Shown here: positions 1-64,000 of the stretch, one piece after another | Numbering within the stretch: the stretch's first letter is position 1 | How the letters are laid out: each line of letters opens with the position of its first letter | Assembly: GCF_005217605.1 (NCBI RefSeq) | Contig: NZ_SZPX01000001.1 | Coordinates: 372,001-436,000 of the forward strand | From: Sulfurimonas crateris | GTDB taxonomy: Bacteria; Campylobacterota; Campylobacteria; Campylobacterales; Sulfurimonadaceae | Length of the DNA: 64,000 nucleotides | Reading direction: 5' to 3' | Translations under genes and position numbers: made by a program | The notes under the pieces: generated by a model | What the model saw: only the letters and a program-made list of their open reading frames with translations | Told to the model about the DNA's origin: nothing | Databases searched by the model: none

Positions 1-454
1 TTCCAAGACCGAAGTTTACCTCTCCTTTAAGCTCTTTTGTGGGCTCTTTTGTCGTTATCTTTACGCCGCCGCTAAGAGTTCCGAAGTTCTCAACGTCGTA
101 AGGTCCTTCTATGACCTCCACCTCTTCGATCTGATTTGTAACGATGTGTGAAATCGGGGGATCCATTCTGTTGATACATGCACCAAAAACTTTCGTGCCG
201 TCAACATCAACGGAGATATTGTCTCTTTTTTGACCTCTAATGTAGATGTCGTTTGCAATACCACTTCGGCGGTTCAAATCGATACTAGGTACACTCGAAC
301 TTAAAGCCTGAGCCAAATCTGCAGATACTTGAGCATTTTGGCTTACCTCTGTGATTGTTGTGGATTCAACGCTTATCTTAGGGAGCTGTATCTCATTGGC
401 ACTCAAAAGTGCTGCCGTTATTAACGATAGTGAAATGATTTTTCTGTTTATCAT
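1..454 (-). CDS. TonB-dependent outer membrane receptor, N-terminal part (cut by window edge)
   Basis: Only the first 151 codons are inside the window; the barrel lies to the left. The start ATG at 454 follows an AAGG Shine-Dalgarno sequence about 8 bases upstream. The protein begins with a signal peptide (basic MINRK, then a hydrophobic run ending near ALLSA), followed by a plug domain. Plug features visible are NDIYIRGQ, VDVDGTKVFGA, and the EEVEVIEGPYDVENFG stretch that closes many TonB receptor plugs. The segment GACINRMDPP contains a C-x-x-x-M pair in the same relative place as the copper ligands known in the OprC/NosA copper receptors, so copper is a possible substrate (inference). The family imports metal chelates across the outer membrane using TonB energy. 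No TonB or copper gene is adjacent inside the window. Confidence 0.88.
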   Translation of the reverse strand, partial: MINRKIISLSLITAALLSANEIQLPKISVESTTITEVSQNAQVSADLAQALSSSVPSIDLNRRSGIANDIYIRGQKRDNISVDVDGTKVFGACINRMDPPISHIVTNQIEEVEVIEGPYDVENFGTLSGGVKITTKEPTKELKGEVNFGLG

Positions 455-533
455 ATAATCAACCTTAATTTTTAAAATTAATTTATTATATAAATATAAT
501 GTTACAAATATGTTAAATTTTTACTATTTTGTA

Positions 534-542
534 TGTTAGAAT
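534..542 (+). promoter_or_regulatory. Extended -10 promoter element (TGTTAGAAT) for small ORF
   Basis: TG-T-TAGAAT matches an extended -10 box. It ends six bases before the ATG at 549, which places the expected transcription start on or next to the A of the start codon. No Shine-Dalgarno sequence lies between. The same arrangement is seen before alr and three other genes in this window. Confidence 0.45.
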
Positions 543-548
543 TGCGAC

Positions 549-689
549 ATGAGTAAAATAGAAAAGATAAAACGAATCATATTGATAATTTTGGGGCTAA
601 GCCTTTCGGCTTATTTGGTCTATAGCGGCTTTGCCATTTTAGCTGAGGAGGACCTTGCTAGCAAAGTTCATAGTGACGCAGTGAAGTGA
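549..689 (+). CDS. Possible 46-aa single-pass membrane peptide
   Basis: The ORF encodes 46 residues: a basic N-terminus (MSKIEKIKR), one hydrophobic segment (residues about 10-32, rich in I, L, A, Y), and a short acidic tail. This is the normal plan of a small inner-membrane protein. It has no Shine-Dalgarno sequence, but an extended -10 element sits six bases upstream, so a leaderless transcript would allow translation. The last 51 bases overlap the 3' end of the convergent agmatine deiminase gene, which counts against it, although tail overlaps are common here (alr and the GGDEF/EAL gene overlap by 14 bases). I do not recognise a family. It is a candidate only. Confidence 0.4.
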   Translation: MSKIEKIKRIILIILGLSLSAYLVYSGFAILAEEDLASKVHSDAVK

Positions 690-1634
690 GCCGTGCTGTT
701 TTATAAGTGAGAAGCAGTTAATTCCGACAATATCTTTCTCAGGGAATGTTTCTCTAAAGATCTCTAACGCCTCATCATCTTGTTTGACACCGTAAGTAGG
801 GACTAGAACCGCACCGTTTACAAACAGAAAGTTTGCATATGTTGCGGGAAGTCTCTCTCCTTCAAAGTAGCAAGCATCGCTCATCGGAAGTGCTATAAGT
901 CTAAATCCATACTCTTTAGAAAATATTTTCAGTTCATCTTCCATCAGTTTTAGCTCGCCAAAGTGCTCATCGCTCTCATCCGTGCATTTAACGTACATTA
1001 TGCTTTTCTCGTCGATAAATCTAGCCAGAGTATCGACATGTGAGTCTGTATCATCACCTGCCAAGTAGCCGTGATTTAGGTATAAGATCCTACTCATTCC
1101 AAACTCTTCTCGAAGCCTTTTTGTCATCATCTCTTTATTGACCGAAGCATTTCTGTTTTTGTTAAGTATACACGCCGAGGTCGTAAGGATTGTATCGATG
1201 CCGTTGCTCTCTATAGCGCCTCCCTCTAAGATGAGGTCTACTTTTTTGAGCTCTTTGTTATAGCATCTTTTGATCTCGCCGCTCATGGCGTTGTCCTTTG
1301 AAGCTTCAAACTTTCCTCCCCATCCCGTGAAAGTAAAATCGAGCATTTTTGTGGTGTTGTCCTCTTCGATACATAAAACAGAGCAGTCTCTAGCCCATGT
1401 ATCGTTTGTCTCATACTCCACAAAGTAGAGGTTTTGAGTATTGCTAAATCTGCTCTTTACACTCTCTACATTTTCACAAACGACCAGACACTCTTGGTAC
1501 TTTGTGATCTCGTTGATAATGTTTACAAAAGTATTTTGAGCCTCTTGTAAATAGTCGACCCAGTCGCTCTTTTCATGAGGGAAAATAATTTGTGTAAAAC
1601 TCTGTTCCTCAAACTCTGCAATTAGTCTTCTCAT
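639..1634 (-). CDS. aguA: Agmatine deiminase / peptidyl-arginine deiminase family protein
   Basis: This cytosolic enzyme of the PAD_porph family (PF04371) converts agmatine to N-carbamoylputrescine and ammonia, feeding polyamine synthesis. The guanidino-modifying core is complete: NDTWARDC (residues 78-84, acidic substrate-binding residues), EGGAIE (137-142), SHVDTLARF with His199, and the nucleophile Cys319 in HGSLHCVTMNF near the C-terminus. The length of 331 aa is normal. The ATG at 1634 has AAGGA upstream. The gene is divergent from alr with only 16 bases between the two start codons, so its promoter must lie inside the alr coding sequence or overlap the alr promoter. Peptidyl-arginine deiminase is the alternative name for the fold, but no signal peptide is present, so the agmatine enzyme is preferred. 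Confidence 0.88.
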   Translation of the reverse strand: MRRLIAEFEEQSFTQIIFPHEKSDWVDYLQEAQNTFVNIINEITKYQECLVVCENVESVKSRFSNTQNLYFVEYETNDTWARDCSVLCIEEDNTTKMLDFTFTGWGGKFEASKDNAMSGEIKRCYNKELKKVDLILEGGAIESNGIDTILTTSACILNKNRNASVNKEMMTKRLREEFGMSRILYLNHGYLAGDDTDSHVDTLARFIDEKSIMYVKCTDESDEHFGELKLMEDELKIFSKEYGFRLIALPMSDACYFEGERLPATYANFLFVNGAVLVPTYGVKQDDEALEIFRETFPEKDIVGINCFSLIKQHGSLHCVTMNFASKVLLS

Positions 1635-1635
1635 C

Positions 1636-1644
1636 TGCTATAAT
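1636..1644 (+). promoter_or_regulatory. Extended -10 promoter (TGCTATAAT) of alr, leaderless geometry
   Basis: A perfect TGC-TATAAT extended -10 box ends six bases before the alr ATG at 1651. The predicted +1 therefore coincides with the start codon. The bases between, TTCCTT, contain no ribosome binding site. The box also lies in the 5' leader of the divergent aguA gene. Confidence 0.65.
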
Positions 1645-1650
1645 TTCCTT

Positions 1651-2673
1651 ATGGCTTATATAATTTTAAATAAAAATAGTTTTTTTAATAATCTTGACAT
1701 TATCTCTAAAAGTACCAAAGGAAGAGATAAAATAGCTCTTGTTTTAAAAGATAATGCGTATGGACACGGACTTTTAGAGATAGCATCTTTGGCAAAAGAG
1801 TATGGCGTCAAAAAAGCGGTTGCAAGAACATCCAAAGAGGCCGAAGCGATATACGATTTCTTTGAGTACATCTTGGTTTTAGCAGAGATCCCCTCGTCAA
1901 AAAACGATAAGATAAGATATACGATAAATGATATAAACAGCATAGATAAATTTCCTCAAGGTGCAAAAGTTGAGTTAAAAGTAGATACGGGAATGCATCG
2001 AAACGGCATTTCTGCAAGCGATCTTGAAGAGGCTTTTTTAAAGATCAAAGATGCCAAACTGCTTCTTGAGGCTGTTTTTACCCACCATAGAAGTTCAGAT
2101 GAGCTTACAAGCGAGTGGTTTTGGCAAAAAGAGAATTTCAAACGAGTAAAAGAGGAGTCTAAAATCCTCTCGCAAAAGTATGGTTTTAGCACTCTTAGGT
2201 TTCACTCTTCAAACTCCGCTTCTCTTTTTCGACATGACAGTTTTGATGAGGATATGGCAAGAGTCGGTATAGCGGCTTACGGATGTCTGGAACTTCCAAA
2301 AGGGCTTCAGATAGATGGATTTAAGCCCGTGCTCTCTCTCTGGGCAAACAGGATATCTCAAAGAGAGCTAAGAGAGGGTGAGAGAGTAGGTTATGGCGGA
2401 GATTACACGGCTATAAAAGATTGCACTATAGGCAACTATGACTTTGGTTACGGTGATGGTTTTATGAGATGTTGTGCAGGTATCGGCTATAAAACTCCTG
2501 ATGATATAGAACTCATCGGCAGAATATCTATGGACAACAGTACATTTATGAGCGCTGATGATAAACTTTTGATCTTTGACGATGCAAGAGTTGTGGCAAA
2601 GTACGCAAAGACGATCAGCTATGAGGTTTTAACCTCTCTAAAATCAGAGATTAGCAGGACTATTGTGCAGTAG
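1651..2673 (+). CDS. alr: Alanine racemase
   Basis: A PLP-dependent racemase making D-alanine for peptidoglycan. The PLP lysine is Lys33 in VLKDNAYGHG. The TIM-barrel signature continues with VELKVDTGMHRNG, RFHSSNSAS and MARVGIAAYG; the C-terminal beta domain carries the catalytic tyrosine in RVGYGGDY and RISMDNSTF. At 340 aa it is somewhat shorter than the roughly 360-residue norm, as is frequent in this phylum. The start is placed at the ATG six bases after a TGCTATAAT promoter box, which implies a leaderless mRNA. The gene is divergent from aguA, and its last 14 bases overlap the convergent GGDEF/EAL gene. Confidence 0.93.
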   Translation: MAYIILNKNSFFNNLDIISKSTKGRDKIALVLKDNAYGHGLLEIASLAKEYGVKKAVARTSKEAEAIYDFFEYILVLAEIPSSKNDKIRYTINDINSIDKFPQGAKVELKVDTGMHRNGISASDLEEAFLKIKDAKLLLEAVFTHHRSSDELTSEWFWQKENFKRVKEESKILSQKYGFSTLRFHSSNSASLFRHDSFDEDMARVGIAAYGCLELPKGLQIDGFKPVLSLWANRISQRELREGERVGYGGDYTAIKDCTIGNYDFGYGDGFMRCCAGIGYKTPDDIELIGRISMDNSTFMSADDKLLIFDDARVVAKYAKTISYEVLTSLKSEISRTIVQ

Positions 2674-4642
2674 ATTCAAAATCTCTGTTAAGAGAGCTGC
2701 TTGGCTTTCCTATATAGTAGCCCTGTATAAAATCAACCCCCATCTTCTCCAGAAGCACAAGAGAGTCTTTGTCTTCAACAAACTCGGCAATAGTTTTAAG
2801 TCCAAGATTTGAGGCAAAGTTTATGATGGTCTTTACCACTACTCTTGAGTTTTCATCGGTTGTTACGAATTTTACGAGAGATGCATCAATTTTCAGATAA
2901 TCTACATTTAGTTCTAAAATATGTGAAAAGTTGGAGTAACCACTTCCAAAATCATCGATCGCTACCTTGCATCCGAACTTTTTAACATCTTTGATAAAGC
3001 TCTTTATCTCTTCGTAGTTCTCTATTCTGTCTGTCTCAAGAATTTCAAAAACCACTTTTTGAGGTTCGTTAAACCCTTGAAGTTTGTTAAAGATAAACCT
3101 CATTATCTCTTTGCTTTGAATATCAATAATAGAGAGGTTTATGGAGAACTCCAGATCTTTATCTCTAAAGAACTCAAACGACTTTGTGATTATCGCTTTT
3201 GTTATCTCAGGATATAGTTTTGACTTTATTGCAATATCCAAAAAGATAAAAGGGGCAATAACATCACCGCCTTTTGTGACGATTCTGGCGAGTGACTCAT
3301 ACTTCTCTATCTTTTTTGTTCTGCTGTTGTAGATGGGCTGGAAGTATGGAGTTATCTGGTCATACTTTATTGCATTTTTTAGGATTAAAAGAGCGTCCAT
3401 ATTTTTTATGATCTGCTCTTTTGCATCAAGCGAGTCGTTATAGATGACTATGTTTCTTGAGTGTTTTTTAGCTATTTGCAAAGCAGTATTGGTCTTGATC
3501 AAAAGCGAGGCTTGATTTGACGCAATTCCACAGCTGAATGTTATAAACATAGATTGATCTGAGACATCGAACTTCGTCTCGCTTATAGCATTTAGCATTT
3601 TTTTGATCGTGGTAAAAAACTCCTCATCGCTTATCTCCATGGTCGTAAAAATCGCAAATTCGTCATTTGGCAGTTTATATACTAAGTTGAACTCCTTGCA
3701 GTAATCTCTAACACGTTTGGATACCTGAACTAGTATCTCATCACCTACATCATAACCGTAGAGATCATTTATATCTTTAAAGGCATCTATATTTATAAGT
3801 GCAAGATGAAACGATTTTGCACTGCTGTTTTGTTCAATATCTTCTATAAGCTTGAGTCTGTTTGGCAGATGTGTAAGCCTGTCGTATAAAAAGGAGTCTT
3901 TTAGCTCTTTTGTCTTTTCTGCAACCTTCTCTTCAAGAGCAATGCTTATCTTTTTTGACTGTCTTATAAGATACAGAACACTTAAGAAAAGCAGCAGAAA
4001 GAGAGCAGAATCAAATAGAGCAGACCTGAAGAAATTCTCATAGAAGTATTTGTTTAGGTTCTCGGTAGGGATCTGGATACTTATGATCCCTCTTATTTCA
4101 TCGACTTTATAATCGTAAGCATTTTCGTAAAGATTTTGTATGTGTAGCGGAGCTGCCTCTTTTGCTCCGTGGCATTTTAGGCAGGCATCTTCTACTTTTA
4201 AAACTGTTGCATATTGGTAAAGTTTGCCGTTTTCATCGCTGAAATATGTGCTTTCACTTCTGTTGTTTTTAAAAAATTCAATTGCTTTTAGCTCATCTTT
4301 ATCAGCCTGATTTTTGGCATTTCTAGCTCTGTCGGATACTGTTTTTACGCTGATGTTTAGTGGATTATTTTTAGAAAAATTCTCGGATATTATTGGAGAG
4401 CTAAAAGCAGGAAGAGCGGGCAGGGTCTTTTCGTTTAACTCAAGACTGCCGTTTAAAAATAGTTTCTGGTAGTAGAATCTGCTCTCCATCGCATAGCTGT
4501 TTAAGACTTGAGCCTCTTTTTTTGCAAACTCGTATTCTCTCTCTTTTGCTTCGAAGTAGGAGTAGGCGATCTTAAGAAGAGTAACTATTAAAAATATGAC
4601 GAGGACAGTCTTTAAGATTCTATCATTTAAAAAACTCTTCAC
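2660..4642 (-). CDS. Membrane c-type-heme sensor with degenerate GGDEF and EAL domains
   Basis: The 660-residue protein has TM1 (about 8-27), a periplasmic DUF3365/Tll0287-like sensor region with one covalent heme site CLKCH (Cys154, Cys157, His158), TM2 (about 207-227), GGDEF (about 250-400) and EAL (about 410-655). The diguanylate cyclase signature reads PNDEF (325-329), so cyclase activity is doubtful. The phosphodiesterase domain keeps its acidic residues: ESLAR for the EAL motif, then IDDFGSGYSN. The likely role is redox- or ligand-controlled breakdown of cyclic di-GMP at the inner membrane. The start is a GTG at 4642 behind a strong GGGAGGAAATTA. Heme ligation in the periplasm is inferred from the two-TM topology. 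Confidence 0.88.
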   Translation of the reverse strand: MKSFLNDRILKTVLVIFLIVTLLKIAYSYFEAKEREYEFAKKEAQVLNSYAMESRFYYQKLFLNGSLELNEKTLPALPAFSSPIISENFSKNNPLNISVKTVSDRARNAKNQADKDELKAIEFFKNNRSESTYFSDENGKLYQYATVLKVEDACLKCHGAKEAAPLHIQNLYENAYDYKVDEIRGIISIQIPTENLNKYFYENFFRSALFDSALFLLLFLSVLYLIRQSKKISIALEEKVAEKTKELKDSFLYDRLTHLPNRLKLIEDIEQNSSAKSFHLALINIDAFKDINDLYGYDVGDEILVQVSKRVRDYCKEFNLVYKLPNDEFAIFTTMEISDEEFFTTIKKMLNAISETKFDVSDQSMFITFSCGIASNQASLLIKTNTALQIAKKHSRNIVIYNDSLDAKEQIIKNMDALLILKNAIKYDQITPYFQPIYNSRTKKIEKYESLARIVTKGGDVIAPFIFLDIAIKSKLYPEITKAIITKSFEFFRDKDLEFSINLSIIDIQSKEIMRFIFNKLQGFNEPQKVVFEILETDRIENYEEIKSFIKDVKKFGCKVAIDDFGSGYSNFSHILELNVDYLKIDASLVKFVTTDENSRVVVKTIINFASNLGLKTIAEFVEDKDSLVLLEKMGVDFIQGYYIGKPSSSLNRDFESTAQ

Positions 4643-4697
4643 TAATTTCCTCCCGCTCTAAAAAAGTGATAATGCCCTAACATTATATAATATTTTT

Positions 4698-5093
4698 TTA
4701 TAAAGAGGAAATTTTTACTATTGCACCTGAGAATATTACTCCATCAACTCCCAAAAGAGCAAGCTCTTCGATCTCGTCCTCCTCTTCTATTAGAGCTAGT
4801 ATCTTCGCGTCAAAGAGATAGTTTTCTGCAATATTTTGGGCAGTTTTTGCAAGCTCTTTTTCTATTATGATATATGAAGCGCCAAGAGAAGATGCATAGA
4901 GAATCTCTGTTGTATTTTTCACGAACAGTGCGACTTTGACAGAGTTTAGTACGGCATGATTGATTATGTTAAGATTTTTCTCATCAAACTCAAGATAGAT
5001 TGTTGATGCAGGAGGAGTGTGAAGAATTGAGTCTATATCAGAGACGTGGTAAAGGGGCTCATTTTCTAAGAATCTATGTCCGAAAAATATCAA
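4698..5093 (-). CDS. Conserved-type hypothetical protein, 131 aa, TTG start
   Basis: The family is not recognised. The sequence alternates beta-like segments and helices (for example VKVALFVKNTTEI, LGASYIIIEKEL, LLGVDGVIFSGAIVKI), which resembles half of a TIM-barrel or a small alpha/beta fold; there are no membrane segments or cysteines. The longest reading starts at a GTG at 5111. I chose TTG at 5093, because GGAGAAGAG lies just upstream and the TTG overlaps the TGA of the preceding gene as TTGA, the same four-base overlap used between the preceding gene and rsmG. It is the last gene of the leftward rsmG operon. Confidence 0.7.
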   Translation of the reverse strand: MIFFGHRFLENEPLYHVSDIDSILHTPPASTIYLEFDEKNLNIINHAVLNSVKVALFVKNTTEILYASSLGASYIIIEKELAKTAQNIAENYLFDAKILALIEEEDEIEELALLGVDGVIFSGAIVKISSL

Positions 5094-5320
5094 CTTCTCT
5101 TCTCCACGCACTCTTGTGAGCAGTAATATTTGCCGTTGCTCAAAATTGCATCATCCAGCGAGCAGTAGATGCTACAAGTAGAGCACTCTATCATCTCACT
5201 GCTCTCTTTCTTATCTTTTTTTTGCTCACTTTTCGTCTCTGTCAAAGTCGGTTTTTTCTTTATAAATATAAAGTAGACAAGCGCAATTACGCCGACTACA
5301 AGTAAAATTTTTAGTATCAT
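5090..5320 (-). CDS. PP0621-family small membrane protein with zinc-ribbon-like Cys motif
   Basis: The protein has 76 residues: an N-terminal membrane helix (about 3-22), a lysine-rich linker, then a cysteine cluster [15 protein letters not shown] and [11 protein letters not shown]. This layout matches the PP0621 family, whose members have a membrane anchor and a small MYND/zinc-ribbon-like tail. The cysteines probably bind zinc on the cytoplasmic side (inference). The function is unknown. Its ATG overlaps the rsmG stop by four bases (ATGA), so the two are translationally coupled. Confidence 0.82.
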
Positions 5321-5898
5321 ACATCTTCTCCGATAAGCAAATAGTGTCTATTTTGGGTTTTTATAACCTTGTGTTTTAAATCTTTAGAGACTTCATCATA
5401 CACTCTCTCACCTTTATAAAAAAGAAGTTTTGAGTTTTTATCTCTAAAGTTCTCGCTCAGTTTTAAAAGCATATCGGTATCGGTAACTGCTCTTGAGGTC
5501 ACAATGTCAAATATTTCACTCGGCATCTCTTCGACTCTTTTTTTTACGACTCGTACGTTCTCAAGCCCCAAATCCGCTTTTATAAACTGCAAAAAACTAG
5601 CTCTTTTTGCGATCGGTTCGACAAGCGTGACCTCTGTCTCAGGAAGAGCGATGGCAAGAATCAGCCCCGGAAAGCCGGCTCCTGTTCCGATGTCGAGAAG
5701 ATTTTTGCACTTTGGCAGAAAAGTTACGGGAAATACCGCATCGTAGATGAACTCATCTACTGTTTTTTCATCTTTAGCACCTGTTAGGTTGTGGATCTTG
5801 TTCCATTTAAAAAGATGCTCTTTATATTTGGCGATATTCTCAAAAAAGTTATCCGGCAACTCAGCTTTTAGAGCGCAAAGCTCTGTCTGTAAATTCAA
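5317..5898 (-). CDS. rsmG: 16S rRNA (guanine527-N7)-methyltransferase
   Basis: A SAM-dependent methyltransferase that modifies G527 of 16S rRNA; loss in other bacteria gives low-level streptomycin resistance. Recognition rests on [23 protein letters not shown]-type N-terminal sequence, the SAM-binding loop [18 protein letters not shown], the VTLVEP acidic residue, and FDIVTSRAV. At 193 aa it is a normal length. The start is a TTG at 5898 with AAAGGA eight bases before. It lies directly downstream of ribA (15-base gap) and leads into the PP0621-family gene. Confidence 0.93.
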
Positions 5899-5913
5899 AA
5901 ATGTATCCTTTTT

Positions 5914-6477
5914 TTAAAGCAGATGCCCCATGCCATCTTTTTTTACGTTTAGATAAGCCTCGTTATGAGGGTTTGATTTCATAATAATAGGGATTCTCTC
6001 CACTATCTCAATGTCGCTGATCGATCTTATTTTGTCAGGGTTGTTCGTCAGTAGTTTGATCTTGTGTATATTGAAGTGGTGCAGTATAAATGTGACCATC
6101 TCGTAAGTTCTCTCATCTGCTCCAAATCCAAGCTGATGGTTTGCTTCTATGGTATTTAGTCCGATATCTTGTAGAGCATAAGCGTTTATTTTGTTTAAAA
6201 GACCTATATTTCTTCCCTCTTGTCTGAGGTAGATGACCATTCCATTTGTCTGTGAAGCCATTATAAGAGCGTACTCAAGCTGTGCTCCGCAGTCACACTT
6301 CAGGCTGCCTATCGCATCACCGGTCAGACACTCCGAATGTACCCTTACTATAGGGATCTCTTCTAGTTTCTCTTTGAAAATGACAAGATGCTCTTTGTGG
6401 CCTTCTTTAAAGACTTGAACTCTAAAGTCACCGAACTCCGTCGGTAAATTTGCTACTTCTGAAATTTTGATATTCAA
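5914..6477 (-). CDS. ribA: GTP cyclohydrolase II
   Basis: A zinc enzyme that opens GTP to the first riboflavin precursor. The metal site is clear in [18 protein letters not shown] (three cysteines), followed by [14 protein letters not shown] with the catalytic Arg, and [12 protein letters not shown]. At 187 aa it is a stand-alone GTP cyclohydrolase II and is not fused to DHBP synthase. The start is a TTG at 6477 preceded by AGGG. It is divergent from hemB. Riboflavin synthesis is represented again by ribH further right. Confidence 0.94.
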
Positions 6478-6546
6478 TTAAAATGCCCTGTTTTTTACTT
6501 TAAAACGGTAAAATATTTTCAAAATTATAGCTTAAAAGGTTTAATA

Positions 6547-7524
6547 ATGTTTCAAAGATTTCGTAGAACCCGCCTAAACTCCCATCTTCGCTCACTTGTT
6601 CGTGAGACGAACGTAACCGTTAATGATTTTATATATCCGCTTTTTGTAAGAAGCGGCGAGGGGATTAAAACTGAGGTTGCGTCAATGCCGGGGGTATATC
6701 AGATGAGCATAGACGAGGTTTTAAAAGAGTGCGACGAGATAAAGAAATTGGGGCTTTACTCGATCATACTGTTTGGAATTCCTGATGTAAAAGACTCAAT
6801 AGGTTCCGACTCTTTGTGCGAACATGGAATCATCGCTAAAGCAATACGCGCTGTAAAAGAGGCACATCCGGATATGTTTGTCGTAACAGATCTCTGTTTT
6901 TGCGAATATACTGATCACGGGCACTGCGGAATTATAGACGAAAAACTTGAGACAGTAAACAACGATGCTACTCTTGAAATATCTGCAAAACAGGCTATCG
7001 TTCATGCAAAAGCGGGTGCAGATATGATCGCACCTTCTGGAATGATGGATGGTATTATATCTACATTAAGAGATGCGCTTGATAGCGCAGGATATGAAAA
7101 TCTTCCTATTATGAGCTACTCGACAAAGTTTGCTTCAGGCTACTACGGACCTTTCCGTGATGTGGCGGAATCGACCCCAAGTTTCGGAGACCGTGCATCT
7201 TACCAGATGGACCCCGCAAATAGAAGAGAAGCTGTAGCGGAGAGCATATCCGATGAGCTTCAGGGCGCTGATATACTTATGGTAAAGCCTGCTCTTGCAT
7301 ACCTTGACATAGTAAGAGAGATAAAAGATAATACTTCTCTTCCGATGGCTGTCTATAATGTAAGCGGAGAGTACGCAATGCTCAAGATGGCTGGAGCAAA
7401 TAATCTCATAGACTATGAAAGAGTAGTTATGGAGACTATGGTTAGTTTTAAAAGAGCTGGTGCGGACATAATCATCTCCTACCACGCAAAAGAGGTTGCA
7501 AAGATGCTGCAAAAGCAATCTTAA
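6547..7524 (+). CDS. hemB: Delta-aminolevulinic acid dehydratase (porphobilinogen synthase)
   Basis: Condenses two 5-aminolevulinate molecules to porphobilinogen. The catalytic zinc ligands are present as [12 protein letters not shown] (three cysteines), so this is the zinc-dependent type. The two active-site lysines are in [15 protein letters not shown] and [11 protein letters not shown]. The 325-aa length is standard. The start ATG follows AAAAGGTTTAATA. The gene is followed by argF at 47 bases and may be co-transcribed with it. Other heme genes in the window are hemJ and hemD. Confidence 0.96.
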
Positions 7525-7571
7525 AGAAAATTACTATAAACTTGCAGCTTATTTAACTTTTGGGGAAAATA

Positions 7572-8495
7572 TTGAGACATTTTTTAACACTAAAAGATTT
7601 TACAAAAGAGGAGATTCTCGAGATCATTGAGACGGGACTCTTAATCAAGAAAAATCTAAAAGCAAAAATTTACAATCAAGAGCTTAAAAATCAAACACTT
7701 GCCATGATATTTGAGAAGAGCTCTACAAGAACGCGTGTCAGCTTTGAGACAGGAATGTTTCAGCTAGGCGGTCATGCGCTTTTTTTGTCAAACCGTGATA
7801 TTCACTTAGGTCGCGGGGAGCCTGTGAAAGATACTGCGCGCGTAATATCCGGTATGTGCGATATGGTGATGATAAGAACTTTTGAGCACTCTATGATAGA
7901 GGAGTTTGCACGCTGCTCAAAAGTCCCTGTAATAAACGGTCTGACAGACTCATACCACCCAGTACAGCTTCTAGCGGATTATATGACCCTAGTCGAGTAT
8001 GGTATGGATAAGAACATAGTCGCTGCATATGTGGGTGATGGAAACAATATGACTCATTCATGGATGATGCTTGCTGCAAAACTTGGATTTGAGCTTAGAG
8101 TCGCTACTCCAAAAGGTTATGAACCGGACAGTAAAATACTTCAAGAGGCTCTTGCTATTGCAAAAGAGAGCGGTGCGATCATCAAGCTAATGAACGACCC
8201 AAAGGAAGCGGTTGCGGGTGTGAGTGTGGTTACGACAGACACTTGGGTCTCTATGGGGCAGGAGAGTGAAAAAGAGGAGCGCATTAAGACTTTTAAAGGT
8301 TTTATGGTTGATGATGAGATGATGTCTCTTGCGCAAGAGGGGGCTAAGTTTTTGCACTGCCTTCCTGCTTACAGAGGCTTAGAAGTTAGCGAAGAGCTTT
8401 TTGAAAAGCACTCAGATATAGTCTTTAAAGAGGCAGAAAACAGACTACATGCCCAAAAGGGTCTAATGGTCTGGCTAGATAAAAAAAGAGGATAA
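7572..8495 (+). CDS. argF: Ornithine carbamoyltransferase
   Basis: Makes citrulline from ornithine and carbamoyl phosphate in arginine synthesis. Carbamoyl-phosphate loop [10 protein letters not shown], then [26 protein letters not shown] and the closing HCLPAYRG. I start at TTG 7572, because the N-terminus then reads [16 protein letters not shown], typical of the family in this phylum, and GGGGAAAA lies upstream; an in-frame TTG at 7560 would put that Shine-Dalgarno inside the gene. The product has 307 residues. The pentaheme cytochrome gene starts four bases after the stop. Confidence 0.94.
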
Positions 8496-8499
8496 ATTA

Positions 8500-9693
8500 G
8501 TGAAAAAATTATTAATAATTACTGCAATATTGACAACGACTCTCTTTGGAGCAAAACCGGTTGAGATCGATGAGAGATTTAAAGACTCCTCAAAGTGCAA
8601 AACGTGTCATATGCATATAGTTAAAGAGTGGGAGCAGTCTTGGCACTCAAAAAGCCACTATGAAAACAATGAGTACTTTAATGCGACCACTGATTATGTC
8701 AGTAAAAAAACAAGAAAAAGCCTAAGCGGTGTACAGGTTCAATGCGCAATGTGCCACAATCCGAGAATATCCGTTACAAGCACTGATATTGAACATGAGA
8801 TATTGGCGGTCATGGGGTTTGACAAAGATTCTGAGGTAGAAAAAGCATTACAGAGTGATGCGATAAGTGAAGGTATCAACTGTGTTGTTTGCCATAATAT
8901 AGGTGCGATACACTCTGACAAAGATGAGACGGTTAGAGGAATAAACCGTATAGAGTGGACAAAATCCGGAGTAATGGTCGGGCCGTATGATGATGCCAAT
9001 TCGCCTTATCATAAAGTAGAGCACAGAGATTATATGGATACAGATCCCAATAAACTCTGTTTTGTATGTCATGCAAATGATAGATCAGTTTCCGATTTTG
9101 TTTTTGTAGATATGCAAAAAGAGTATGCCAATAGCGATAAACTTTGTGTTGATTGTCATATGGGGTCAAAAAAGCAGGGTGTTGCAGCAACTTTGAGAAT
9201 AGATAACGGAAAGACAAGAGCAAGAGAAGTAAGGGGTCATACATTTCCTGGCGCGCATACAGATAGTATGTGGGAAGGTGCACTCGATCTAAAGGTAGAG
9301 CAGAAGAAAAAAGAGGTTTATGTATCGATAATAAATCCAAATCCACACAATATACCTAGCGGGTTTGGCTCAAGAGAGATAATCGCCGAATTTGTTTTTA
9401 AGAACGGTTACGAGGTTTTAGAAACAAAATCGATCTCTTTGACTACACACTATAAAGACAAAAGAGGAAAAGCGACGATCCCTCATCTTGCGGTTAGCTC
9501 TTCAGAGAATCTAAGCGTACCTGCCAATGGAAAAAGAGTGTTAAAAGCTCCGACTCAAATGGGAGCAGACAGAGTTGAAGTGACTCTCTACTTCCGTCTT
9601 GTAAATGATGAAATCCACTCTCTGCTGGATTTAAGTCAGCCTATCTGGTCACAGAAATTCTTTATAACATCTAAATCAATATCGCTAAGATAG
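8500..9693 (+). CDS. Periplasmic pentaheme cytochrome c, c554-like
   Basis: The 397-residue protein has a signal peptide (residues 1-18) and five CxxCH heme sites at residues 33-37 (CKTCH), 82-86 (CAMCH), 128-132 (CVVCH), 187-191 (CFVCH) and 216-220 (CVDCH). The N-terminal two thirds carry the hemes and resemble the cytochrome c554 family; the last 150 residues form a beta-rich domain with PHNIPSGFGSREI, also found in large multiheme cytochromes. The start is a GTG at 8500 behind AGAGGATAAATTA. It probably moves electrons in the periplasm; the partner is unknown. Its place right after argF suggests read-through, not a functional link. Confidence 0.85.
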   Translation: MKKLLIITAILTTTLFGAKPVEIDERFKDSSKCKTCHMHIVKEWEQSWHSKSHYENNEYFNATTDYVSKKTRKSLSGVQVQCAMCHNPRISVTSTDIEHEILAVMGFDKDSEVEKALQSDAISEGINCVVCHNIGAIHSDKDETVRGINRIEWTKSGVMVGPYDDANSPYHKVEHRDYMDTDPNKLCFVCHANDRSVSDFVFVDMQKEYANSDKLCVDCHMGSKKQGVAATLRIDNGKTRAREVRGHTFPGAHTDSMWEGALDLKVEQKKKEVYVSIINPNPHNIPSGFGSREIIAEFVFKNGYEVLETKSISLTTHYKDKRGKATIPHLAVSSSENLSVPANGKRVLKAPTQMGADRVEVTLYFRLVNDEIHSLLDLSQPIWSQKFFITSKSISLR

Positions 9694-9697
9694 TGAT

Positions 9698-10663
9698 TTA
9701 GTATCTTATTCCAGTAGCGCTTCTTATCTTCTCTATGGTAGGAAGTGCCGCCTCTTTTGCCTTTAGCGCACCCATATTTAAGATATCTCTTACTTCATCT
9801 TGGTGAGCTTCAAAGTATTCGCGCCTTTCTCTAAACTCTTTAAAATACTCCCACATAACCTCTGCAAGATATATCTTGAAGTGCCCATGCCCTTCGCCGC
9901 CCTGTTTGTATCTATCTTGAAGCGCTTTTAGGTTTTCACCCTCTAAAAAGAGCTTTGCCATATTGTAGACGTTGCATGTCTCATACTCTTTTGGCTCTTC
10001 CATCGCTACATTCTCTGTAACTATTTTTTTAATGGTCTTTAACTGGCTTTTCTCTTCGCCAAATATATTTACTACGTTTTTGTAGCTTTTTGACATCTTC
10101 TGCCCATCTATGCCGGGAACGGTAGCCACTTCCTCTTGAACTCTGAACTCGGGAACAGTTAAGATATCTCCATATTGATTGTTGAATTTAATAGCGATAT
10201 CTCTAGCGATCTCAACATGCTGTATCTGATCTTTTCCCACAGGGACAACATCGGAGTTAAAGAGCAGAATGTCTGCTGCCATTAATACAGGGTATGAAAA
10301 GAGAGAGTGGTTCGCCGCAATACCTTTTGCCGTTTTGTCTTTGTAGCTGTGAGCACGCTCCAGTAGCCCCATAGGGGTAAAAGATGAGAGAGTCCAGTAT
10401 AGCTCAAGCACCTCTTTTACATCTGATTGAACCCAGAATACAGACTTTTGAGGATCTATTCCCAGTGCTAAAAAGTCGGTTGCACACTGCATTGTAAGTT
10501 CACTGAGACGGCTGCCGTCACTTACGCTTGTCATTGCATGGTAGTTTGCTATGAACATAAATGTCTGGTTTTGCGACTGAGCTTCTACCATCTGTTTGAT
10601 CGATCCGAAATAGTTTCCTATGTGTAAATCTCCCGATGGCTGAATACCTGTCAAAACTCTCAT
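9698..10663 (-). CDS. trpS: Tryptophan--tRNA ligase
   Basis: A class I aminoacyl-tRNA synthetase. The ATP-binding signature is GDLHIGNYFG (HIGH-like), the second is KMSKSYKN, and VPVGKDQIQHVE lies between. The longest frame begins at 10702, but I start at ATG 10663, because the protein then opens with MRVLTGIQPSG and a GGAGTAGAAGT Shine-Dalgarno precedes it. The product has 321 residues. It is convergent with the cytochrome gene, with a four-base gap and no visible terminator. Confidence 0.95.
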   Translation of the reverse strand: MRVLTGIQPSGDLHIGNYFGSIKQMVEAQSQNQTFMFIANYHAMTSVSDGSRLSELTMQCATDFLALGIDPQKSVFWVQSDVKEVLELYWTLSSFTPMGLLERAHSYKDKTAKGIAANHSLFSYPVLMAADILLFNSDVVPVGKDQIQHVEIARDIAIKFNNQYGDILTVPEFRVQEEVATVPGIDGQKMSKSYKNVVNIFGEEKSQLKTIKKIVTENVAMEEPKEYETCNVYNMAKLFLEGENLKALQDRYKQGGEGHGHFKIYLAEVMWEYFKEFRERREYFEAHQDEVRDILNMGALKAKEAALPTIEKIRSATGIRY

Positions 10664-10778
10664 ACTTCTACTCCAAAACTTTATAAATTTTATTTGTGAC
10701 ATTATACATTTTTTAGCTTTATTTCGCTACCATAAAGGCAGATAGAGTAGCTAAAACTACTTACATAAAGGATTGAAA

Positions 10779-11111
10779 ATGAATGTACAAATTCATGCAA
10801 AAGATGTATCTCTACAAGCAAATACAAGAGCCCATATAGAAGCAGCTATAGAAGCTTTTAAGAGATATTCACTCGATATTACAACAGTTAACGTAAACCT
10901 AAGAAGTGAGAAAAAGGGAGTCAGTGTAGAGTTTGATATTCATATTGCTCATGCACAGCCGGTTGTTATAAACCAGAGCGATGAAGATCTTGACACCGCT
11001 ATCGATCTTGCGATAGAGAGAGCGACTAAGGCTCTTCGCCGTCTACATGATAGAATAGTTTCACATAAGGCGGCTTCTATTAAAGATATGGAAGTAGTTG
11101 TAGAAGAGTAG
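10779..11111 (+). CDS. hpf: Short-form ribosome hibernation promoting factor (HPF/RaiA family)
   Basis: The 110-residue protein is a single ribosome-associated S30AE domain with the family core QSDEDLDTAIDLAIERATKALRRLHDR. It lacks the C-terminal dimerisation domain of long HPF. It would bind in the 30S decoding site and silence or protect ribosomes. ATG 10779 is chosen over TTG 10773, because AAAGGA is well placed only for the ATG. hemJ starts two bases after the stop. A long-form paralogue is encoded at 34012-34554; the two share the QSDEDL/KALRR segment. Confidence 0.88.
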   Translation: MNVQIHAKDVSLQANTRAHIEAAIEAFKRYSLDITTVNVNLRSEKKGVSVEFDIHIAHAQPVVINQSDEDLDTAIDLAIERATKALRRLHDRIVSHKAASIKDMEVVVEE

Positions 11112-11113
11112 TA

Positions 11114-11536
11114 ATGTACAGCTGGGTTGTCTGGTTCCATATACTCTCTTTCGTCTCCTGGTACGCGGTGCTCTTTTACTTGCCGCGTCTATTTGTCTAC
11201 CATGCCGAAAATATCCAAAATGAGGGTTTTGTGGAAGTGGTAAAGGTCATGGAGATGAAGATATACAAATATATTGGAGTTCCTGCAATGTGGGCTACCG
11301 TTTTAAGTGGTGCCTATCTTGCTTATGAACTTGGTTTCAGTGGTAACGGTTGGCTTCACGCAAAGATATTTTTTGTTCTTATCTTGATCGCTTTTTTCTT
11401 CTCTCTTGGATATTTTAGAGTGAAGTTTTTAAATGATGAGTGTACAAAGAGCGGAAAATTTTTCAGAGCTTATAATGAAGTTCCGACAATTTTGCTTCTG
11501 ATAATAGTGGCGATGGTAATTATTAAGCCGTTTTAA
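11114..11536 (+). CDS. hemJ: Protoporphyrinogen IX oxidase, HemJ type
   Basis: An inner-membrane enzyme of the heme pathway that oxidises protoporphyrinogen IX. The 140 residues form four membrane helices. Family marks are WFHILSFVSWYAVLFYLPRL with the conserved His near the N-terminus, LFVYHAEN, and KIYKYIGVPAMW. It is the usual replacement of HemG/HemY in Campylobacterota. It follows the short HPF gene by two bases, so the two are likely one transcript. A strong two-way terminator follows. Confidence 0.9.
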   Translation: MYSWVVWFHILSFVSWYAVLFYLPRLFVYHAENIQNEGFVEVVKVMEMKIYKYIGVPAMWATVLSGAYLAYELGFSGNGWLHAKIFFVLILIAFFFSLGYFRVKFLNDECTKSGKFFRAYNEVPTILLLIIVAMVIIKPF

Positions 11537-11555
11537 AAAGGGATTTCCCCTTTTT
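11535..11555. terminator. Bidirectional intrinsic terminator between hemJ and der
   Basis: AAAAAGGG-ATTTC-CCCTTTTT forms an eight-base-pair stem with a five-base loop, and has an A tract on one side and a T tract on the other. It fills the whole gap between the convergent stop codons of hemJ and der and should end transcription both ways. Confidence 0.8.
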
Positions 11556-13032
11556 ACTTCTCCCCGCGTTTCTTAGCTTTAAACAGAACAGGCGTTCCGC
11601 TAAAGCTAAAAGCCTCTCTTAGCTTATTTGTTAAATATCTTCTATATGTAAAGTGAAGTCCTCGCGGTTTGTTCATGACAATAGCAATTTTTGGCGGTCT
11701 TGTCTCATACTGTGTTGCGTAGTAGATTTTTATGATCTGTCCGTGCATACTAGGCAGATGATGTTTTCTCATCGCTTTTTCTAAAACTTCGTTTAGCTCA
11801 GATGTCTTAATACGCTGAGAGTAGTTTTCGTTTATCTCCAGTATCATATCATGGAGTTTATCAACTCTTTTATGAGACTTTGCAGATAGTGTTATGATAG
11901 GTGCATAGGCAAGAAACTTAAACCTGTCTCTAACCTCTTGAATAATTTTGTCGTAATCGTCTCTTGAAGCAATATCCCACTTGTTTAAAACTATAATACA
12001 TGCAAGACGGTTGCTATCAACCAGACCCGCTATCTTTTCATCAAGATCTAAAAACGGCTCACTTGCATCAAGTACTACTAGAGCCATATTAGAGTTCTCA
12101 AGCATCTCTTTTGTGCGCATAAGAGCAAATTTCTCGATGCCGACGATCTTCCCGCGACGTCTTAGTCCAGCGGTATCTACAAATGTAAGCTGCTTGCCTT
12201 TGTAATCGACACTCTCGTCGATCGGGTCGATCGTAGTTCCTGCTACAGAGCTTACAACGGAACGCTCTTCACCAAGCAGAGCATTTAAAAGGGAGCTTTT
12301 TCCTACATTCGTACGCCCGATAATAGAGATCTTTATATGATTTATATCATTCTCATCAAACTCTTTTATTTTGTCGTTTTGTGCAAATATGGAGTCATCT
12401 GCAAAATCTTCCTCTTCCTCTTCGTCAGTATAGAAAAAGCCGTCATCCTCATCCTCTTCGTTATGCTCATCAAACTCAAATTCGCTCTCATCTTCATCGA
12501 CGATATTTACATCATCCTCATCTTCTTCATCTTTTATAATATCTGAATCAGGAATCTTGTCGTAGAGCCACTCAAGAAGAGGCACTATGCTTCTGTTGTG
12601 CGCAACTGATATGCCAAAGATCGCATCCGTGCCGAACTCATAAAAGTCCCAAAGATTATCTTTAAGTTTGTCGTTATCGATTTTGTTTACAACCAGAGCC
12701 ACATCTTTGCCGAGTGTCTGAAGTTCATAAAATAGCTTTTTATCATCCTCTTCTGGAATGCTTTTACCATCTACCATGTAAAGTATAATGTCCGCTTTTT
12801 TTGCAGCTTCAAGAGATTTTTCTTTTATTTTGTCAAAGAGCTCACACCCTTGGTCAAGTCCGCCGGTATCTAAAAGCAGAGCCTGTTTGTTCATAATGAG
12901 CACATCTCTTCTTTTTACATCTCTTGTTGTTCCTGCTATATCTGACGTAATAGCGTCTCTTTTTTTGACAAGTCTGTTAAAAAGGGAGCTTTTGCCAACA
13001 TTTGGACGGCCGATAATGGCGATTTTTTTCAT
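11554..13032 (-). CDS. der: Ribosome biogenesis GTPase Der (EngA)
   Basis: A double-GTPase for 50S subunit assembly. G domain 1: GRPNVGKSSLFNRL (8-21), DTGGL, NKID. G domain 2: GRTNVGKSSLLNALLG (239-254), DTAGLRRRGKI, NKWD. A KH-like C-terminal domain follows. The two G domains are joined by a strongly acidic linker (residues about 168-214, 30 of 47 residues Asp or Glu). The total is 492 aa. ATG 13032 follows TAGGTAACAAAT. An acidic linker is also known in enterobacterial Der, so it is not evidence of a fusion. Confidence 0.95.
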   Translation of the reverse strand: MKKIAIIGRPNVGKSSLFNRLVKKRDAITSDIAGTTRDVKRRDVLIMNKQALLLDTGGLDQGCELFDKIKEKSLEAAKKADIILYMVDGKSIPEEDDKKLFYELQTLGKDVALVVNKIDNDKLKDNLWDFYEFGTDAIFGISVAHNRSIVPLLEWLYDKIPDSDIIKDEEDEDDVNIVDEDESEFEFDEHNEEDEDDGFFYTDEEEEEDFADDSIFAQNDKIKEFDENDINHIKISIIGRTNVGKSSLLNALLGEERSVVSSVAGTTIDPIDESVDYKGKQLTFVDTAGLRRRGKIVGIEKFALMRTKEMLENSNMALVVLDASEPFLDLDEKIAGLVDSNRLACIIVLNKWDIASRDDYDKIIQEVRDRFKFLAYAPIITLSAKSHKRVDKLHDMILEINENYSQRIKTSELNEVLEKAMRKHHLPSMHGQIIKIYYATQYETRPPKIAIVMNKPRGLHFTYRRYLTNKLREAFSFSGTPVLFKAKKRGEK

Positions 13033-13153
13033 ATTTGTTACCTAAGTGAAGAAAATTAAATTTGTAGTTTATTCGCAATTATAGCGAAATATAAGAGTTA
13101 TTTTAGATTTATAAAATAAAGCGAGATTTACGTAGAGAAAATTGTGGGGAGGC

Positions 13154-13171
13154 AGGGGCTTAAACGCCCCT
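13154..13171. terminator. GC-rich hairpin downstream of LPP20 lipoprotein gene
   Basis: AGGGGC-TTAAAC-GCCCCT is a perfect six-base-pair stem 18 bases past the stop of the leftward lipoprotein gene and upstream of der. There is no T tract directly after it in the leftward direction, so it could be a weak terminator or an mRNA-stabilising 3' hairpin. Confidence 0.5.
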
Positions 13172-13188
13172 TTGTAGTTGTGCCGTTA

Positions 13189-13767
13189 CTAGTCCGCAGG
13201 GAACTCTTTTTCAAGCTCTTCTAGAGCGTTTTTAGCTTTAAACTGCTGCCAGAGAGCCTGATCATTCTTAAAACTTGTCTTGATGTTGTTTTGTATCTGC
13301 TCATTTGCAGAATCTTTAGAAACTGTTACAAGCATATAGATAGCGCCTGATGGGGCACTCCACATATCAACCGCTTTAGAACCGACCAAGTCAACTTTTG
13401 CGACCTGTTTTGTCACGGTCTCGATAGCTTTATCTACGGTCTCTGTTGCACCGACACCAGTTGTTCCGGTGTAGATACTGATCTTGTCTTTAACCTGAGA
13501 TTCGATCTGTTGAGCCAGGTCTGAACGCCCATTCGCCATCGCCACTCTTCTCATATGATCCATTCCCGCCGCACTCTTTTCAGCTATACCGATACCTGCA
13601 TACCCATCTTCTACGTTAGGAATACATGTCCACTTCGGAGCAGTAACTCCCTCTTGCTTACAAGCAAAATCTACACTTCTCTCTTCGGGCTTAGCATCTT
13701 TGCTACATCCAGTAATCAGGGATAAAAACAAGCCTGCCATTAAAATTGATGAAATAGTTTTGATCAT
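13189..13767 (-). CDS. LPP20-family outer membrane lipoprotein
   Basis: The 192-residue lipoprotein has a lipobox LITGC with Cys21. The mature part resembles the LPP20 lipoprotein family (Helicobacter antigen LPP20 and relatives): WTCIPN, YAGIGIAEKSAAGMDHMRRVAMANGRSDLAQQ-type sequence, then a pair of beta-rich segments. ATG 13767 has a very strong AAGGAGAT upstream, so expression is likely high. It is monocistronic, with a hairpin after the stop. The cellular role of the family is not settled; relatives in flagellated Campylobacterota have been linked to the flagellar disc or envelope, but nothing flagellar is adjacent here. Confidence 0.8.
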   Translation of the reverse strand: MIKTISSILMAGLFLSLITGCSKDAKPEERSVDFACKQEGVTAPKWTCIPNVEDGYAGIGIAEKSAAGMDHMRRVAMANGRSDLAQQIESQVKDKISIYTGTTGVGATETVDKAIETVTKQVAKVDLVGSKAVDMWSAPSGAIYMLVTVSKDSANEQIQNNIKTSFKNDQALWQQFKAKNALEELEKEFPAD

Positions 13768-13835
13768 TTCTAGATCTCCTTTTTTTTCTAAATCATTGTA
13801 TCAGTTTTAATCTTAAATGATATTTATTATTGTTG

Positions 13836-13841
13836 TATAAT
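13836..13841 (+). promoter_or_regulatory. -10 box TATAAT, leaderless geometry
   Basis: A consensus TATAAT ends six bases before the ATG at 13848. The bases between, ACGCGC, hold no Shine-Dalgarno sequence. The expected transcription start falls on the start codon. Confidence 0.6.
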
Positions 13842-13847
13842 ACGCGC

Positions 13848-14291
13848 ATGAAATATTACAGCTATGATGATTTTAAAATCGATACACTATCTTTGATACA
13901 AAGAGTCAAAGATTCACAATTTGAGGCGATAGTCGCCGTTGCAAGGGGAGGGCTTACTCTCTCTCACGCTATGGCAGAGGGGCTTGATATTCGTCAGGTA
14001 CAGAGTATAAGAACAGAGCTTTATGACAAGAGCGTAAAGAGAGATAAGCTCGAAGTCTTTGACGCTTGCCGTCTTGATGGTTTAAAAAAAGTACTCGTAG
14101 TCGATGACATAGCAGACAGCGGTGATACGCTAAAAGCCGTTATGGAGTATTTGGGAAAAAAATATGAAGATATAGAGTTTGTCTCATGTACTATTTTTTA
14201 CAAAAAAACATCTGTTTATGAGCCTCATTATTGGATAAATGAAGCAGATGGATGGATCGACTTTTTTTGGGAGAGAGATTTTTTAAGATAA
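13848..14291 (+). CDS. Phosphoribosyltransferase (Gpt-like, purine salvage)
   Basis: A 147-residue type I PRTase. The PRPP-binding loop is VLVVDDIADSGDTL, and the N-terminal part has VAVARGGLTLSHAMAEGL. Small PRTases of this layout act on xanthine, guanine or hypoxanthine; the exact base cannot be read from the sequence. The longer frame starts at a TTG at 13830, but that codon lies upstream of the -10 box. ATG 13848, giving MKYYSYDDFK, fits both the family start and the promoter. A second, different PRTase lies at 61300. Confidence 0.85.
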   Translation: MKYYSYDDFKIDTLSLIQRVKDSQFEAIVAVARGGLTLSHAMAEGLDIRQVQSIRTELYDKSVKRDKLEVFDACRLDGLKKVLVVDDIADSGDTLKAVMEYLGKKYEDIEFVSCTIFYKKTSVYEPHYWINEADGWIDFFWERDFLR

Positions 14292-14312
14292 GCTCTCTCC
14301 TCTTTTTCGGCG

Positions 14313-15065
14313 CTATTTTTTGTGCGCCTTTATCATCTCATACGCTTGGTTTATCTCCTGAGTTTTTGCCGTAGCCTCTTGCATATATGCGTCATCTTTG
14401 CCTTGAGACTTGATAATATCGGGATGGTACTCGCGAATCAGTTTTCTATATGCCTTTTTGATGACATCCATGCTGTCATCTTCATTTACTCCTAAGAGTC
14501 TGTATGCGTCGCCTATGTTTGCTTTTGGCTTTATATTGTGAACCATCTTCTCAAACTGGTCAAACATTGCATGGTAACTCTTCGGGTCAAATTCAAACGC
14601 CTCGGCGATAGATGCCAATATCTCCTCTTCGCTTTTGCTTACCTCTCCGTCAACAAAAGCAAGTTGGATCAAAAATCCCATAAACTGGTGCTGTTTGGCT
14701 CTATCTCTTTTGATCGCTCTTCCTAAAGTATGCGCTATCTCTATTGTGTCATCAGAGCGCTCTTTGTGTTCATTAAATATCTCTTTGAGTATATCTTTTG
14801 TCTTTTGCGGCTGCGGAAAAAGTGCGGAGATGTCATCAAACATTATTCCTACTAGTTGGGCTTCCAGCGCATCTACTCTTCCATCAGCCTTTGCCACTTT
14901 TGCTACAAGGGCTACAAAGAGACCAAGTTCACTGTTTTGCAGAGACTCTTTGGAGATAGAGAAGTTCTTAAATGCCTCCTGTGAGTAGAGTGTGTATCTT
15001 GAGTAGCTTTTAAATATCCAGTAAAAAAATGCGGCTAAAATAGCCAGTACGATTATATTTCCCAT
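14313..15065 (-). CDS. Membrane-anchored TerB/J-domain protein (DjlA-like)
   Basis: The layout is one N-terminal membrane helix (about 3-18), a TerB-like helical domain (about 45-170, with KVAKADGRVDALEA and LAFVDGEVSKSEEE), and a C-terminal J domain (about 185-245) with the HPD tripeptide in REYHPDI. The J domain should stimulate the ATPase of DnaK; the architecture is that of the DjlA co-chaperone. The length is 250 aa. AAAGGATAATA precedes ATG 15065. It is convergent with the phosphoribosyltransferase and is the second gene of a leftward run of three envelope genes. Confidence 0.85.
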   Translation of the reverse strand: MGNIIVLAILAAFFYWIFKSYSRYTLYSQEAFKNFSISKESLQNSELGLFVALVAKVAKADGRVDALEAQLVGIMFDDISALFPQPQKTKDILKEIFNEHKERSDDTIEIAHTLGRAIKRDRAKQHQFMGFLIQLAFVDGEVSKSEEEILASIAEAFEFDPKSYHAMFDQFEKMVHNIKPKANIGDAYRLLGVNEDDSMDVIKKAYRKLIREYHPDIIKSQGKDDAYMQEATAKTQEINQAYEMIKAHKK

Positions 15066-15090
15066 TATTATCCTTTGAGTTTATTGGCAG

Positions 15091-15885
15091 TTAGTTGCTG
15101 CTGATCTTGTGGTAGACTCTTTTTGCGGTAATTTTTCCTATCCAAAAGACTTCGCCCAAATATGCCTCTTTTAAGAGTCCATCATTATCAAAAGCCACAA
15201 GTACGTCGACTATTTCATCATCTTTGTCAAACGGTTCTACGTTCAGATTGTAAATATCTTGTATCTCTTCAGAAAAGTTGATTATTGCTGCTTCTCTCTG
15301 TAATCCTTTTAAACAGGAGACGGTTATATTGTTCTTTTCATCATGTGCGCCTACCGCTACAAGTTTATAACACTGTTCTGCAGAGTTGCAGATAGTTTTT
15401 GTATTGAGGTATGCACTGAGCACGTCCGCATCTTTATAAACATCTAAAATAGTCTCATCTACGGAGTTTTCGCTTACCTCTTCGGATTTGATCTTAAAGG
15501 TTTTTGGATCAAACCTTGTCTTGTTCACTAGTTTAGTTTTCTCTTCTATCAAATTTATCTCTTTTTTTTCATGGTCAAAGTAGTAGGTCTGGACTCTTGA
15601 TCTTTTTGTTGTCACTTTGGATGCTATGAAAATATCTGGAATATATCTGCCATCAACAACTCTGCCCCTGCTTGTAAATGTCTCAACCCTATCTTTTAAA
15701 AGTGCAGCCGCAACCCCAGCGGTATTTGCTACAAGTTTTATCTCGTACGTATCTCCCGACTCTCTTAGCGTTACATCTGCGTAACCTACATTTCCTAAAA
15801 GGCTTACATGTACGTCATATCGTGTTGAAATATCTTTTGAAAAAAGGGAGCTTGTAAGCAAAAAAAGTATTAAAACATATCTCAT
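15091..15885 (-). CDS. DUF3108-domain periplasmic protein
   Basis: The 264-residue protein has a signal peptide (MRYVLILFLLTSSLFS) and a beta-rich DUF3108 domain, with a YADVTLRESGDTYEIKLVAN opening and a KRVYHKI end. The family is often found with envelope or cell-surface genes; its molecular role is unknown. The longest frame starts five codons earlier, but that ATG is part of the AAGGAG Shine-Dalgarno that serves ATG 15885, so the shorter start is preferred. A TATAAT box lies about 20 bases upstream of the first ATG. It lies next to, and in the same direction as, the outer membrane barrel gene. Confidence 0.78.
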   Translation of the reverse strand: MRYVLILFLLTSSLFSKDISTRYDVHVSLLGNVGYADVTLRESGDTYEIKLVANTAGVAAALLKDRVETFTSRGRVVDGRYIPDIFIASKVTTKRSRVQTYYFDHEKKEINLIEEKTKLVNKTRFDPKTFKIKSEEVSENSVDETILDVYKDADVLSAYLNTKTICNSAEQCYKLVAVGAHDEKNNITVSCLKGLQREAAIINFSEEIQDIYNLNVEPFDKDDEIVDVLVAFDNDGLLKEAYLGEVFWIGKITAKRVYHKISSN

Positions 15886-15964
15886 AAAAAACTCCTTCAT
15901 CTATTGGTGTATTATATCAAATTTTATATTTTATTATAATATGAAATTATAGTGTAGAATCTAT

Positions 15965-16975
15965 TTAAATATTTCCAAAATAGAAATCTACATTAAACAC
16001 AAAGATGTAATTGGGCTCATACTCGTACTGCCTGTGAAAGCTTATAGCTGGACCGAGTTCGAGTGCAATCCACTCTTTGAAAATATTTTGACGCCATGAT
16101 ATAAATGTTGAGTAATTGCTTATGCCGTTGTAATCTTGTGGTGCGACTTCGCACTTATATTTTGAGTTGCCCCAAAATTGCTGTGATATGCTAAAACCTT
16201 TTTTGTGTGAGAGTGTAAAATAGTATGAAAAAGTAACTGCATAGTCGAAGCCGTCTACATGAGATTGCGTTTTACGATGCAGAGTCGTTCTAAAGAGAGA
16301 ACGCTCATCAAGTGCTCTGTTAAAGTAGAGATTTGTCTCCTCGCTCCATTCTGACTTAAGTGAGTATTTAAATTGCTGAGTCGGCTGAATAACCCAATTC
16401 TCAAGCTTAAAATCTTTAGAGTATCTTGCTTTTGCGTAGGGGGTCAAGCTGCTGATTCCAATAGAGTATTTCGATTTGATATCTTTGTACATAGGAGCAA
16501 AAAAGTTTACTCCCACAGCAGTGTTGCTTTCTTTAACTTCCGTAGAACTCTCAGGATCAAAGTAGCTCTTTTCGGTATCTTCGATAAAGAGCTGAAAGCC
16601 CTTTTTTGTTCTGTTAAGAGGTATCTGCGCTCTTATCTTATAGTTGTAATCTTCATCAGCTTTTGATTGAAATTCGGCGCCGAGACGTATGCGCAAAAAA
16701 CTTCTCTGTGTCTCTTCTATAAACTTCTCATCTTTAAAAAATTTGTCTATGTTGGTTATTGCTTCATCTTCGCCTGTTTTATTGTCGTCAGACTCTTGAA
16801 CCCAGCGGCTGATACTGCTGTCGATATTGTCAAAGACTTTAACGACATAACTTGAAAATTGCTTATGTTTTTCATCTATGTACTGTTCGGTAGTATGTTG
16901 TGTTGTAGTCTCCTGAGCTGCTGCAAAGATAGTTAGAAAAGGGTAGATTAAAAGAGCCATAACCCGTAGTGACAT
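15965..16975 (-). CDS. Outer-membrane beta-barrel-like protein of unknown function
   Basis: The protein has 336 residues. A signal peptide (MSLRVMALLIYPFLTIFAAA) is followed by a charged helical stretch of about 80 residues and then many amphipathic beta strands with alternating aromatics (for example YNYKIRAQIPLNRTKKG, FDYAVTFSYYFTLSHKK), ending in YIFVFNVDFYFGNI. The aromatic-rich end suits a barrel inserted by the BAM complex. ATG 16975 is preferred over 17011, because GGAGGAAGTTGT precedes it and the signal peptide then starts normally. No specific family is recognised. Confidence 0.72.
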   Translation of the reverse strand: MSLRVMALLIYPFLTIFAAAQETTTQHTTEQYIDEKHKQFSSYVVKVFDNIDSSISRWVQESDDNKTGEDEAITNIDKFFKDEKFIEETQRSFLRIRLGAEFQSKADEDYNYKIRAQIPLNRTKKGFQLFIEDTEKSYFDPESSTEVKESNTAVGVNFFAPMYKDIKSKYSIGISSLTPYAKARYSKDFKLENWVIQPTQQFKYSLKSEWSEETNLYFNRALDERSLFRTTLHRKTQSHVDGFDYAVTFSYYFTLSHKKGFSISQQFWGNSKYKCEVAPQDYNGISNYSTFISWRQNIFKEWIALELGPAISFHRQYEYEPNYIFVFNVDFYFGNI

Positions 16976-17028
16976 ACAACTTCCTCCACGTATATAAGAT
17001 ATTATAACCAATTTGAATTAAAAAAGAT

Positions 17029-17037
17029 TGGTATACT
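17029..17037 (+). promoter_or_regulatory. Extended -10 promoter (TGGTATACT), leaderless geometry
   Basis: TGG-TATACT ends seven bases before the ATG at 17045; the spacer TCCATTC carries no Shine-Dalgarno sequence. The arrangement is the same, with one extra base, as at alr and the DciA-like gene. Confidence 0.55.
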
Positions 17038-17044
17038 TCCATTC

Positions 17045-17932
17045 ATGAAAAGATTAAAAGAATTAGATAATGGCGTCAAATATATGCTCTTTGCATCATT
17101 CCTGTTTGCGATCATGGGTGCGTTTGCAAAGCTCGCTTCGGAGCATATGAGCTCGCTTGAGGTTGTGTTTTTTAGAAATATATTCGGTGTTATCTTTATA
17201 GGTTATGCACTCTATAAAACTCCTATGGTAAGCAAGGGCGGCAGACCTCTTTTGCTATTTTTTAGAGGTATGATGGGTTTTTTGGCACTTTTGGCATACT
17301 TTTACAATATTGCCCATATACCGCTTGGAGATGCCGTGACATACTCAAAAACGGCACCTATTTTTACGGCGATATTTGCATGGCTATTTTTAAGCGAAAA
17401 GCTCTCTTTTAGCTCTTGGATAGCGGTATTTATAGGTTTTGGAGGAATAGTTCTTATAGCTCAGCCAAGCGGGATCGGTTTTAGTAAGTATGACCTGCTT
17501 GGGATCTTTAGCGGAGTTGGAGCCGCGCTTGCATACACTTCGGTAAGAGAGCTTAGAAACTACTACGATACAAGGATGATAGTCCTCTCATTTACGCTTG
17601 TAGGAACCGTAGGACCGATACTGCTTTTTGTACTCTCGCACTACTTTTATATAGCCGAGCTAGATTTTATGATGGGAGAGTTCGTGCTTCCAAGCGGGGT
17701 TGTATGGCTCTACGTAATCGGGCTTGGAGTTTTGGGAACACTCTCACAGTTCTACATGACAAAGGCGTACGGCGAGACAAAAGCGGGAATAGTAGGAGCG
17801 GTGAGTTATACAAATATAGTCTTTGCGATCTTGGTCGGGGTTATGCTCGGAGATGCGCTCCCAAGCATTGTAACTGCATGCGGGATACTTCTTATCGTAG
17901 CGGCAGGAATCATGGTGGCAAAAGCAAAATGA
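17045..17932 (+). CDS. EamA/DMT-family inner membrane transporter
   Basis: The 295-residue protein has about ten membrane helices in two repeated EamA halves. Typical features are the N-terminal FASFLFAIMGAFAKLAS, VVFFRNIFG, and the repeat-2 element GLGVLGTLSQFYMTKAYGE. The family exports metabolites such as amino acids or S-adenosylmethionine-related compounds, and the substrate cannot be deduced. The start is fixed by the nearby promoter, which leaves no 5' leader. It is a single gene between the divergent outer membrane protein gene and kdsA. Confidence 0.87.
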   Translation: MKRLKELDNGVKYMLFASFLFAIMGAFAKLASEHMSSLEVVFFRNIFGVIFIGYALYKTPMVSKGGRPLLLFFRGMMGFLALLAYFYNIAHIPLGDAVTYSKTAPIFTAIFAWLFLSEKLSFSSWIAVFIGFGGIVLIAQPSGIGFSKYDLLGIFSGVGAALAYTSVRELRNYYDTRMIVLSFTLVGTVGPILLFVLSHYFYIAELDFMMGEFVLPSGVVWLYVIGLGVLGTLSQFYMTKAYGETKAGIVGAVSYTNIVFAILVGVMLGDALPSIVTACGILLIVAAGIMVAKAK

Positions 17933-17951
17933 TTTTAGATTAAATTCATTA

Positions 17952-17960
17952 TGCTATAAT
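17952..17960 (+). promoter_or_regulatory. Extended -10 promoter (TGCTATAAT) of kdsA-ribH-nusB
   Basis: A perfect TGC-TATAAT box 28 bases before the kdsA ATG. The expected start near 17967 gives a leader of about 22 bases with AAGG before the start codon. It is the leadered counterpart of the alr promoter, whose box is identical. Confidence 0.65.
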
Positions 17961-17988
17961 CACTTTCTATTTTTTATAAGGCAAACAG

Positions 17989-18780
17989 ATGAAATTACTC
18001 GCCGGACCTTGCGTCATAGAGAGCGAAGAGAATATTTTTAAAATCGCTAAGGCTTTAGAGATTTATCAAAATGACAATACAATCGATTTCTATTTTAAAT
18101 CAAGTTTTGACAAAGCAAACCGTACATCACTAGATAGTTTTCGCGGTTTAGGGATAGATGAGGGACTTAGAATTTTAGAGAAGGTAAAAAACGATTTTGG
18201 CTATAAAGTAGTTACTGATGTGCACGAGTCGCATCAAGTCTCCGCCGTTGCCGAAGTTGTCGATATGCTTCAGATCCCTGCATTTTTATGTCGTCAAACA
18301 GACCTGCTTGTCGCTTGTGCAGAGACGGACAAAGAGGTGAACATAAAAAAAGGGCAGTTCATAAATCCGCCCGATATGCGCTACTCTGTGGCAAAAGTGC
18401 TTAAAACCCGCGGCTGTGATGAGGTTAGCTATGAGGCTTCAAAAAGACACGGAGTTTATCTGTGTGAGAGAGGAAGCTCTTTTGGCTACGGAAACATTGT
18501 CGTAGATATGCGCTCTTTGGTTATTATGAGAGAGTTTGCACCGACTATTTTTGATGCAACTCACTCTGTTCAAGCTCCGGGCGCACTTGGCGGAAAAACG
18601 GGCGGAGACAGAACAATGGTGCCATATTTGGCTAAAGCGGCAGCAGCAGTCGGCGTGAACGGTTTCTTTTTTGAGACGCACTTTGACCCAAGCATAGCAC
18701 TTAGTGACGGACCAAATATGATAAAACTAGATGAGCTAGAAGCTCTGATAAACAAAATTAAAAAAATACGGGAGATATAG
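17989..18780 (+). CDS. kdsA: 3-deoxy-8-phosphooctulonate synthase
   Basis: Condenses arabinose 5-phosphate and phosphoenolpyruvate to KDO 8-phosphate for lipopolysaccharide. Signatures are [34 protein letters not shown], and the C-terminal HSVQAPG and GFFFETH. The length of 263 aa is usual. It is the first gene of a tight operon: ribH starts two bases after its stop and nusB two bases after ribH. lptD at 59108 is the other lipopolysaccharide gene in the window. Confidence 0.96.
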
Positions 18781-18781
18781 A

Positions 18782-19246
18782 ATGAATTTAATCGAAGGCA
18801 AATTAAAAGTAGTAAATGGCAAGAAAATTGCGATAGTAAGTACAAGATGGAATCACTTTATTGTTGATAGACTTGTTGAGGGCGCAAAAGATGCATTCGC
18901 ACGTCACGGCGGAGACGATGCTGATTTGACACATGTTTTGGTTCCGGGAGCATTTGAACTTCCGATGATAGTTGACCAGCTTCTGGCTAGCAAAAAATAT
19001 GACGCAATTTGTGCACTTGGCGCTGTTATCCGTGGGGCAACTCCTCACTTTGATTATGTCTCGGCTGAGGCTACAAAAGGGATAGCGACAATGAGCCTAA
19101 AGTATCAAAAACCTGTATCATTCGGGCTTTTGACAACTGACACAATTGAACAGGCTATCGAGAGAGCAGGCACAAAAGCGGGTAACAAAGGTTTTGAAGC
19201 GATGACGGTTGTTATTGAGATGTTAGACCTTTATGAGAACCTATAA
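18782..19246 (+). CDS. ribH: 6,7-dimethyl-8-ribityllumazine synthase
   Basis: The penultimate riboflavin enzyme, which forms icosahedral or pentameric shells. Signatures are [41 protein letters not shown] and AEATKGI. The length is 154 aa. It lies between kdsA and nusB with two-base gaps on both sides, the order found across Campylobacterota. The first step of the same pathway, ribA, is at 5914. Confidence 0.96.
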
Positions 19247-19248
19247 TC

Positions 19249-19647
19249 ATGGCAACAAGACATCAAGCCAGAATGGCAGTTGTAAGTTTATTGTACGCAT
19301 TTGATTTAGGCAACGGAAACATTGCAGAACATACGGATGAGATTTTAGAAGAGAAGAAGATTCGCAACAAGCAAAAAGATTTCGCACTCACTCTTTATGA
19401 GGGTGTTATGAAAAATATAGAGCCAGTTGATGTGGCAATAGTTAAACATCTAAAGGATTGGGATTTTGAGAGACTCGGAGCCATCGAGAGAGCAACACTC
19501 AGACTTGCAACTTATGAGATACTTTTTGGCGAACTTGACTCTGCGGTGGTTATAAACGAAGCGGTTGAGATCACAAAAGCATTTGGAACGGAGCAGTCGC
19601 CGAAGTTTATCAATGGCGTGCTTGACGCAATTTCAAAAGATAAATAA
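19249..19647 (+). CDS. nusB: Transcription antitermination factor NusB
   Basis: The 132-residue all-helical NusB protein acts in rRNA antitermination with NusE and RNA polymerase. Marks are ATRHQARMAVVSLLYAFD, ERLGAIERATLRLATYEI and VVINEAVEITKAFG. It ends the kdsA operon and is convergent with the histidine kinase gene after an eight-base gap without a clear terminator. Confidence 0.95.
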   Translation: MATRHQARMAVVSLLYAFDLGNGNIAEHTDEILEEKKIRNKQKDFALTLYEGVMKNIEPVDVAIVKHLKDWDFERLGAIERATLRLATYEILFGELDSAVVINEAVEITKAFGTEQSPKFINGVLDAISKDK

Positions 19648-19655
19648 AAAATTTC

Positions 19656-21293
19656 TTAGAGCTTAATTGTAAAAACAGCTCCCTCTTGGGAGTTATCTAC
19701 GCTTAGTTTTCCTCCCATTTTATCCTCTATAATTGTCTTTGCCAGATAGAGCCCGATTCCTGTTCCCTTATCTCTTTTTGTACTAAAGTAGGGGTCAAAT
19801 ATCTTCTCTTTTAGTTCATCTTCTATACCCAGAGCATTATCGCAAACTTCGATAATTATAGTGCCGTTTTCTTCTCTTATATTGATATCGATTTTACCCT
19901 CTTGCACAGCTCTCTCTTTTATAGCGTCTTTGGCGTTGACGATTAGGTTGAGCAAGACTTGAGAAAACTCATTTTTATTTGCTAAGAGAGTAGTTTTTTG
20001 CGAGGAGTTGATGGATAGTTTGATGTTTGAGTGTCTTATGGGTTCACCGATGATATTTAAAACACTTTGCAGTGCATCTTCTATAAAAAACTCGACTTTA
20101 TTTGTATCATTTTTATAAAAATCTCTAAAGTTATCGACGGTGTTTGACATAAACTCTATTTGAGAGAGCGCATTTTGCATAGAGTCGTTAAACACCTCGT
20201 CGCTCATTTTCTCTTTTGCCTTAAACGCTTTAAGGTTTTGCAGGATAAGTGAAACTCTTGTGAGCGGCTGTCTCCATTGATGGGCGATGTTTGCCACCAT
20301 CTCTCCGAGTTCTGCAAGTTTGCTTTGGCTTTGAAGCAGAGTGTCGAGTCTTTGCGCTTGAAGTGCAACCAAATCAAATATATTTTTAAGCGCTTTTGTA
20401 AAGATAACGGTAAAGAGAAGCGCCATAATGACGGCAAAAAGAAGGATAACGCCTATCATTTTATTGTTATAGCTTTTTGTTTTTTGTAGGGTTGCCTCAT
20501 TTTCAACTAGTAGCATATCTACCTTATGTTCCCCTACAAAAAGCGGCTGCAAAAGATGTTTTTTCTCTCTTGCCTCATCTTTTATGTTAGCTTTTGTCCA
20601 CGCAAGCTCCTGTTTGTGGTGCTTTATAAAGTAGCCCTCTTCATTTACTAAAGAGATATCATAAAGTGTGGAACTAATAAGGTTTTGTAAAAATGCGTCC
20701 ATAAAAACATTGATGATTAAGATTCCCATAAATTTTTCATTGCGGTAGATAGGCGTGGCAAATCGAATTACAGATTTATGCGGAATTTCCACTTTTTCAT
20801 GTTCTACATTAAGGTTGATATTTGAGATAAAAACCTCATTTTGCCCCATTTTTAAGACCTCTTGAAAATAGTCTCTCTGTGCCTTGTCTTGCAGATTTGG
20901 CGTTTTTTTGATTTTTTGCGACTCTTTGTCTCTCTCAAACCTCAAAAGCTCCAAACCATTTTTATCTATATAACGCATCTGCATGTAATCTTTATTCGCC
21001 TCCATCAGCGTTAAAAAGAGCAGATCTACAAAATAGTTCTCTTTTGCTTTAAACGTAAAATCTAAAAACTGCTCATTTTGCGAAACGGCGAGTAGCGCAT
21101 CTTTTTTCATCTTTATATGTGCATCAAACTTCTCTTTTTTCTCACCGCTTTGAAGCTTTGCCTCTTTTAAAAACTGCTGTGTTTGCTGCTCTTTTGAAAA
21201 ATAGAGATGCACAACGGCGATAGAGAGGATTAGGATAAGCGTAAAGATGATGTAGGAGAGAAAAAGCTTGATGCCAAATTTTAGTTTATTCAT
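19656..21293 (-). CDS. Membrane sensor histidine kinase with dCache-type periplasmic sensor
   Basis: The protein has 545 residues: TM1 (about 9-30), a double-Cache-like periplasmic region (about 35-275, with YIDKNGLELLRFERD and FMGILIINVF), TM2 (about 278-299), a HisKA-like box with His338 in ANIAHQWRQPL, then HATPase motifs NLIVNAKDA, DNALGIED and KGTGIGLYLAK. No HAMP domain is seen. The AHQWRQP type is very common in Campylobacterota. Cache sensors bind small organic molecules, and the ligand here is unknown. It overlaps the upstream response regulator gene by eight bases. Confidence 0.9.
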   Translation of the reverse strand: MNKLKFGIKLFLSYIIFTLILILSIAVVHLYFSKEQQTQQFLKEAKLQSGEKKEKFDAHIKMKKDALLAVSQNEQFLDFTFKAKENYFVDLLFLTLMEANKDYMQMRYIDKNGLELLRFERDKESQKIKKTPNLQDKAQRDYFQEVLKMGQNEVFISNINLNVEHEKVEIPHKSVIRFATPIYRNEKFMGILIINVFMDAFLQNLISSTLYDISLVNEEGYFIKHHKQELAWTKANIKDEAREKKHLLQPLFVGEHKVDMLLVENEATLQKTKSYNNKMIGVILLFAVIMALLFTVIFTKALKNIFDLVALQAQRLDTLLQSQSKLAELGEMVANIAHQWRQPLTRVSLILQNLKAFKAKEKMSDEVFNDSMQNALSQIEFMSNTVDNFRDFYKNDTNKVEFFIEDALQSVLNIIGEPIRHSNIKLSINSSQKTTLLANKNEFSQVLLNLIVNAKDAIKERAVQEGKIDINIREENGTIIIEVCDNALGIEDELKEKIFDPYFSTKRDKGTGIGLYLAKTIIEDKMGGKLSVDNSQEGAVFTIKL

Positions 21294-21942
21294 AGCTGCT
21301 TATCTTGTACCCTGCATTTCGTACATTGAGTATGAAGTTATCTTGCAGTTTAGCGCGCAATTTTTTTATCTGTGTTCTTAGTGTGTTGTCTTGCACCTCT
21401 TTGTTGTCCCAAATGTAATCTTTTAAAATATCGGTGGTTATAATTTGGTTGATGTTTTTACTTAAAATATAAAGAAGTTTTTTTTCATGTCCGGTTAAAT
21501 CAACTACTTCATCTTTGTAAAAAAGCCCCATAGTGCTAAGATTAAAATGATAATTCTCGCTGATTTTTACACTGTTTTTCGCCGTATCTTGATAAAGAAT
21601 CTGACTGATTCTAAGCTCCAACTCTTCAAGCAAAAAAGGCTTTCTTACATAGTCGCTGCACCCTAAATCATACCCTCTTTTGACATGTTCTATATCACTT
21701 TGGGCAGTTATGTAGATTGCGGGAGTCATTATGTTTTCTTTGCGAATCTCTCTAAGCGTCTCAAAACCGTTTTTTTTAGGCGTGTTAATGTCGAGCAAAA
21801 ATATGTCGTAGTTTTGCAAGAGAGCGTTATCTAAAAGCGCTTCCCCATCATGAAAATAGTCAACCTGATGGTCATTTAACTCAAAATAGTTTTGTATCTC
21901 TTTGCAGATAAATTCGTCGTCTTCTAAAAGCAGTATTTTCAT
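21286..21942 (-). CDS. OmpR-family response regulator
   Basis: The 218-residue protein has a receiver domain with LLEDDEFICKEI, phosphoacceptor Asp in FLLDINTPKKNG and Lys in YVRKPF, then a winged-helix output domain (VDLTGHEKKLL, LRTQIKKLRAKL). It is the DNA-binding partner of the following kinase and probably activates a regulon outside the window or the divergent SPATA20-like gene (inference). ATG 21942 follows TTAGGTAAAG. Confidence 0.93.
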   Translation of the reverse strand: MKILLLEDDEFICKEIQNYFELNDHQVDYFHDGEALLDNALLQNYDIFLLDINTPKKNGFETLREIRKENIMTPAIYITAQSDIEHVKRGYDLGCSDYVRKPFLLEELELRISQILYQDTAKNSVKISENYHFNLSTMGLFYKDEVVDLTGHEKKLLYILSKNINQIITTDILKDYIWDNKEVQDNTLRTQIKKLRAKLQDNFILNVRNAGYKISSYE

Positions 21943-21990
21943 CTTTACCTAATCTCTCAGCACTTTAGCGGCACTTTTGTCTATTATCAT

Positions 21991-21996
21991 TATAAT
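21991..21996 (+). promoter_or_regulatory. -10 box TATAAT of the DUF255 gene
   Basis: TATAAT 25 bases before the ATG at 22022. The leader of about 19 bases contains GCAGGAG, a good Shine-Dalgarno sequence. It is divergent from the response regulator gene. Confidence 0.5.
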
Positions 21997-22021
21997 GTAA
22001 TCTCAAATGCAGGAGTAATTT

Positions 22022-24028
22022 ATGAAAATTATAACACTTATTTTCTTTTTATCTTTTTTTGTTCTCTTTAGGGAGTCGGCAGCAGCTTCAAACAGCTTGG
22101 CTAAAGAGACATCGCCTTATCTTTTGCAGCACAAGGATAACCCCGTTGATTGGCACCCTTGGGGCGAGGAGGCATTTCTTAAGGCTAAAAAAGAGAACAA
22201 ACTTATCTTCCTCTCCATTGGGTACTCTACATGTCACTGGTGTCATGTAATGGCACATGAGAGTTTTGAAAACGAGCATTTCGCAAAACTGCTTAACAAA
22301 TATTTCATAAGCATAAAAGTCGACAGAGAGGAGCTTCCGCATATAGACGCATATTATCAAAAGGTCTATGCAACCATGAACTCCAAAGGCGGTGGCTGGC
22401 CTTTGACAATTATGATGACGGCTGATAAAAAGCCCTTTTTTAGCGGAACTTATGTTCCTTTGTCCGCAGGTTACGGTTCTCGTGGTTTAATGGATATTAT
22501 AAACAGCGTTGCAACAATTTCTCATCAAAAATTAGCCCAGATGGGCGAAAAAGTGCTTTTGTCGGTTGAGCAGAGCCAAAAGTTTTCAAATCACAAAGCC
22601 CAGCTTATGTCAGGTCTTGCAAACAAAACTATCAGCGACTTTAAATCATATTACGACTTTAATAACAGCGGTTTTTCAAATCGACCGAAATTTCCCGAGG
22701 CTTCAAAAATCATACTGCTTCTGAAACTTTACGAGATAACAAAAAACAAAGAGAGTCTTGACATGTCGCTTAGCGCGTTGGACGCTATGGCAAAAGGCGG
22801 GATTTACGATCAGATAGAGGGCGGTTTTTACAGATATACGGTCGATGAGAAGTGGCAGATTCCCCATTTTGAGAAGATGCTCTACACAAACGGAGAACTT
22901 CTTGAAGCCTACTCTTTGGCATACAAACATACTAAAAACCCGCTCTATAAAAAAATCATAGATGAGACAATCGCCCAAATGGATAAAAGATTTCAAATCG
23001 GCGGCGTCTACATGAGCGCAAGCAATGCCGATAGCAAAAACCGCGAAGGAAAAAATGAGGAAGGATTTTACTTTGTCTATGAGCACGACGAAGCGTTTGA
23101 GTATCTCAAAAAAAGAGGTTTAAAAGAGTCGGTGATAAACGCTGCACTTGGGTATCTGGGAATAACGGAAGATGGAAACTTTGAGGGGCACTTGAGCAAT
23201 CCGCATATCACGGCAGATGTCGCGCCAAAAGCTCTTCAAAGGGCAAAAGAGCTGCTTTTGGAGATGCGCAAAACAAGAGAGTATCCGTTTGTGGACAATA
23301 AAATAAACACCGCTTGGAACGCACTCTACATCAAAGGGAAGTTTAAAGCCGCAATAGCGGATAAAAAGTACGTCATGCAAGCAAAAAAATCTCTTGATGC
23401 GCTGCTTGAAAAGATGTATGTAGAGGGTGAACTTTATCACCAGAGTGTTCCAAATGTAAAACCTACGCAAAAGGCTCTGCTTGAGGATTATGCTTTTTTG
23501 ACAAGCGCTCTTTTTGAGGCGTATCAGGCGACTTTAGAGCAGAGATATTTTAAGCTCTACAAAGAGATTGTTGAAAAAAGTATAACACTCTTTTATAGAG
23601 AGGGCAGATGGTTGGAGTCAAACGACGGCTTTGTAACATACGCAGACATAAGCGAAAGAGCCTACGCAAGTGCGTTGGCACAGCAAAGTATCAACCTTTT
23701 AAATTACGCCACCGTTTTGGCTGATATGAAAAAGTTTGCGATGGCAAAAGAGATAGCAGAGCTCTATAGCGCTACGATAAATGCAAGCCCCTCAAGTTAT
23801 CCAACTGCCACGCTAGCATCTCTTATGTTTGAATATGAGCCCATCTTTATAAAATCAACAAAGAGTAATTTGGATAGTTTTGATGCAAACGACATAAAGT
23901 ACCCCTTTGTTTACAGGTATGTTTATGATGCAGATGAGTATCTGGCATGCAAGATAAACAGTTGTTTTAGCTACGACACAGAGTTTGAAAAAGTGAAAAA
24001 AGATATTGAGTCTCTCTTAAAGAGGTAA
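22022..24028 (+). CDS. Exported SPATA20/YyaL-like thioredoxin-domain protein (DUF255)
   Basis: The 668-residue protein opens with a hydrophobic signal peptide (residues 1-22, ending ESAAAS), unlike many homologues that begin directly at the [12 protein letters not shown] motif. An N-terminal thioredoxin-like domain follows, with [12 protein letters not shown] and active site [14 protein letters not shown], then an alpha/alpha-toroid typical of sugar epimerase/cellobiose 2-epimerase folds ([34 protein letters not shown]). The biochemical role of the family is unknown. The CHWCH string imitates a heme c site but is the conserved thioredoxin-like motif of the family. Confidence 0.86.
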
Positions 24029-24091
24029 AAGCACTTTGTAGGCACTTTAGACATGTACTATTGCTTAACTATAATAGTTAAAGGAATAATT

Positions 24092-27000
24092 ATGCTAGAT
24101 TTAGCTTTTAAAAACAAACATCTTATTGTTGTTTTGTCACTGCTTATCGCAGTTATTAGCGTTATTGTCACAGCGCGGCTTCCCGTGGATATTTTACCAA
24201 GCTACAATACCCCCGCGGTTCAGGTCTTAACGCTTTATCCTGGAATGCCTGCTGAAGTAATGGAAAAAGACATAACAAGTCGTCTTGAGCGCTGGACCGG
24301 CCAGTCAAACGGGATTGTAAAACAAGAAAGCAAAAGTATGATTGGGGTTAGCATTGTTAAAGATTTCTTTAGCGAAAACACAGACCCAAATACAGCCCTT
24401 TCGCAGGTTACTTCATTGGCAATGTCGGACTTGTACTATCTTCCGCCCGGAACCGTTCCTCCGATGGTTATGCCTTATGATCCGACGGCTTCAACTCCTC
24501 TGGCGCTGCTAGCGGTTAGCAGTGAGAGCATGAGCGAGAAAGAGCTTTATGATGTTGCCTATTTTCAATTGCGAAATTTGCTAGGTTCTGTTGATGGAAT
24601 TATCGCTCCTGCCGTGTATGGAGGAAAACTTCGCCGAATTTTTATGTATGTCTATCCCCAAAAATTACAGGCATACAATCTCTCTCAAAGCGATGTTTTA
24701 AACGCCTTGCAAAAAAACAATGTCATGATACCCACGGGCGATGTAAATATTGGAAATATCAACTATAGTGTTAATGCCAATGGAATGCTGCCCAAGGTGG
24801 ATGATTTTAACGACATGGTTATCAAAATAGGCTCAAACGGCGCACCTATATTTCTCAAAGATATCGGTTACGCCAAAGATTCCAGCGCTATTCAAACCAA
24901 TGTTGTTCATATCAACGGCAAGCGGCAAGTTTACATTCCTATTTACAAGCGTACGGGTGCGAACACTATTGCATCCGTAAATGCGGTTAAAGACAAGCTC
25001 TCCGATCTTAAAGAGCGTCTGCCTGCATCCATAAATCTTGATGTCATCCTTGATCAGTCAAGTTATGTACGCAATTCGATTGACGGACTTATCAAAGAGG
25101 GCGCTATTGGGCTAATATTAGTCTCAGCGGCGCTGCTTCTTTTTTTAGGAAACATACGCTCTACCTTTATTGTTGCACTTAGTATTCCGCTCTCTGTTAT
25201 GTTTGCGTTTATTGGGCTCTATTTTACGGGCGACACTATCAATTCTATCACGCTGGGCGGTATCGCTTTGGTTATCGGATTGCTGGTGGATGACAGTATT
25301 GTTGTGCTGGAAAATATCGACAAACATCTAAAATTGGGCAAAACATCGGCTCAAGCGGCGTATGACGGAGCCAAAGAGGTTGCTCTTCCTGTACTGGTGA
25401 CAACCTTGACTATTATCATTGTTTTCTTCCCGATTCTCTTTTTGACTGGTATCTCCAAGTTCTTATTCGCTCCCTTGGCAATCACTGTTTCCTTGGCGAT
25501 GATCGGTTCTCGATTTTTTTCAATGACGCTTGTTCCCATCATGGCGGCTGCTTTTTTTAAAGGTTTCGACGAAAAGAAGAAGCCAAAAGGTTTTCTGGGT
25601 GCTTTTGAAAAAGGGTTTGAAGCCCTCACTCATGGCTATGTCCAAACCATGGACGGTGTACTTAAAATGCGATGGCTGATTTTAGGCATGGTTTTAGCAC
25701 TGTTTCTCCTTTCTTTATTTGGATTTCAAAAAATCGGACGAGAGTTATTTCCGCAAATGGATGTAGGTCAAATCTCTATGGATGTACGTATGGAAAGCGG
25801 AACAAGGCTTGAGAGTACGGAGAAGACTATAACAAGCATTGAGAATTTTATTAAAAAAGAGATAGGCGATGATGTAAATCTGATTGTCTCAAACATGGGA
25901 GTCCTCAATGACTGGCCCGCAGCATACACCTCTAACTCAGGAACGCAAGACAGTACTATATCAGTACAACTCAAAGAGCATCATGCGACCAAAACCGTGG
26001 AGTACGTGAAGCGTCTGCGTGTAAAACTTAAAGAGGAGTTCCCCGGAGTCGGATTTATTTTTAACACAGGCGGGATTATAACGAGTGCACTTAACTTTGG
26101 ACTTCCATCGCCGATTGATATACAAATAATAGGCAATGATTTGCATAAGGCTCATGAGATTGCAGTAAGAGTGCGTGAAATTGTTCAAAACATACGAGGC
26201 ACTGAGGATGTTCGTATCCATCAGCGTTATGACCATCCGGAAATTAAAGTCGACATTGACAGAACAAAAGCGGCAATGTTGGGAATAAATGCAGACGAGG
26301 TTGTTAAAAATACAGTTTCAGCTCTCAACTCCTCGGTCAATTTTAAGCCATCGTTTTGGATAGATGAAAAAAACGGTAATCACTATTATGTCGGAGTTAC
26401 TTACCCTGAAATAGAGTTAGATGACCCAAAATCTGTTGAGAACATTACCATGATGGGAACAAACGGAAAAATAACACAGCTTAAAAATATTGCAACGACA
26501 TCTCTTACATCGGCTCCTATTGAGATTAATCATCTCGATTTGCAACGCGTTACAGATGTGTATGCTAATGTTGAGGGAAGAGACATCGGCTCAGTTGCAA
26601 CCGAAGTAGAGCAGGAGCTCCAAGAGTTGCGCAAAGAGATTCCTGATGGGTATAAAGTAGAGATAAAAGGGGAGATACAAAGCATGAAGGAGAGCTTTAG
26701 TAACCTGGGTTTAGGTTTGGTGCTTGCTGTTTTTCTTGTCTATCTGGTTATTGTTCCGCTGCTGCGCTCATTTACTCTACCGCTAATTATTATCGCAGTT
26801 ATCCCTTTGGGACTTATCGGTGTTGTTGCAATGCTCTTGGCAACAGATACTTATCTTAATATACAATCTATGATGGGGATCATTATGATGGTGGGAATTA
26901 CCGTTGCCTATAGCAATCTGCTCGTTGATAAAATGAACAATCTTTACAATGAAGGCAAAAATCTGCACGAAGCAATTAAAGAGGGGGTTGCGAACCGCTT

Positions 27001-27202
27001 CCGCCCTATTATTATGACGGCAACGGTTGCCATCTTGGCTATGGTGCCCATGGCGCTTGGGTACGAAACGGGCGGAGAAGCCAATGTTCCGTTGGCTCGC
27101 GCCATCATAGGCGGAGTTGCAGCTGCAACGGTTTTATCGCTGTTTATTGTGCCTATATTGTTCTTTTTATTTCATAAAAAATCTAATTCTCAAGGAAATT
27201 AA
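24092..27202 (+). CDS. RND efflux permease (HAE1/AcrB-like)
   Basis: The 1036-residue proton-driven inner-membrane pump has an RND topology: TM1 after LDLAFKNKHLIVV, then a large periplasmic loop, TM2-6 including a TM4-like GGIALVIGLLVDDSIVVLENI with the paired aspartates, then a second half with its own loop and GIIMMVGITVAYSNLLVD in the equivalent place. ATG 24092 with AAAGGA is preferred over an upstream in-frame codon at 24053. It is first in an operon with adaptor and outer membrane factor genes, a reversal of the common adaptor-first order. Arginine is mostly coded by CGN, against AGA in most neighbours, so transfer is possible. The substrate is unknown. Confidence 0.92.
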   Translation: MLDLAFKNKHLIVVLSLLIAVISVIVTARLPVDILPSYNTPAVQVLTLYPGMPAEVMEKDITSRLERWTGQSNGIVKQESKSMIGVSIVKDFFSENTDPNTALSQVTSLAMSDLYYLPPGTVPPMVMPYDPTASTPLALLAVSSESMSEKELYDVAYFQLRNLLGSVDGIIAPAVYGGKLRRIFMYVYPQKLQAYNLSQSDVLNALQKNNVMIPTGDVNIGNINYSVNANGMLPKVDDFNDMVIKIGSNGAPIFLKDIGYAKDSSAIQTNVVHINGKRQVYIPIYKRTGANTIASVNAVKDKLSDLKERLPASINLDVILDQSSYVRNSIDGLIKEGAIGLILVSAALLLFLGNIRSTFIVALSIPLSVMFAFIGLYFTGDTINSITLGGIALVIGLLVDDSIVVLENIDKHLKLGKTSAQAAYDGAKEVALPVLVTTLTIIIVFFPILFLTGISKFLFAPLAITVSLAMIGSRFFSMTLVPIMAAAFFKGFDEKKKPKGFLGAFEKGFEALTHGYVQTMDGVLKMRWLILGMVLALFLLSLFGFQKIGRELFPQMDVGQISMDVRMESGTRLESTEKTITSIENFIKKEIGDDVNLIVSNMGVLNDWPAAYTSNSGTQDSTISVQLKEHHATKTVEYVKRLRVKLKEEFPGVGFIFNTGGIITSALNFGLPSPIDIQIIGNDLHKAHEIAVRVREIVQNIRGTEDVRIHQRYDHPEIKVDIDRTKAAMLGINADEVVKNTVSALNSSVNFKPSFWIDEKNGNHYYVGVTYPEIELDDPKSVENITMMGTNGKITQLKNIATTSLTSAPIEINHLDLQRVTDVYANVEGRDIGSVATEVEQELQELRKEIPDGYKVEIKGEIQSMKESFSNLGLGLVLAVFLVYLVIVPLLRSFTLPLIIIAVIPLGLIGVVAMLLATDTYLNIQSMMGIIMMVGITVAYSNLLVDKMNNLYNEGKNLHEAIKEGVANRFRPIIMTATVAILAMVPMALGYETGGEANVPLARAIIGGVAAATVLSLFIVPILFFLFHKKSNSQGN

Positions 27203-27203
27203 C

Positions 27204-28280
27204 ATGAGTTCACTTATAACATTTTTAACCATTACTATTCTATTTTTCAGTGGATGTACAAACGATGCTGCTCAAAAAGAGGTCGTGAAGACAGAAGAAA
27301 AAAGAGTGCCTACGGTTCTTGTCGCCAATCCTCAAAAACATGAGTTTGATGCCTCTATATCAATTGCAGGGAGTGCAAAACCAAATCAGCAGGTTAAAAT
27401 ATTTGCCATGAGCGACGGATACCTTAAGCAAACTATGGTCGATATTGGAGATTTTATCTCTCAGGGAGCAACGGTTGCCCTATTGGATAACCCGGAACTC
27501 TTTAGCAAAAAAGCAAAACTGCAAGCAGAGCTCAACGGTAAAAAAGTGCTCTATGAGAGACTTAAAAGTGTTTATGAAAAAACGCCGCAGCTCATTAGTG
27601 TTATCGATGTCGAAAATGCTCAAGCCGAGTTTGAAAGTCTTAGAGCGCAACTTCATGCCATAGAGATACAAACCTCTTATCTAAAAGTAAAAGCGCCGTT
27701 TTCAGGGGTTATAATCCAGCGCTTTGCCGATAAGGGTTCTATGATTCAAAATGGGTTAAATAACCCAAATGCCGTTGCACTGTTTGAGATTCAAGATATT
27801 AACCCAATCCGTTTGAGCGTCGATGTCCCAGAAACGGACGCCCCGCTTATTCATAAGGGGATGATAGCAAATATTACTTTTCCGGAATTGCCGACTCAGA
27901 ATTTCAGTGCTAAAATTTCCCGCACCTCTTTTGGTTTAAACGAAGAGACAAAAACGATGGAAGTGCAAATAGACATTCCAAACAAAGATTTTAAAATCCA
28001 TTCAGGAATGTACGCCAAGGTTGAAATTCCGATTAATGGGCATAAAAACACTCTCTGTGTTCCTAATGAAGCCGTAGGCAACATAAAAGGGGAATCTTTT
28101 ATTTATGTAGTTGGGAATCAAAAAGTTAGAAAAGTAGTCATCAAAACAGGAGTTCGAGACAAAAAATTTACGGAAATTTTACATGGCGTTATAGATGCTA
28201 GCGATGCGATTGTGATATCGGGAAAAGAGTTTTGTTTTGAGGGTGCATCGGTCGATGCCAAACATGTGACAAGCAGATAG
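27204..28280 (+). CDS. RND periplasmic adaptor lipoprotein (membrane fusion protein)
   Basis: The 358-residue protein has lipobox FFSGC with Cys18. The lipoyl/hairpin/barrel plan is visible: QVKIFAMSDGYLKQTMVDIGDFI, a helical hairpin (about residues 105-150), LKVKAPFSGVIIQRFADKGSM, then beta-barrel and membrane-proximal parts with GMYAKVEIPINGHKN. It bridges the permease and the outer membrane channel. ATG 27204 is one base after the permease stop and has AAGGAAATTA; an in-frame codon at 27117 lies inside the permease gene. Confidence 0.91.
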   Translation: MSSLITFLTITILFFSGCTNDAAQKEVVKTEEKRVPTVLVANPQKHEFDASISIAGSAKPNQQVKIFAMSDGYLKQTMVDIGDFISQGATVALLDNPELFSKKAKLQAELNGKKVLYERLKSVYEKTPQLISVIDVENAQAEFESLRAQLHAIEIQTSYLKVKAPFSGVIIQRFADKGSMIQNGLNNPNAVALFEIQDINPIRLSVDVPETDAPLIHKGMIANITFPELPTQNFSAKISRTSFGLNEETKTMEVQIDIPNKDFKIHSGMYAKVEIPINGHKNTLCVPNEAVGNIKGESFIYVVGNQKVRKVVIKTGVRDKKFTEILHGVIDASDAIVISGKEFCFEGASVDAKHVTSR

Positions 28281-28288
28281 GAGAGAGT

Positions 28289-29608
28289 ATGAAAACAGTG
28301 AAATTTACCCTTATTTGTACTCTTTTTAGCGCATTACTTTGTGCTTCTGAGGTAATGCCTATTGATTTGCAGAGCGTCTTAGAGTTAGGCGGTGCAAATA
28401 ACCTTACCATCAAAGAGTTTCAAGCTAAACAAGAAGAGGCGTTGAAGAGTTTAGAAAAAGCCAAAGAGTGGTGGTTGCCAAATATTTATGCAGGGGTAAA
28501 AACCCAGCAGTTGTGGGGAGCTGCTATGAACGGTAACGGCAGCTTTTATACCGATGTCGATAGTGATAATCTTTGGGGTGGAGTAGGAGTAAAAATGAGA
28601 CTCAATTTTGCCGATGGCATCTATAAAACCAAGGCGGCACAATTAAATGTTAGAACTCACTCTTTTGAGAGCATAGCCGAAAAGAACCAAGTGTTATTGT
28701 CATGCGTAAATGCTTACTATGATATGGCATATGAGCAGTTAAAATACAAAGCATATAAAAATTTAGCGGAGCAATCCGACACACTCATGCAGCAGATAGC
28801 GATTCAGGTGGAAGCAGGGCTGCGCTATCAGTCAGAACTACTGCTAGCTAAAGGCAATCATGCACATCTGAAATTGGAGATGATAAATGCACAGTCTGCT
28901 TACGAGCGCAAATCGGCAGAGTTGGTACGACTTCTTCATCTTAAAAACAGTGTCAAGCTCTCTATCGGCGAAGAGCTTCTGCTTCCATTAGATTTCCAGA
29001 CAATATCGGACATAAACAGTGATATTGCATATACAAATAGAGCGGAAATAAAAGCTATAGACTCCTCGATTCTATCATTGCAAAAAGAAAAAAAAAGTAT
29101 TACCGAGGGTATTTGGATGCCTGAGTTAAGCATCGATACCTATACTTCCTATTTTGGAAGTTTGCGTGGCGATATGACGCCGGTGGCGCTAAACCAAGGC
29201 TCTAAACAGCTCTACCCGACACAGGGTTTAAATCTCTCTTTGTTATGGAATATACCGCTGGGAGAACTTCTTTATCGTTCAAGCGAAGAGAAATACAATG
29301 CAAAAATCCAGACAGAGCGGGTAAAACTGCAACAAATGGATGCACAGATTAACGAAGAGCTCTCTAATGCTACTCAAGATATAGAGATAGGAAAAGAGAA
29401 AATCACTCTATCCAAAGAGGCGTTAAACAGTACAAAAGAGGCATTAAACCAAAGTATAGAGCGCCAAAAACAAGGAACAGCAAAGCCATTTGAAGTCTTT
29501 CAGGTACAGCAATTTTATTTGCAATCCAAAATTGACTATCTAAAGGCAATTAGTGATTACAACAAAGCTCAGTTTGCTTTAAAAGTAGCAAAAGGCGAGA
29601 CGCTTTAG
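28289..29608 (+). CDS. TolC-like outer membrane efflux protein
   Basis: The 439-residue outer membrane factor has a signal peptide (MKTVKFTLICTLFSALLCAS) and two helical-hairpin repeats of the OEP family. Strands of the barrel lie near residues 65-110 (YAGVKTQQL, VKMRLNFADGIYKTK) and 275-330. The C-terminal coiled region holds RQKQGTAKPFEVFQVQQFY. It follows the adaptor by eight bases with AGGAGAGAGT before the ATG, and completes a three-part pump. Confidence 0.9.
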   Translation: MKTVKFTLICTLFSALLCASEVMPIDLQSVLELGGANNLTIKEFQAKQEEALKSLEKAKEWWLPNIYAGVKTQQLWGAAMNGNGSFYTDVDSDNLWGGVGVKMRLNFADGIYKTKAAQLNVRTHSFESIAEKNQVLLSCVNAYYDMAYEQLKYKAYKNLAEQSDTLMQQIAIQVEAGLRYQSELLLAKGNHAHLKLEMINAQSAYERKSAELVRLLHLKNSVKLSIGEELLLPLDFQTISDINSDIAYTNRAEIKAIDSSILSLQKEKKSITEGIWMPELSIDTYTSYFGSLRGDMTPVALNQGSKQLYPTQGLNLSLLWNIPLGELLYRSSEEKYNAKIQTERVKLQQMDAQINEELSNATQDIEIGKEKITLSKEALNSTKEALNQSIERQKQGTAKPFEVFQVQQFYLQSKIDYLKAISDYNKAQFALKVAKGETL

Positions 29609-29720
29609 ATTTCTTCATTCTAAACCTATCTAGGGCGTAGGCTGTAAATGTTCATCTCATAATCGCTTTGTTTTTAAAAAAAGGGTAAAATCCAATCACT
29701 AAAAAGAGAAACGGTTGGAA

Positions 29721-30770
29721 ATGAAAAGATTGACAAAAGAAGAGGCTCTTCATCTCATACAAAATGCAGATTTAAAAGAGCTTGGACGGATGGCGACTGC
29801 ACGCAAAAAAGAGCTGCACCCTGATAATATTACCACTTTTGTGGTGGATAGAAACATCAACTATACTAACATCTGCTGGGTGGACTGTAAATTTTGCGCA
29901 TTTTACAGACATGAAAAAGATGCGGATGCTTACGTTTTGACGTTTGATGAGATAGACGCAAAGATAGACGAACTGCTTGAGATAGGCGGTACGCAGATAC
30001 TTTTTCAAGGCGGCGTGCATCCAAAACTCAAAATAGAGTGGTATGAGGATTTGGTCGGGCATATTCATACAAAATACCCTACAATTACCATTCACGGTTT
30101 TAGCTCCATTGAGATAGATTTTATAGCCAAGGTCTCGCGTATTAGCGTGGAAGAGGTTTTAGAGAGACTTCACGCAAAAGGTCTGGCTTCTATCCCAGGA
30201 GCTGGGGCTGAGATACTTAGCGACAAAGTTCGTGATATTATCGCTCCTAAAAAAATTGACTCTGAGGTCTGGATAGATATTCACAGAAAAGCTCATAAAC
30301 TCGGCATTATGTCAACGGCTACGATGATGTACGGAACTGTTGAGAGCGATGAGGACATTATAGAGCATTTTGATATGGTGCGCAGGCTTCAAGATGAGAC
30401 GGGCGGTTTTCGCGCTTTTATTATGTGGAGTTTTCAAGGGCAAAATACAGAACTTCTCCGTCTTATTCCAGATATGGATAAACCATCTTCAAACCGCTAC
30501 TTAAGACTTCTTGCAGTTGCCAGGCTCTACCTTGACAACGTGCCTAATATCCAAAGTTCATGGGTGACACAGGGTCCATATATCGGACAGATGGCTCTGA
30601 TGTTCGGTGCAAACGACCTGGGTTCAACCATGATGGAAGAGAATGTCGTAAGCTCTGCCGGAGCAGCGTATAAGATGGCAAAGAGCGAGATGGTGCACCT
30701 CATAAGAGACGTGGGCGAGATACCTGCCGTGCGAAATACGGCGTATGAGATCTTAGAGAAATTTGCATAG
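29721..30770 (+). CDS. mqnC: Cyclic dehypoxanthinyl futalosine synthase (radical SAM)
   Basis: A radical SAM enzyme of the futalosine route to menaquinone. The cluster motif is CWVDCKFCAF (CxxxCxxC) in NINYTNICWVDCKFC, with the context FQGGVHPKLKIEWYEDL, SIPGAGAEILSDKVR and WSFQGQNTELLR that separates MqnC from MqnE. The length is 349 aa. ATG 29721 is chosen over an in-frame TTG two codons earlier. It stands in the order mqnC, M16-like, recG, which is also seen in Campylobacter genomes. Menaquinone would serve anaerobic respiration. Confidence 0.93.
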   Translation: MKRLTKEEALHLIQNADLKELGRMATARKKELHPDNITTFVVDRNINYTNICWVDCKFCAFYRHEKDADAYVLTFDEIDAKIDELLEIGGTQILFQGGVHPKLKIEWYEDLVGHIHTKYPTITIHGFSSIEIDFIAKVSRISVEEVLERLHAKGLASIPGAGAEILSDKVRDIIAPKKIDSEVWIDIHRKAHKLGIMSTATMMYGTVESDEDIIEHFDMVRRLQDETGGFRAFIMWSFQGQNTELLRLIPDMDKPSSNRYLRLLAVARLYLDNVPNIQSSWVTQGPYIGQMALMFGANDLGSTMMEENVVSSAGAAYKMAKSEMVHLIRDVGEIPAVRNTAYEILEKFA

Positions 30771-30771
30771 A

Positions 30772-32055
30772 ATGAAGAAAATAGCTTTAATACTACTGAT
30801 TTTAGGAAATATAATGATGGCAGCGACAATAGATGAGATAAAAGTAAAGAGTTCGAAAATTCCTCTGATTTTTGAAGAGGATAAAAGACTTCCTCTGGTG
30901 ACTATGCAGTTTATTTTCAAAAACAGCGGAAGCGTAGCGGATGGCACAAAAGCGGGGTTGGCGAAGTTTAGCTCAAGAGTGATGAACGAGGGAACAAAAA
31001 AGCTTGGTTCAAGCAAGTTTGCCGAAGCACTAGAGAGCAGAGCAATCCATATTTCTGCTTCAACCGGCAAAGAGACTTTTGTTCTGGAACTTAGCTGTTT
31101 AAAAGAGGAGCTTGACGAAGGTCTTAAGTATTTCGGGATGCTGCTGAGCGATCCAAATCTAAGCGAAGAGAGTATTAAGAAGGTAAAAACAACCACTTTA
31201 GGCTCTCTTGCAAGAAAAGAGAATGACTTTGACTACATTGCGTCAAACGAGCTAAAAGCGCTTCTCTTTGAGGGCAGCGTGCTTGCAAATCCATCTGCTG
31301 GAACGATTGAGAGCGTAAAGAGTATAGAGTTAAAAGATGTAAAAGAGTTTCTTTCAAAAAACCTAGTAGCTTCAAAGCTCATTGTTGCGATCGGCGGCGA
31401 TATCGACCTTGAGACGAGCAGAGAGAAGATAGTAAAAATAATTGAGATGCTTGCTAAGGGCAGATCAAATGAACTGACAAGGTATGAAGCCTCTAAAGAT
31501 GCTAAAGAGAAAGTACTTTTAAAAGAGACACAGCAGGCTTACATCTACTTTGGCTCACCATATAACATAAGCGTAGAGTCAGAGGATTATTACAAAGCGA
31601 GAGTTGCCGTTTTTATACTCGGAGCAGGCGGTTTTGGTTCAAGGCTTATGGAAGAGATCAGAGTGAAAAAAGGGCTTGCTTACTCGGCTTATGCTAGGCT
31701 TGATGTTACAAGATCAAGCTCATTTATGAGCGGCTATCTGCAGACAAAACTTGAATCTCTTGAAGATGCCAAAGAGACGGTAAAGTATGTTGTAGAGGAT
31801 TTCGTAAAAAACGGCGTTACAAAAGAGGAGCTTGAGCAGACTAAGAAGTTTCTTCTTGGAAGCGAGCCGCTAAGAGTAGAGACCATGAGTCAGAGACTTC
31901 ACAGAACCTTTATGGAGTTTTACAATGGTCATGAGATCGGGCACTCTTTTAGAGAGCTTGAAAAGATAGAAAAATTGAAGCTAAAAGATCTAAACGAGTT
32001 TATTAAAGAGCACAAAGAGATCTTAGATATGAGTTTTTCGATAGTAACCAAGTAA
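30772..32055 (+). CDS. M16-family peptidase-like protein without zinc motif
   Basis: A 427-residue exported protein (signal peptide MKKIALILLILGNIMMAA) with two M16 domains. Where an active M16 enzyme has HxxEH, this one reads AGLAKFSSRVMNEG, so no zinc site exists. The second domain keeps the R/Y signature, EEIRVKKGLAYSAYARLD. In bacterial M16B heterodimers one subunit has the zinc motif and the other the R/Y pair; this looks like the R/Y subunit, but no zinc subunit is adjacent. It begins two bases after mqnC. Confidence 0.87.
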   Translation: MKKIALILLILGNIMMAATIDEIKVKSSKIPLIFEEDKRLPLVTMQFIFKNSGSVADGTKAGLAKFSSRVMNEGTKKLGSSKFAEALESRAIHISASTGKETFVLELSCLKEELDEGLKYFGMLLSDPNLSEESIKKVKTTTLGSLARKENDFDYIASNELKALLFEGSVLANPSAGTIESVKSIELKDVKEFLSKNLVASKLIVAIGGDIDLETSREKIVKIIEMLAKGRSNELTRYEASKDAKEKVLLKETQQAYIYFGSPYNISVESEDYYKARVAVFILGAGGFGSRLMEEIRVKKGLAYSAYARLDVTRSSSFMSGYLQTKLESLEDAKETVKYVVEDFVKNGVTKEELEQTKKFLLGSEPLRVETMSQRLHRTFMEFYNGHEIGHSFRELEKIEKLKLKDLNEFIKEHKEILDMSFSIVTK

Positions 32056-32059
32056 AATC

Positions 32060-32081
32060 ATATTGCATTTTGCAATATTTT
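32060..32081 (+). terminator. AT-rich hairpin terminator after M16-like gene
   Basis: ATATTGCA-TTT-TGCAATAT is a perfect eight-base-pair stem with a three-base loop five bases past the stop, followed by a short TTT run. It probably ends the mqnC-M16 transcript; recG then needs its own start, and a TATTAT-like box lies in the remaining gap. Confidence 0.55.
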
Positions 32082-32130
32082 GCCGAAGCTCTATATAAAA
32101 TCGCTATTATAACAGTAGCGAGGATTGAAG

Positions 32131-33924
32131 ATGAAGATTACAAAAGAGCAAGAAGAGAAGTTTAAAAAACTTGGGTTGAGCAGTTATATAGAGCTTGCTC
32201 TTATGGTACCTAGCTCTTACGAAGATCTAAGAGTTGGCGATAAACTTCAAATCCACGCTATGCAGCTTATAGATGCGACGGTAGAGTCCGTTTATAGAGC
32301 TCCAAATTCACTTCAGATAACCCTCTTTGCACACAATTTCGGACACACTATTACAGGCGTGATGTTCCGTCCAAAACCATATATGATGCATCAGTTCAAA
32401 GTAGGCGAGAGAGATTACTACTACGGAATGGTTGAGTGCAAAGGCGGTTTTTGCACTATCAGTATGCCAAAAAAAGTAACCAACATCGGCGAGATCACTC
32501 CGAAGTACAAATCACCGCTTAGAAGTGACGTTATGCTTCGGCTTATGAAAAGCGCTCTAACAAAAGAGAACCTTCTCTCAGAGGGGCTTAAAGAGGAGAT
32601 CGCAGAGGAACTTTTAAGGCTTCATTTTCCCACACACACAACACCAAATTTAAGAGATTTGGATGCTAAAACGCTTTACGCTCTTAAATATAGCGAACTA
32701 TTCAGCTATATGAAGCAGCTCTCAAACAAAAGAAGATACTTCAAAGCAATGACCTCTTCTCCTAGGGATTACAAAGAGTGGGCATCAACTCTTCCGTTTT
32801 ATTTGACAGATGAACAGCTTAAAACCATAGAAGATATAAAAGCAGACTTCAGCAAAGAGTTCTCTGCCAGACGGATGGTGGTCGGAGATGTAGGCAGCGG
32901 TAAAACAATGGTCATCTTGGCATCTGCACTTATGATGCTTCCAAATCGCTCAATTCTGATGGCGCCTACGACCATACTTGCAAACCAGCTCTATGAGGAG
33001 GCTAAAAAGTTTCTTCCCATGATGAGAATAGCGCTTGTCACAAACAAAACAAAAGCCATAGATCTGGATGAGTATGATTTTATAGTAGGCACTCACGCTC
33101 TGCTTTACAGAGAGCTCCCATGTGCCTCTCTTGTCATGGTAGATGAGCAGCACCGTTTTGGAACGGCTCAGAGAAATCTGCTTGAGAAGTTGGTTGGCTC
33201 AGGAGAGAGAAAACCCCATTTTTTACAGTTCTCTGCCACCCCAATACCAAGAACACAGGCTATGATAGAGACGGCGCACATAGATGTCTCACTTATAACC
33301 TCCACGCCGTTCGTAAAAGATATAACAAGCAGAGTAATACATAAAAGTGATTTTAAAGAGCTTTTGGAGCATATAAAAGATGAGGTACAAAGAGGCAATC
33401 AAGTCCTGCTTGTCTACCCGCTGGTAGAGCAGAGCGAAGTTTTGGAGTATCAGAGCATCGATGAGGCAAGAGGGTTTTGGGAGAGCAGATTTTCCAATGT
33501 CTTTGTCACTCACGGAAAGGACAAAGAGAAAGAGGAGATATTGCTTGAATTTAGCAAAAATGGAGATATTCTTATAGCCACTACGGTCGTAGAGGTCGGC
33601 ATCTCTCTGCCTCGCCTTAGCACGGTCATTATTGTCGGAGCCGAGAGGTTGGGACTCTCGACCCTGCATCAGCTTCGTGGGCGTGTAAGCCGCACAGGTC
33701 TTAAGGGGCACTGTTTTTTATATACGAACCAAAACTCATCTGAGCGTCTGGATAGATTTGTGCAGACAACAAGCGGTTTTGATATTGCGAACTTGGATTT
33801 GAAGTTTAGAAAAGGCGGAGATCTGTTAAAAGGGCATAATCAAAGTGGAAGTCAGTTTAAGTGGGTCGATTTGGCAGAAGATGAAGAGATAGTAAAAAGT
33901 GTAAAAGAGGATACATTGAATTAA
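32131..33924 (+). CDS. recG: ATP-dependent DNA helicase RecG
   Basis: Branch-migration helicase that remodels stalled forks. Features are an N-terminal wedge/OB region (about 40-130), Walker A GDVGSGKTMV, DEXH-type motif VDEQHRFG, motif III QFSATPIPRT, motif VI HQLRGRVSRTG. At 597 aa it is shorter than the about 690 aa of E. coli RecG, as in other Campylobacterota. ATG 32131 follows GAGGATTGAAG; the TTG two codons earlier is inside that site. Confidence 0.94.
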   Translation: MKITKEQEEKFKKLGLSSYIELALMVPSSYEDLRVGDKLQIHAMQLIDATVESVYRAPNSLQITLFAHNFGHTITGVMFRPKPYMMHQFKVGERDYYYGMVECKGGFCTISMPKKVTNIGEITPKYKSPLRSDVMLRLMKSALTKENLLSEGLKEEIAEELLRLHFPTHTTPNLRDLDAKTLYALKYSELFSYMKQLSNKRRYFKAMTSSPRDYKEWASTLPFYLTDEQLKTIEDIKADFSKEFSARRMVVGDVGSGKTMVILASALMMLPNRSILMAPTTILANQLYEEAKKFLPMMRIALVTNKTKAIDLDEYDFIVGTHALLYRELPCASLVMVDEQHRFGTAQRNLLEKLVGSGERKPHFLQFSATPIPRTQAMIETAHIDVSLITSTPFVKDITSRVIHKSDFKELLEHIKDEVQRGNQVLLVYPLVEQSEVLEYQSIDEARGFWESRFSNVFVTHGKDKEKEEILLEFSKNGDILIATTVVEVGISLPRLSTVIIVGAERLGLSTLHQLRGRVSRTGLKGHCFLYTNQNSSERLDRFVQTTSGFDIANLDLKFRKGGDLLKGHNQSGSQFKWVDLAEDEEIVKSVKEDTLN

Positions 33925-33929
33925 AATTC

Positions 33930-33946
33930 TTGCTTCTTAGAAGCAA
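33930..33946 (+). terminator. Hairpin just after recG
   Basis: TTGCTTC-TTA-GAAGCAA is a seven-base-pair stem six bases after the recG stop. There is no T run behind it, so termination is uncertain. Confidence 0.45.
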
Positions 33947-33977
33947 AGCTTTAGTAGCCTCAGCGGCTTGGAGCGCA

Positions 33978-34000
33978 GCAAAGAGATTGACTCTCTTTGC
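33978..34000. terminator. Second hairpin between recG and long HPF genes
   Basis: GCAAAGAG-ATTGACT-CTCTTTGC is a perfect eight-base-pair stem with a seven-base loop, 12 bases beyond the stop of the leftward HPF gene. It could stop transcription from either side or protect the HPF mRNA end. Confidence 0.5.
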
Positions 34001-34011
34001 GGGACTATAGA

Positions 34012-34554
34012 TTAGTATAGTCCGAACTTTCCGTCATTTCTCTTGTAGAGAACTCTTGTTTTTCCGTCGTTGTCTATGAAGATCTCAAATAGTTTCTTAT
34101 TCTCTTTTATATCATTTAAGACATCTTCTACTTCACGCGGTTTGTATAGAGTAAGCTCAACCGGAACTATCTCATCTTCCATAGCTTCGCTTGCTTCATG
34201 TAGGTCTATACCATTACCTGCTTCATTTTTTGCTTCGTTTATGCCGTCTTTGTGATGGTGGTTGTCTTTGTCATGCATGCGGCGGAGTGCTTTTTGCGCT
34301 CTTGCTGTTGCCAAGTCAATAGCAGCGTAGAGATCTTCATCACTCTGTTTGATAACTATAGAGTTTTTATGTGCCAAATTTATAACAAACTCTATGACAG
34401 ATAGAGGCTTGCCTTTTTTAGTCTGGCTTGTTGCGATCAGGTTTACAGAGATGATGTCCATATTGTATTTGCTAAGTGTTTCTATTGATGCATTCATGTG
34501 CGCTTTTATAGGCTCTGTAAGCTCCACATGTCTCCCAGTTAATGATATATTCAT
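34012..34554 (-). CDS. hpf: Long-form ribosome hibernation promoting factor
   Basis: The 180-residue protein has an N-terminal S30AE domain with QSDEDLYAAIDLATARAQKA and KALRRMHD, a His/Glu-rich linker (about 105-130), and the C-terminal dimerisation domain KLFEIFIDNDGKTRVLYKR ending in KFGLY. The long form pairs two 70S ribosomes into 100S dimers. ATG 34554 follows AAAAGGATTTACT. It is the second HPF-family gene in this window; the short one is at 10779. Confidence 0.93.
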   Translation of the reverse strand: MNISLTGRHVELTEPIKAHMNASIETLSKYNMDIISVNLIATSQTKKGKPLSVIEFVINLAHKNSIVIKQSDEDLYAAIDLATARAQKALRRMHDKDNHHHKDGINEAKNEAGNGIDLHEASEAMEDEIVPVELTLYKPREVEDVLNDIKENKKLFEIFIDNDGKTRVLYKRNDGKFGLY

Positions 34555-34618
34555 AGTAAATCCTTTTGATTGTAATTGTAAATTATTATATCATTAAATG
34601 GTTTAGAATAGCCACAAT

Positions 34619-35098
34619 TTAGAGCTTTTGAATAGTTCTTCTAAAGTAGCGGATAGGTTCGGTTGTGATATCTGTTTTTGTTGAAACGACAACATCCATC
34701 AATACAGAACCGTTTTGTTCAGGAGTGTTAATATTGTTAATATACATATCGCATCCGCCAACATTGTTAGTAAAAACATATTGCACACTGACATTTACAT
34801 CAAAAATACTAGTGATGTTGATATCAAAAGGAAGTGCAGTATATGTGTTTAAGCAGTTTGTGACAGGGTCTCTCTTTGCAATCTCTAACAGAGTTAATTC
34901 TACTGCGCTTTTTGCTACCAACTCAGCTTGCTCATAAAGGTAGAGGTCAACCGTTCTTTTTGTCGTCTCTGTGGTAAGAGAAAGAGAGAGAGCCATAATG
35001 GTAGAGATGACCACAATAACGGCTATTGCCATTATCATGGCAAAGCCTGAGCGCTTCTTGCGAGGATTGGTTTTTAAAATACTGTTTTTTCTTTGCAT
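34619..35098 (-). CDS. Prepilin-like protein without Glu5 (PilX/GspK-like tip candidate)
   Basis: The 159-residue protein has a class III type leader: a basic RKKRSG ending in Gly18, then FAMIMAIAVIVVISTIM as the hydrophobic N-terminal helix. Residue +5 of the mature protein is Met in place of the usual Glu, as in GspK/PilX proteins that sit at the fibre tip. The rest is a small globular domain with a few Cys (NCLN, GGCDMY). It is the last gene of the pseudopilin operon and overlaps the previous gene by 25 bases. The function is inferred from the leader and position only. Confidence 0.78.
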   Translation of the reverse strand: MQRKNSILKTNPRKKRSGFAMIMAIAVIVVISTIMALSLSLTTETTKRTVDLYLYEQAELVAKSAVELTLLEIAKRDPVTNCLNTYTALPFDINITSIFDVNVSVQYVFTNNVGGCDMYINNINTPEQNGSVLMDVVVSTKTDITTEPIRYFRRTIQKL

Positions 35099-35964
35099 AA
35101 CGAATAATCCTCCATCAAATCAGTTTTTACGCACACTTGAATCTTTACAATCGAACCTGCAGCTCTAAATCTAAAAGTATCTACATCCTTCATAATAAGC
35201 GCTTTTTTTCCATCTGTATAGCTCTCGCCTTCCCACGGTTGGTAGTCATAGTAAAGAGTCAAGTTCCCATCAGCCGGAGTATGCACAACAGCATTGGCAG
35301 TCCATGCAAGCTGGTAGTACTCATAAACATCAGTCCCTGTAAAGTTGTTATCGGCCCCTGTTGCTCCGTTTGTCGGTACAAACTGGTCTACAACGCCGTT
35401 GCTTCTTATGGGGTGCATAGCAACATCTTGGGTAGTTATAGCCCCTCCCCATCCATAGCCCGTGTAGATATCACTGTCTGAACCTACAAAGTAGATCGCG
35501 GCATTATCAATTCCGCTATTGGCGCTAGAGAGTGTGCTTATAAGAGTATCCAACTCTGCAGTGTCAGTGTTTGGAGAGACTAAAGTATTTTCATTGCTGT
35601 TAGGATCTCTCAAATCGATTATTCCGCTCCAGTGCGGCAGAACAGCACTGTTTCCGCGAAAACCGTCAATGTCAGTTGCTACCCACTCTAAAATTGTTGC
35701 AGTATCTCCATAATCAGAACTTGCCAAAGCTTTATAGTCGGCGGCGCTCTTTTTTGCAATAATAGAGTCTTTTATGCGGTACTGAAGTCTTGAAGCAATG
35801 GTCTCAACAGCAGCTGTACTTTGAGACTGGAGTCTGTTGTTGACACTTGAAAATATAAAACTTTTATACGCTTGAGAGAGAAGCTCAATGCCAAATTTTG
35901 CCAAGATTCCCATTATGACTATGACAAATATAAGCTCCAGAAGAGTAAAGGCAGCTCTACGCAT
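35074..35964 (-). CDS. Type IV pilin-like (pseudopilin) protein, 296 aa
   Basis: The protein starts with a very short prepilin leader, MRRAA, followed by FTLLELIFVIVIMGILAKFG: the conserved Phe1 and Glu5 of the mature pilin helix are present. Residue -1 is Ala, not Gly. The remaining 250 residues are a large variable globular domain (YFVGSDSDIYTGYGWGG, YYDYQPWEGESYTDGKK). Size and order suggest a MshO/PilW-like minor pilin. The start overlaps the stop of the preceding gene as TAATG. Confidence 0.82.
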   Translation of the reverse strand: MRRAAFTLLELIFVIVIMGILAKFGIELLSQAYKSFIFSSVNNRLQSQSTAAVETIASRLQYRIKDSIIAKKSAADYKALASSDYGDTATILEWVATDIDGFRGNSAVLPHWSGIIDLRDPNSNENTLVSPNTDTAELDTLISTLSSANSGIDNAAIYFVGSDSDIYTGYGWGGAITTQDVAMHPIRSNGVVDQFVPTNGATGADNNFTGTDVYEYYQLAWTANAVVHTPADGNLTLYYDYQPWEGESYTDGKKALIMKDVDTFRFRAAGSIVKIQVCVKTDLMEDYSLCKEKTVF

Positions 35965-36581
35965 TAAAATCTCCTCTTGTAGTAGTCTATTTCGCCGATG
36001 TTTGCGCTGTATATTTTTAGTACCGTAAGAAGCTTTGGAGGTGTTGCTGAATCATATACTGAGGCAGTAAGTACTTTTATATTGCTATCTGTTGCTGCTT
36101 GTGTGACAATGACTTGGCTCTGGTACTCCTGCTTGTATCCTGCAGCTTCTGCAGCACTAGTGTCAAACAGATCGCCAACAGTAGCATCAACCGCATTGTT
36201 AAGGTTGGGAAAAGTAGTATCTGTCGTATTTGCAAGCCCAGTAGTATTGCTGTCTAAACATCTTCTGTGATAAGGCTGATTTACATGACCGGGTCTTAAT
36301 CTATCAGCATTACATGCGCCATTAACTTCAATAACTCTAGAAAGACGACTAAGAGCGTTGTCTTGCATAGAGTTTAAATCCCAATAGTACGATGTAGCTC
36401 CCATAAGTTCAGCAGAAGCGGCAAAGATGGCTTCTTGGACTATGTTGTCCTCTATTCCTTTTGATGTAACTTGCATCATCACAGGAAGAGACATAACGGC
36501 AATAGAGATAATCACGATAGCAAAGATAAGCTCTATCATTGTAAAAGCGGCTCTGCGAAGAGCGGATTTTCTTTTTACCAC
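35964..36581 (-). CDS. Type IV pilin-like (pseudopilin) protein, 205 aa
   Basis: The leader is MVKRKSALRRAA, then FTMIELIFAIVIISIAVMSL, with Phe1 and Glu5; Ala at -1 again replaces Gly. The globular part holds two Cys (GACNADRLRP, HRRCLDS) that could form a disulfide, in the style of PilV/MshP minor pilins. It overlaps the adhesin gene by seven bases, so the two are translationally coupled. Confidence 0.82.
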   Translation of the reverse strand: MVKRKSALRRAAFTMIELIFAIVIISIAVMSLPVMMQVTSKGIEDNIVQEAIFAASAELMGATSYYWDLNSMQDNALSRLSRVIEVNGACNADRLRPGHVNQPYHRRCLDSNTTGLANTTDTTFPNLNNAVDATVGDLFDTSAAEAAGYKQEYQSQVIVTQAATDSNIKVLTASVYDSATPPKLLTVLKIYSANIGEIDYYKRRF

Positions 36582-39500
36582 ATGATTCTCCTATTTGTTG
36601 TTGCTGTATCTGGAATTTTTGTGGTAGTGCTCGTATTGTGCTCACCCGTCCAGTCTCCTGTGTCGTCAAACTCCACTTGGAACTCGTTTCTGGTGGCAAA
36701 CGGGTCGCTTTCGTTGTAGATGAGCCATGGAGATGCTTCATTTTGCATAGTGGTTTTGTACGGATAATCTTTGCTTTCATCATAATCAAGAATTGTTACA
36801 GATGGATTTCCAAGTGGGTTGTCTGTTGCATCTACGATATCATCTATATTTGTTCCGCCTTTTTGAACAACTATGCCCACCGCACCGTCAGTCGGTGTAG
36901 CATGAAAAGGAGTGGGAATAACATACCATCTTGCATCATCTGTCCTTGTTGAGTTGATGCCGTTTGGAAGCAAAGATTTGTCACTACAGCCTGTTCCAAA
37001 GCAGTAAGCTTCAAAATATATATTTGCCGGATTATTAAGAGGAGTATTGTATCTCTGTCTTGAGGCATGTGTGCGACCGTAAACAAATGTAGCATTGCCT
37101 CCGACATTTACGCCGCTTACATTGTCTGTGTCTGTTGCGTTGATCTCATTTACGACGACTGCAAAAGGGTTTACGACTTTGCTTGTATTTCTATCGAAAT
37201 TTATTTTGTAGTTAAACTCTGCCGTGCCGTTAGTATCGTTGCTGTCAAACTGTGTACTTGAAAAAGGTAGATTATACTCAGTTGTTCCAAGTACTAGCGG
37301 AATTGAGCCGTTGTCATCAGGGGTATAATGGTACCAGAGCAGTTTGGTCAGCGAGTCTGTTTCAGGGTTGTCTTTATTGATCGCATCTGCCAAAGTGAGT
37401 TTCATATTGCCGTCTTTTGCGTAACACTCGGCAGTGTAATTGCTTGTAACCGTATTTGTAAGGGTCTTCGCAGAGATGTTGACATCAAAAGACGCTGAGA
37501 TATTGCGATCAGCATCATTTGGAAAGCGCTCAAAGTTTGAGAGGTATGTAAAACCGTTTGAGCCGTTCTCCAAGCCGCCTTCTATCCCAAAGTGGTGAGG
37601 AATAACTCTTATCTGTGTTACAAACGGCTCTATCAATCTATCAGCATCAGTAGTATCGTCTGCATCAACAACTGCAAATTCAAATCCTGCTCTTTCCTGC
37701 ATTGTAAGATTGAATTCTCCAACATTATTTAAAGCGTAGTTGCCGGAAGCATCTCCATTTGTAAAATCAACAGGAGGAGTAAAGTTTATGCTCATCTCTT
37801 CACATGTTTTTGACGGGTCTGTTATATTGATATCAACTGCAAATGATGAGCCTTCAGTTTCGTTGTAATCAAGTGATGCCGCTCCTGTGTAATCTTCGGC
37901 ATAAATAGTAAGCGGAACCGCTTCTCCTGCCTTAAAAGGGTCCGGCAGCATCGTAGTGTTAAAATCATTTGGACGGATTGCAAAATTGTCCTCAGAACAT
38001 AGATCTCCTTGCATAGCATCAGCTAGACACATTGCGCATCCAAAGTCGGTGTTGTACTCTGAAGGCGAAATAGTTCTTATACGTCCACCACAGTTTCCAT
38101 TGTATGCATTTGAGTCACATGGAGCAGAGGTACCAGGTGTTCCATCGCCATAGATACATCTCATAACATTGTCTTGAAATGCGGGAGGAAAGACAGAGAG
38201 AATGTTTTGTACATTGTTAAAGCAGGCAGGAACCAAACAAAGAGAGCTCTCAAGTGAACTGGTATTACAGTTTAAGCCATCTGCATTTTCAAGAAGCGCT
38301 CCCCAGTCATAAGATGTAATTTTAGCTCTTCTGTCTCTATAAGCTCTGTCTATAGTAAGTGCTCCAATATCAGTGTCTTCTTCCCCATGGCGAATTATGC
38401 CTTGTCCAAGATATTTTGCATCTGTGCAAGAGACTCCATCAGCATGCTCTAAAATAACAGTCATATCTACTGTGTCGTTTGGCTTGTCTGAGTATTGACC
38501 ATCATAAGTTGCTACATTTCCTAGCGGGTCAAGATAGGAAGCATGAAGGTAAAACTCTTTGTTGATTATTTTAGTAGTAATACTTTTGTTTGAATCATAA
38601 TCAAATCCTACCTCGTTAATTCCTACACTGCCTGAAGTTGCTGGAGGTATATAAGTACCACCTCCGCAATATTTAGAGTGAAAAGTGAGATCAACACTGT
38701 ACGGAGTAGCATTGGTTTTTGATGTTCCTAGCAAGCCAAGATAATAGACTCTTTTTCCATCAGGCTGTGTCGGGTCTGCATAAACCGGTATAGTGGCAGT
38801 TTCACTGCGATATCCTGAGTCTAACTGACTTGTCGTGCCTTTGCTGAAAATAGTAGGACAGTTGTCTCCAAAGTCATAGTAGAGTATGAGTTTGTCATCA
38901 CTCATCTCTGTATTTGTAAGGTTTACATCCAGATAGCCATCCTCATAAACAGTAATTTTGTAATATTGCCCATCAACAGAAGTTACGCCATTTGGGCTGG
39001 ACTCCTCCACAAAAGCTGTGTCCTCATTGCTACAGTTGTCATCCGTTTCAAGAAGAGGTATTGCGTCGGCACAATAACTATTTATAAAAATTGTAACATT
39101 AGCCTCATTTGAATCTATACCATATTCATTTGTAACTCTATATGTAAAATAATCAACATCAGTAACTTCTGAGCCTGTATATGTATATGTAAAATTCCCG
39201 TCAGCTAAAATAGGGTTTGGTGATAAATTGCCGACACTTGGTGTAGTATTTGAAAGAACAGTAATATTGTTTTCCGTGTAGTAAGTACCATATGGATAGT
39301 CTGAAATAAGGCTGGCAACTAATGTGTCTGTAGGAGCAACAGAGTAATATCTGTCGTACGCAATAGGTATGGGATACCCTATGCTAACGGTTGCAACATT
39401 AGAGATTGTACCTTCGTTGTCCTCAACGGTATATGTAAAACTATCTGTTCCGTCAAAAGGGGATGGAGGAGTATATGTTATAGTGCCGTTTACATAATCA

Positions 39501-40024
39501 ATGGTTATGCTTCCATCCACCGGATCAGTGGCTACAATTGAGGCTTTGTTTAAAGTTCCATCAAGGTCATAATCGTTTAGTAATACATCAATTATTGTGG
39601 GATTTACGCCGTCTGTCTCTGCAGCGTCATCAACAGCCACTGGAATTTGGTTACCAACATTAAGAGTTAGTGTTAATGTATAAGTCTGGTTTGATACTTC
39701 ACCAGGTGCACTAGAACTCAAATAGATTGTTTGACCTGCATTATAAAAGAGAGGACCAAATGATGTTAATGTATGTGTTGTTTTATCAGGCATACTTGTT
39801 GTACTGACATCAAATTTTACAGTTGAGTTTCCAGATAGTTCAGCAGAAAAATAACCGCTCTCTATTATCGAAATTGTAAACTGATCAATATCATTTTGTT
39901 TAACAACTAAATTTGTTTGAGTATATCCGGTACTCGTTAGGCTGACAACATAATTGCCATATGTATCAGCAATTAGCGAAAACGTAAAAAACAAAACAAT
40001 TAAAAAAGAGCGAAATAGATTCAT
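36575..40024 (-). CDS. Large MshQ-like surface protein with cadherin-like domains (DUF6701-like)
   Basis: The 1149-residue exported protein has a signal peptide (residues 1-19). Residues about 130-215 form a tandem-95/cadherin-like repeat (IDVLLNDYDLDGT, TPPSPFDGTDSFTYTVEDN), and a second related repeat follows at about 225-315. The centre is cysteine-rich (about 605-690). From about 690 on, FAIRPNDFN and later PWLIYNESDPFATRNEF match the C-terminal region of MshQ-like proteins (DUF6701). No membrane anchor is seen at the C-terminus. It heads an operon of three pilin-like proteins, so it is likely exposed on, or secreted with, a short pilus-like fibre. The start has TGGAGGACCCA. Confidence 0.82.
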   Translation of the reverse strand: MNLFRSFLIVLFFTFSLIADTYGNYVVSLTSTGYTQTNLVVKQNDIDQFTISIIESGYFSAELSGNSTVKFDVSTTSMPDKTTHTLTSFGPLFYNAGQTIYLSSSAPGEVSNQTYTLTLTLNVGNQIPVAVDDAAETDGVNPTIIDVLLNDYDLDGTLNKASIVATDPVDGSITIDYVNGTITYTPPSPFDGTDSFTYTVEDNEGTISNVATVSIGYPIPIAYDRYYSVAPTDTLVASLISDYPYGTYYTENNITVLSNTTPSVGNLSPNPILADGNFTYTYTGSEVTDVDYFTYRVTNEYGIDSNEANVTIFINSYCADAIPLLETDDNCSNEDTAFVEESSPNGVTSVDGQYYKITVYEDGYLDVNLTNTEMSDDKLILYYDFGDNCPTIFSKGTTSQLDSGYRSETATIPVYADPTQPDGKRVYYLGLLGTSKTNATPYSVDLTFHSKYCGGGTYIPPATSGSVGINEVGFDYDSNKSITTKIINKEFYLHASYLDPLGNVATYDGQYSDKPNDTVDMTVILEHADGVSCTDAKYLGQGIIRHGEEDTDIGALTIDRAYRDRRAKITSYDWGALLENADGLNCNTSSLESSLCLVPACFNNVQNILSVFPPAFQDNVMRCIYGDGTPGTSAPCDSNAYNGNCGGRIRTISPSEYNTDFGCAMCLADAMQGDLCSEDNFAIRPNDFNTTMLPDPFKAGEAVPLTIYAEDYTGAASLDYNETEGSSFAVDINITDPSKTCEEMSINFTPPVDFTNGDASGNYALNNVGEFNLTMQERAGFEFAVVDADDTTDADRLIEPFVTQIRVIPHHFGIEGGLENGSNGFTYLSNFERFPNDADRNISASFDVNISAKTLTNTVTSNYTAECYAKDGNMKLTLADAINKDNPETDSLTKLLWYHYTPDDNGSIPLVLGTTEYNLPFSSTQFDSNDTNGTAEFNYKINFDRNTSKVVNPFAVVVNEINATDTDNVSGVNVGGNATFVYGRTHASRQRYNTPLNNPANIYFEAYCFGTGCSDKSLLPNGINSTRTDDARWYVIPTPFHATPTDGAVGIVVQKGGTNIDDIVDATDNPLGNPSVTILDYDESKDYPYKTTMQNEASPWLIYNESDPFATRNEFQVEFDDTGDWTGEHNTSTTTKIPDTATTNRRIMW

Positions 40025-40067
40025 TGGGTCCTCCAGGCAAAAGCATAAGCCTACTTACTAATCTTAC

Positions 40068-40073
40068 ATTATA
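40068..40073 (-). promoter_or_regulatory. -10 box TATAAT of the adhesin-pseudopilin operon
   Basis: On the minus strand a consensus TATAAT lies 44 bases before the adhesin ATG. The leader of about 37 bases contains a small AGGC...GCCT hairpin (40035-40052) that ends next to the strong GGAGG Shine-Dalgarno sequence. Confidence 0.5.
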
Positions 40074-40090
40074 CTACCAATTCTACTTAA

Positions 40091-40128
40091 TAAGCGCTTA
40101 ATTATTTTAGCTAGGCTAAGAGATAGCC
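40091..40128. promoter_or_regulatory. Two inverted repeats upstream of the adhesin promoter
   Basis: TAAGCGCTTA at 40091-40100 is a perfect ten-base palindrome, and GGCTA-AGAGA-TAGCC at 40114-40128 is a five-base-pair inverted repeat. They lie just upstream of the adhesin -10 box and behind the fliW stop. The first could be an operator, the second a weak fliW terminator; neither is assigned to a known factor. Confidence 0.35.
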
Positions 40129-40165
40129 GTCGCGGTTAAATGGTTTTTAATATTTCAAGGTGTGG

Positions 40166-40546
40166 TTATTTTTTTAAAAAATCGGATATCTTCTCGCACA
40201 CACCGTACTCTTTTGAGTCGCTTATAATGACTTGTGCAGCTCTGTTGTTGTCTGTATTGAAGATCATTGGACCTATAAAGTTTACTACGGAGTTTTCTAT
40301 CGGGGTCTGGATCAAGACAGTGTTTAAAATGATCAGGTTTGAGTTTTTGTCTATCTCTAACATCTCTTGGATATTCTCAGGAACTTCAAAGTCGTACTCT
40401 CTTAGAACAAAAGGATCAATAAGAGTAAAGGAGATGTTTTCTTCATCTATGGACTTCATCTTCATAAAAATATCGTCGATCTTCTCCAAAGTTACCTCTT
40501 TTAAATCTTCAAAGCCTAAAATTGGGACGCAAATATCAAATTTCAT
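40166..40546 (-). CDS. fliW: Flagellar assembly factor FliW
   Basis: The 126-residue protein matches FliW (PF02623): N-terminal MKFDICVPILGFEDLK, middle FTLIDPFVLREYDFEVP with the DPF motif, and NFIGPMIFNTDNNRAAQVI. FliW sequesters CsrA and binds flagellin, coupling flagellin synthesis to export. csrA and flagellin genes are not in the window. AAAAGG precedes ATG 40546. It is divergent from bamD. Confidence 0.93.
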   Translation of the reverse strand: MKFDICVPILGFEDLKEVTLEKIDDIFMKMKSIDEENISFTLIDPFVLREYDFEVPENIQEMLEIDKNSNLIILNTVLIQTPIENSVVNFIGPMIFNTDNNRAAQVIISDSKEYGVCEKISDFLKK

Positions 40547-40671
40547 AAAAAACCTTTTCGCTTACTTTTTTGTTAATTGTAGCACTTTAAGCATAAAATA
40601 TACCTAGTTTAATGAGTGTTATATATCTTTTAGATAAAATATCAACCTATCTATAACTAGGAAAAAATTTA

Positions 40672-41427
40672 ATGAAATTTAAAACTTACGCAATGCTCGC
40701 ACTACTCTCAATGACGCTTCTTTTTACAGGTTGTTCAAAAGAGATCGAAGAGTATAACAAGCCTGCCATGTATTGGTACTCAAAGATTACGCAAAGCGTC
40801 TCAAACGGAGACCTTGAGAGAGCGGACTCTTACTACAGCTCACTTCAAGGAGAGCACATCGGCTCACCGCTTCTGCCTGAAGCTACAATGATACTGGCAC
40901 TTGCCCACATGCAGCATGAAGAGTACCTCTTAAGTGAGTATTTTTTAGATGAGTATATAAAGAGATATGCGACGCCTAATGAAAAAGAGGAGGCGGAGTT
41001 TTTAAAGATAAAAGCAAAGTATAAAGCACTTCCGCATCCAAGACGTGATCAGGCACTTATAGATGATGCTATTGTCGAGGGTGAGAGATTTAAGCTCAAT
41101 TATCCTGGTTCAATGTACGCTGAAGTTGTAAATACAATGCTTGTGCGTCTCTATCTTGCTCAATATGTTTTAAATGAGGAGATAACAGACCTCTACGAGA
41201 GGCTAGACAAGCCAAAGAGCGCAGAGTACTACAGAAGCATAAACCCGCAGCCGTGGATCGCCTCTTCAGAGGTTGACAGAGCGGTGGCTCCTTGGTACAG
41301 AGCTTGGTTTGAGGGGGACGGCACTTCAAGTTGGTACGACTTTATGATACCTGATACAAAAAGTGTGGTATCGAGAAATTCTATATCCGAGGAAGATGTT
41401 CAAGGAGAGAGTAATGAAACTAAGTGA
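40672..41427 (+). CDS. bamD: Outer membrane assembly lipoprotein BamD
   Basis: The 251-residue lipoprotein has lipobox LLFTGC (Cys21) and TPR-like helical repeats (WYSKITQSVSNGDLERADSY, LALAHMQHEEYLLSEYFLDE, PGSMYAEVVNTMLVRLYL). BamD is the essential lipoprotein partner of BamA in inserting barrel proteins, which here would include the 15965 protein and LptD. AGGAAAAAATTTA precedes the ATG. The gene overlaps lon by 14 bases. Confidence 0.9.
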   Translation: MKFKTYAMLALLSMTLLFTGCSKEIEEYNKPAMYWYSKITQSVSNGDLERADSYYSSLQGEHIGSPLLPEATMILALAHMQHEEYLLSEYFLDEYIKRYATPNEKEEAEFLKIKAKYKALPHPRRDQALIDDAIVEGERFKLNYPGSMYAEVVNTMLVRLYLAQYVLNEEITDLYERLDKPKSAEYYRSINPQPWIASSEVDRAVAPWYRAWFEGDGTSSWYDFMIPDTKSVVSRNSISEEDVQGESNETK

Positions 41428-43825
41428 TTATAGTGAATTTCCTGCTGATATTCCTATAATAGCAGAGGATGAGCTCTTTTTATACCCGTTTATGATCTCA
41501 CCGCTTTTTTTAAGTGATGAGAGCAATATAAAAGCCGCTACAAAGGCTATAGAAGAGAGCTCTTTGGTAATTGTCTGTTCTACAAAGCCATCCCATGAGG
41601 GAGAGAGAGATTTTGAATCTCTTTACAGTGCTGGTGTTGTAGGCTCAATTATGAGAAAAGTTGCACTTCCAGACGGAAGAGTTAAGGTTCTTTTTCAAGG
41701 TCTTGCACGTGCAAAGGTTGCTTATAAAGTATCTGATAACCCGCTTATAGCGCATGTTGAGGTTATTAATGCTACAAACGTAAACTCTCTAAAGATAGAT
41801 GCTATCTTAGAAGTTGTACGTGAAAAGGTAAGAACTCTTGCCGGTGTGAGCAACTACTTTCCTCCCGATCTGCTAAGAACTATAGAGGAGAATCACGACC
41901 ATAACAGAATAATCGACCTTATCTGCAGTACGGTAAAACTTAAAAAAGAGCAGGCCTATAATCTTTTTGTAGAGTCAAACACGGAGAAGAGGTTTTTAGA
42001 CCTCATTGAGTATCTTATTGACGAGATAGAGGCGAATAAACTCCAAAAAGAGATTCGCTCTAAAGTACACAGCCATATAGAGAAGGTAAATAAAGAGTAC
42101 TTCTTAAAAGAGCAGTTAAAGCAGATACAAAAAGAGCTTGGAACGGACACTTCAAGAGATGAAGAGATCGAGGAGTATCGCAAAAAGCTTGAGGCTAAAA
42201 AAGAGAAGATGAGCGAAGAAGCCTATAAAGAGATAGGCAAGCAGATAGACAGATTTTCACGTATGCACCCTGACTCTTCCGATGCCTCTATGACGCAGAC
42301 ATATCTTGATTGGGCTTTGGAGATACCTTTTGGGGATGAGAGCAAAAAGAAACTACATATAAGTGACGTACAAAATCAGCTAGATCGTGATCACTTCTCA
42401 CTAGAGAAGCCTAAGCAGAGAATAACGGAATTTTTTGCGGTAAAAGAGCTTATGGAGCTTAGAGGCATAAAGAGCAACTCCGGTGCGATCATCTGTTTCT
42501 CGGGACCTCCCGGTGTAGGAAAGACCTCTCTAGCAAACTCTATCGCAGAAGCACTCAAACGCCCGCTTATCAGGATCGCACTTGGCGGGCTTGAAGATGT
42601 GAACGAGCTAAGGGGGCACAGAAGAACATATGTCGGTGCAATGCCGGGGCGCATAGTTCAAGGCATTATAGATGCTAAAAAAATGAACCCTGTGGTAGTC
42701 CTAGATGAGATCGACAAAGTTGCAAAAACAGGAAGAGGCGACCCTACTGCCGCACTTTTGGAGATACTAGATCCTGAGCAGAACAAGGAGTTTAGAGATT
42801 ACTACTTAAACTTCAACATCGACCTCTCAAAAGTTATCTTTATAGCTACGGCAAACGATGTAGGCAGGATTCCCGCACCTCTGCGTGACAGAATGGAGTT
42901 TATTACCATAAGTTCATATACGCCGCAGGAGAAGTATGAGATCGCATCAAGATATCTGATCCCGCAGGAGCTTAAAAAGCATGGACTTAAAAAGTCTGAG
43001 GTCAGCATATCAAAGCCTGCACTAAAAGAGCTTATTCACAGCTATACGCGTGAAGCGGGCGTGCGTAATCTTCGCCACCGCCTTGCCAATATGTCAAGAA
43101 AAGTGGCACGTGAGATACTGGAACATCCTGAGGTAAGCAAAGTCTCACTTACCCTTAAAAATCTAAAAGAGTATTTTGATAAAACTGTTTTTGAGATTGA
43201 AAAAACTACAAGAGTCCCTGTCGTAGGAGTTGTAAACGGTTTGGCATGGACTGCGGTCGGCGGTGATGTCTTAAAGCTTGAGAGTATTCGCATAAAAGGC
43301 AAAGGTGGCATGCAGCTTACCGGAAGCCTCGGCGATGTTATGAAAGAGTCTGCACTAATTGCGTACAGCGTCGTAAAAACGTTAATAGATACGAAAAAAT
43401 TAAAGATAGACGTTAAAAATATTCCTTTGACGATCAAAGAGAGAGAAGAAAAAACGGAAATGGATCCTAGCGAGGTGTATAAGCGATATGATCTCCATAT
43501 TCACGTTCCTGACGGTGCTACTCCAAAAGATGGACCGAGTGCCGGCATAGCGATGGTAAGTGTTATATCCTCGATACTCAGTTCAAAAAAAGTGCGTTCG
43601 GAAATTGCCATGACGGGAGAGGTTTCTCTTAGCGGAGATGTACTGCCGATAGGCGGACTTAGAGAGAAACTTATTGCAGCACATAAGGCTGACATGAGCA
43701 AGGTTCTTATTCCTGTGAAAAATTATGAGAGAGATCTAGAAGATATTCCGCAGGAGGTCAGAGACTCTCTTGAGATAATCGCTGTGAGTAGAGTAGAAGA
43801 GGTTTTAAAACACGTTTTAGTGTAA
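41414..43825 (+). CDS. lon: ATP-dependent protease Lon
   Basis: The 803-residue serine protease has an N-terminal LAN domain (about 1-195), a coiled region, an AAA+ domain with GPPGVGKTS Walker A and VVLDEIDKV Walker B, and a C-terminal protease domain with catalytic Ser in KDGPSAGIAM and Lys in GLREKLIAAHK. I start at ATG 41414, which has AAGGAGAGAGTA; the longer frame from 41363 extends into bamD without support. It degrades misfolded and regulatory proteins. Confidence 0.96.
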   Translation: MKLSDYSEFPADIPIIAEDELFLYPFMISPLFLSDESNIKAATKAIEESSLVIVCSTKPSHEGERDFESLYSAGVVGSIMRKVALPDGRVKVLFQGLARAKVAYKVSDNPLIAHVEVINATNVNSLKIDAILEVVREKVRTLAGVSNYFPPDLLRTIEENHDHNRIIDLICSTVKLKKEQAYNLFVESNTEKRFLDLIEYLIDEIEANKLQKEIRSKVHSHIEKVNKEYFLKEQLKQIQKELGTDTSRDEEIEEYRKKLEAKKEKMSEEAYKEIGKQIDRFSRMHPDSSDASMTQTYLDWALEIPFGDESKKKLHISDVQNQLDRDHFSLEKPKQRITEFFAVKELMELRGIKSNSGAIICFSGPPGVGKTSLANSIAEALKRPLIRIALGGLEDVNELRGHRRTYVGAMPGRIVQGIIDAKKMNPVVVLDEIDKVAKTGRGDPTAALLEILDPEQNKEFRDYYLNFNIDLSKVIFIATANDVGRIPAPLRDRMEFITISSYTPQEKYEIASRYLIPQELKKHGLKKSEVSISKPALKELIHSYTREAGVRNLRHRLANMSRKVAREILEHPEVSKVSLTLKNLKEYFDKTVFEIEKTTRVPVVGVVNGLAWTAVGGDVLKLESIRIKGKGGMQLTGSLGDVMKESALIAYSVVKTLIDTKKLKIDVKNIPLTIKEREEKTEMDPSEVYKRYDLHIHVPDGATPKDGPSAGIAMVSVISSILSSKKVRSEIAMTGEVSLSGDVLPIGGLREKLIAAHKADMSKVLIPVKNYERDLEDIPQEVRDSLEIIAVSRVEEVLKHVLV

Positions 43826-43839
43826 ACCTCTCTTTATAT

Positions 43840-44214
43840 TTAGATTACGATAGAGTTTATTTTTTCAGTTAAGTCGTTGTTTCTGATCGGCTTCATTAAA
43901 AAGCCGTTCGCTCCAAGCTCTAAGGCTTCAGTTTTTTTCGTCTCATCGGTAGTAAGCACAATTATCGGAACCTGTTCTATATTTTCATCTGAGCGAACAA
44001 CTTTTAGCATCTCCAAGCCGTTCATAACGGGCATAATAATATCTAAGAGTATAAGATTTATATCGCTTCTTGCCTTTAGGTGCCCGATCGCATCAGCTCC
44101 ATTTTTTGCTTCTACTACCTCTTTAACATTAGGGTTCTTCATAAGCATCGATTTAAGAAGTTTAAGGTTGATCATATCGTCATCTACTGCTAATACTACT
44201 AATTCTTTTGACAT
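43840..44214 (-). CDS. Single-domain CheY-like response regulator
   Basis: The 124-residue receiver has AVDDDMINLKLL, phosphoacceptor Asp in LILLDIIMPVMNG, Thr in IIVLTTDE and Lys in FLMKPI. There is no output domain. It is the last gene of the phosphorelay operon, 11 bases after the hybrid kinase, and probably receives phosphate from it or from the Hpt protein. Confidence 0.92.
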   Translation of the reverse strand: MSKELVVLAVDDDMINLKLLKSMLMKNPNVKEVVEAKNGADAIGHLKARSDINLILLDIIMPVMNGLEMLKVVRSDENIEQVPIIVLTTDETKKTEALELGANGFLMKPIRNNDLTEKINSIVI

Positions 44215-44225
44215 CTTTTTACCTT

Positions 44226-47200
44226 TTAAGCATATTTTTTAAACAGAGATTGAAGTAACTCTCTGTTTACAACATTGTTTATGATCTCATCTACCTGTTC
44301 CTGGTGTTCTGCTGCATCTTTGTGGATGGAGTCATCAATTAGGACGATATGAGAATCAAGACTGTTTGAGCCGCTGAGTTTTCTAACACTTGATGCGATT
44401 TCATCAACATTTAGGTCGCTGTACTCCTTGTCAAAAAGTACGACTTTGTAAGAGTAATTATCTATTAGTTCTTTAAAGTCTACCAGTGAAGATGCGACTT
44501 CATACGTCAGCCCCATTCCCTCTATGATCCTTGTGTATAGTCTTGTCTCAAAAGCACTTTTCTTAGCTATAAGTATATCGGCTCTATATTCAGGCTTAGA
44601 AGGGTGTTCTACCGCTTCACTCAGCTTCTCTATAATAGCTTCCTGAGTTGCAGTGCTCTCTTGAGAGTGCTCCTCTTTGCTATCTTCTATCTTCTCTTTA
44701 TCTTTTGCCAGATCGTTAACTTCGACAATGTGATTTGCCAAGAAGTGATTTAACACGGCAATGATCTCTGAGCGCACAAGAGGTTTAGTCGTGTACTCGT
44801 CAAGTCCTGCTGCCAAAAATTTTTCTCTATCTCCCTTAAGAGCATTTGCTGTTAGTGCGACAATTGGGATGTGAGGCTGTTTGTAATCCTCTTCCCACTC
44901 TAGTATCTCAGCAGTTGCCTCAACCCCGTCTAAGAATGGCATCTGAATATCCATGAATATCATATCAAAATTGCCGTCTTTTCTCTTTTGGAATGCGTCA
45001 AGACCATTGTTTGCGATAGTGACGCTTAAACCTAGGTCCTCAAGCGTTCTTTGGATAAGTTTTTGGTTGATTATATTATCTTCCGCAACTAGAACATTCG
45101 CTACAAATCTTGATGTATTAAGGTCAAATTTTTTGCGAGACTGTTTTTTAACGACTTGCATAGATGCGTTTGTCATAACATAGTTCTCTAGCGTCTGCTT
45201 TATTTTTGAAGCATGTAGAGGCTCATAGAGAATCTTGAATATGTCAAGACCAAGTCCGTCAACCTTTTTCATTAGATTTGATTTTGTTAAAACAATAAGC
45301 TCTTGAGGTAGTTTCGCAAGTTCTGCAAGCATCTCCTCACTTACGTAGTCATAATCTACAAAAAGAAGGTTGTAGTTAACATCTTTTTGCAAGATAGGCA
45401 CCTTGCTTATCTCTTTAAACGTAGTGTACCCAACACCGAAGTAATCAAGATACTCTCTTAGGTATTTATCCTGTTTTTTTATCTTCATAGAGTCGCTTAG
45501 TATAAGTGCCTTAATGGTGTTAAAACTATCTTTTGAGCTCTCCGCAAGCGTCTCTACTTCTTCAAAATCAAGCGTAAAGAAGAATGTAGTTCCCTCTCCG
45601 ACCTTACTATCAAGGTCGAGTTTTCCGCCCATTAGGTCTATGAAGCTGCTAGAAATAGTAAGTCCAAGACCTGTACCGCCGTATTTACGTGTAATAGAAG
45701 TATCTGCTTGAGAAAATGCTTCAAAGATCTTTGACTTTTGCTCTTCGGTTACACCTATACCGCTATCTTGAATCTCAAACTTGACTCTAGTTTTGCCAAT
45801 TTCGCTAGAGTCAATTCTTCTTATATTGACGTTTATGGAACCCGCGTTGTTTGTAAATTTAACAGCATTGGAGAGGAGGTTGATGATAACCTCTTTGAGT
45901 TTAGTAGGATCTCCTTTAAGAGGAAACTCAAGACTTGGATCGATGAAGCAGCCAAGGTTTATATGCTTCTCACTTGCGCGAACCGCATAAACTTCAACTG
46001 CACTCTCAAACTCAAGGATTGGATTGAAAGCGATATTTTCAATCTCAAGTTTATTGCTCTCGATCTTGGAGAGGTCAAGAATATTGTTGATGATCTCAAG
46101 AAGGTTTTCAGAACTTTTCTCGATAATATCGACAAACTCGCTCTGCTCCTCTTGGAGACCTGAATCTTTAAGAAGTTCCGTAAATCCGACGATTCCGTTA
46201 AGAGGAGTACGGATCTCGTGCGACATATTTGCAAGGAACATAGATTTTGCTTCACTAGCCTCTTGAGCTGAGATCTTATCTTTCTTGGTTTGCTCAATGA
46301 TCTCTTCAAGAAGTTCATACGCAAGGTCGGTACCCTGTGCAGTGTGGAGGTTGATTTTTCTATCTTGAGAATCGTAGTCTTCAGCAACTTTTTCAAGGAC
46401 GCTCTCAAGGTGTTTGATGTTGTTTGCGATCTCATTTGAGAGAATATAACCTAGAATAGCAAGAATAATAGCTATCAACCAAGCTCCCAATGTAATAACA
46501 AGTATCTGCAGGGAATCGTCTTGAACCTGTTGTGCTCTAAGATCCATCGCGTCAAGCATAATGTTCTCAGCTTCTGAGATGATATTGATCTTCTCTGATA
46601 GCATTGTAAACCAGATACCAGAAGTTATGTCATACTCTCCGGTCTCTGCTTGAGAAATAATTGCCGTTCTTTCACTGTTTATATCTTCAAGAAGTTCCAG
46701 AGTATCTTCTGTTTTAAATAGTTCATTTAATTTGTTTGCCAAAGCTCTATTTTGAATACTCTCATAGTTGATCGCATCGGCTTTTCCTATAAGTGAGATC
46801 CACTTATTTAGATCTTCACTTGTAAGCTCCGCAGAACGAGAGATAAGATACGACATATATCCTCTCTCAACCCCTGATGCCTCTTTAGCGTTAACCATTG
46901 ATATATAAAGGTTATAGAGCTCATTGATATCTCTATCTATTTGGCTTTCCGTAAGCTGTTGGAGCTGGCTTACCAAGATGTCTTGAGCCGAACTGTATAC
47001 GTTTGTAAACATCTCATCAAAATCAATATTGTTAGCATCTACAAGAGGTCTGATCTCCTTGATCTTGTTGATTGCAGCTATCGTGCTTTGCATATTGGCA
47101 CATGTAAGACAAGCAGCATTGCCGCCCTCGCTGGTGTGCTTATGAAGAAGTTCGTTATTTTCTATATAGTTGAGATATTTCTCTGTCTTTTCATCAACAA

Positions 47201-47456
47201 TTTTTCTCTGCTCGTTTAGAGATTTCAGAATATTTTCGGTTTTATTGCCGAGGAACATAGAGCTCATACCACGTTCTCTTGCGACATTACCTACCACTTC
47301 ATTTAAGAGTTTGTTTTGATTTAGTTTCTCTTGCAGCTGCTGAGCCATCTTGTAGTTCATGAATGAGTTGTAAACAAAGTAACTGCTGAGCGCAAACAGT
47401 ACGATGATCGGCAAAAGACTTATGAGTCTTAGTCTGTTTTTTAATCCAAGTTGCAT
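44226..47456 (-). CDS. Hybrid histidine kinase with NIT-like sensor and three receiver-like modules
   Basis: The protein has 1076 residues: TM1 (about 11-29), a periplasmic NIT-like helical sensor (about 40-310, ARERGMSSMFLG), TM2 (about 318-341), HisKA with His413 in NMSHEIRTPLNG, HATPase (GTGLGLTIS), a degenerate receiver (about 650-760), a full receiver (about 775-895; VLVAEDNIINQK, FMDIQMPFLDG) and a second degenerate receiver at the C-terminus (KVVLFDKEYSD). NIT domains are described as nitrate/nitrite sensors. A CLTC pair (Cys116, Cys119) lies in the sensor and is not a heme site, since no His follows. AGAGGATAAGTA precedes the start. Confidence 0.88.
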   Translation of the reverse strand: MQLGLKNRLRLISLLPIIVLFALSSYFVYNSFMNYKMAQQLQEKLNQNKLLNEVVGNVARERGMSSMFLGNKTENILKSLNEQRKIVDEKTEKYLNYIENNELLHKHTSEGGNAACLTCANMQSTIAAINKIKEIRPLVDANNIDFDEMFTNVYSSAQDILVSQLQQLTESQIDRDINELYNLYISMVNAKEASGVERGYMSYLISRSAELTSEDLNKWISLIGKADAINYESIQNRALANKLNELFKTEDTLELLEDINSERTAIISQAETGEYDITSGIWFTMLSEKINIISEAENIMLDAMDLRAQQVQDDSLQILVITLGAWLIAIILAILGYILSNEIANNIKHLESVLEKVAEDYDSQDRKINLHTAQGTDLAYELLEEIIEQTKKDKISAQEASEAKSMFLANMSHEIRTPLNGIVGFTELLKDSGLQEEQSEFVDIIEKSSENLLEIINNILDLSKIESNKLEIENIAFNPILEFESAVEVYAVRASEKHINLGCFIDPSLEFPLKGDPTKLKEVIINLLSNAVKFTNNAGSINVNIRRIDSSEIGKTRVKFEIQDSGIGVTEEQKSKIFEAFSQADTSITRKYGGTGLGLTISSSFIDLMGGKLDLDSKVGEGTTFFFTLDFEEVETLAESSKDSFNTIKALILSDSMKIKKQDKYLREYLDYFGVGYTTFKEISKVPILQKDVNYNLLFVDYDYVSEEMLAELAKLPQELIVLTKSNLMKKVDGLGLDIFKILYEPLHASKIKQTLENYVMTNASMQVVKKQSRKKFDLNTSRFVANVLVAEDNIINQKLIQRTLEDLGLSVTIANNGLDAFQKRKDGNFDMIFMDIQMPFLDGVEATAEILEWEEDYKQPHIPIVALTANALKGDREKFLAAGLDEYTTKPLVRSEIIAVLNHFLANHIVEVNDLAKDKEKIEDSKEEHSQESTATQEAIIEKLSEAVEHPSKPEYRADILIAKKSAFETRLYTRIIEGMGLTYEVASSLVDFKELIDNYSYKVVLFDKEYSDLNVDEIASSVRKLSGSNSLDSHIVLIDDSIHKDAAEHQEQVDEIINNVVNRELLQSLFKKYA

Positions 47457-47459
47457 TAC

Positions 47460-49079
47460 TTATCCTCTATAGTTTGAGATTAGATTTAATTTCGAGATTA
47501 TCTTTTCTACAAGATTTTTGCTGTCCAAGTCATCAGAAGAGCTGATAATGGCCTTTAACTCATCATCAAAATCGTGGATTCTCATATTTTCGCTCATTCC
47601 TCTTAATTTTACTGCTGTAGCTTTACATGCGCCAAGATTGTCTTTTTCAACATAATCAAGCATTGAGCTGCTAAGCTCTTTTGCTTCGTTGACGTAATCA
47701 TCAAAGAGTTCGTTAAAACTTTCAATATTTAAACCCATCTCATGTGCTATCTGTTTTTTGTCGTATGTGAACGCTACATCTGGTGTTTTTTCTTGAGATG
47801 CTTCTTTATTGATAGCATCTTGTGCAAAATCTTCAAAAGTTTCAATGTTCTCTTCTATTATTGAAGGAAGCTTTTCGATACTCTGCTCTTTTATCTCAGA
47901 AGCTTGATTTAGAAACTCATCATCCGCAAGTTCCGGAACCTCGATCGAGTCAGGGACTTGAGAGTCTTCAATGTTTGGAGTAGAAGCAACAGCATCCTCT
48001 TTTATGGATAGAATAAAATCATCCTCGTCATCTTTAGAACTCTCTTTATGGTTAACTTCTTCTATTGTAGTACCATCTGTGTTTGAGAGCTTATTTATGA
48101 TTCTGTAGAGTCTGTCAAGATTTGTTTTTATCTCTGAGTACTCTTCAAGCGAGTTTACTTTTGTCAACGCATCAAGTGCATCCTCTACTCTAAGATTTGC
48201 CGCAACACCTTTTAGTTTATGTGACTGAATTCTAAGGTTGTCTAGATCTCCATCTTTTGCAGATTCGTAGAGATCGCTCTTGAAGCTGTTAGCCTGTGCA
48301 ATGAAGTCTTGGATAAACTCCTCTACAAGATCTATCGGCAGACCAAGCTCCTCTGATGCCGTTTGTGGGTTGTACATATAGTTTGCATAAGGGTTATCCG
48401 CTTCACTCTCTGTTACCTCTTTTTCTATCTTTTGAATCGGCTTTGCTGGTTCTTTTTGTGGAGTTTCTATTTTCTCGTCAAAGTCAGATTCAGGTGTATA
48501 GTCAAAATCATCTTCATCTATCTCAACATCAAGCGAGAGACTCTTTTCTAGATCAGCTTTTGATACACTCTCCTCTATTTCAGAGTCTATTTCATCAAAA
48601 TCCGCTTCATAAGGGTCGTAAGATGTTTGAGTTGATAGGCTCTCAGTTGCTGCCGGAGTGTGGTAAAGCTCCTCTACTTCAGGAGCAGGTTTCGCTGCAG
48701 CGGTGCCTTTTTTAGCAATGTCTGCTGAGAATTTTTGGCTCTGCTCACCAGTTAGAGCTTTAATACTCGGAAGGTTGATCCTATAAGCTTTTTCCAAAGG
48801 GTTTTGAACTAGGTACATAGTTTGAATCTCTATCGGAGTACTAAAGTTTTTGCCTTTTACATTTATGATAACTTTAGAGTCTATACCGCTCTCGTTACAA
48901 GTTATGTAATCGATCCAATGTACATGTTTAAAGTTGTGTATGTAACCTGGAGTTTTCACAAAGAGGTTCGCAAAATCATCAACCTCGTTTTGAAGTTCTG
49001 CTAAGCTTGATAAGCCTAGAGCCTTTAAATAACTCTCATCAATTCCTAAAAACTCTTTTTTATGATTATAGATTAACAT
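47460..49079 (-). CDS. Hpt phosphotransfer protein with one active and one degenerate Hpt domain
   Basis: The 539-residue soluble protein has an N-terminal PAS-like region (about 1-110), a long acidic, low-complexity middle, an Hpt domain (about 255-345) with the phosphorylatable His in SHKLKGVAANLR, another acidic linker, and a second Hpt-like domain (about 450-535) in which the same segment reads AVKLRGMSENMR, so His is replaced by Val. It lies three bases upstream of the hybrid kinase and likely carries phosphate between that kinase and the small regulator. AAAGGG precedes the start. Confidence 0.83.
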   Translation of the reverse strand: MLIYNHKKEFLGIDESYLKALGLSSLAELQNEVDDFANLFVKTPGYIHNFKHVHWIDYITCNESGIDSKVIINVKGKNFSTPIEIQTMYLVQNPLEKAYRINLPSIKALTGEQSQKFSADIAKKGTAAAKPAPEVEELYHTPAATESLSTQTSYDPYEADFDEIDSEIEESVSKADLEKSLSLDVEIDEDDFDYTPESDFDEKIETPQKEPAKPIQKIEKEVTESEADNPYANYMYNPQTASEELGLPIDLVEEFIQDFIAQANSFKSDLYESAKDGDLDNLRIQSHKLKGVAANLRVEDALDALTKVNSLEEYSEIKTNLDRLYRIINKLSNTDGTTIEEVNHKESSKDDEDDFILSIKEDAVASTPNIEDSQVPDSIEVPELADDEFLNQASEIKEQSIEKLPSIIEENIETFEDFAQDAINKEASQEKTPDVAFTYDKKQIAHEMGLNIESFNELFDDYVNEAKELSSSMLDYVEKDNLGACKATAVKLRGMSENMRIHDFDDELKAIISSSDDLDSKNLVEKIISKLNLISNYRG

Positions 49080-49088
49080 TTGAACCCT

Positions 49089-49481
49089 TTAGTTTGTTTT
49101 ACTGTTTTTTTGTTGGATGTTTTTTCTTGGAGAAGGCTTGCTTACCGATATAAACCCTGTTATCTGTTCTTGCTTGTTAAACACAGGAGCGATTTCCATA
49201 TCTACCCAGTAGTAGCATCCGTCTTTACGAAGGTTTTTGAGCATTCCGTTGTAGACTTGACCGCTATTTAATGTTTTCCACATCTTCTCAAAAGTAGCTT
49301 CTTCGACGTCAGGATGTCTGATAATATCATGATTGCTACCCATCAGTTCATCAACCGTATAGCCGGATACCTCACAAAATTTCCTATTTACAAAGGTTAT
49401 ATTGCCGTCCAAGTCCGTTTGACTGATGGCGACCTTACCTTCAAAAATATACTCCTCATCTTTTGGTATAACTTTGTCCAT
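49089..49481 (-). CDS. PAS-domain protein (Aer/CetB-like)
   Basis: A single PAS domain of 130 residues without output: ISQTDLDGNITFVNRKFCEV, SGYTVDELMGSNHDIIRHPD, RKDGCYYWVDMEIAPVF. This PAS subtype is the one in Aer and CetB redox/energy sensors, which bind flavin. Whether flavin is bound here cannot be read. It is the first gene of the phosphorelay operon, so it may feed a redox signal into the kinase (inference). AAAGG precedes the ATG. Confidence 0.86.
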   Translation of the reverse strand: MDKVIPKDEEYIFEGKVAISQTDLDGNITFVNRKFCEVSGYTVDELMGSNHDIIRHPDVEEATFEKMWKTLNSGQVYNGMLKNLRKDGCYYWVDMEIAPVFNKQEQITGFISVSKPSPRKNIQQKNSKTN

Positions 49482-49552
49482 GAAAAACCTTTGTATAATA
49501 TAGTAGGTGCATAAATTGCACTAAATATAGCATTAATAATTTAAAAAAAAAC

Positions 49553-51355
49553 TTATTTATAAATATTTTTTATGATATTGGCATCTTTTATGTTTAAAAC
49601 TGAGCTTATCTCCTCTATGCTTACTTTTTTCAACATCTCAAACGTTCCGAAGTGTTTTATAAGTTTGACGATCTTTGCCTGCGAGATACCTTTTAGTTCC
49701 AGCAGTCTGCTCTCTTGGTCTAGCTTTAGTTTTGTTTTCTTATGAAAATTTATGGCACATCTGTGGGCTTCATCTCTCAGTTTTTGTACCCAATGAAGTC
49801 TTTTATCGCTATCTTTGAGTCTAAAAATATCATCTTTTATGTGGATAATATCGCTCGCTTTTCCTTTTGCTCTGTGCGCTTTTGCATCTATCTTCTCTTT
49901 AGATATGGCGATAACATCGAGATATGTACCGCTTGATTCTAAGATCTCAAGTGCAAGTTTTAAAAGTGTCGCTCCACCGTCAATGATCCATAGATCAGGA
50001 GGAGAATTTTTTGCAAAGCTCTCTGCTCTTTTTGTGAGAAGTTCTCTCATTTGTGAGTATTCATCTTTTGAATCAAGATGGTAGGTCCTGTAGCTTTTTT
50101 TATCAAATTTCCCACTCTCATATACAGCCATGGCCCCGACAGTGGCAACTCCAGCCATATGCGAATTGTCGAATACTTCTACCCTAAGCGGGAGTTTTTG
50201 CAGGCTAAATAGCTCTTTGATCTCATCTGCCATCTCATCTGAGTTATGTTTATGCTCTCTCTTTAAAAGCTCTGCGGCATTTATGAGGGCTAGCTCTATA
50301 AGCTGCTTTTTATCTCCCCTTTTTGGCACTCTGATCTCTGCTTTTTTCTCAAAAAGAGTTGTGAGATACTCCTCAATTATCTCTCTTCCCTCAAAGTCAG
50401 ACGCGACTAAGATAGGCGCAATTATCGGCGGTTTTTCGCCCGAGTAAAAATCCATAAGGACTCTTTGGTAGAGCTCATTTTCATCATACCCCTCATGCAG
50501 CTGAATATAGTCATGAGAAGAGGAGATTATCTTGCCCTCGCGCATAAAAATCCTCACGACAACCGCTCTATGTTCGGTATGTTCTAGTACAAAGATGTCG
50601 TAGTTCTCATCGCTTGCAAAATCTATCTCGCTCTTTATCTCGGAGCGGCTTATCCTCTCGCATCTGTCTCTAAGTTCGCCTGCCTCTTCAAACCTTAGAT
50701 TTTGTGCATAAAAAAGCATTCTCTCTTCGAGTTTTTTAAGGAGTGTTTTTTTGTTTTGGATCAGCTCCTTTGCCAGATCCAGCTCTTTTGCGTACTTCTC
50801 TTTTGAGACATCCAGCTCACATGGACCAAGGCACTTTCTTATCTGGTAGTAGAGGCATAGTTTTTTTGATTTAAGACACCCTTTTTTTTGAACAAGCTTG
50901 CATATCTCATATATGGAGTCCAAAATATCTCTTGCACCCACGGAGTAGGGACCGTAATATTTAATATCTGCAGACTTTATGATCTTTCGTGTTATCTCAA
51001 AACGTGGATACTCTGCAGAATTGTCTATATAGATGTAGGGGTATGTCTTATCGTCTCGAAGCAGAATATTGTATTTGGGTGCGAGCTGTTTTATGAGTGA
51101 GTTCTCCAAAATAAGCGCGTCATGTTCTGAGTTTACCACTATGTAGTTCATAGAGAGGGTTTGTGAGATCATCTTTGTGATTCTGCTTGATAGGTTTGTG
51201 TTTGGTTTTAGATTTGGCGTGAAGTTAAAGTAGCTTTTGACTCTCTTTGCAAGACTTTTTGCTTTACCTATGTAGAGAAGACGTCCGTCTTTGTCGAAAT
51301 ATTGGTAGATTCCAGCCGAGTCGGGGAGCTGTTTTATAGTCTCTTCAAGATTCAT
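49553..51355 (-). CDS. uvrC: Excinuclease ABC subunit C
   Basis: The 600-residue dual nuclease of nucleotide excision repair. The GIY-YIG domain is at the start ([20 protein letters not shown]), followed by the UVR motif, the RNase H-like C-terminal nuclease ([29 protein letters not shown]) and helix-hairpin-helix segments. ATG 51355 lies inside the preceding gene with an 11-base overlap and has no clear Shine-Dalgarno, so coupling is likely. Confidence 0.95.
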
Positions 51356-51803
51356 TATTGTTTGCTTTTTTTATGATCTCTTGTATGGAGCGTACTAGTG
51401 AATTTAGTTTTTCGTCGTCTATGTTTATTTCAAAGTTCCCGCTTGAGCGTTCATGGTAGACATGTTCTGTCTCTTTATGCTCTTGCAGGCTTCTTTTGGG
51501 CGTATGCGTCACAAAAGCTTTAATATCATCAAAAAGAGGTGCGTCGCACTCTTTGCACTCTAGAGGCGTATGAAACTTTAAAGCACTTTTAATGCTTTGT
51601 ATACTATTATCAAACTCTTGTTTTCCGACGGGGTGGTTAAAGACGAAAAACAGGGTTCTGTTTTTTATGTAGGCAAAGTTGATCATTCTCTGCACAGGCG
51701 GCGTAAACATTGATTGCACTATTTTTATACATTTATAATAAGATAACTTAGAGAGTTGGGGTCTACTTTGAAGAGAATTTATAATTTGACTGGCGTTTTT
51801 CAT
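51345..51803 (-). CDS. DciA-like (DUF721) protein candidate
   Basis: The 152-residue cytosolic protein has an N-terminal region (about 1-75) with the alternation of a DUF721/DciA KH-like domain ([35 protein letters not shown]), where the ELDN-type ends are weak. The C-terminal half is charged and has a CKEC pair. DciA loads the replicative helicase in many bacteria; this assignment rests on pattern only. It has an extended -10 box six bases before the ATG and is divergently overlapped by the LptM-like gene. Confidence 0.55.
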
Positions 51804-51944
51804 TCGATAATTATAACAATGTTTTTATTAAGTTTGAGTGGATGTGGATACAAGGCGGATCCATATTATGAAGAGGCGCCGCAAAGTGATAAGAACGTAA
51901 AGTTCATTATCAAAAAAAGCGACAATAACGAAAGCAGCAACTAA
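51768..51944 (+). CDS. lptM: LptM-like small lipoprotein
   Basis: The 58-residue lipoprotein has lipobox SLSGC (Cys26) followed by GYKADPYYEE, in the position of the GLKGPLYF-type signature of LptM/YifL. LptM helps mature LptD disulfides in enterobacteria. TTG 51768 is chosen, because it gives a basic n-region (MKRIYN) and has GGGG upstream; TTG 51756 and ATG 51819 are alternatives. Its first 36 bases overlap the 5' end of the divergent DciA-like gene. nadB follows by five bases. Confidence 0.72.
   Translation: MKRIYNLTGVFHSIIITMFLLSLSGCGYKADPYYEEAPQSDKNVKFIIKKSDNNESSN
51810..51818 (-). promoter_or_regulatory. Extended -10 promoter (TGTTATAAT) of DciA-like gene, leaderless geometry
   Basis: On the minus strand TGT-TATAAT ends six bases before the ATG at 51803. 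The spacer TATCGA has no Shine-Dalgarno sequence. The box lies inside the signal-peptide codons of the LptM-like gene on the other strand. Confidence 0.6.
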
Positions 51945-51949
51945 AATAG

Positions 51950-53401
51950 ATGAAATATGACGTAATAATCGTAGGTGCAGGAGTAGCGGGACTTTACGCT
52001 GCAATGCATATACCGCGCGAAAAAAAGGTGCTCATTATAAATAAGAGGGAGACCTTTAAATGCAATAGCTTTTATGCCCAAGGCGGCATAGCTTTGGCGA
52101 TAGATGCAGAGGATATTCCTCTGCATGTACAAGATACTCTTGATGCTGGAGCGGGGCTTTGCAACGAAGATGCGGTCAGGGTTTTAAGCGAAAACTCAAG
52201 AGCGACAATCGATGATCTTATAGAGCGTGGATTTAGTTTTGACAGAGACAAAGACGGAAACCTGCTCTATACAAAAGAGGCGGCTCACTCCAAAGAGCGT
52301 ATACTTCACGCAGGCGGAGATGCAACAGGCAGATATATGCACTACTTTTTACTTCAGCAAAACCCGCACCCGATGCTAAGCGATGCCAGAGTGGTCGATC
52401 TTCTCATAAAAGATGGCGAGTGTTACGGTGTTACGGTGCTTGACCATAGAGAGAGCAGAAATATATATGCGGATAATGTCATTATAGCAAGCGGGGGAGT
52501 CGGTTCGCTATATGAGTACCACACAAATGCTCCTTGCATCAGTGCCGATATGCAGGGACTCTGCGTTCTAAAAGGGATAGAACTCTCTGATATGGAGATG
52601 ATGCAGTTTCATCCAACCGTTTATGTGGATAACAACTCCGCACAAAAGATGCTTCTGACCGAGGCGTTAAGGGGAGAGGGCGCTACTATCGAAGATGAAA
52701 AAGGGAGACGATTTCTTTTTGATTATGATGAGAGGGGAGAACTTGCCTCTAGGGATATAGTGAGCAAGGCCATATATGACTACAGTAAAAAGACTCTTAT
52801 GCAGACCTATCTCTCATTTAAAAATTTTGATAGAGACTACTTTATGCAAAGATTTCCAAATATATATAAAAATCTTCAGCTTTTGGGGTTTAACGTACCA
52901 AAAGACAGGGTTCCGATATCACCCGCATTTCACTATGCGATAGGCGGAATAAAGACAGATATAAACGGTGCTGTTCCAAGTGTTAAATCACTTTATGCGA
53001 TAGGTGAGGTCGCTTCCACTAAAGTTCACGGAGCTAACAGGCTTGCTTCAAACTCTCTACTAGAAGGTCTTGTATTTGGTAAAAGAGCCGTAGAGGATAT
53101 GTTTAGAAAAAAACATGTTAAAAAAGATCTTAAATTTGAAGTCAGCGATGAGGTTATGAGCCTAAAAGAGGATAAAGCCAAAAAGAATCTTCTTCGCAAG
53201 ATCATGTGGGAGAACGTCTCCATAGTCAGGACAAAGAGCGGGCTAAACAGCGCATTGAACCAAATTAATGCTCTTTTAAATGAAAAAATTGGTAAACTTC
53301 TCAAATTTCGTTTACTGACTGCAAAAGAGATCGTCTTAGCAGCGTTAGCAAGAGATGAATCTATCGGTGTACATTTTATAGAAAAGGATAGTAATGATTA
53401 A
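51950..53401 (+). CDS. nadB: L-aspartate oxidase
   Basis: The 483-residue flavoprotein makes iminoaspartate for NAD synthesis. The FAD-binding motif is VIIVGAGVAGLYAA, followed by FYAQGGIALAID, LEGLVFGKRAVEDM at the C-terminal side, and FHPTVYV. It has the fumarate reductase-type fold. In anaerobes fumarate can replace oxygen as electron acceptor. nadA and nadC are not in the window. It overlaps nhaD by eight bases. Confidence 0.94.
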   Translation: MKYDVIIVGAGVAGLYAAMHIPREKKVLIINKRETFKCNSFYAQGGIALAIDAEDIPLHVQDTLDAGAGLCNEDAVRVLSENSRATIDDLIERGFSFDRDKDGNLLYTKEAAHSKERILHAGGDATGRYMHYFLLQQNPHPMLSDARVVDLLIKDGECYGVTVLDHRESRNIYADNVIIASGGVGSLYEYHTNAPCISADMQGLCVLKGIELSDMEMMQFHPTVYVDNNSAQKMLLTEALRGEGATIEDEKGRRFLFDYDERGELASRDIVSKAIYDYSKKTLMQTYLSFKNFDRDYFMQRFPNIYKNLQLLGFNVPKDRVPISPAFHYAIGGIKTDINGAVPSVKSLYAIGEVASTKVHGANRLASNSLLEGLVFGKRAVEDMFRKKHVKKDLKFEVSDEVMSLKEDKAKKNLLRKIMWENVSIVRTKSGLNSALNQINALLNEKIGKLLKFRLLTAKEIVLAALARDESIGVHFIEKDSND

Positions 53402-54779
53402 ATTGTTAATTATTATGCTCAGTTTTAGTTTTGCATTCGCAAGTTCGGGTGGCGGCAGCCCAGAGGTCATTCCGGATTTGACATTTACATGGGTCGGGTT
53501 CGCGGCACTTGTTATATTTGTTATAGGTTATTACTTTGTTGCAATGGAAGAGAAATATCACATAGATAAAGCTAAGCCGGCACTCTTCATCGGTACGTTT
53601 ATGTTTATTTTAATAGCTGTCTACTATATGCTCAATGACTTAAGTATGGATCTTGTTCATACTCAGGCACAGCATCTTATCTTAGAGATCGCAGAGATAT
53701 TCTTCTTCCTCTTTGTTGCTATGACCTATATTGAGACACTGATCCATATGAATGTGTTTGAGAAGCTCAAATACAATCTTATCTCAAAAGGGTACAGCTA
53801 TAGAAAACTTTTCTGGCTGACCGGATTTTTGGCATTTTTCCTCTCTCCGATAGCAGATAACTTGACAACAGCGCTTATTCTCTCAACTGTTCTAATTACT
53901 ATCGAGCGCAGTAAAACATCGTTTTTGGTTCCGGGTGCTATCAATATAGTTGTTGCGGCAAATGCAGGCGGTGCATGGAGCCCGTTTGGAGATATTACTA
54001 CGCTTATGGCATGGACGGCAGGCAAGGGCGCGTTTACAGACTTTATGTTCCTCTTTCCTGCATCAATCGGCGGATATCTGGTCACTGCATTTTTACTAAG
54101 CAAGTTCGTGCCTGAGACTCAGCCTGATTTTGATGTTTCAACAGAAAAAGTTCCTGAGCTTATGAAGGGGGCTAACAGAGTGATCGCTCTTGGTGTGATA
54201 ACGATTGCTTCTGCAGTTCTTTCTCATCAGCTTCTTCATCTTCCTGCAATGTGGGGTATGATGTTCGGTTTGGCACTTCTTAAAATTTACCAATACAGAC
54301 TCAAGAGAAAATATAACTCTCATCTAAATATATTTGAGTCAATGAGTAAGATCGAAAACAACACGCTTCTCTTTTTCTTTGGAATATTAGCGGCTGTCGG
54401 TGCGCTCTATTTTATAGGTTGGCTTGGACTCGCAGCAGTTGTTTATGATCCATCAGTTCTTGGACCTACATGGTCAAATATAGGAGTCGGTATCCTCTCG
54501 GCGATCGTAGATAATGTTCCTGTTATGTCGGCGGTGCTAAAAGCCAGTCCTGATATGGGGCTTGATCAGTGGATGCTTGTGACTCTAACAGCGGGAGTAG
54601 GGGGTTCTCTTATCTCCTTTGGTTCTGCTGCCGGAGTCGGTGTTATGGGTAAACTACCTGGCATCTATACCTTTAGCGCACACATGAGATACTCCTGGAC
54701 TATTTTTATAGGCTATGTGGTCTCTATTGCGATTTGGTATGTTCAGTATGAAGTATTAGGTTTCTATATTAAACATTAA
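53394..54779 (+). CDS. nhaD: NhaD-type Na+/H+ antiporter
   Basis: The 461-residue membrane protein of the ion transporter superfamily begins with a cleavable-looking leader ([17 protein letters not shown]), then about 11 helices with NhaD marks [37 protein letters not shown] and [16 protein letters not shown]. It exports sodium, fitting a marine or saline habitat (inference). AAAAGGATAGTA precedes the ATG, which lies in the nadB 3' end. Confidence 0.93.
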
Positions 54780-54790
54780 TCTTAATTATT

Positions 54791-54818
54791 GTATCCTTTC
54801 ACATTGTGAAAAGGGTAC
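54791..54818 (+). promoter_or_regulatory. Stem-loop in nhaD-guaA gap
   Basis: GTATCCTTTCAC-ATT-GTGAAAAGGGTAC folds into a long stem with single-base bulges 56 bases before guaA. No T run follows. It may be a weak nhaD terminator or a leader hairpin of guaA; it does not resemble a purine riboswitch. Confidence 0.4.
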
Positions 54819-54874
54819 ATCCCCTCTCAACGCCGTTTTTGGCACTTCAAAACACTCTTATTAAAGGTACCTAT

Positions 54875-56425
54875 ATGACAAATGTCAGCATCATAGTTTT
54901 AGATTTTGGTTCTCAGTATACGCAACTTATAGCTCGCCGTTTGCGCGAAGATAAGATATATTGTGAGATTCTTCCTTACCACACAAAAGTAGAAGATATC
55001 AGAGCAAAAAACCCAAAAGGGATCATTCTTAGCGGCGGTCCATCTTCGGTATACAGCAAAGATGCCTACGAAGTAGATCAGGAAGTTTACAAGATGGGCA
55101 TTCCTGTTTTAGGTATCTGCTACGGTATGCAGAGAATCGCTGTTGACTTCGGCGGAAGCGTTATCAGAGCAAGCCATCATGAGTACGGAAAGGCTGAGCT
55201 AAAAATTATTAATGCGGGTGAGAACTGCTCACCGCTTTTAAAAGATTGCGACGATGATAGAATTGTATGGATGAGTCACAGCGACAAAGTTGATGTTCTG
55301 CCTGAGGGATTTGAGCCTATCGCTACATCTGCGAACTCTCCTTATGCCGCTGTAGCAAATGAAGACAAACGTATCTATGCAATGCAGTACCATCCGGAAG
55401 TTCAACACTCTGAAGAGGGTTATCTGATGCTTCGTAACTTTGCAAAAAATATTTGTGGAGTTACAGAGAAGTGGAAGATGGAACACTTTTTAAAAGAGCA
55501 GATCAAGATCATCCGCGAAAAAGTGGGAAGCGGAAAAGTTCTTTGCGGTCTTAGCGGCGGGGTTGACAGCTCGGTTGTAGCTGCGATGCTTTATGAAGCG
55601 ATCGGAGATCAGCTTGTTCCTGTTTTTGTAGATAACGGACTTTTGCGTAAAGGCGAGAGAGAGCAGGTTGAAGAGGTATTTAAGATAAACTTGAAAGTGC
55701 CTTTGGTCGTGGTAGACGCAAGAGAGAATTTTCTTGGCAAACTGGCAGGCGTAAGCGACCCTGAGAAGAAGCGTCAGATAATAGGTCACACTTTTATCGA
55801 AGAGTTTGAAAAAGAGGCAAAAAAGCATGACGGCATTAAATTTTTGGCTCAAGGTACTCTTTACCCTGATGTTATTGAGTCTATATCCGTAAACGGTCCG
55901 TCTGAGGTTATTAAATCACATCATAATGTCGGCGGACTTCCTGACTGGATGGATTTTCAACTTATAGAGCCTCTTCGTGAGCTATTTAAAGACGAGGTAC
56001 GTAAAATAGGTCTTGAGCTTGGACTTCCTGAATCTATGATAAACCGTCATCCATTCCCTGGACCGGGGTTAGCAATCCGTATTATGGGTGATGTGAATGA
56101 GACTGATCTGACTCTTCTTAGAGAAGCGGATGTTATTTTGCTTGATGAGCTAAAAGCGAGCGGTTACTATGCAAAAACGTGGCAGGCATTTGTGGTTCTA
56201 CTCAATGTAAAGTCAGTCGGCGTAATGGGTGATAACAGAACTTACGACAATACTGTTTGTGTAAGAGTCGTTGAAGCGGTTGACGGAATGACTGCAACAT
56301 TTGCGCATCTGCCTCATGATCTCTTAGAGAGAATAAGTAGAAGAATAATCAATGAGGTTGACGGCATAAACAGAGTTGTTTACGACATAAGTTCAAAACC
56401 GCCTGCAACAATCGAGTGGGAATAG
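54875..56425 (+). CDS. guaA: GMP synthase (glutamine-hydrolysing)
   Basis: Converts XMP to GMP. The glutamine amidotransferase domain has [24 protein letters not shown] and catalytic Cys in GICYGMQ; the ATP-pyrophosphatase domain has the P-loop LSGGVDSSV; the C-terminal dimerisation domain closes with [10 protein letters not shown] start at ATG 54875, because AAAGG precedes it and [12 protein letters not shown] is family-typical; the longer frame begins inside the stem-loop region. The length is 516 aa. Confidence 0.96.
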
Positions 56426-56434
56426 TTTAAAGAT

Positions 56435-57067
56435 ATGCCAAAAAGGATCTACCTCTTTGCCACTTCTAAAAGTGAACACGCTACAAATATAAAATCTTTA
56501 GATGTCAGGTTTTTAAAGCCTGATATAGACTTTTCAAAATATGATTATCTTATTATCACATCTAAACAGACCGTAAAGGCACTAGAGCAGTATGATAAAA
56601 AAGAGTTTATAGAGATTCCGGCACTTTGCGTATCTGCAAAAACTGCCGTGGCATATGAAGAGTTTGGCGGAAAAGTTTTATCGGTAGGTGATGGGTACGG
56701 GGACAATCTTGTAAAAAACATCAAAGAGTTCTCAAAAGATACGAAATGGCTCTATCTCAGGGCTGAGATGATAGCATCAGATTTTGTAAAAAGAAGCCAA
56801 GATGAGGGATACAGCATAGATGATGAAGTTCTTTATGTAAGCGAGTGCTCAAAAGAGATACTCGATGTTAGAGTAAATGATGATTCAACTCTTATATTTA
56901 CATCGCCCTCTTCAATAGAGTGCTTTTTAAAGAACAACACTATACATCCTGATGCCAAGGTTATTGTAATAGGTACTACCACGGCGGCTCTTTTGCCAAA
57001 AGGCGTGAAATATCAGATCAGTAAAAATACCTCGATAGAGAGCTGCATAGAGCTTGCACTGGAATAA
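56435..57067 (+). CDS. hemD: Uroporphyrinogen-III synthase
   Basis: The 210-residue bilobed protein fits HemD: YLFATSKSEHA, YDYLIITSKQTVKALEQY, CVSAKTAVAYEEFGGKV, LYLRAEMIASDF, LIFTSPSSIECFLKN and VIGTTTAALLPKGVK. The family has low sequence identity, but the order of motifs is characteristic. It cyclises hydroxymethylbilane in heme synthesis. It starts nine bases after guaA. The order hemD, structured RNA, purD is expected in Campylobacterota. Confidence 0.85.
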   Translation: MPKRIYLFATSKSEHATNIKSLDVRFLKPDIDFSKYDYLIITSKQTVKALEQYDKKEFIEIPALCVSAKTAVAYEEFGGKVLSVGDGYGDNLVKNIKEFSKDTKWLYLRAEMIASDFVKRSQDEGYSIDDEVLYVSECSKEILDVRVNDDSTLIFTSPSSIECFLKNNTIHPDAKVIVIGTTTAALLPKGVKYQISKNTSIESCIELALE

Positions 57068-57104
57068 ATTACTGATTTAAAAATAAAATCAAGAATTTTT
57101 TTTG

Positions 57105-57110
57105 TATAAT
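57105..57110 (+). promoter_or_regulatory. -10 box TATAAT of the 6S RNA candidate
   Basis: A consensus TATAAT after a run of eight T residues. The expected transcription start is near 57117, a few bases before the 5' strand of the closing stem. Confidence 0.65.
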
Positions 57111-57116
57111 GATACT

Positions 57117-57318
57117 AGTAGTCTGGATGGTTCGAGATATCGCACTAATGAGGGTTCTACATTTTCAAATTGCGAACTAGTAGGATCTCTGTGTGTCGGT
57201 GTTGTCGTTTGAGACACGTTAACTCTGTCGAGATGATGCCGCCGTTATGAGATACTCGCTTCGCCCAAATACGGCTTTTAGAACCAAGCCAAATGCGAGA
57301 CGGCCGTCCGGGCTGCAT
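57117..57318 (+). ncRNA. ssrS: 6S RNA candidate, about 200 nt
   Basis: The 321-base gap between hemD and purD has no ORF but folds by eye into one nested rod. Closing stem: GTCTGGATGG (57121-57130) with CCGTCCGGGC (57304-57313), ten pairs with G-U wobbles, extendable by three. Inside it: TCGCA/TGCGA (57140/57294), GGTTCTA/TAGAACC (57153/57279), ATCTC/GAGAT (57185/57230), GTGTC/GACAC (57193/57213), and a side hairpin GCCGT/ACGGC (57241/57271). A long rod with a large inner loop, about 200 nt, own promoter, directly before purD fits 6S RNA, the RNA polymerase sigma70 mimic. The ends are estimated. Confidence 0.72.
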
Positions 57319-57332
57319 TTATAAAAATATCC

Positions 57333-57368
57333 ACTTAGGTTGCCATGGTAGGTTAAGTAGATGTTTTT
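57333..57368 (+). terminator. Terminator-like hairpin between 6S RNA and purD
   Basis: ACTTAGG...GGTTAAGT (57333-57358) pairs over about ten positions around a CATG loop, with wobbles and one mismatch, and is followed after five bases by TTTTT. It may end 6S RNA or attenuate read-through into purD. Confidence 0.45.
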
Positions 57369-57388
57369 AACTTATTTATGGAGTGTTG

Positions 57389-58654
57389 ATGAAGATTTTA
57401 ATTTTGGGCAGCGGCGGCAGAGAGTACTCTATTGCCAGAGCGATCTCTAACGAGAAAGAGGCTCACGAACTTTTTTTTATGCCCGGAAATGGTGCTACAA
57501 GCTCTTTGGGGACAAATCTAAACATTAAAGATTACAACGATTTGGCTGCTTATGCAAAAGCCAACGATATTGAATTGAGTATTGTAGGTCCTGAGGCTCC
57601 GCTTGTTGATGGAGTGGTTGATATTTTCAAATCACATGGGCTTACAATTTTTGGACCAAGCAAAGAAGCTGCTCAGCTTGAGGGTTCAAAAGTATATATG
57701 AAGAACTTTTTGGCAAAGTATAATATCCCTACGGCACGCTATATTGAGACCGCTTCAATTGAGGATGCTTTTAAGTTCACAGATTCCCTAACTGCTCCGA
57801 TTGTTGTCAAAGCAGACGGTCTTTGCGGCGGTAAAGGCGTTATTATCGCTCAAAATCACGATGAGGCAAAAGTCGCTATATCTGAGATGCTAAGCGGAAA
57901 AAGCTTCGGAGATGCGGGACTAAAAGTGATCGTCGAAGAGTTCTTGGACGGTTATGAGCTTTCAATGTTTGCAGTTTGTGACGGAGATGACTATATCTTG
58001 CTTCCGGCAGCTCAGGATCATAAAAGACTTAAAGACAATGATGAGGGACCAAACACGGGAGGAATGGGCGCTTATGCTCCGACACCTCTTGTAAATGAGG
58101 AGCTTTACCAAAAGGTCAGAGATAGCATAATCCGTCCTACGCTTGACGGCATGAAAAAAGAGGGGGCACCCTTTGAGGGTGTTCTTTTTATCGGGATCAT
58201 GGTTGTAAACGGTGAGCCTATAACTTTAGAGTTCAATGTCCGTTTCGGAGATCCTGAGTGTGAGATCTTGATGCCGCTAATGACCTCAAGTGTTAGCGAT
58301 ATGTTTTACAAAGCTGCAACAAACAGACTCGGCGAAATAAAGGTAGAGTTTTCAAATCAGTTTGCAGTAGGCATTGTTATGGCAAGTGCAAACTATCCAT
58401 ACTCAAGTTCAACACCTGCAGAGATCATAGTTGACGATGTCCATCATGAAGAGATCGAGAAGTATACTCATATCTCTTATGCCGGTGTAAGCATGATAGA
58501 TGGAGTACTTTATGCAGACGGCGGAAGAGTCTTGGTATGTGTCGGTATCGGAGATAGCATAAAAGAGGCTAGAGACAGAGCATATATGAGATGCGGACAG
58601 GTTCATTTTGCAGGCAAAAAATTAAGAACCGATATAGCTTATCAAGCTCTTTAA
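57389..58654 (+). CDS. purD: Phosphoribosylamine--glycine ligase
   Basis: The second step of purine synthesis, an ATP-grasp enzyme. Marks are [52 protein letters not shown] and [17 protein letters not shown]. The length is 421 aa. ATG 57389 follows TGGAGTGTTG; the reading from GTG 57383 would place the start in that site. A promoter is not obvious, so transcription may continue from the 6S RNA unit. Confidence 0.96.
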
Positions 58655-58665
58655 GAAGAATTGAA

Positions 58666-59115
58666 GTGAACGAAGAGATTAACAACAGACTTTATCAAGA
58701 GGGAATGACATTAGCTCCTGTAAAGAAGAGGGGTATGGCTTTTTTTATAGATGAGATCCTTCTTTCGTTTTTGCTTATTATTGCAATCGGCGACTCTTTT
58801 TTTGAAGCACAAAATGTTGAAGAGATGATTATTTTGACAAATACATTTGTTTTAGAGTATATGGCGATGAAGGTCGTATATCAGGCTTTTTTTGTAATGC
58901 AGTATGGTGCTACAATAGGTAAGATAGTTATGAAAATAAGAGTGATAGAGATCTCAACTATGCAAAAACCCAACGTAATAGTTGCACTAAACCGCGCAGT
59001 TGTAAGGGTTGTGAGCGAGATGATGTTTTATCTCGGATTTGTGTGGGGAGTTATGGACCCTGCAAGACAAACTTGGCATGACAAGAGTGCTAAAACATTG
59101 GTTGTAAATGCTTAA
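58666..59115 (+). CDS. RDD-family membrane protein
   Basis: The 149-residue protein has an RDD domain: KKRGMAFFIDEILLSFLLI (R-x-x-A-F-x-x-D start), three membrane helices, GATIGKIVMKIRVI and the DKSAKTLVV end. The function of the family is largely unknown; some act in ion exchange. The start is the GTG at 58666 behind AAGAAG, 11 bases after purD; the longer frame overlaps purD. It overlaps lptD by eight bases. Confidence 0.85.
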   Translation: MNEEINNRLYQEGMTLAPVKKRGMAFFIDEILLSFLLIIAIGDSFFEAQNVEEMIILTNTFVLEYMAMKVVYQAFFVMQYGATIGKIVMKIRVIEISTMQKPNVIVALNRAVVRVVSEMMFYLGFVWGVMDPARQTWHDKSAKTLVVNA

Positions 59116-61297
59116 GTTACTGCTTCTTTTAACAATAATTGCCGCTTGTGTTGTAGCTGATGATAAAGTTGAAGTCTATGCAACAAGCATGGACACCAAA
59201 GATAATATTGTAACGGCTGACGGAGAGGTTGTCGTTATCTATCAAGATTATCAGCTGAGTGCGAAAAAAGCTATCTATGACAGAAATAACGGAGAGTTAG
59301 AGCTATTTGGAAACATCAGAGCAAATCAGGGAGACAATGTCAAGCTTCTTGGAGAGTATGCAAAACTCAATATTTCAAATAAAGAGAGAACATTTAAACC
59401 ATTTTATATGCTTGAGCAGACATCTGATGTCTGGATCAGCGGAGACGGCTCTTACGCAAAAGATACGGAAGTAGATATAGATACCGGAGTGATGAGCGGA
59501 TGTGATCCAAACAATCCTATCTGGAAGATGGAGTTTACTTCATCTGACTATAACACCGATACAATGTGGTTAAACCTCTACAACGCCAGAATATATATAT
59601 ACGACATACCTGTTTTTTACACACCGTACTTTGGTTACTCACTAGATACGACTAGAAGAACCGGTCTTTTGCCTCCAATGGTGGGTATTTCAAGCAAAGA
59701 GGGCTTCTACTACGAGCAGGCGTTATATATAGCAGAGAGCAATTGGTGGGATCTGGAGTTAAAACCTCAAATAAGAACAAATAGAGGAAGCGGACTCTAC
59801 ACTACATTTAGATTCGTGGATTCTAAGATCTCAAAAGGAAATCTTACAGCAGGGTATTTTAAAGAGAAAGAGGATTACTATCTAGAGAACAAACTGGCAA
59901 ACAAAAAGCATTACGGTTTTAACTTTCTCTATGAGAACTCTGATGTGATAAACGAGTGGTTTGGCACAAGTTTCAAGGGTCAATCCGGTCTCTATGCCGA
60001 CATTGTAAATATGAACGACGTAGAGTATATAAACTTATCGACAAACGACACGACAAAAAATGCAACTACAACGCAGCTGCTTTCTAGAATAAATCTTTTT
60101 TACAACACTGATGATGATTATATCGCAACATATTTTAAGCACTATAAAGACCTAACTATTGATAGTAATGAAAAAACACTCCAAAATCTGCCTGCAGTGC
60201 ACTATCACAGCTACCTTGATACATTATTGGACGATCATTTCCTGTACAGTTTTGATATTATGAGTAACAACTACTACAGAAGTTTGGGTAAAAGCGCCAC
60301 TCAAACTGACATAAATATACCTTTGACACTCCAGACTCATCTTTTTGATGAGCTCTTAAGCCTCTCTTACGACTCAAATCTATATGCACAACATACTCTC
60401 TTTACAGGAGATGAAGATAGTGCGAACCCATCTGTATATGAGTATGAAAACGGTATATTTGCAAGAAACTATCACGTTTTCTCCGCATCTACCCAGCTTA
60501 CCAAAGCGTATGAAGAGAGTACACATGTTATAGATTTCGGCGCCAAGTATCAAAGAGAGGGATCAAAAACCGAGAGCGGTTACTATGAAGATTATAAAGA
60601 TTATGCCACCTACTGCTCTTTACCTGTAAACCAGTTAGACCCCGTATGTGAATTCTATAATATCTCCGATATTGAAGAGAATATGCAGCTCTATTTCTCT
60701 CACTATCTTTACGACTATGATGGTAGACAGATATTTTATCATAGACTCTCTCAAAACTACTCTTATGAGGATATAGGTGGCGGTGCAGGCGAGCTTGAGA
60801 ATGAACTTGACTATCAGATCACGGATAGTGTAAATTTTTATAACAATATGTTCTATAACTATGATGAGAGTGCTTTTTCTAAAAATTTCAATAAAATATC
60901 CTATAATGGGGAGAGCCTAAATATAGGGTTGTCTCATATGTATCGAGACACTTTTTTGCCTCAAACTGCTACATATTCCCCCAAAACAAGCTATATGACT
61001 TCAACTGTAGAGTATAAATATGATAAACACTACTCATACCATTTCAGACTTGATTATGATCTGGAAAGAAGCGAGAAGAAGAGCTTCGAGGTCGGCTTTT
61101 TATACCAAAAAAGATGTTGGGATTTCGGGCTTACCTACCTAGAGAACAACAGACCTATTCTTAATATCAATGGCGAATCTGATTCTGTCTATGACAGATT
61201 TATATATTTGACCATCAGACTTAAACCGATAATGAAAAATGAGGGAAGACGCTCAGGTTTTGTATATAGACTTCCTGATAAATCGGAGACGAACTGA
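59108..61297 (+). CDS. lptD: LPS-assembly protein LptD
   Basis: The 729-residue outer membrane protein places lipopolysaccharide on the cell surface. It has a signal peptide (MLKLLLLLTIIAACVVA), an N-terminal OstA jellyroll (about 20-115; AKKAIYDRNNGELELFGNI) and a large barrel (PVFYTPYFGYSLDTTRRTGLL, then many aromatic strands). Cysteines in GCDPNN, YCSLPVN, PVCEF and KRCWDFG could form the usual inter-domain disulfides. The start overlaps the RDD gene end. Confidence 0.93.
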   Translation: MLKLLLLLTIIAACVVADDKVEVYATSMDTKDNIVTADGEVVVIYQDYQLSAKKAIYDRNNGELELFGNIRANQGDNVKLLGEYAKLNISNKERTFKPFYMLEQTSDVWISGDGSYAKDTEVDIDTGVMSGCDPNNPIWKMEFTSSDYNTDTMWLNLYNARIYIYDIPVFYTPYFGYSLDTTRRTGLLPPMVGISSKEGFYYEQALYIAESNWWDLELKPQIRTNRGSGLYTTFRFVDSKISKGNLTAGYFKEKEDYYLENKLANKKHYGFNFLYENSDVINEWFGTSFKGQSGLYADIVNMNDVEYINLSTNDTTKNATTTQLLSRINLFYNTDDDYIATYFKHYKDLTIDSNEKTLQNLPAVHYHSYLDTLLDDHFLYSFDIMSNNYYRSLGKSATQTDINIPLTLQTHLFDELLSLSYDSNLYAQHTLFTGDEDSANPSVYEYENGIFARNYHVFSASTQLTKAYEESTHVIDFGAKYQREGSKTESGYYEDYKDYATYCSLPVNQLDPVCEFYNISDIEENMQLYFSHYLYDYDGRQIFYHRLSQNYSYEDIGGGAGELENELDYQITDSVNFYNNMFYNYDESAFSKNFNKISYNGESLNIGLSHMYRDTFLPQTATYSPKTSYMTSTVEYKYDKHYSYHFRLDYDLERSEKKSFEVGFLYQKRCWDFGLTYLENNRPILNINGESDSVYDRFIYLTIRLKPIMKNEGRRSGFVYRLPDKSETN

Positions 61298-61299
61298 TT

Positions 61300-61962
61300 A
61301 TGAAAAAATACAAAAACATACTTAAAGACAGACTAGACGCAGCAAAAAGACTTCAAGATGTAGTGCCTATGCAGAAGCTCAAAGATGAGAACTGGAAGAT
61401 AGTAGCAGTCTCAAGAGGCGGCTTAGAGCTGGCGTATCATCTAAGAGGAAAATATAAAAACAGTGTTGATTTTCTTTTCTCTGAAGCGATATTTGCACCA
61501 AATAACAGTGAGTGCGAGATTGCAAGGGTCTGCGAGAGCGAAGAGATAGTAATAAACGAGAATTTAGTAGCTGCATTTGGCATAAAATATGACTATGTTT
61601 ACGGTGAAGCCCACAGAAAGCATGAAGAGAAGATCCTTAGCTACATATATCAATACAGAAAGGGAAGACCTTTTGCGTCAATGAGCGATCAGGTAGTTTT
61701 ACTCGTTGATGAGGGAAGTGAGACGGGAATGAAGTTTCTAACCGCTTTGAAGATGATTCTGGCGATGAAACCAAAGGCTGTCTATATTGCGGTGCCTGTA
61801 ATTCCAAGTGATGTTTTGGAGTTTTTAGAGCAGTTTACGGACAATATATTTTTTATATACAATATAGATGATTATGTTGAGACATCTCTATATTACGAAG
61901 AGTTAAATAAGATAGATGAAGATATGATAGAGAAAATATTAGGAGAAAAAAGTGAAATATGA
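61300..61962 (+). CDS. Phosphoribosyltransferase-like protein with altered PRPP loop
   Basis: The 220-residue protein has a type I PRTase fold: VAVSRGGLELAYHLRGK at the N-terminal beta-loop, and VVLLVDEGSETGMK as the PRPP loop, where the usual second Asp is Glu. The base substrate is unclear; it may be a regulatory or salvage enzyme. It starts two bases after lptD and overlaps pnp by 11 bases, so it belongs to the same transcript. Confidence 0.82.
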   Translation: MKKYKNILKDRLDAAKRLQDVVPMQKLKDENWKIVAVSRGGLELAYHLRGKYKNSVDFLFSEAIFAPNNSECEIARVCESEEIVINENLVAAFGIKYDYVYGEAHRKHEEKILSYIYQYRKGRPFASMSDQVVLLVDEGSETGMKFLTALKMILAMKPKAVYIAVPVIPSDVLEFLEQFTDNIFFIYNIDDYVETSLYYEELNKIDEDMIEKILGEKSEI

Positions 61963-64000
61963 TGTAAACATTGATTTAGAAAATAGAAGTGAAGAGTATT
62001 CGTTTAGTGAAGTTGCTAGACAGGCAAACGGAGCTGCTTGGATAAAGAGCGGCGATACCGTTATTTTGGCAACGGTAGTAATAGACGAAACAGAGATAGT
62101 AAAAGATGATTTTCTCCCATTAACAGTACAGTATATTGAAAAAACATATGCAGCAGGCAAGATCCCCGGTGGATTTTTTAAGCGTGAGACAAAACCGAGT
62201 GATTTTGAAACGCTAACTTCGCGTATAGTAGACCGCTCGCTTCGCCCGCTTTTCCCAAAAGGATTTGGACACCCTACACAGATAACCATTATGACATTTA
62301 GCGTTGACGCTGAGGCAGATCTGCAAGTTTTGGCACTTAATGCGGCATCTGCAGCGCTGTATGTAAGCGATATAGATATTAACAAATCAGTATCTGCCGT
62401 AAGAGCGGCAAATGTCAACGGAGAGCTTGTTTTAAACCCTACTCTTTCTCAGTTAAACAGCTCTACGCTGGACCTTTATCTATCGGGAACAAAAGACGAA
62501 CTTTTGATGATCGAGATGAGAAGCATCGGTTCAGAGAAGATAGACACTGCTCTTGTGATCGACCCTCTTATTGATCCAGCGATGAGTGCGCCTGTTATTA
62601 CTACGCATACATCAAACGCACTGGGCGAAGATGAACTTATAGATATCCTGCAGAGGGCACAGCAACTTCTTTTTGCGAGCAATGCAAAATATGAAGACTC
62701 TTTTAGAGAGTTTAAAAAAGAGACTAAGGCTATAGAGTATAAAGCGCACGTTATAAACGAAGAGATGGTCGGTTATGTAAGAGAAAATCACATGCCGGAT
62801 ATTAAAGCTGCAATGAATCAGATGGCTAAATCAGAGCGCTCAACTGCCCTAAGAGCACTTAGAAAAAATATTATGCTTACACAAGAACATTGGGATGAAG
62901 TAGAGTTAAAAGATGCGATCGAGAGAGTCAAAAGAGAACAGGTTAGAACTCAGATACTTAGCGAGAGTGTCAGAGCAGACGGCAGAGCTTTAAATGAGGT
63001 AAGACCTATATCTATAAGCACGAATGTTCTTCCTCGCGCACACTCCTCATGTCTCTTTACACGTGGTCAGACACAGGCACTTGTCGTACTAACGATGGGT
63101 GGATCAAAAGATGCACAGATGTTTGAAACATTGACGGATGAGGGAATCCAAAACGAGAACTTTATGGTTCACTATAATTTTCCTGGATTCAGCGTCGGGG
63201 AAGCATCTCCGATAATGGGAACAAAGAGAAGAGAGCTTGGACATGGAAATTTAGCTAAAAGAGCTCTGGAGCCTATTGTAAATCTGGATGGGCAGACAGT
63301 TCGTCTGGTCTCTGAGATACTGGAGTCAAACGGTTCATCATCAATGGCTACTGTTTGTGGCGGATATATGGCGCTAAAAGCTGCCGATATAGAGACAAGC
63401 GATGTTATTGCAGGAATTGCTATGGGTATGGTCAGTGAAGGCGATAAGTATGCGATTCTCTCAGACATCATGGGACTTGAAGACCATGATGGCGATATGG
63501 ACTTTAAAGTAACTGGTTCAAGAGATGGAATTACTGCAATGCAGATGGATATTAAGCTTGGAGGTATCGGGTTAGATATACTTAAAGAGGCACTCTACCA
63601 GGCAAAAGAGGGAAGAGCACATATTATAGGCATCATGCAGGAAGCTGAAAAAAATATCGAGTTTAATGACGGCGTACTTCCTAGCACGGATTTTTTCCAT
63701 ATTCATCCAAGTTTTATCGGCGAGATAATAGGTCAGGCAGGAAAAACTATCCGTGAGATAATTGAGAAGTTTGAAGTTGCAATCGACATAGATAAAAAAG
63801 ATGGAAAAGTAAAAGTAACAGGTAAAAGCAAAAGCGGCGTAAAAGCTGCAAGAGAGCATATTGAAGGGATTGTTAACGCTCCTAAAGTTGCCAATATAGA
63901 TTACAAAGTAGGCGATAAATATAAAGGCGTCATTAAAAAGATAGTTGATTTCGGTGCGTTTGTAGAGTTGCCGGATGGAACTGATGGATTGATTCACATC
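61952..64000 (+). CDS. pnp: Polynucleotide phosphorylase (3' end outside window)
   Basis: 683 codons are visible without a stop. The GTG at 61952 has GGAGAAAAA upstream. Two RNase PH-like domains are present (TVQYIEKTYAAGKIPGGF, SRIVDRSLRPLFP; then SVRADGRALNEVRP, FPGFSVGEASP and GIAMGMVSEGDKY), then a KH domain (IGQAGKTIREIIEKF) and the start of an S1 domain (VGDKYKGVIKKIVDFGAFVEL). It degrades RNA from the 3' end and adds heteropolymeric tails. The last part of the S1 domain lies beyond 64000. Confidence 0.96.
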   Translation, partial: MKYDVNIDLENRSEEYSFSEVARQANGAAWIKSGDTVILATVVIDETEIVKDDFLPLTVQYIEKTYAAGKIPGGFFKRETKPSDFETLTSRIVDRSLRPLFPKGFGHPTQITIMTFSVDAEADLQVLALNAASAALYVSDIDINKSVSAVRAANVNGELVLNPTLSQLNSSTLDLYLSGTKDELLMIEMRSIGSEKIDTALVIDPLIDPAMSAPVITTHTSNALGEDELIDILQRAQQLLFASNAKYEDSFREFKKETKAIEYKAHVINEEMVGYVRENHMPDIKAAMNQMAKSERSTALRALRKNIMLTQEHWDEVELKDAIERVKREQVRTQILSESVRADGRALNEVRPISISTNVLPRAHSSCLFTRGQTQALVVLTMGGSKDAQMFETLTDEGIQNENFMVHYNFPGFSVGEASPIMGTKRRELGHGNLAKRALEPIVNLDGQTVRLVSEILESNGSSSMATVCGGYMALKAADIETSDVIAGIAMGMVSEGDKYAILSDIMGLEDHDGDMDFKVTGSRDGITAMQMDIKLGGIGLDILKEALYQAKEGRAHIIGIMQEAEKNIEFNDGVLPSTDFFHIHPSFIGEIIGQAGKTIREIIEKFEVAIDIDKKDGKVKVTGKSKSGVKAAREHIEGIVNAPKVANIDYKVGDKYKGVIKKIVDFGAFVELPDGTDGLIHI

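What the first reader, a model, noticed from the sequence alone, without database searches (positions are those of the whole stretch)
34619..40024. Adhesin plus three prepilin-like proteins: candidate short pilus-like fibre system
One transcript encodes a 1149-aa cadherin-like/MshQ-like exported protein followed by two pseudopilins and a Glu5-less pilin. All junctions overlap or touch (7, 1 and 25 bases). The Glu5-less protein may cap a fibre that displays the large adhesin. No motor, secretin or prepilin peptidase is adjacent, so the unit would use a machine elsewhere. I know of no described system of this composition in Campylobacterota.
Basis: partly seen in the sequence, partly recalled or inferred. 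Interest (0 to 1): 0.68.

Follow-up and report, generated by a model that had tools for sequence, protein, structure and literature searches.

The report
MSHA-type pilus tip with swappable adhesin
Four overlapping genes in a Sulfurimonas-like bacterium encode the adhesive tip of an MSHA-type type IV pilus whose motor lies elsewhere in the genome, and the same tip-pilin genes, stripped of the adhesin, sit where Campylobacter keeps a gene of its DNA-uptake system.

Summary
In detail: a 1149-aa exported protein and three prepilin-like proteins in overlapping frames (7, 1 and 25 bases). They are not a new kind of fibre. They match, one to one, the MshQ adhesin and the minor pilins MshD, MshO and MshP of the gammaproteobacterial MSHA pilus (profile-profile E 6e-11, 2e-17, 1e-10, 5e-8). 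The genome's only type IV filament machine is a nine-gene MSHA-type cluster 'mshIJKLMN-x-EG', whose MshL passes its curated cut-off; prepilin peptidase and two PilT-like motors are present elsewhere. All 36 relative regions read that carry the adhesin keep the order adhesin-D-O-P; in three, such a copy sits in one run with MSHA machine genes. The adhesin's C-terminal half is conserved and its head varies, as in the PilY1 tip adhesin. New here: in Campylobacter-like genomes the same trio, without adhesin, lies at the same lon-bamD-fliW locus right after proC, where the transformation gene ctsT is, and their K-L-M-N-E-G machine matches the Cts system. Most likely the D-O-P trio primes a retractable MSHA-type pilus carrying MshQ at its tip for attachment, possibly also DNA uptake. 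MSHA systems in Epsilonproteobacteria were already reported (Denise 2019); the split layout and Cts link seem new.

The parts
36575..40024 (-). MshQ-type tip adhesin, 1149 aa: signal peptide, variable head, conserved C-terminal half
39380..39652 (-). Big_9 / cadherin-like Ig domain in the variable head (residues 125-215)
   Evidence: Big_9 7e-14
36575..38011 (-). conserved C-terminal half of the adhesin (residues 672-1149): MshQ-homologous region and tandem beta-sandwich stalk
   Evidence: (hhalign vs gamma MshQ, 97%, 6e-11), model (pLDDT 82.8)
35964..36581 (-). MshD-type minor pilin (205 aa, Glu5 present)
   Evidence: vs MshD 98.9%, 1.7e-17
35074..35964 (-). MshO-type minor pilin (296 aa, Glu5 present)
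   Evidence: (vs MshO 97%, 1.2e-10)
34619..35098 (-). MshP-type Glu5-less minor pilin (159 aa), predicted tip-most pilin contacting the adhesin
   Evidence: (vs MshP 94.8%, 5e-8); PilX/GspK analogy PMC7541494
40166..40546 (-). fliW, conserved upstream neighbour (synteny marker, not part of the pilus)
34012..34554 (-). hpf (ribosome hibernation factor), conserved downstream neighbour (synteny marker, not part of the pilus)
40672..43825 (+). bamD (40672-41427) and lon (41363-43825), conserved divergent neighbours used to find the locus in distant genomes

Best explanation
The four genes encode the tip-priming complex of an MSHA-type type IV pilus. MshD, MshO and Glu5-less MshP homologues assemble in the inner membrane, start the filament and stay at its tip, with MshP outermost. 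The MshQ-type adhesin is exported by Sec, binds the minor-pilin complex through its conserved C-terminal half and exposes its variable head. Extension is by the MshE/MshG/MshL-type machine encoded on another contig, using major pilins encoded at a third locus, after processing by the single PilD; retraction is by one of two PilT-like ATPases. Function: attachment to surfaces or cells, with DNA uptake by the same filament possible. Shown here: gene content, order, one-to-one homology, conservation, in-cis linkage to machine genes in relatives, presence of all machine parts. Inferred: tip location, subunit order, adhesion, retraction.
For: One-to-one profile matches to 66 gammaproteobacterial MshD/O/P sets, cross-pairs weaker; PIL1-MshD holds on the globular domain alone (5.7e-9). 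Adhesin C-half matches 55 MshQ over 265 columns, 6e-11. Own genome: MshL 259 bits against a 250.2 cut-off, MshEN domain in the motor, gene order I-J-K-L-M-N-x-E-G, one extension ATPase and one secretin that is not phage-like, two PilT-family ATPases, PilD. Adhesin-D-O-P in all 36 adhesin regions. One run with machine genes in L060, L069, L079, and about 7 kb between a second MshL and a second adhesin in about 14 genomes. Adhesin-positive genomes have an MshL in 138 of 139 cases. Heads swap between Calx-beta, Laminin_G, PA14, Big_9, DUF11; identity to relatives is 10% in the head against 31% in the C-half. Precedents: PilX (Glu5-less) at the tip contacting PilY1 (PMC7541494); V. cholerae MshQ, a putative adhesin whose loss lowers surface MSHA (PMC7096442).
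Against: Outside the N-terminal helix the MshO and MshP matches to gammaproteobacteria are weak (0.07 and 0.005), so those two rest on N-terminal similarity, operon position, size and lack of Glu5. MSHA is usually a single locus (PMC6668835); here it is in at least three. No MshQ family model in Pfam or NCBIfam was hit. Structure search gave only generic Ig-like matches for the adhesin and nothing for the MshO homologue. No expression, imaging or phenotype data. The co-occurrence test ignores phylogeny.
Confidence: 0.82

Rival explanations
1. The pilus is first of all a DNA-uptake (competence) machine like the Campylobacter Cts system, and the MshQ-type protein is an accessory, not mainly a surface adhesin.
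For: Campylobacter-like genomes keep the trio at the ctsT locus without the adhesin and have a K-L-M-N-E-G machine that matches cts gene sizes. A ComEC-like ORF lies in the region of the major pilins (L006 16616-17884, recognised by eye).
Against: The adhesin is kept in 139 of 298 phylum genomes with head domains typical of adhesion and sugar binding. Natural transformation of this organism is not shown.
Confidence: 0.3
2. The trio and adhesin form a short pseudopilus that pushes the large protein out, as in type II secretion, so that the 1149-aa protein is a secreted substrate.
For: The Glu5-less member scores weakly with GspK (E 0.0017); GspI/J/K and MshD/O/P are related trios (established knowledge).
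Against: The secretin scores as MshL over GspD (259 against 164 bits, GspD cut-off 351) and two PilT-family retraction ATPases are present.
Confidence: 0.12
3. A separate new fibre system of Campylobacterota that only borrows the MSHA machine, with the four proteins forming a short fibre of their own.
For: The cluster lies apart from machine and major pilins in this genome.
Against: In L060, L069 and L079 the same four genes sit in a run with MSHA machine genes, and all four have MSHA counterparts.
Confidence: 0.05

Closest known systems
MSHA (mannose-sensitive haemagglutinin) type IV pilus, mshI-Q of Vibrio, Shewanella, Aeromonas
   Same: MshD, MshO, MshP, MshQ counterparts; machine genes in the order I-J-K-L-M-N-E-G; MshL over the curated cut-off; no prepilin peptidase in the loci
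   Different: adhesin gene comes first (Q-D-O-P, not D-O-P-Q); pilus genes split over at least three loci; much diverged head; extra 181-aa gene between mshN and mshE
Cts natural-transformation system of Campylobacter (ctsR-D-P-X-E-F, ctsT, ctsG)
   Same: K-L-M-N-E-G machine order; ctsT position lon-bamD-fliW-proC-ctsT followed by MshO- and MshP-type genes
   Different: no adhesin gene at the locus; the MshD-type pilin is only about 100 aa; mshI and mshJ not found beside the machine
PilY1-minor pilin tip complex of type IVa pili (Myxococcus, Pseudomonas)
   Same: large adhesin with variable head and conserved C-terminal part encoded with minor pilins including a Glu5-less one
   Different: no PilY1 domain detected by Pfam; an MshQ-type C-terminal half instead
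MSH systems predicted in Epsilonproteobacteria by Denise et al. 2019 (PMC6668835)
   Same: same class in the same phylum
   Different: mshQ is not mentioned in the main text held, and the passages read do not describe a separate minor-pilin locus or a Cts link

Membership tests
MSHA-type (MSH) type IV pilus | MshL-type secretin | tested here: met
   TIGR02519 259 bits, cut-off 250.2
MSHA-type (MSH) type IV pilus | MshE (MshEN domain), MshG and MshM next to MshL | tested here: met
   T2SSE + MshEN, T2SSF, AAA ATPase in mshI..G order
MSHA-type (MSH) type IV pilus | MshA-type major pilin | tested here: inconclusive
   two major-like pilins at L006 7767-8789; class not resolved by NCBIfam
MSHA-type (MSH) type IV pilus | minor pilins MshD, MshO, MshP | tested here: met
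   MshO and MshP mainly through the N-terminal part
MSHA-type (MSH) type IV pilus | MshQ | tested here: met
   C-terminal half, 97%, 6e-11
MSHA-type (MSH) type IV pilus | single locus (typical, not obligatory) | tested here: not met
   at least three loci in this genome; single-locus copies exist in relatives
MSHA-type (MSH) type IV pilus | surface pilus, PilT-dependent retraction, adhesion | not testable with these tools
   needs microscopy and mutants
Type II secretion system | GspD secretin over its curated cut-off | tested here: not met
   164 bits, cut-off 351
Campylobacter Cts system | shared machine order and ctsT-locus pilins | tested here: met
Campylobacter Cts system | role in DNA uptake | not testable with these tools
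   needs transformation assays

The most novel reading that the evidence does not exclude
The Campylobacter Cts DNA-uptake apparatus is an MSHA pilus that lost its MshQ tip adhesin; ctsT and the two genes after it are its MshD-O-P trio. In adhesin-bearing Campylobacterota one filament would serve both attachment and DNA uptake, with fast-evolving, exchangeable heads.
Probability: 0.5. Interest if true: 0.68.

Novelty: new variant of a known kind. Interest (0 to 1): 0.5.

Why it matters
It replaces a guess at a new fibre with a concrete, testable assignment: the tip of an MSHA-type pilus in chemolithotrophic Campylobacterota, where attachment is poorly understood. It also links the Campylobacter transformation system, long described as type II secretion-like, to MSHA pili through a shared minor-pilin locus, and predicts that the two genes after ctsT are minor pilins.

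Tried and rejected
Pfam and NCBIfam gave only generic prepilin or Ig hits for the four proteins, so profile-profile comparison with fetched gamma loci was used. A plasmid-collection search with MshL found an Aeromonas caviae record whose mshQ is interrupted by insertions; it served as a first reference and was replaced by 80 named genome loci. PDB sequence search: no match for the adhesin, only pilin helices for PIL2. Fold searches were uninformative. The near-invariant C-terminal tryptophan of the adhesin was first read as functional; it is at least partly forced by the overlap with the next start codon. The second secretin (C6) was set aside as phage-like: it lies beside a Zot-like ATPase and an integrase-like gene. 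No held paper mentions Cj1078 or Cj1079.

Full report
Observation. The first is exported (signal-peptide-like start, read by eye) and carries one Big_9/cadherin-like domain; the next two carry a type IV prepilin motif with Glu5; the last has the cleavage-like motif and hydrophobic helix without Glu5.

Conservation. A search of 151 genomes of the family with the adhesin alone finds relatives in 120; the best matches are mostly to the C-terminal half. I read 36 regions of relatives. In all of them an adhesin is followed by PIL1, PIL2 and PIL3, mostly with the same 7-base overlap (PIL3 of L075 and L079 read by eye). Most lie between lon-bamD-fliW and hpf-recG. Identity of the window's adhesin to relatives: median 10% in the head, 31% in the C-half. 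Heads of 28 orthologues carry Calx-beta, DUF11, He_PIG, Laminin_G_3, PA14, Big_9 and others, each in few members: an exchangeable head on a constant base.

Machine. The genome (11 contigs, listed as 100% complete) has two secretins, of which one lies beside a Zot-like gene and an integrase-like gene and looks like a filamentous prophage. The other sits in a cluster with the order mshI-J-K-L-M-N-x-E-G. Its secretin passes the MshL cut-off (259 over 250.2) and its motor has the MshEN domain. There are two PilT-family ATPases over cut-off and one prepilin peptidase. Prepilin-motif genes elsewhere are two major-like pilins near priA and one beside citrate-lyase-like genes. No other extension ATPase was found, so on present evidence these four genes can be served only by this machine.

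Homology to MSHA. From 80 named loci of Aeromonas, Shewanella, Psychromonas and others I took 66 sets of MshD, MshO, MshP and 55 MshQ. Profile-profile comparison gives PIL1-MshD 98.9%, 1.7e-17 over the whole length; PIL2-MshO 97%, 1.2e-10; PIL3-MshP 94.8%, 5e-8; every cross-pair is weaker. With the N-terminal helix removed, PIL1-MshD remains (5.7e-9) while the other two become weak. The adhesin C-half aligns to MshQ over 265 columns at 97%, 6e-11, sharing landmarks such as DxFxxRP, FxYM/L, TxNY, FxR and YGR.

Linkage in cis. In L060, L069 and L079 a second, diverged copy of adhesin-D-O-P is followed by a further prepilin and then mshI, J, K, L, M in one run. The search with MshL shows second MshL genes about 7 kb from second adhesins in about 14 genomes. 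This is the strongest evidence that the window's cluster, too, belongs to an MSHA-type pilus.

Phylum view. The adhesin C-half is in 139 of 298 Campylobacterota genomes, 35 of 58 genera; MshL (E up to 1e-30) in 271. Of the 139, 138 have MshL (Fisher p 6e-7, not corrected for phylogeny; the overlap of the two lists was made by reading them). At the lon locus of 20 more distant genomes, 4 have trio and adhesin, 10 the trio without adhesin, 6 neither. The five genomes of genus g26 have lon-bamD-fliW-proC and then three genes of about 100, 220-240 and 145-160 aa whose profiles match PIL1, PIL2 and PIL3 one to one (6e-9; 2.6e-13 over 233 columns; 1.2e-13 over 127 columns). In C. jejuni, proC is cj1076 (243 aa) and ctsT cj1077 (100 aa) (PMC8308473), so the first gene is very likely ctsT. 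Their machine loci read K-L-(M)-N-E-G with sizes like ctsD 472, ctsP 202, ctsE 519.

Mechanism. In Myxococcus the Glu5-less PilX is placed at the top of the minor-pilin complex in contact with PilY1, whose variable N-terminal head is placed at the extreme tip (PMC7541494). In V. cholerae MshQ is the putative MSHA adhesin; its loss lowers surface pili but is not needed for retraction (PMC7096442). The anatomy here fits that plan. The AlphaFold model of the C-half (pLDDT 82.8) is rich in beta strands; Foldseek gives only generic multi-Ig matches with low TM-scores, consistent with a beta-sandwich stalk but not specific. Tip location, adhesion and retraction remain inferred.

Novelty. MSH systems in Epsilonproteobacteria are known from a genome survey (PMC6668835), and type IV pili with MSH-like parts were noted in Thiovulum (PMC9938260). 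What I did not find described is the separate adhesin-first tip locus, its head swapping, and its correspondence with the ctsT locus; the literature held here is incomplete, so this is a statement about the held papers only.

Noticed in passing
G000:C6, locus L065 7511-12565: Probable filamentous (inovirus-like) prophage: Zot-like ATPase, pIV-type secretin (383 aa) and an integrase-like gene; secretin clearly not MshL (42 bits).
   Followed up: partly
L060, L069, L079 and about 14 family genomes: A second, compact single-locus MSHA-type system with its own adhesin-D-O-P coexists with the dispersed one in many relatives.
   Followed up: partly
L184 7174-7850 (family f7): A 117-aa prepilin-like ORF plus a 108-aa ORF near the bamD/lon locus, perhaps a further reduced remnant of the trio.
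   Followed up: no
L054, L063, L076: An extra Glu5-bearing pilin of about 140-160 aa is inserted between the MshO- and MshP-type genes in one genus (g16).
   Followed up: no
L057, L058, L075, L083: Two adhesin genes in a row upstream of one pilin trio, suggesting alternative tips.
   Followed up: no
L064 10994-11539: A conserved 181-aa gene of unknown family between mshN and mshE, present in machine loci L188-L191 but not seen in the Campylobacter-like L186 and L187.
   Followed up: partly
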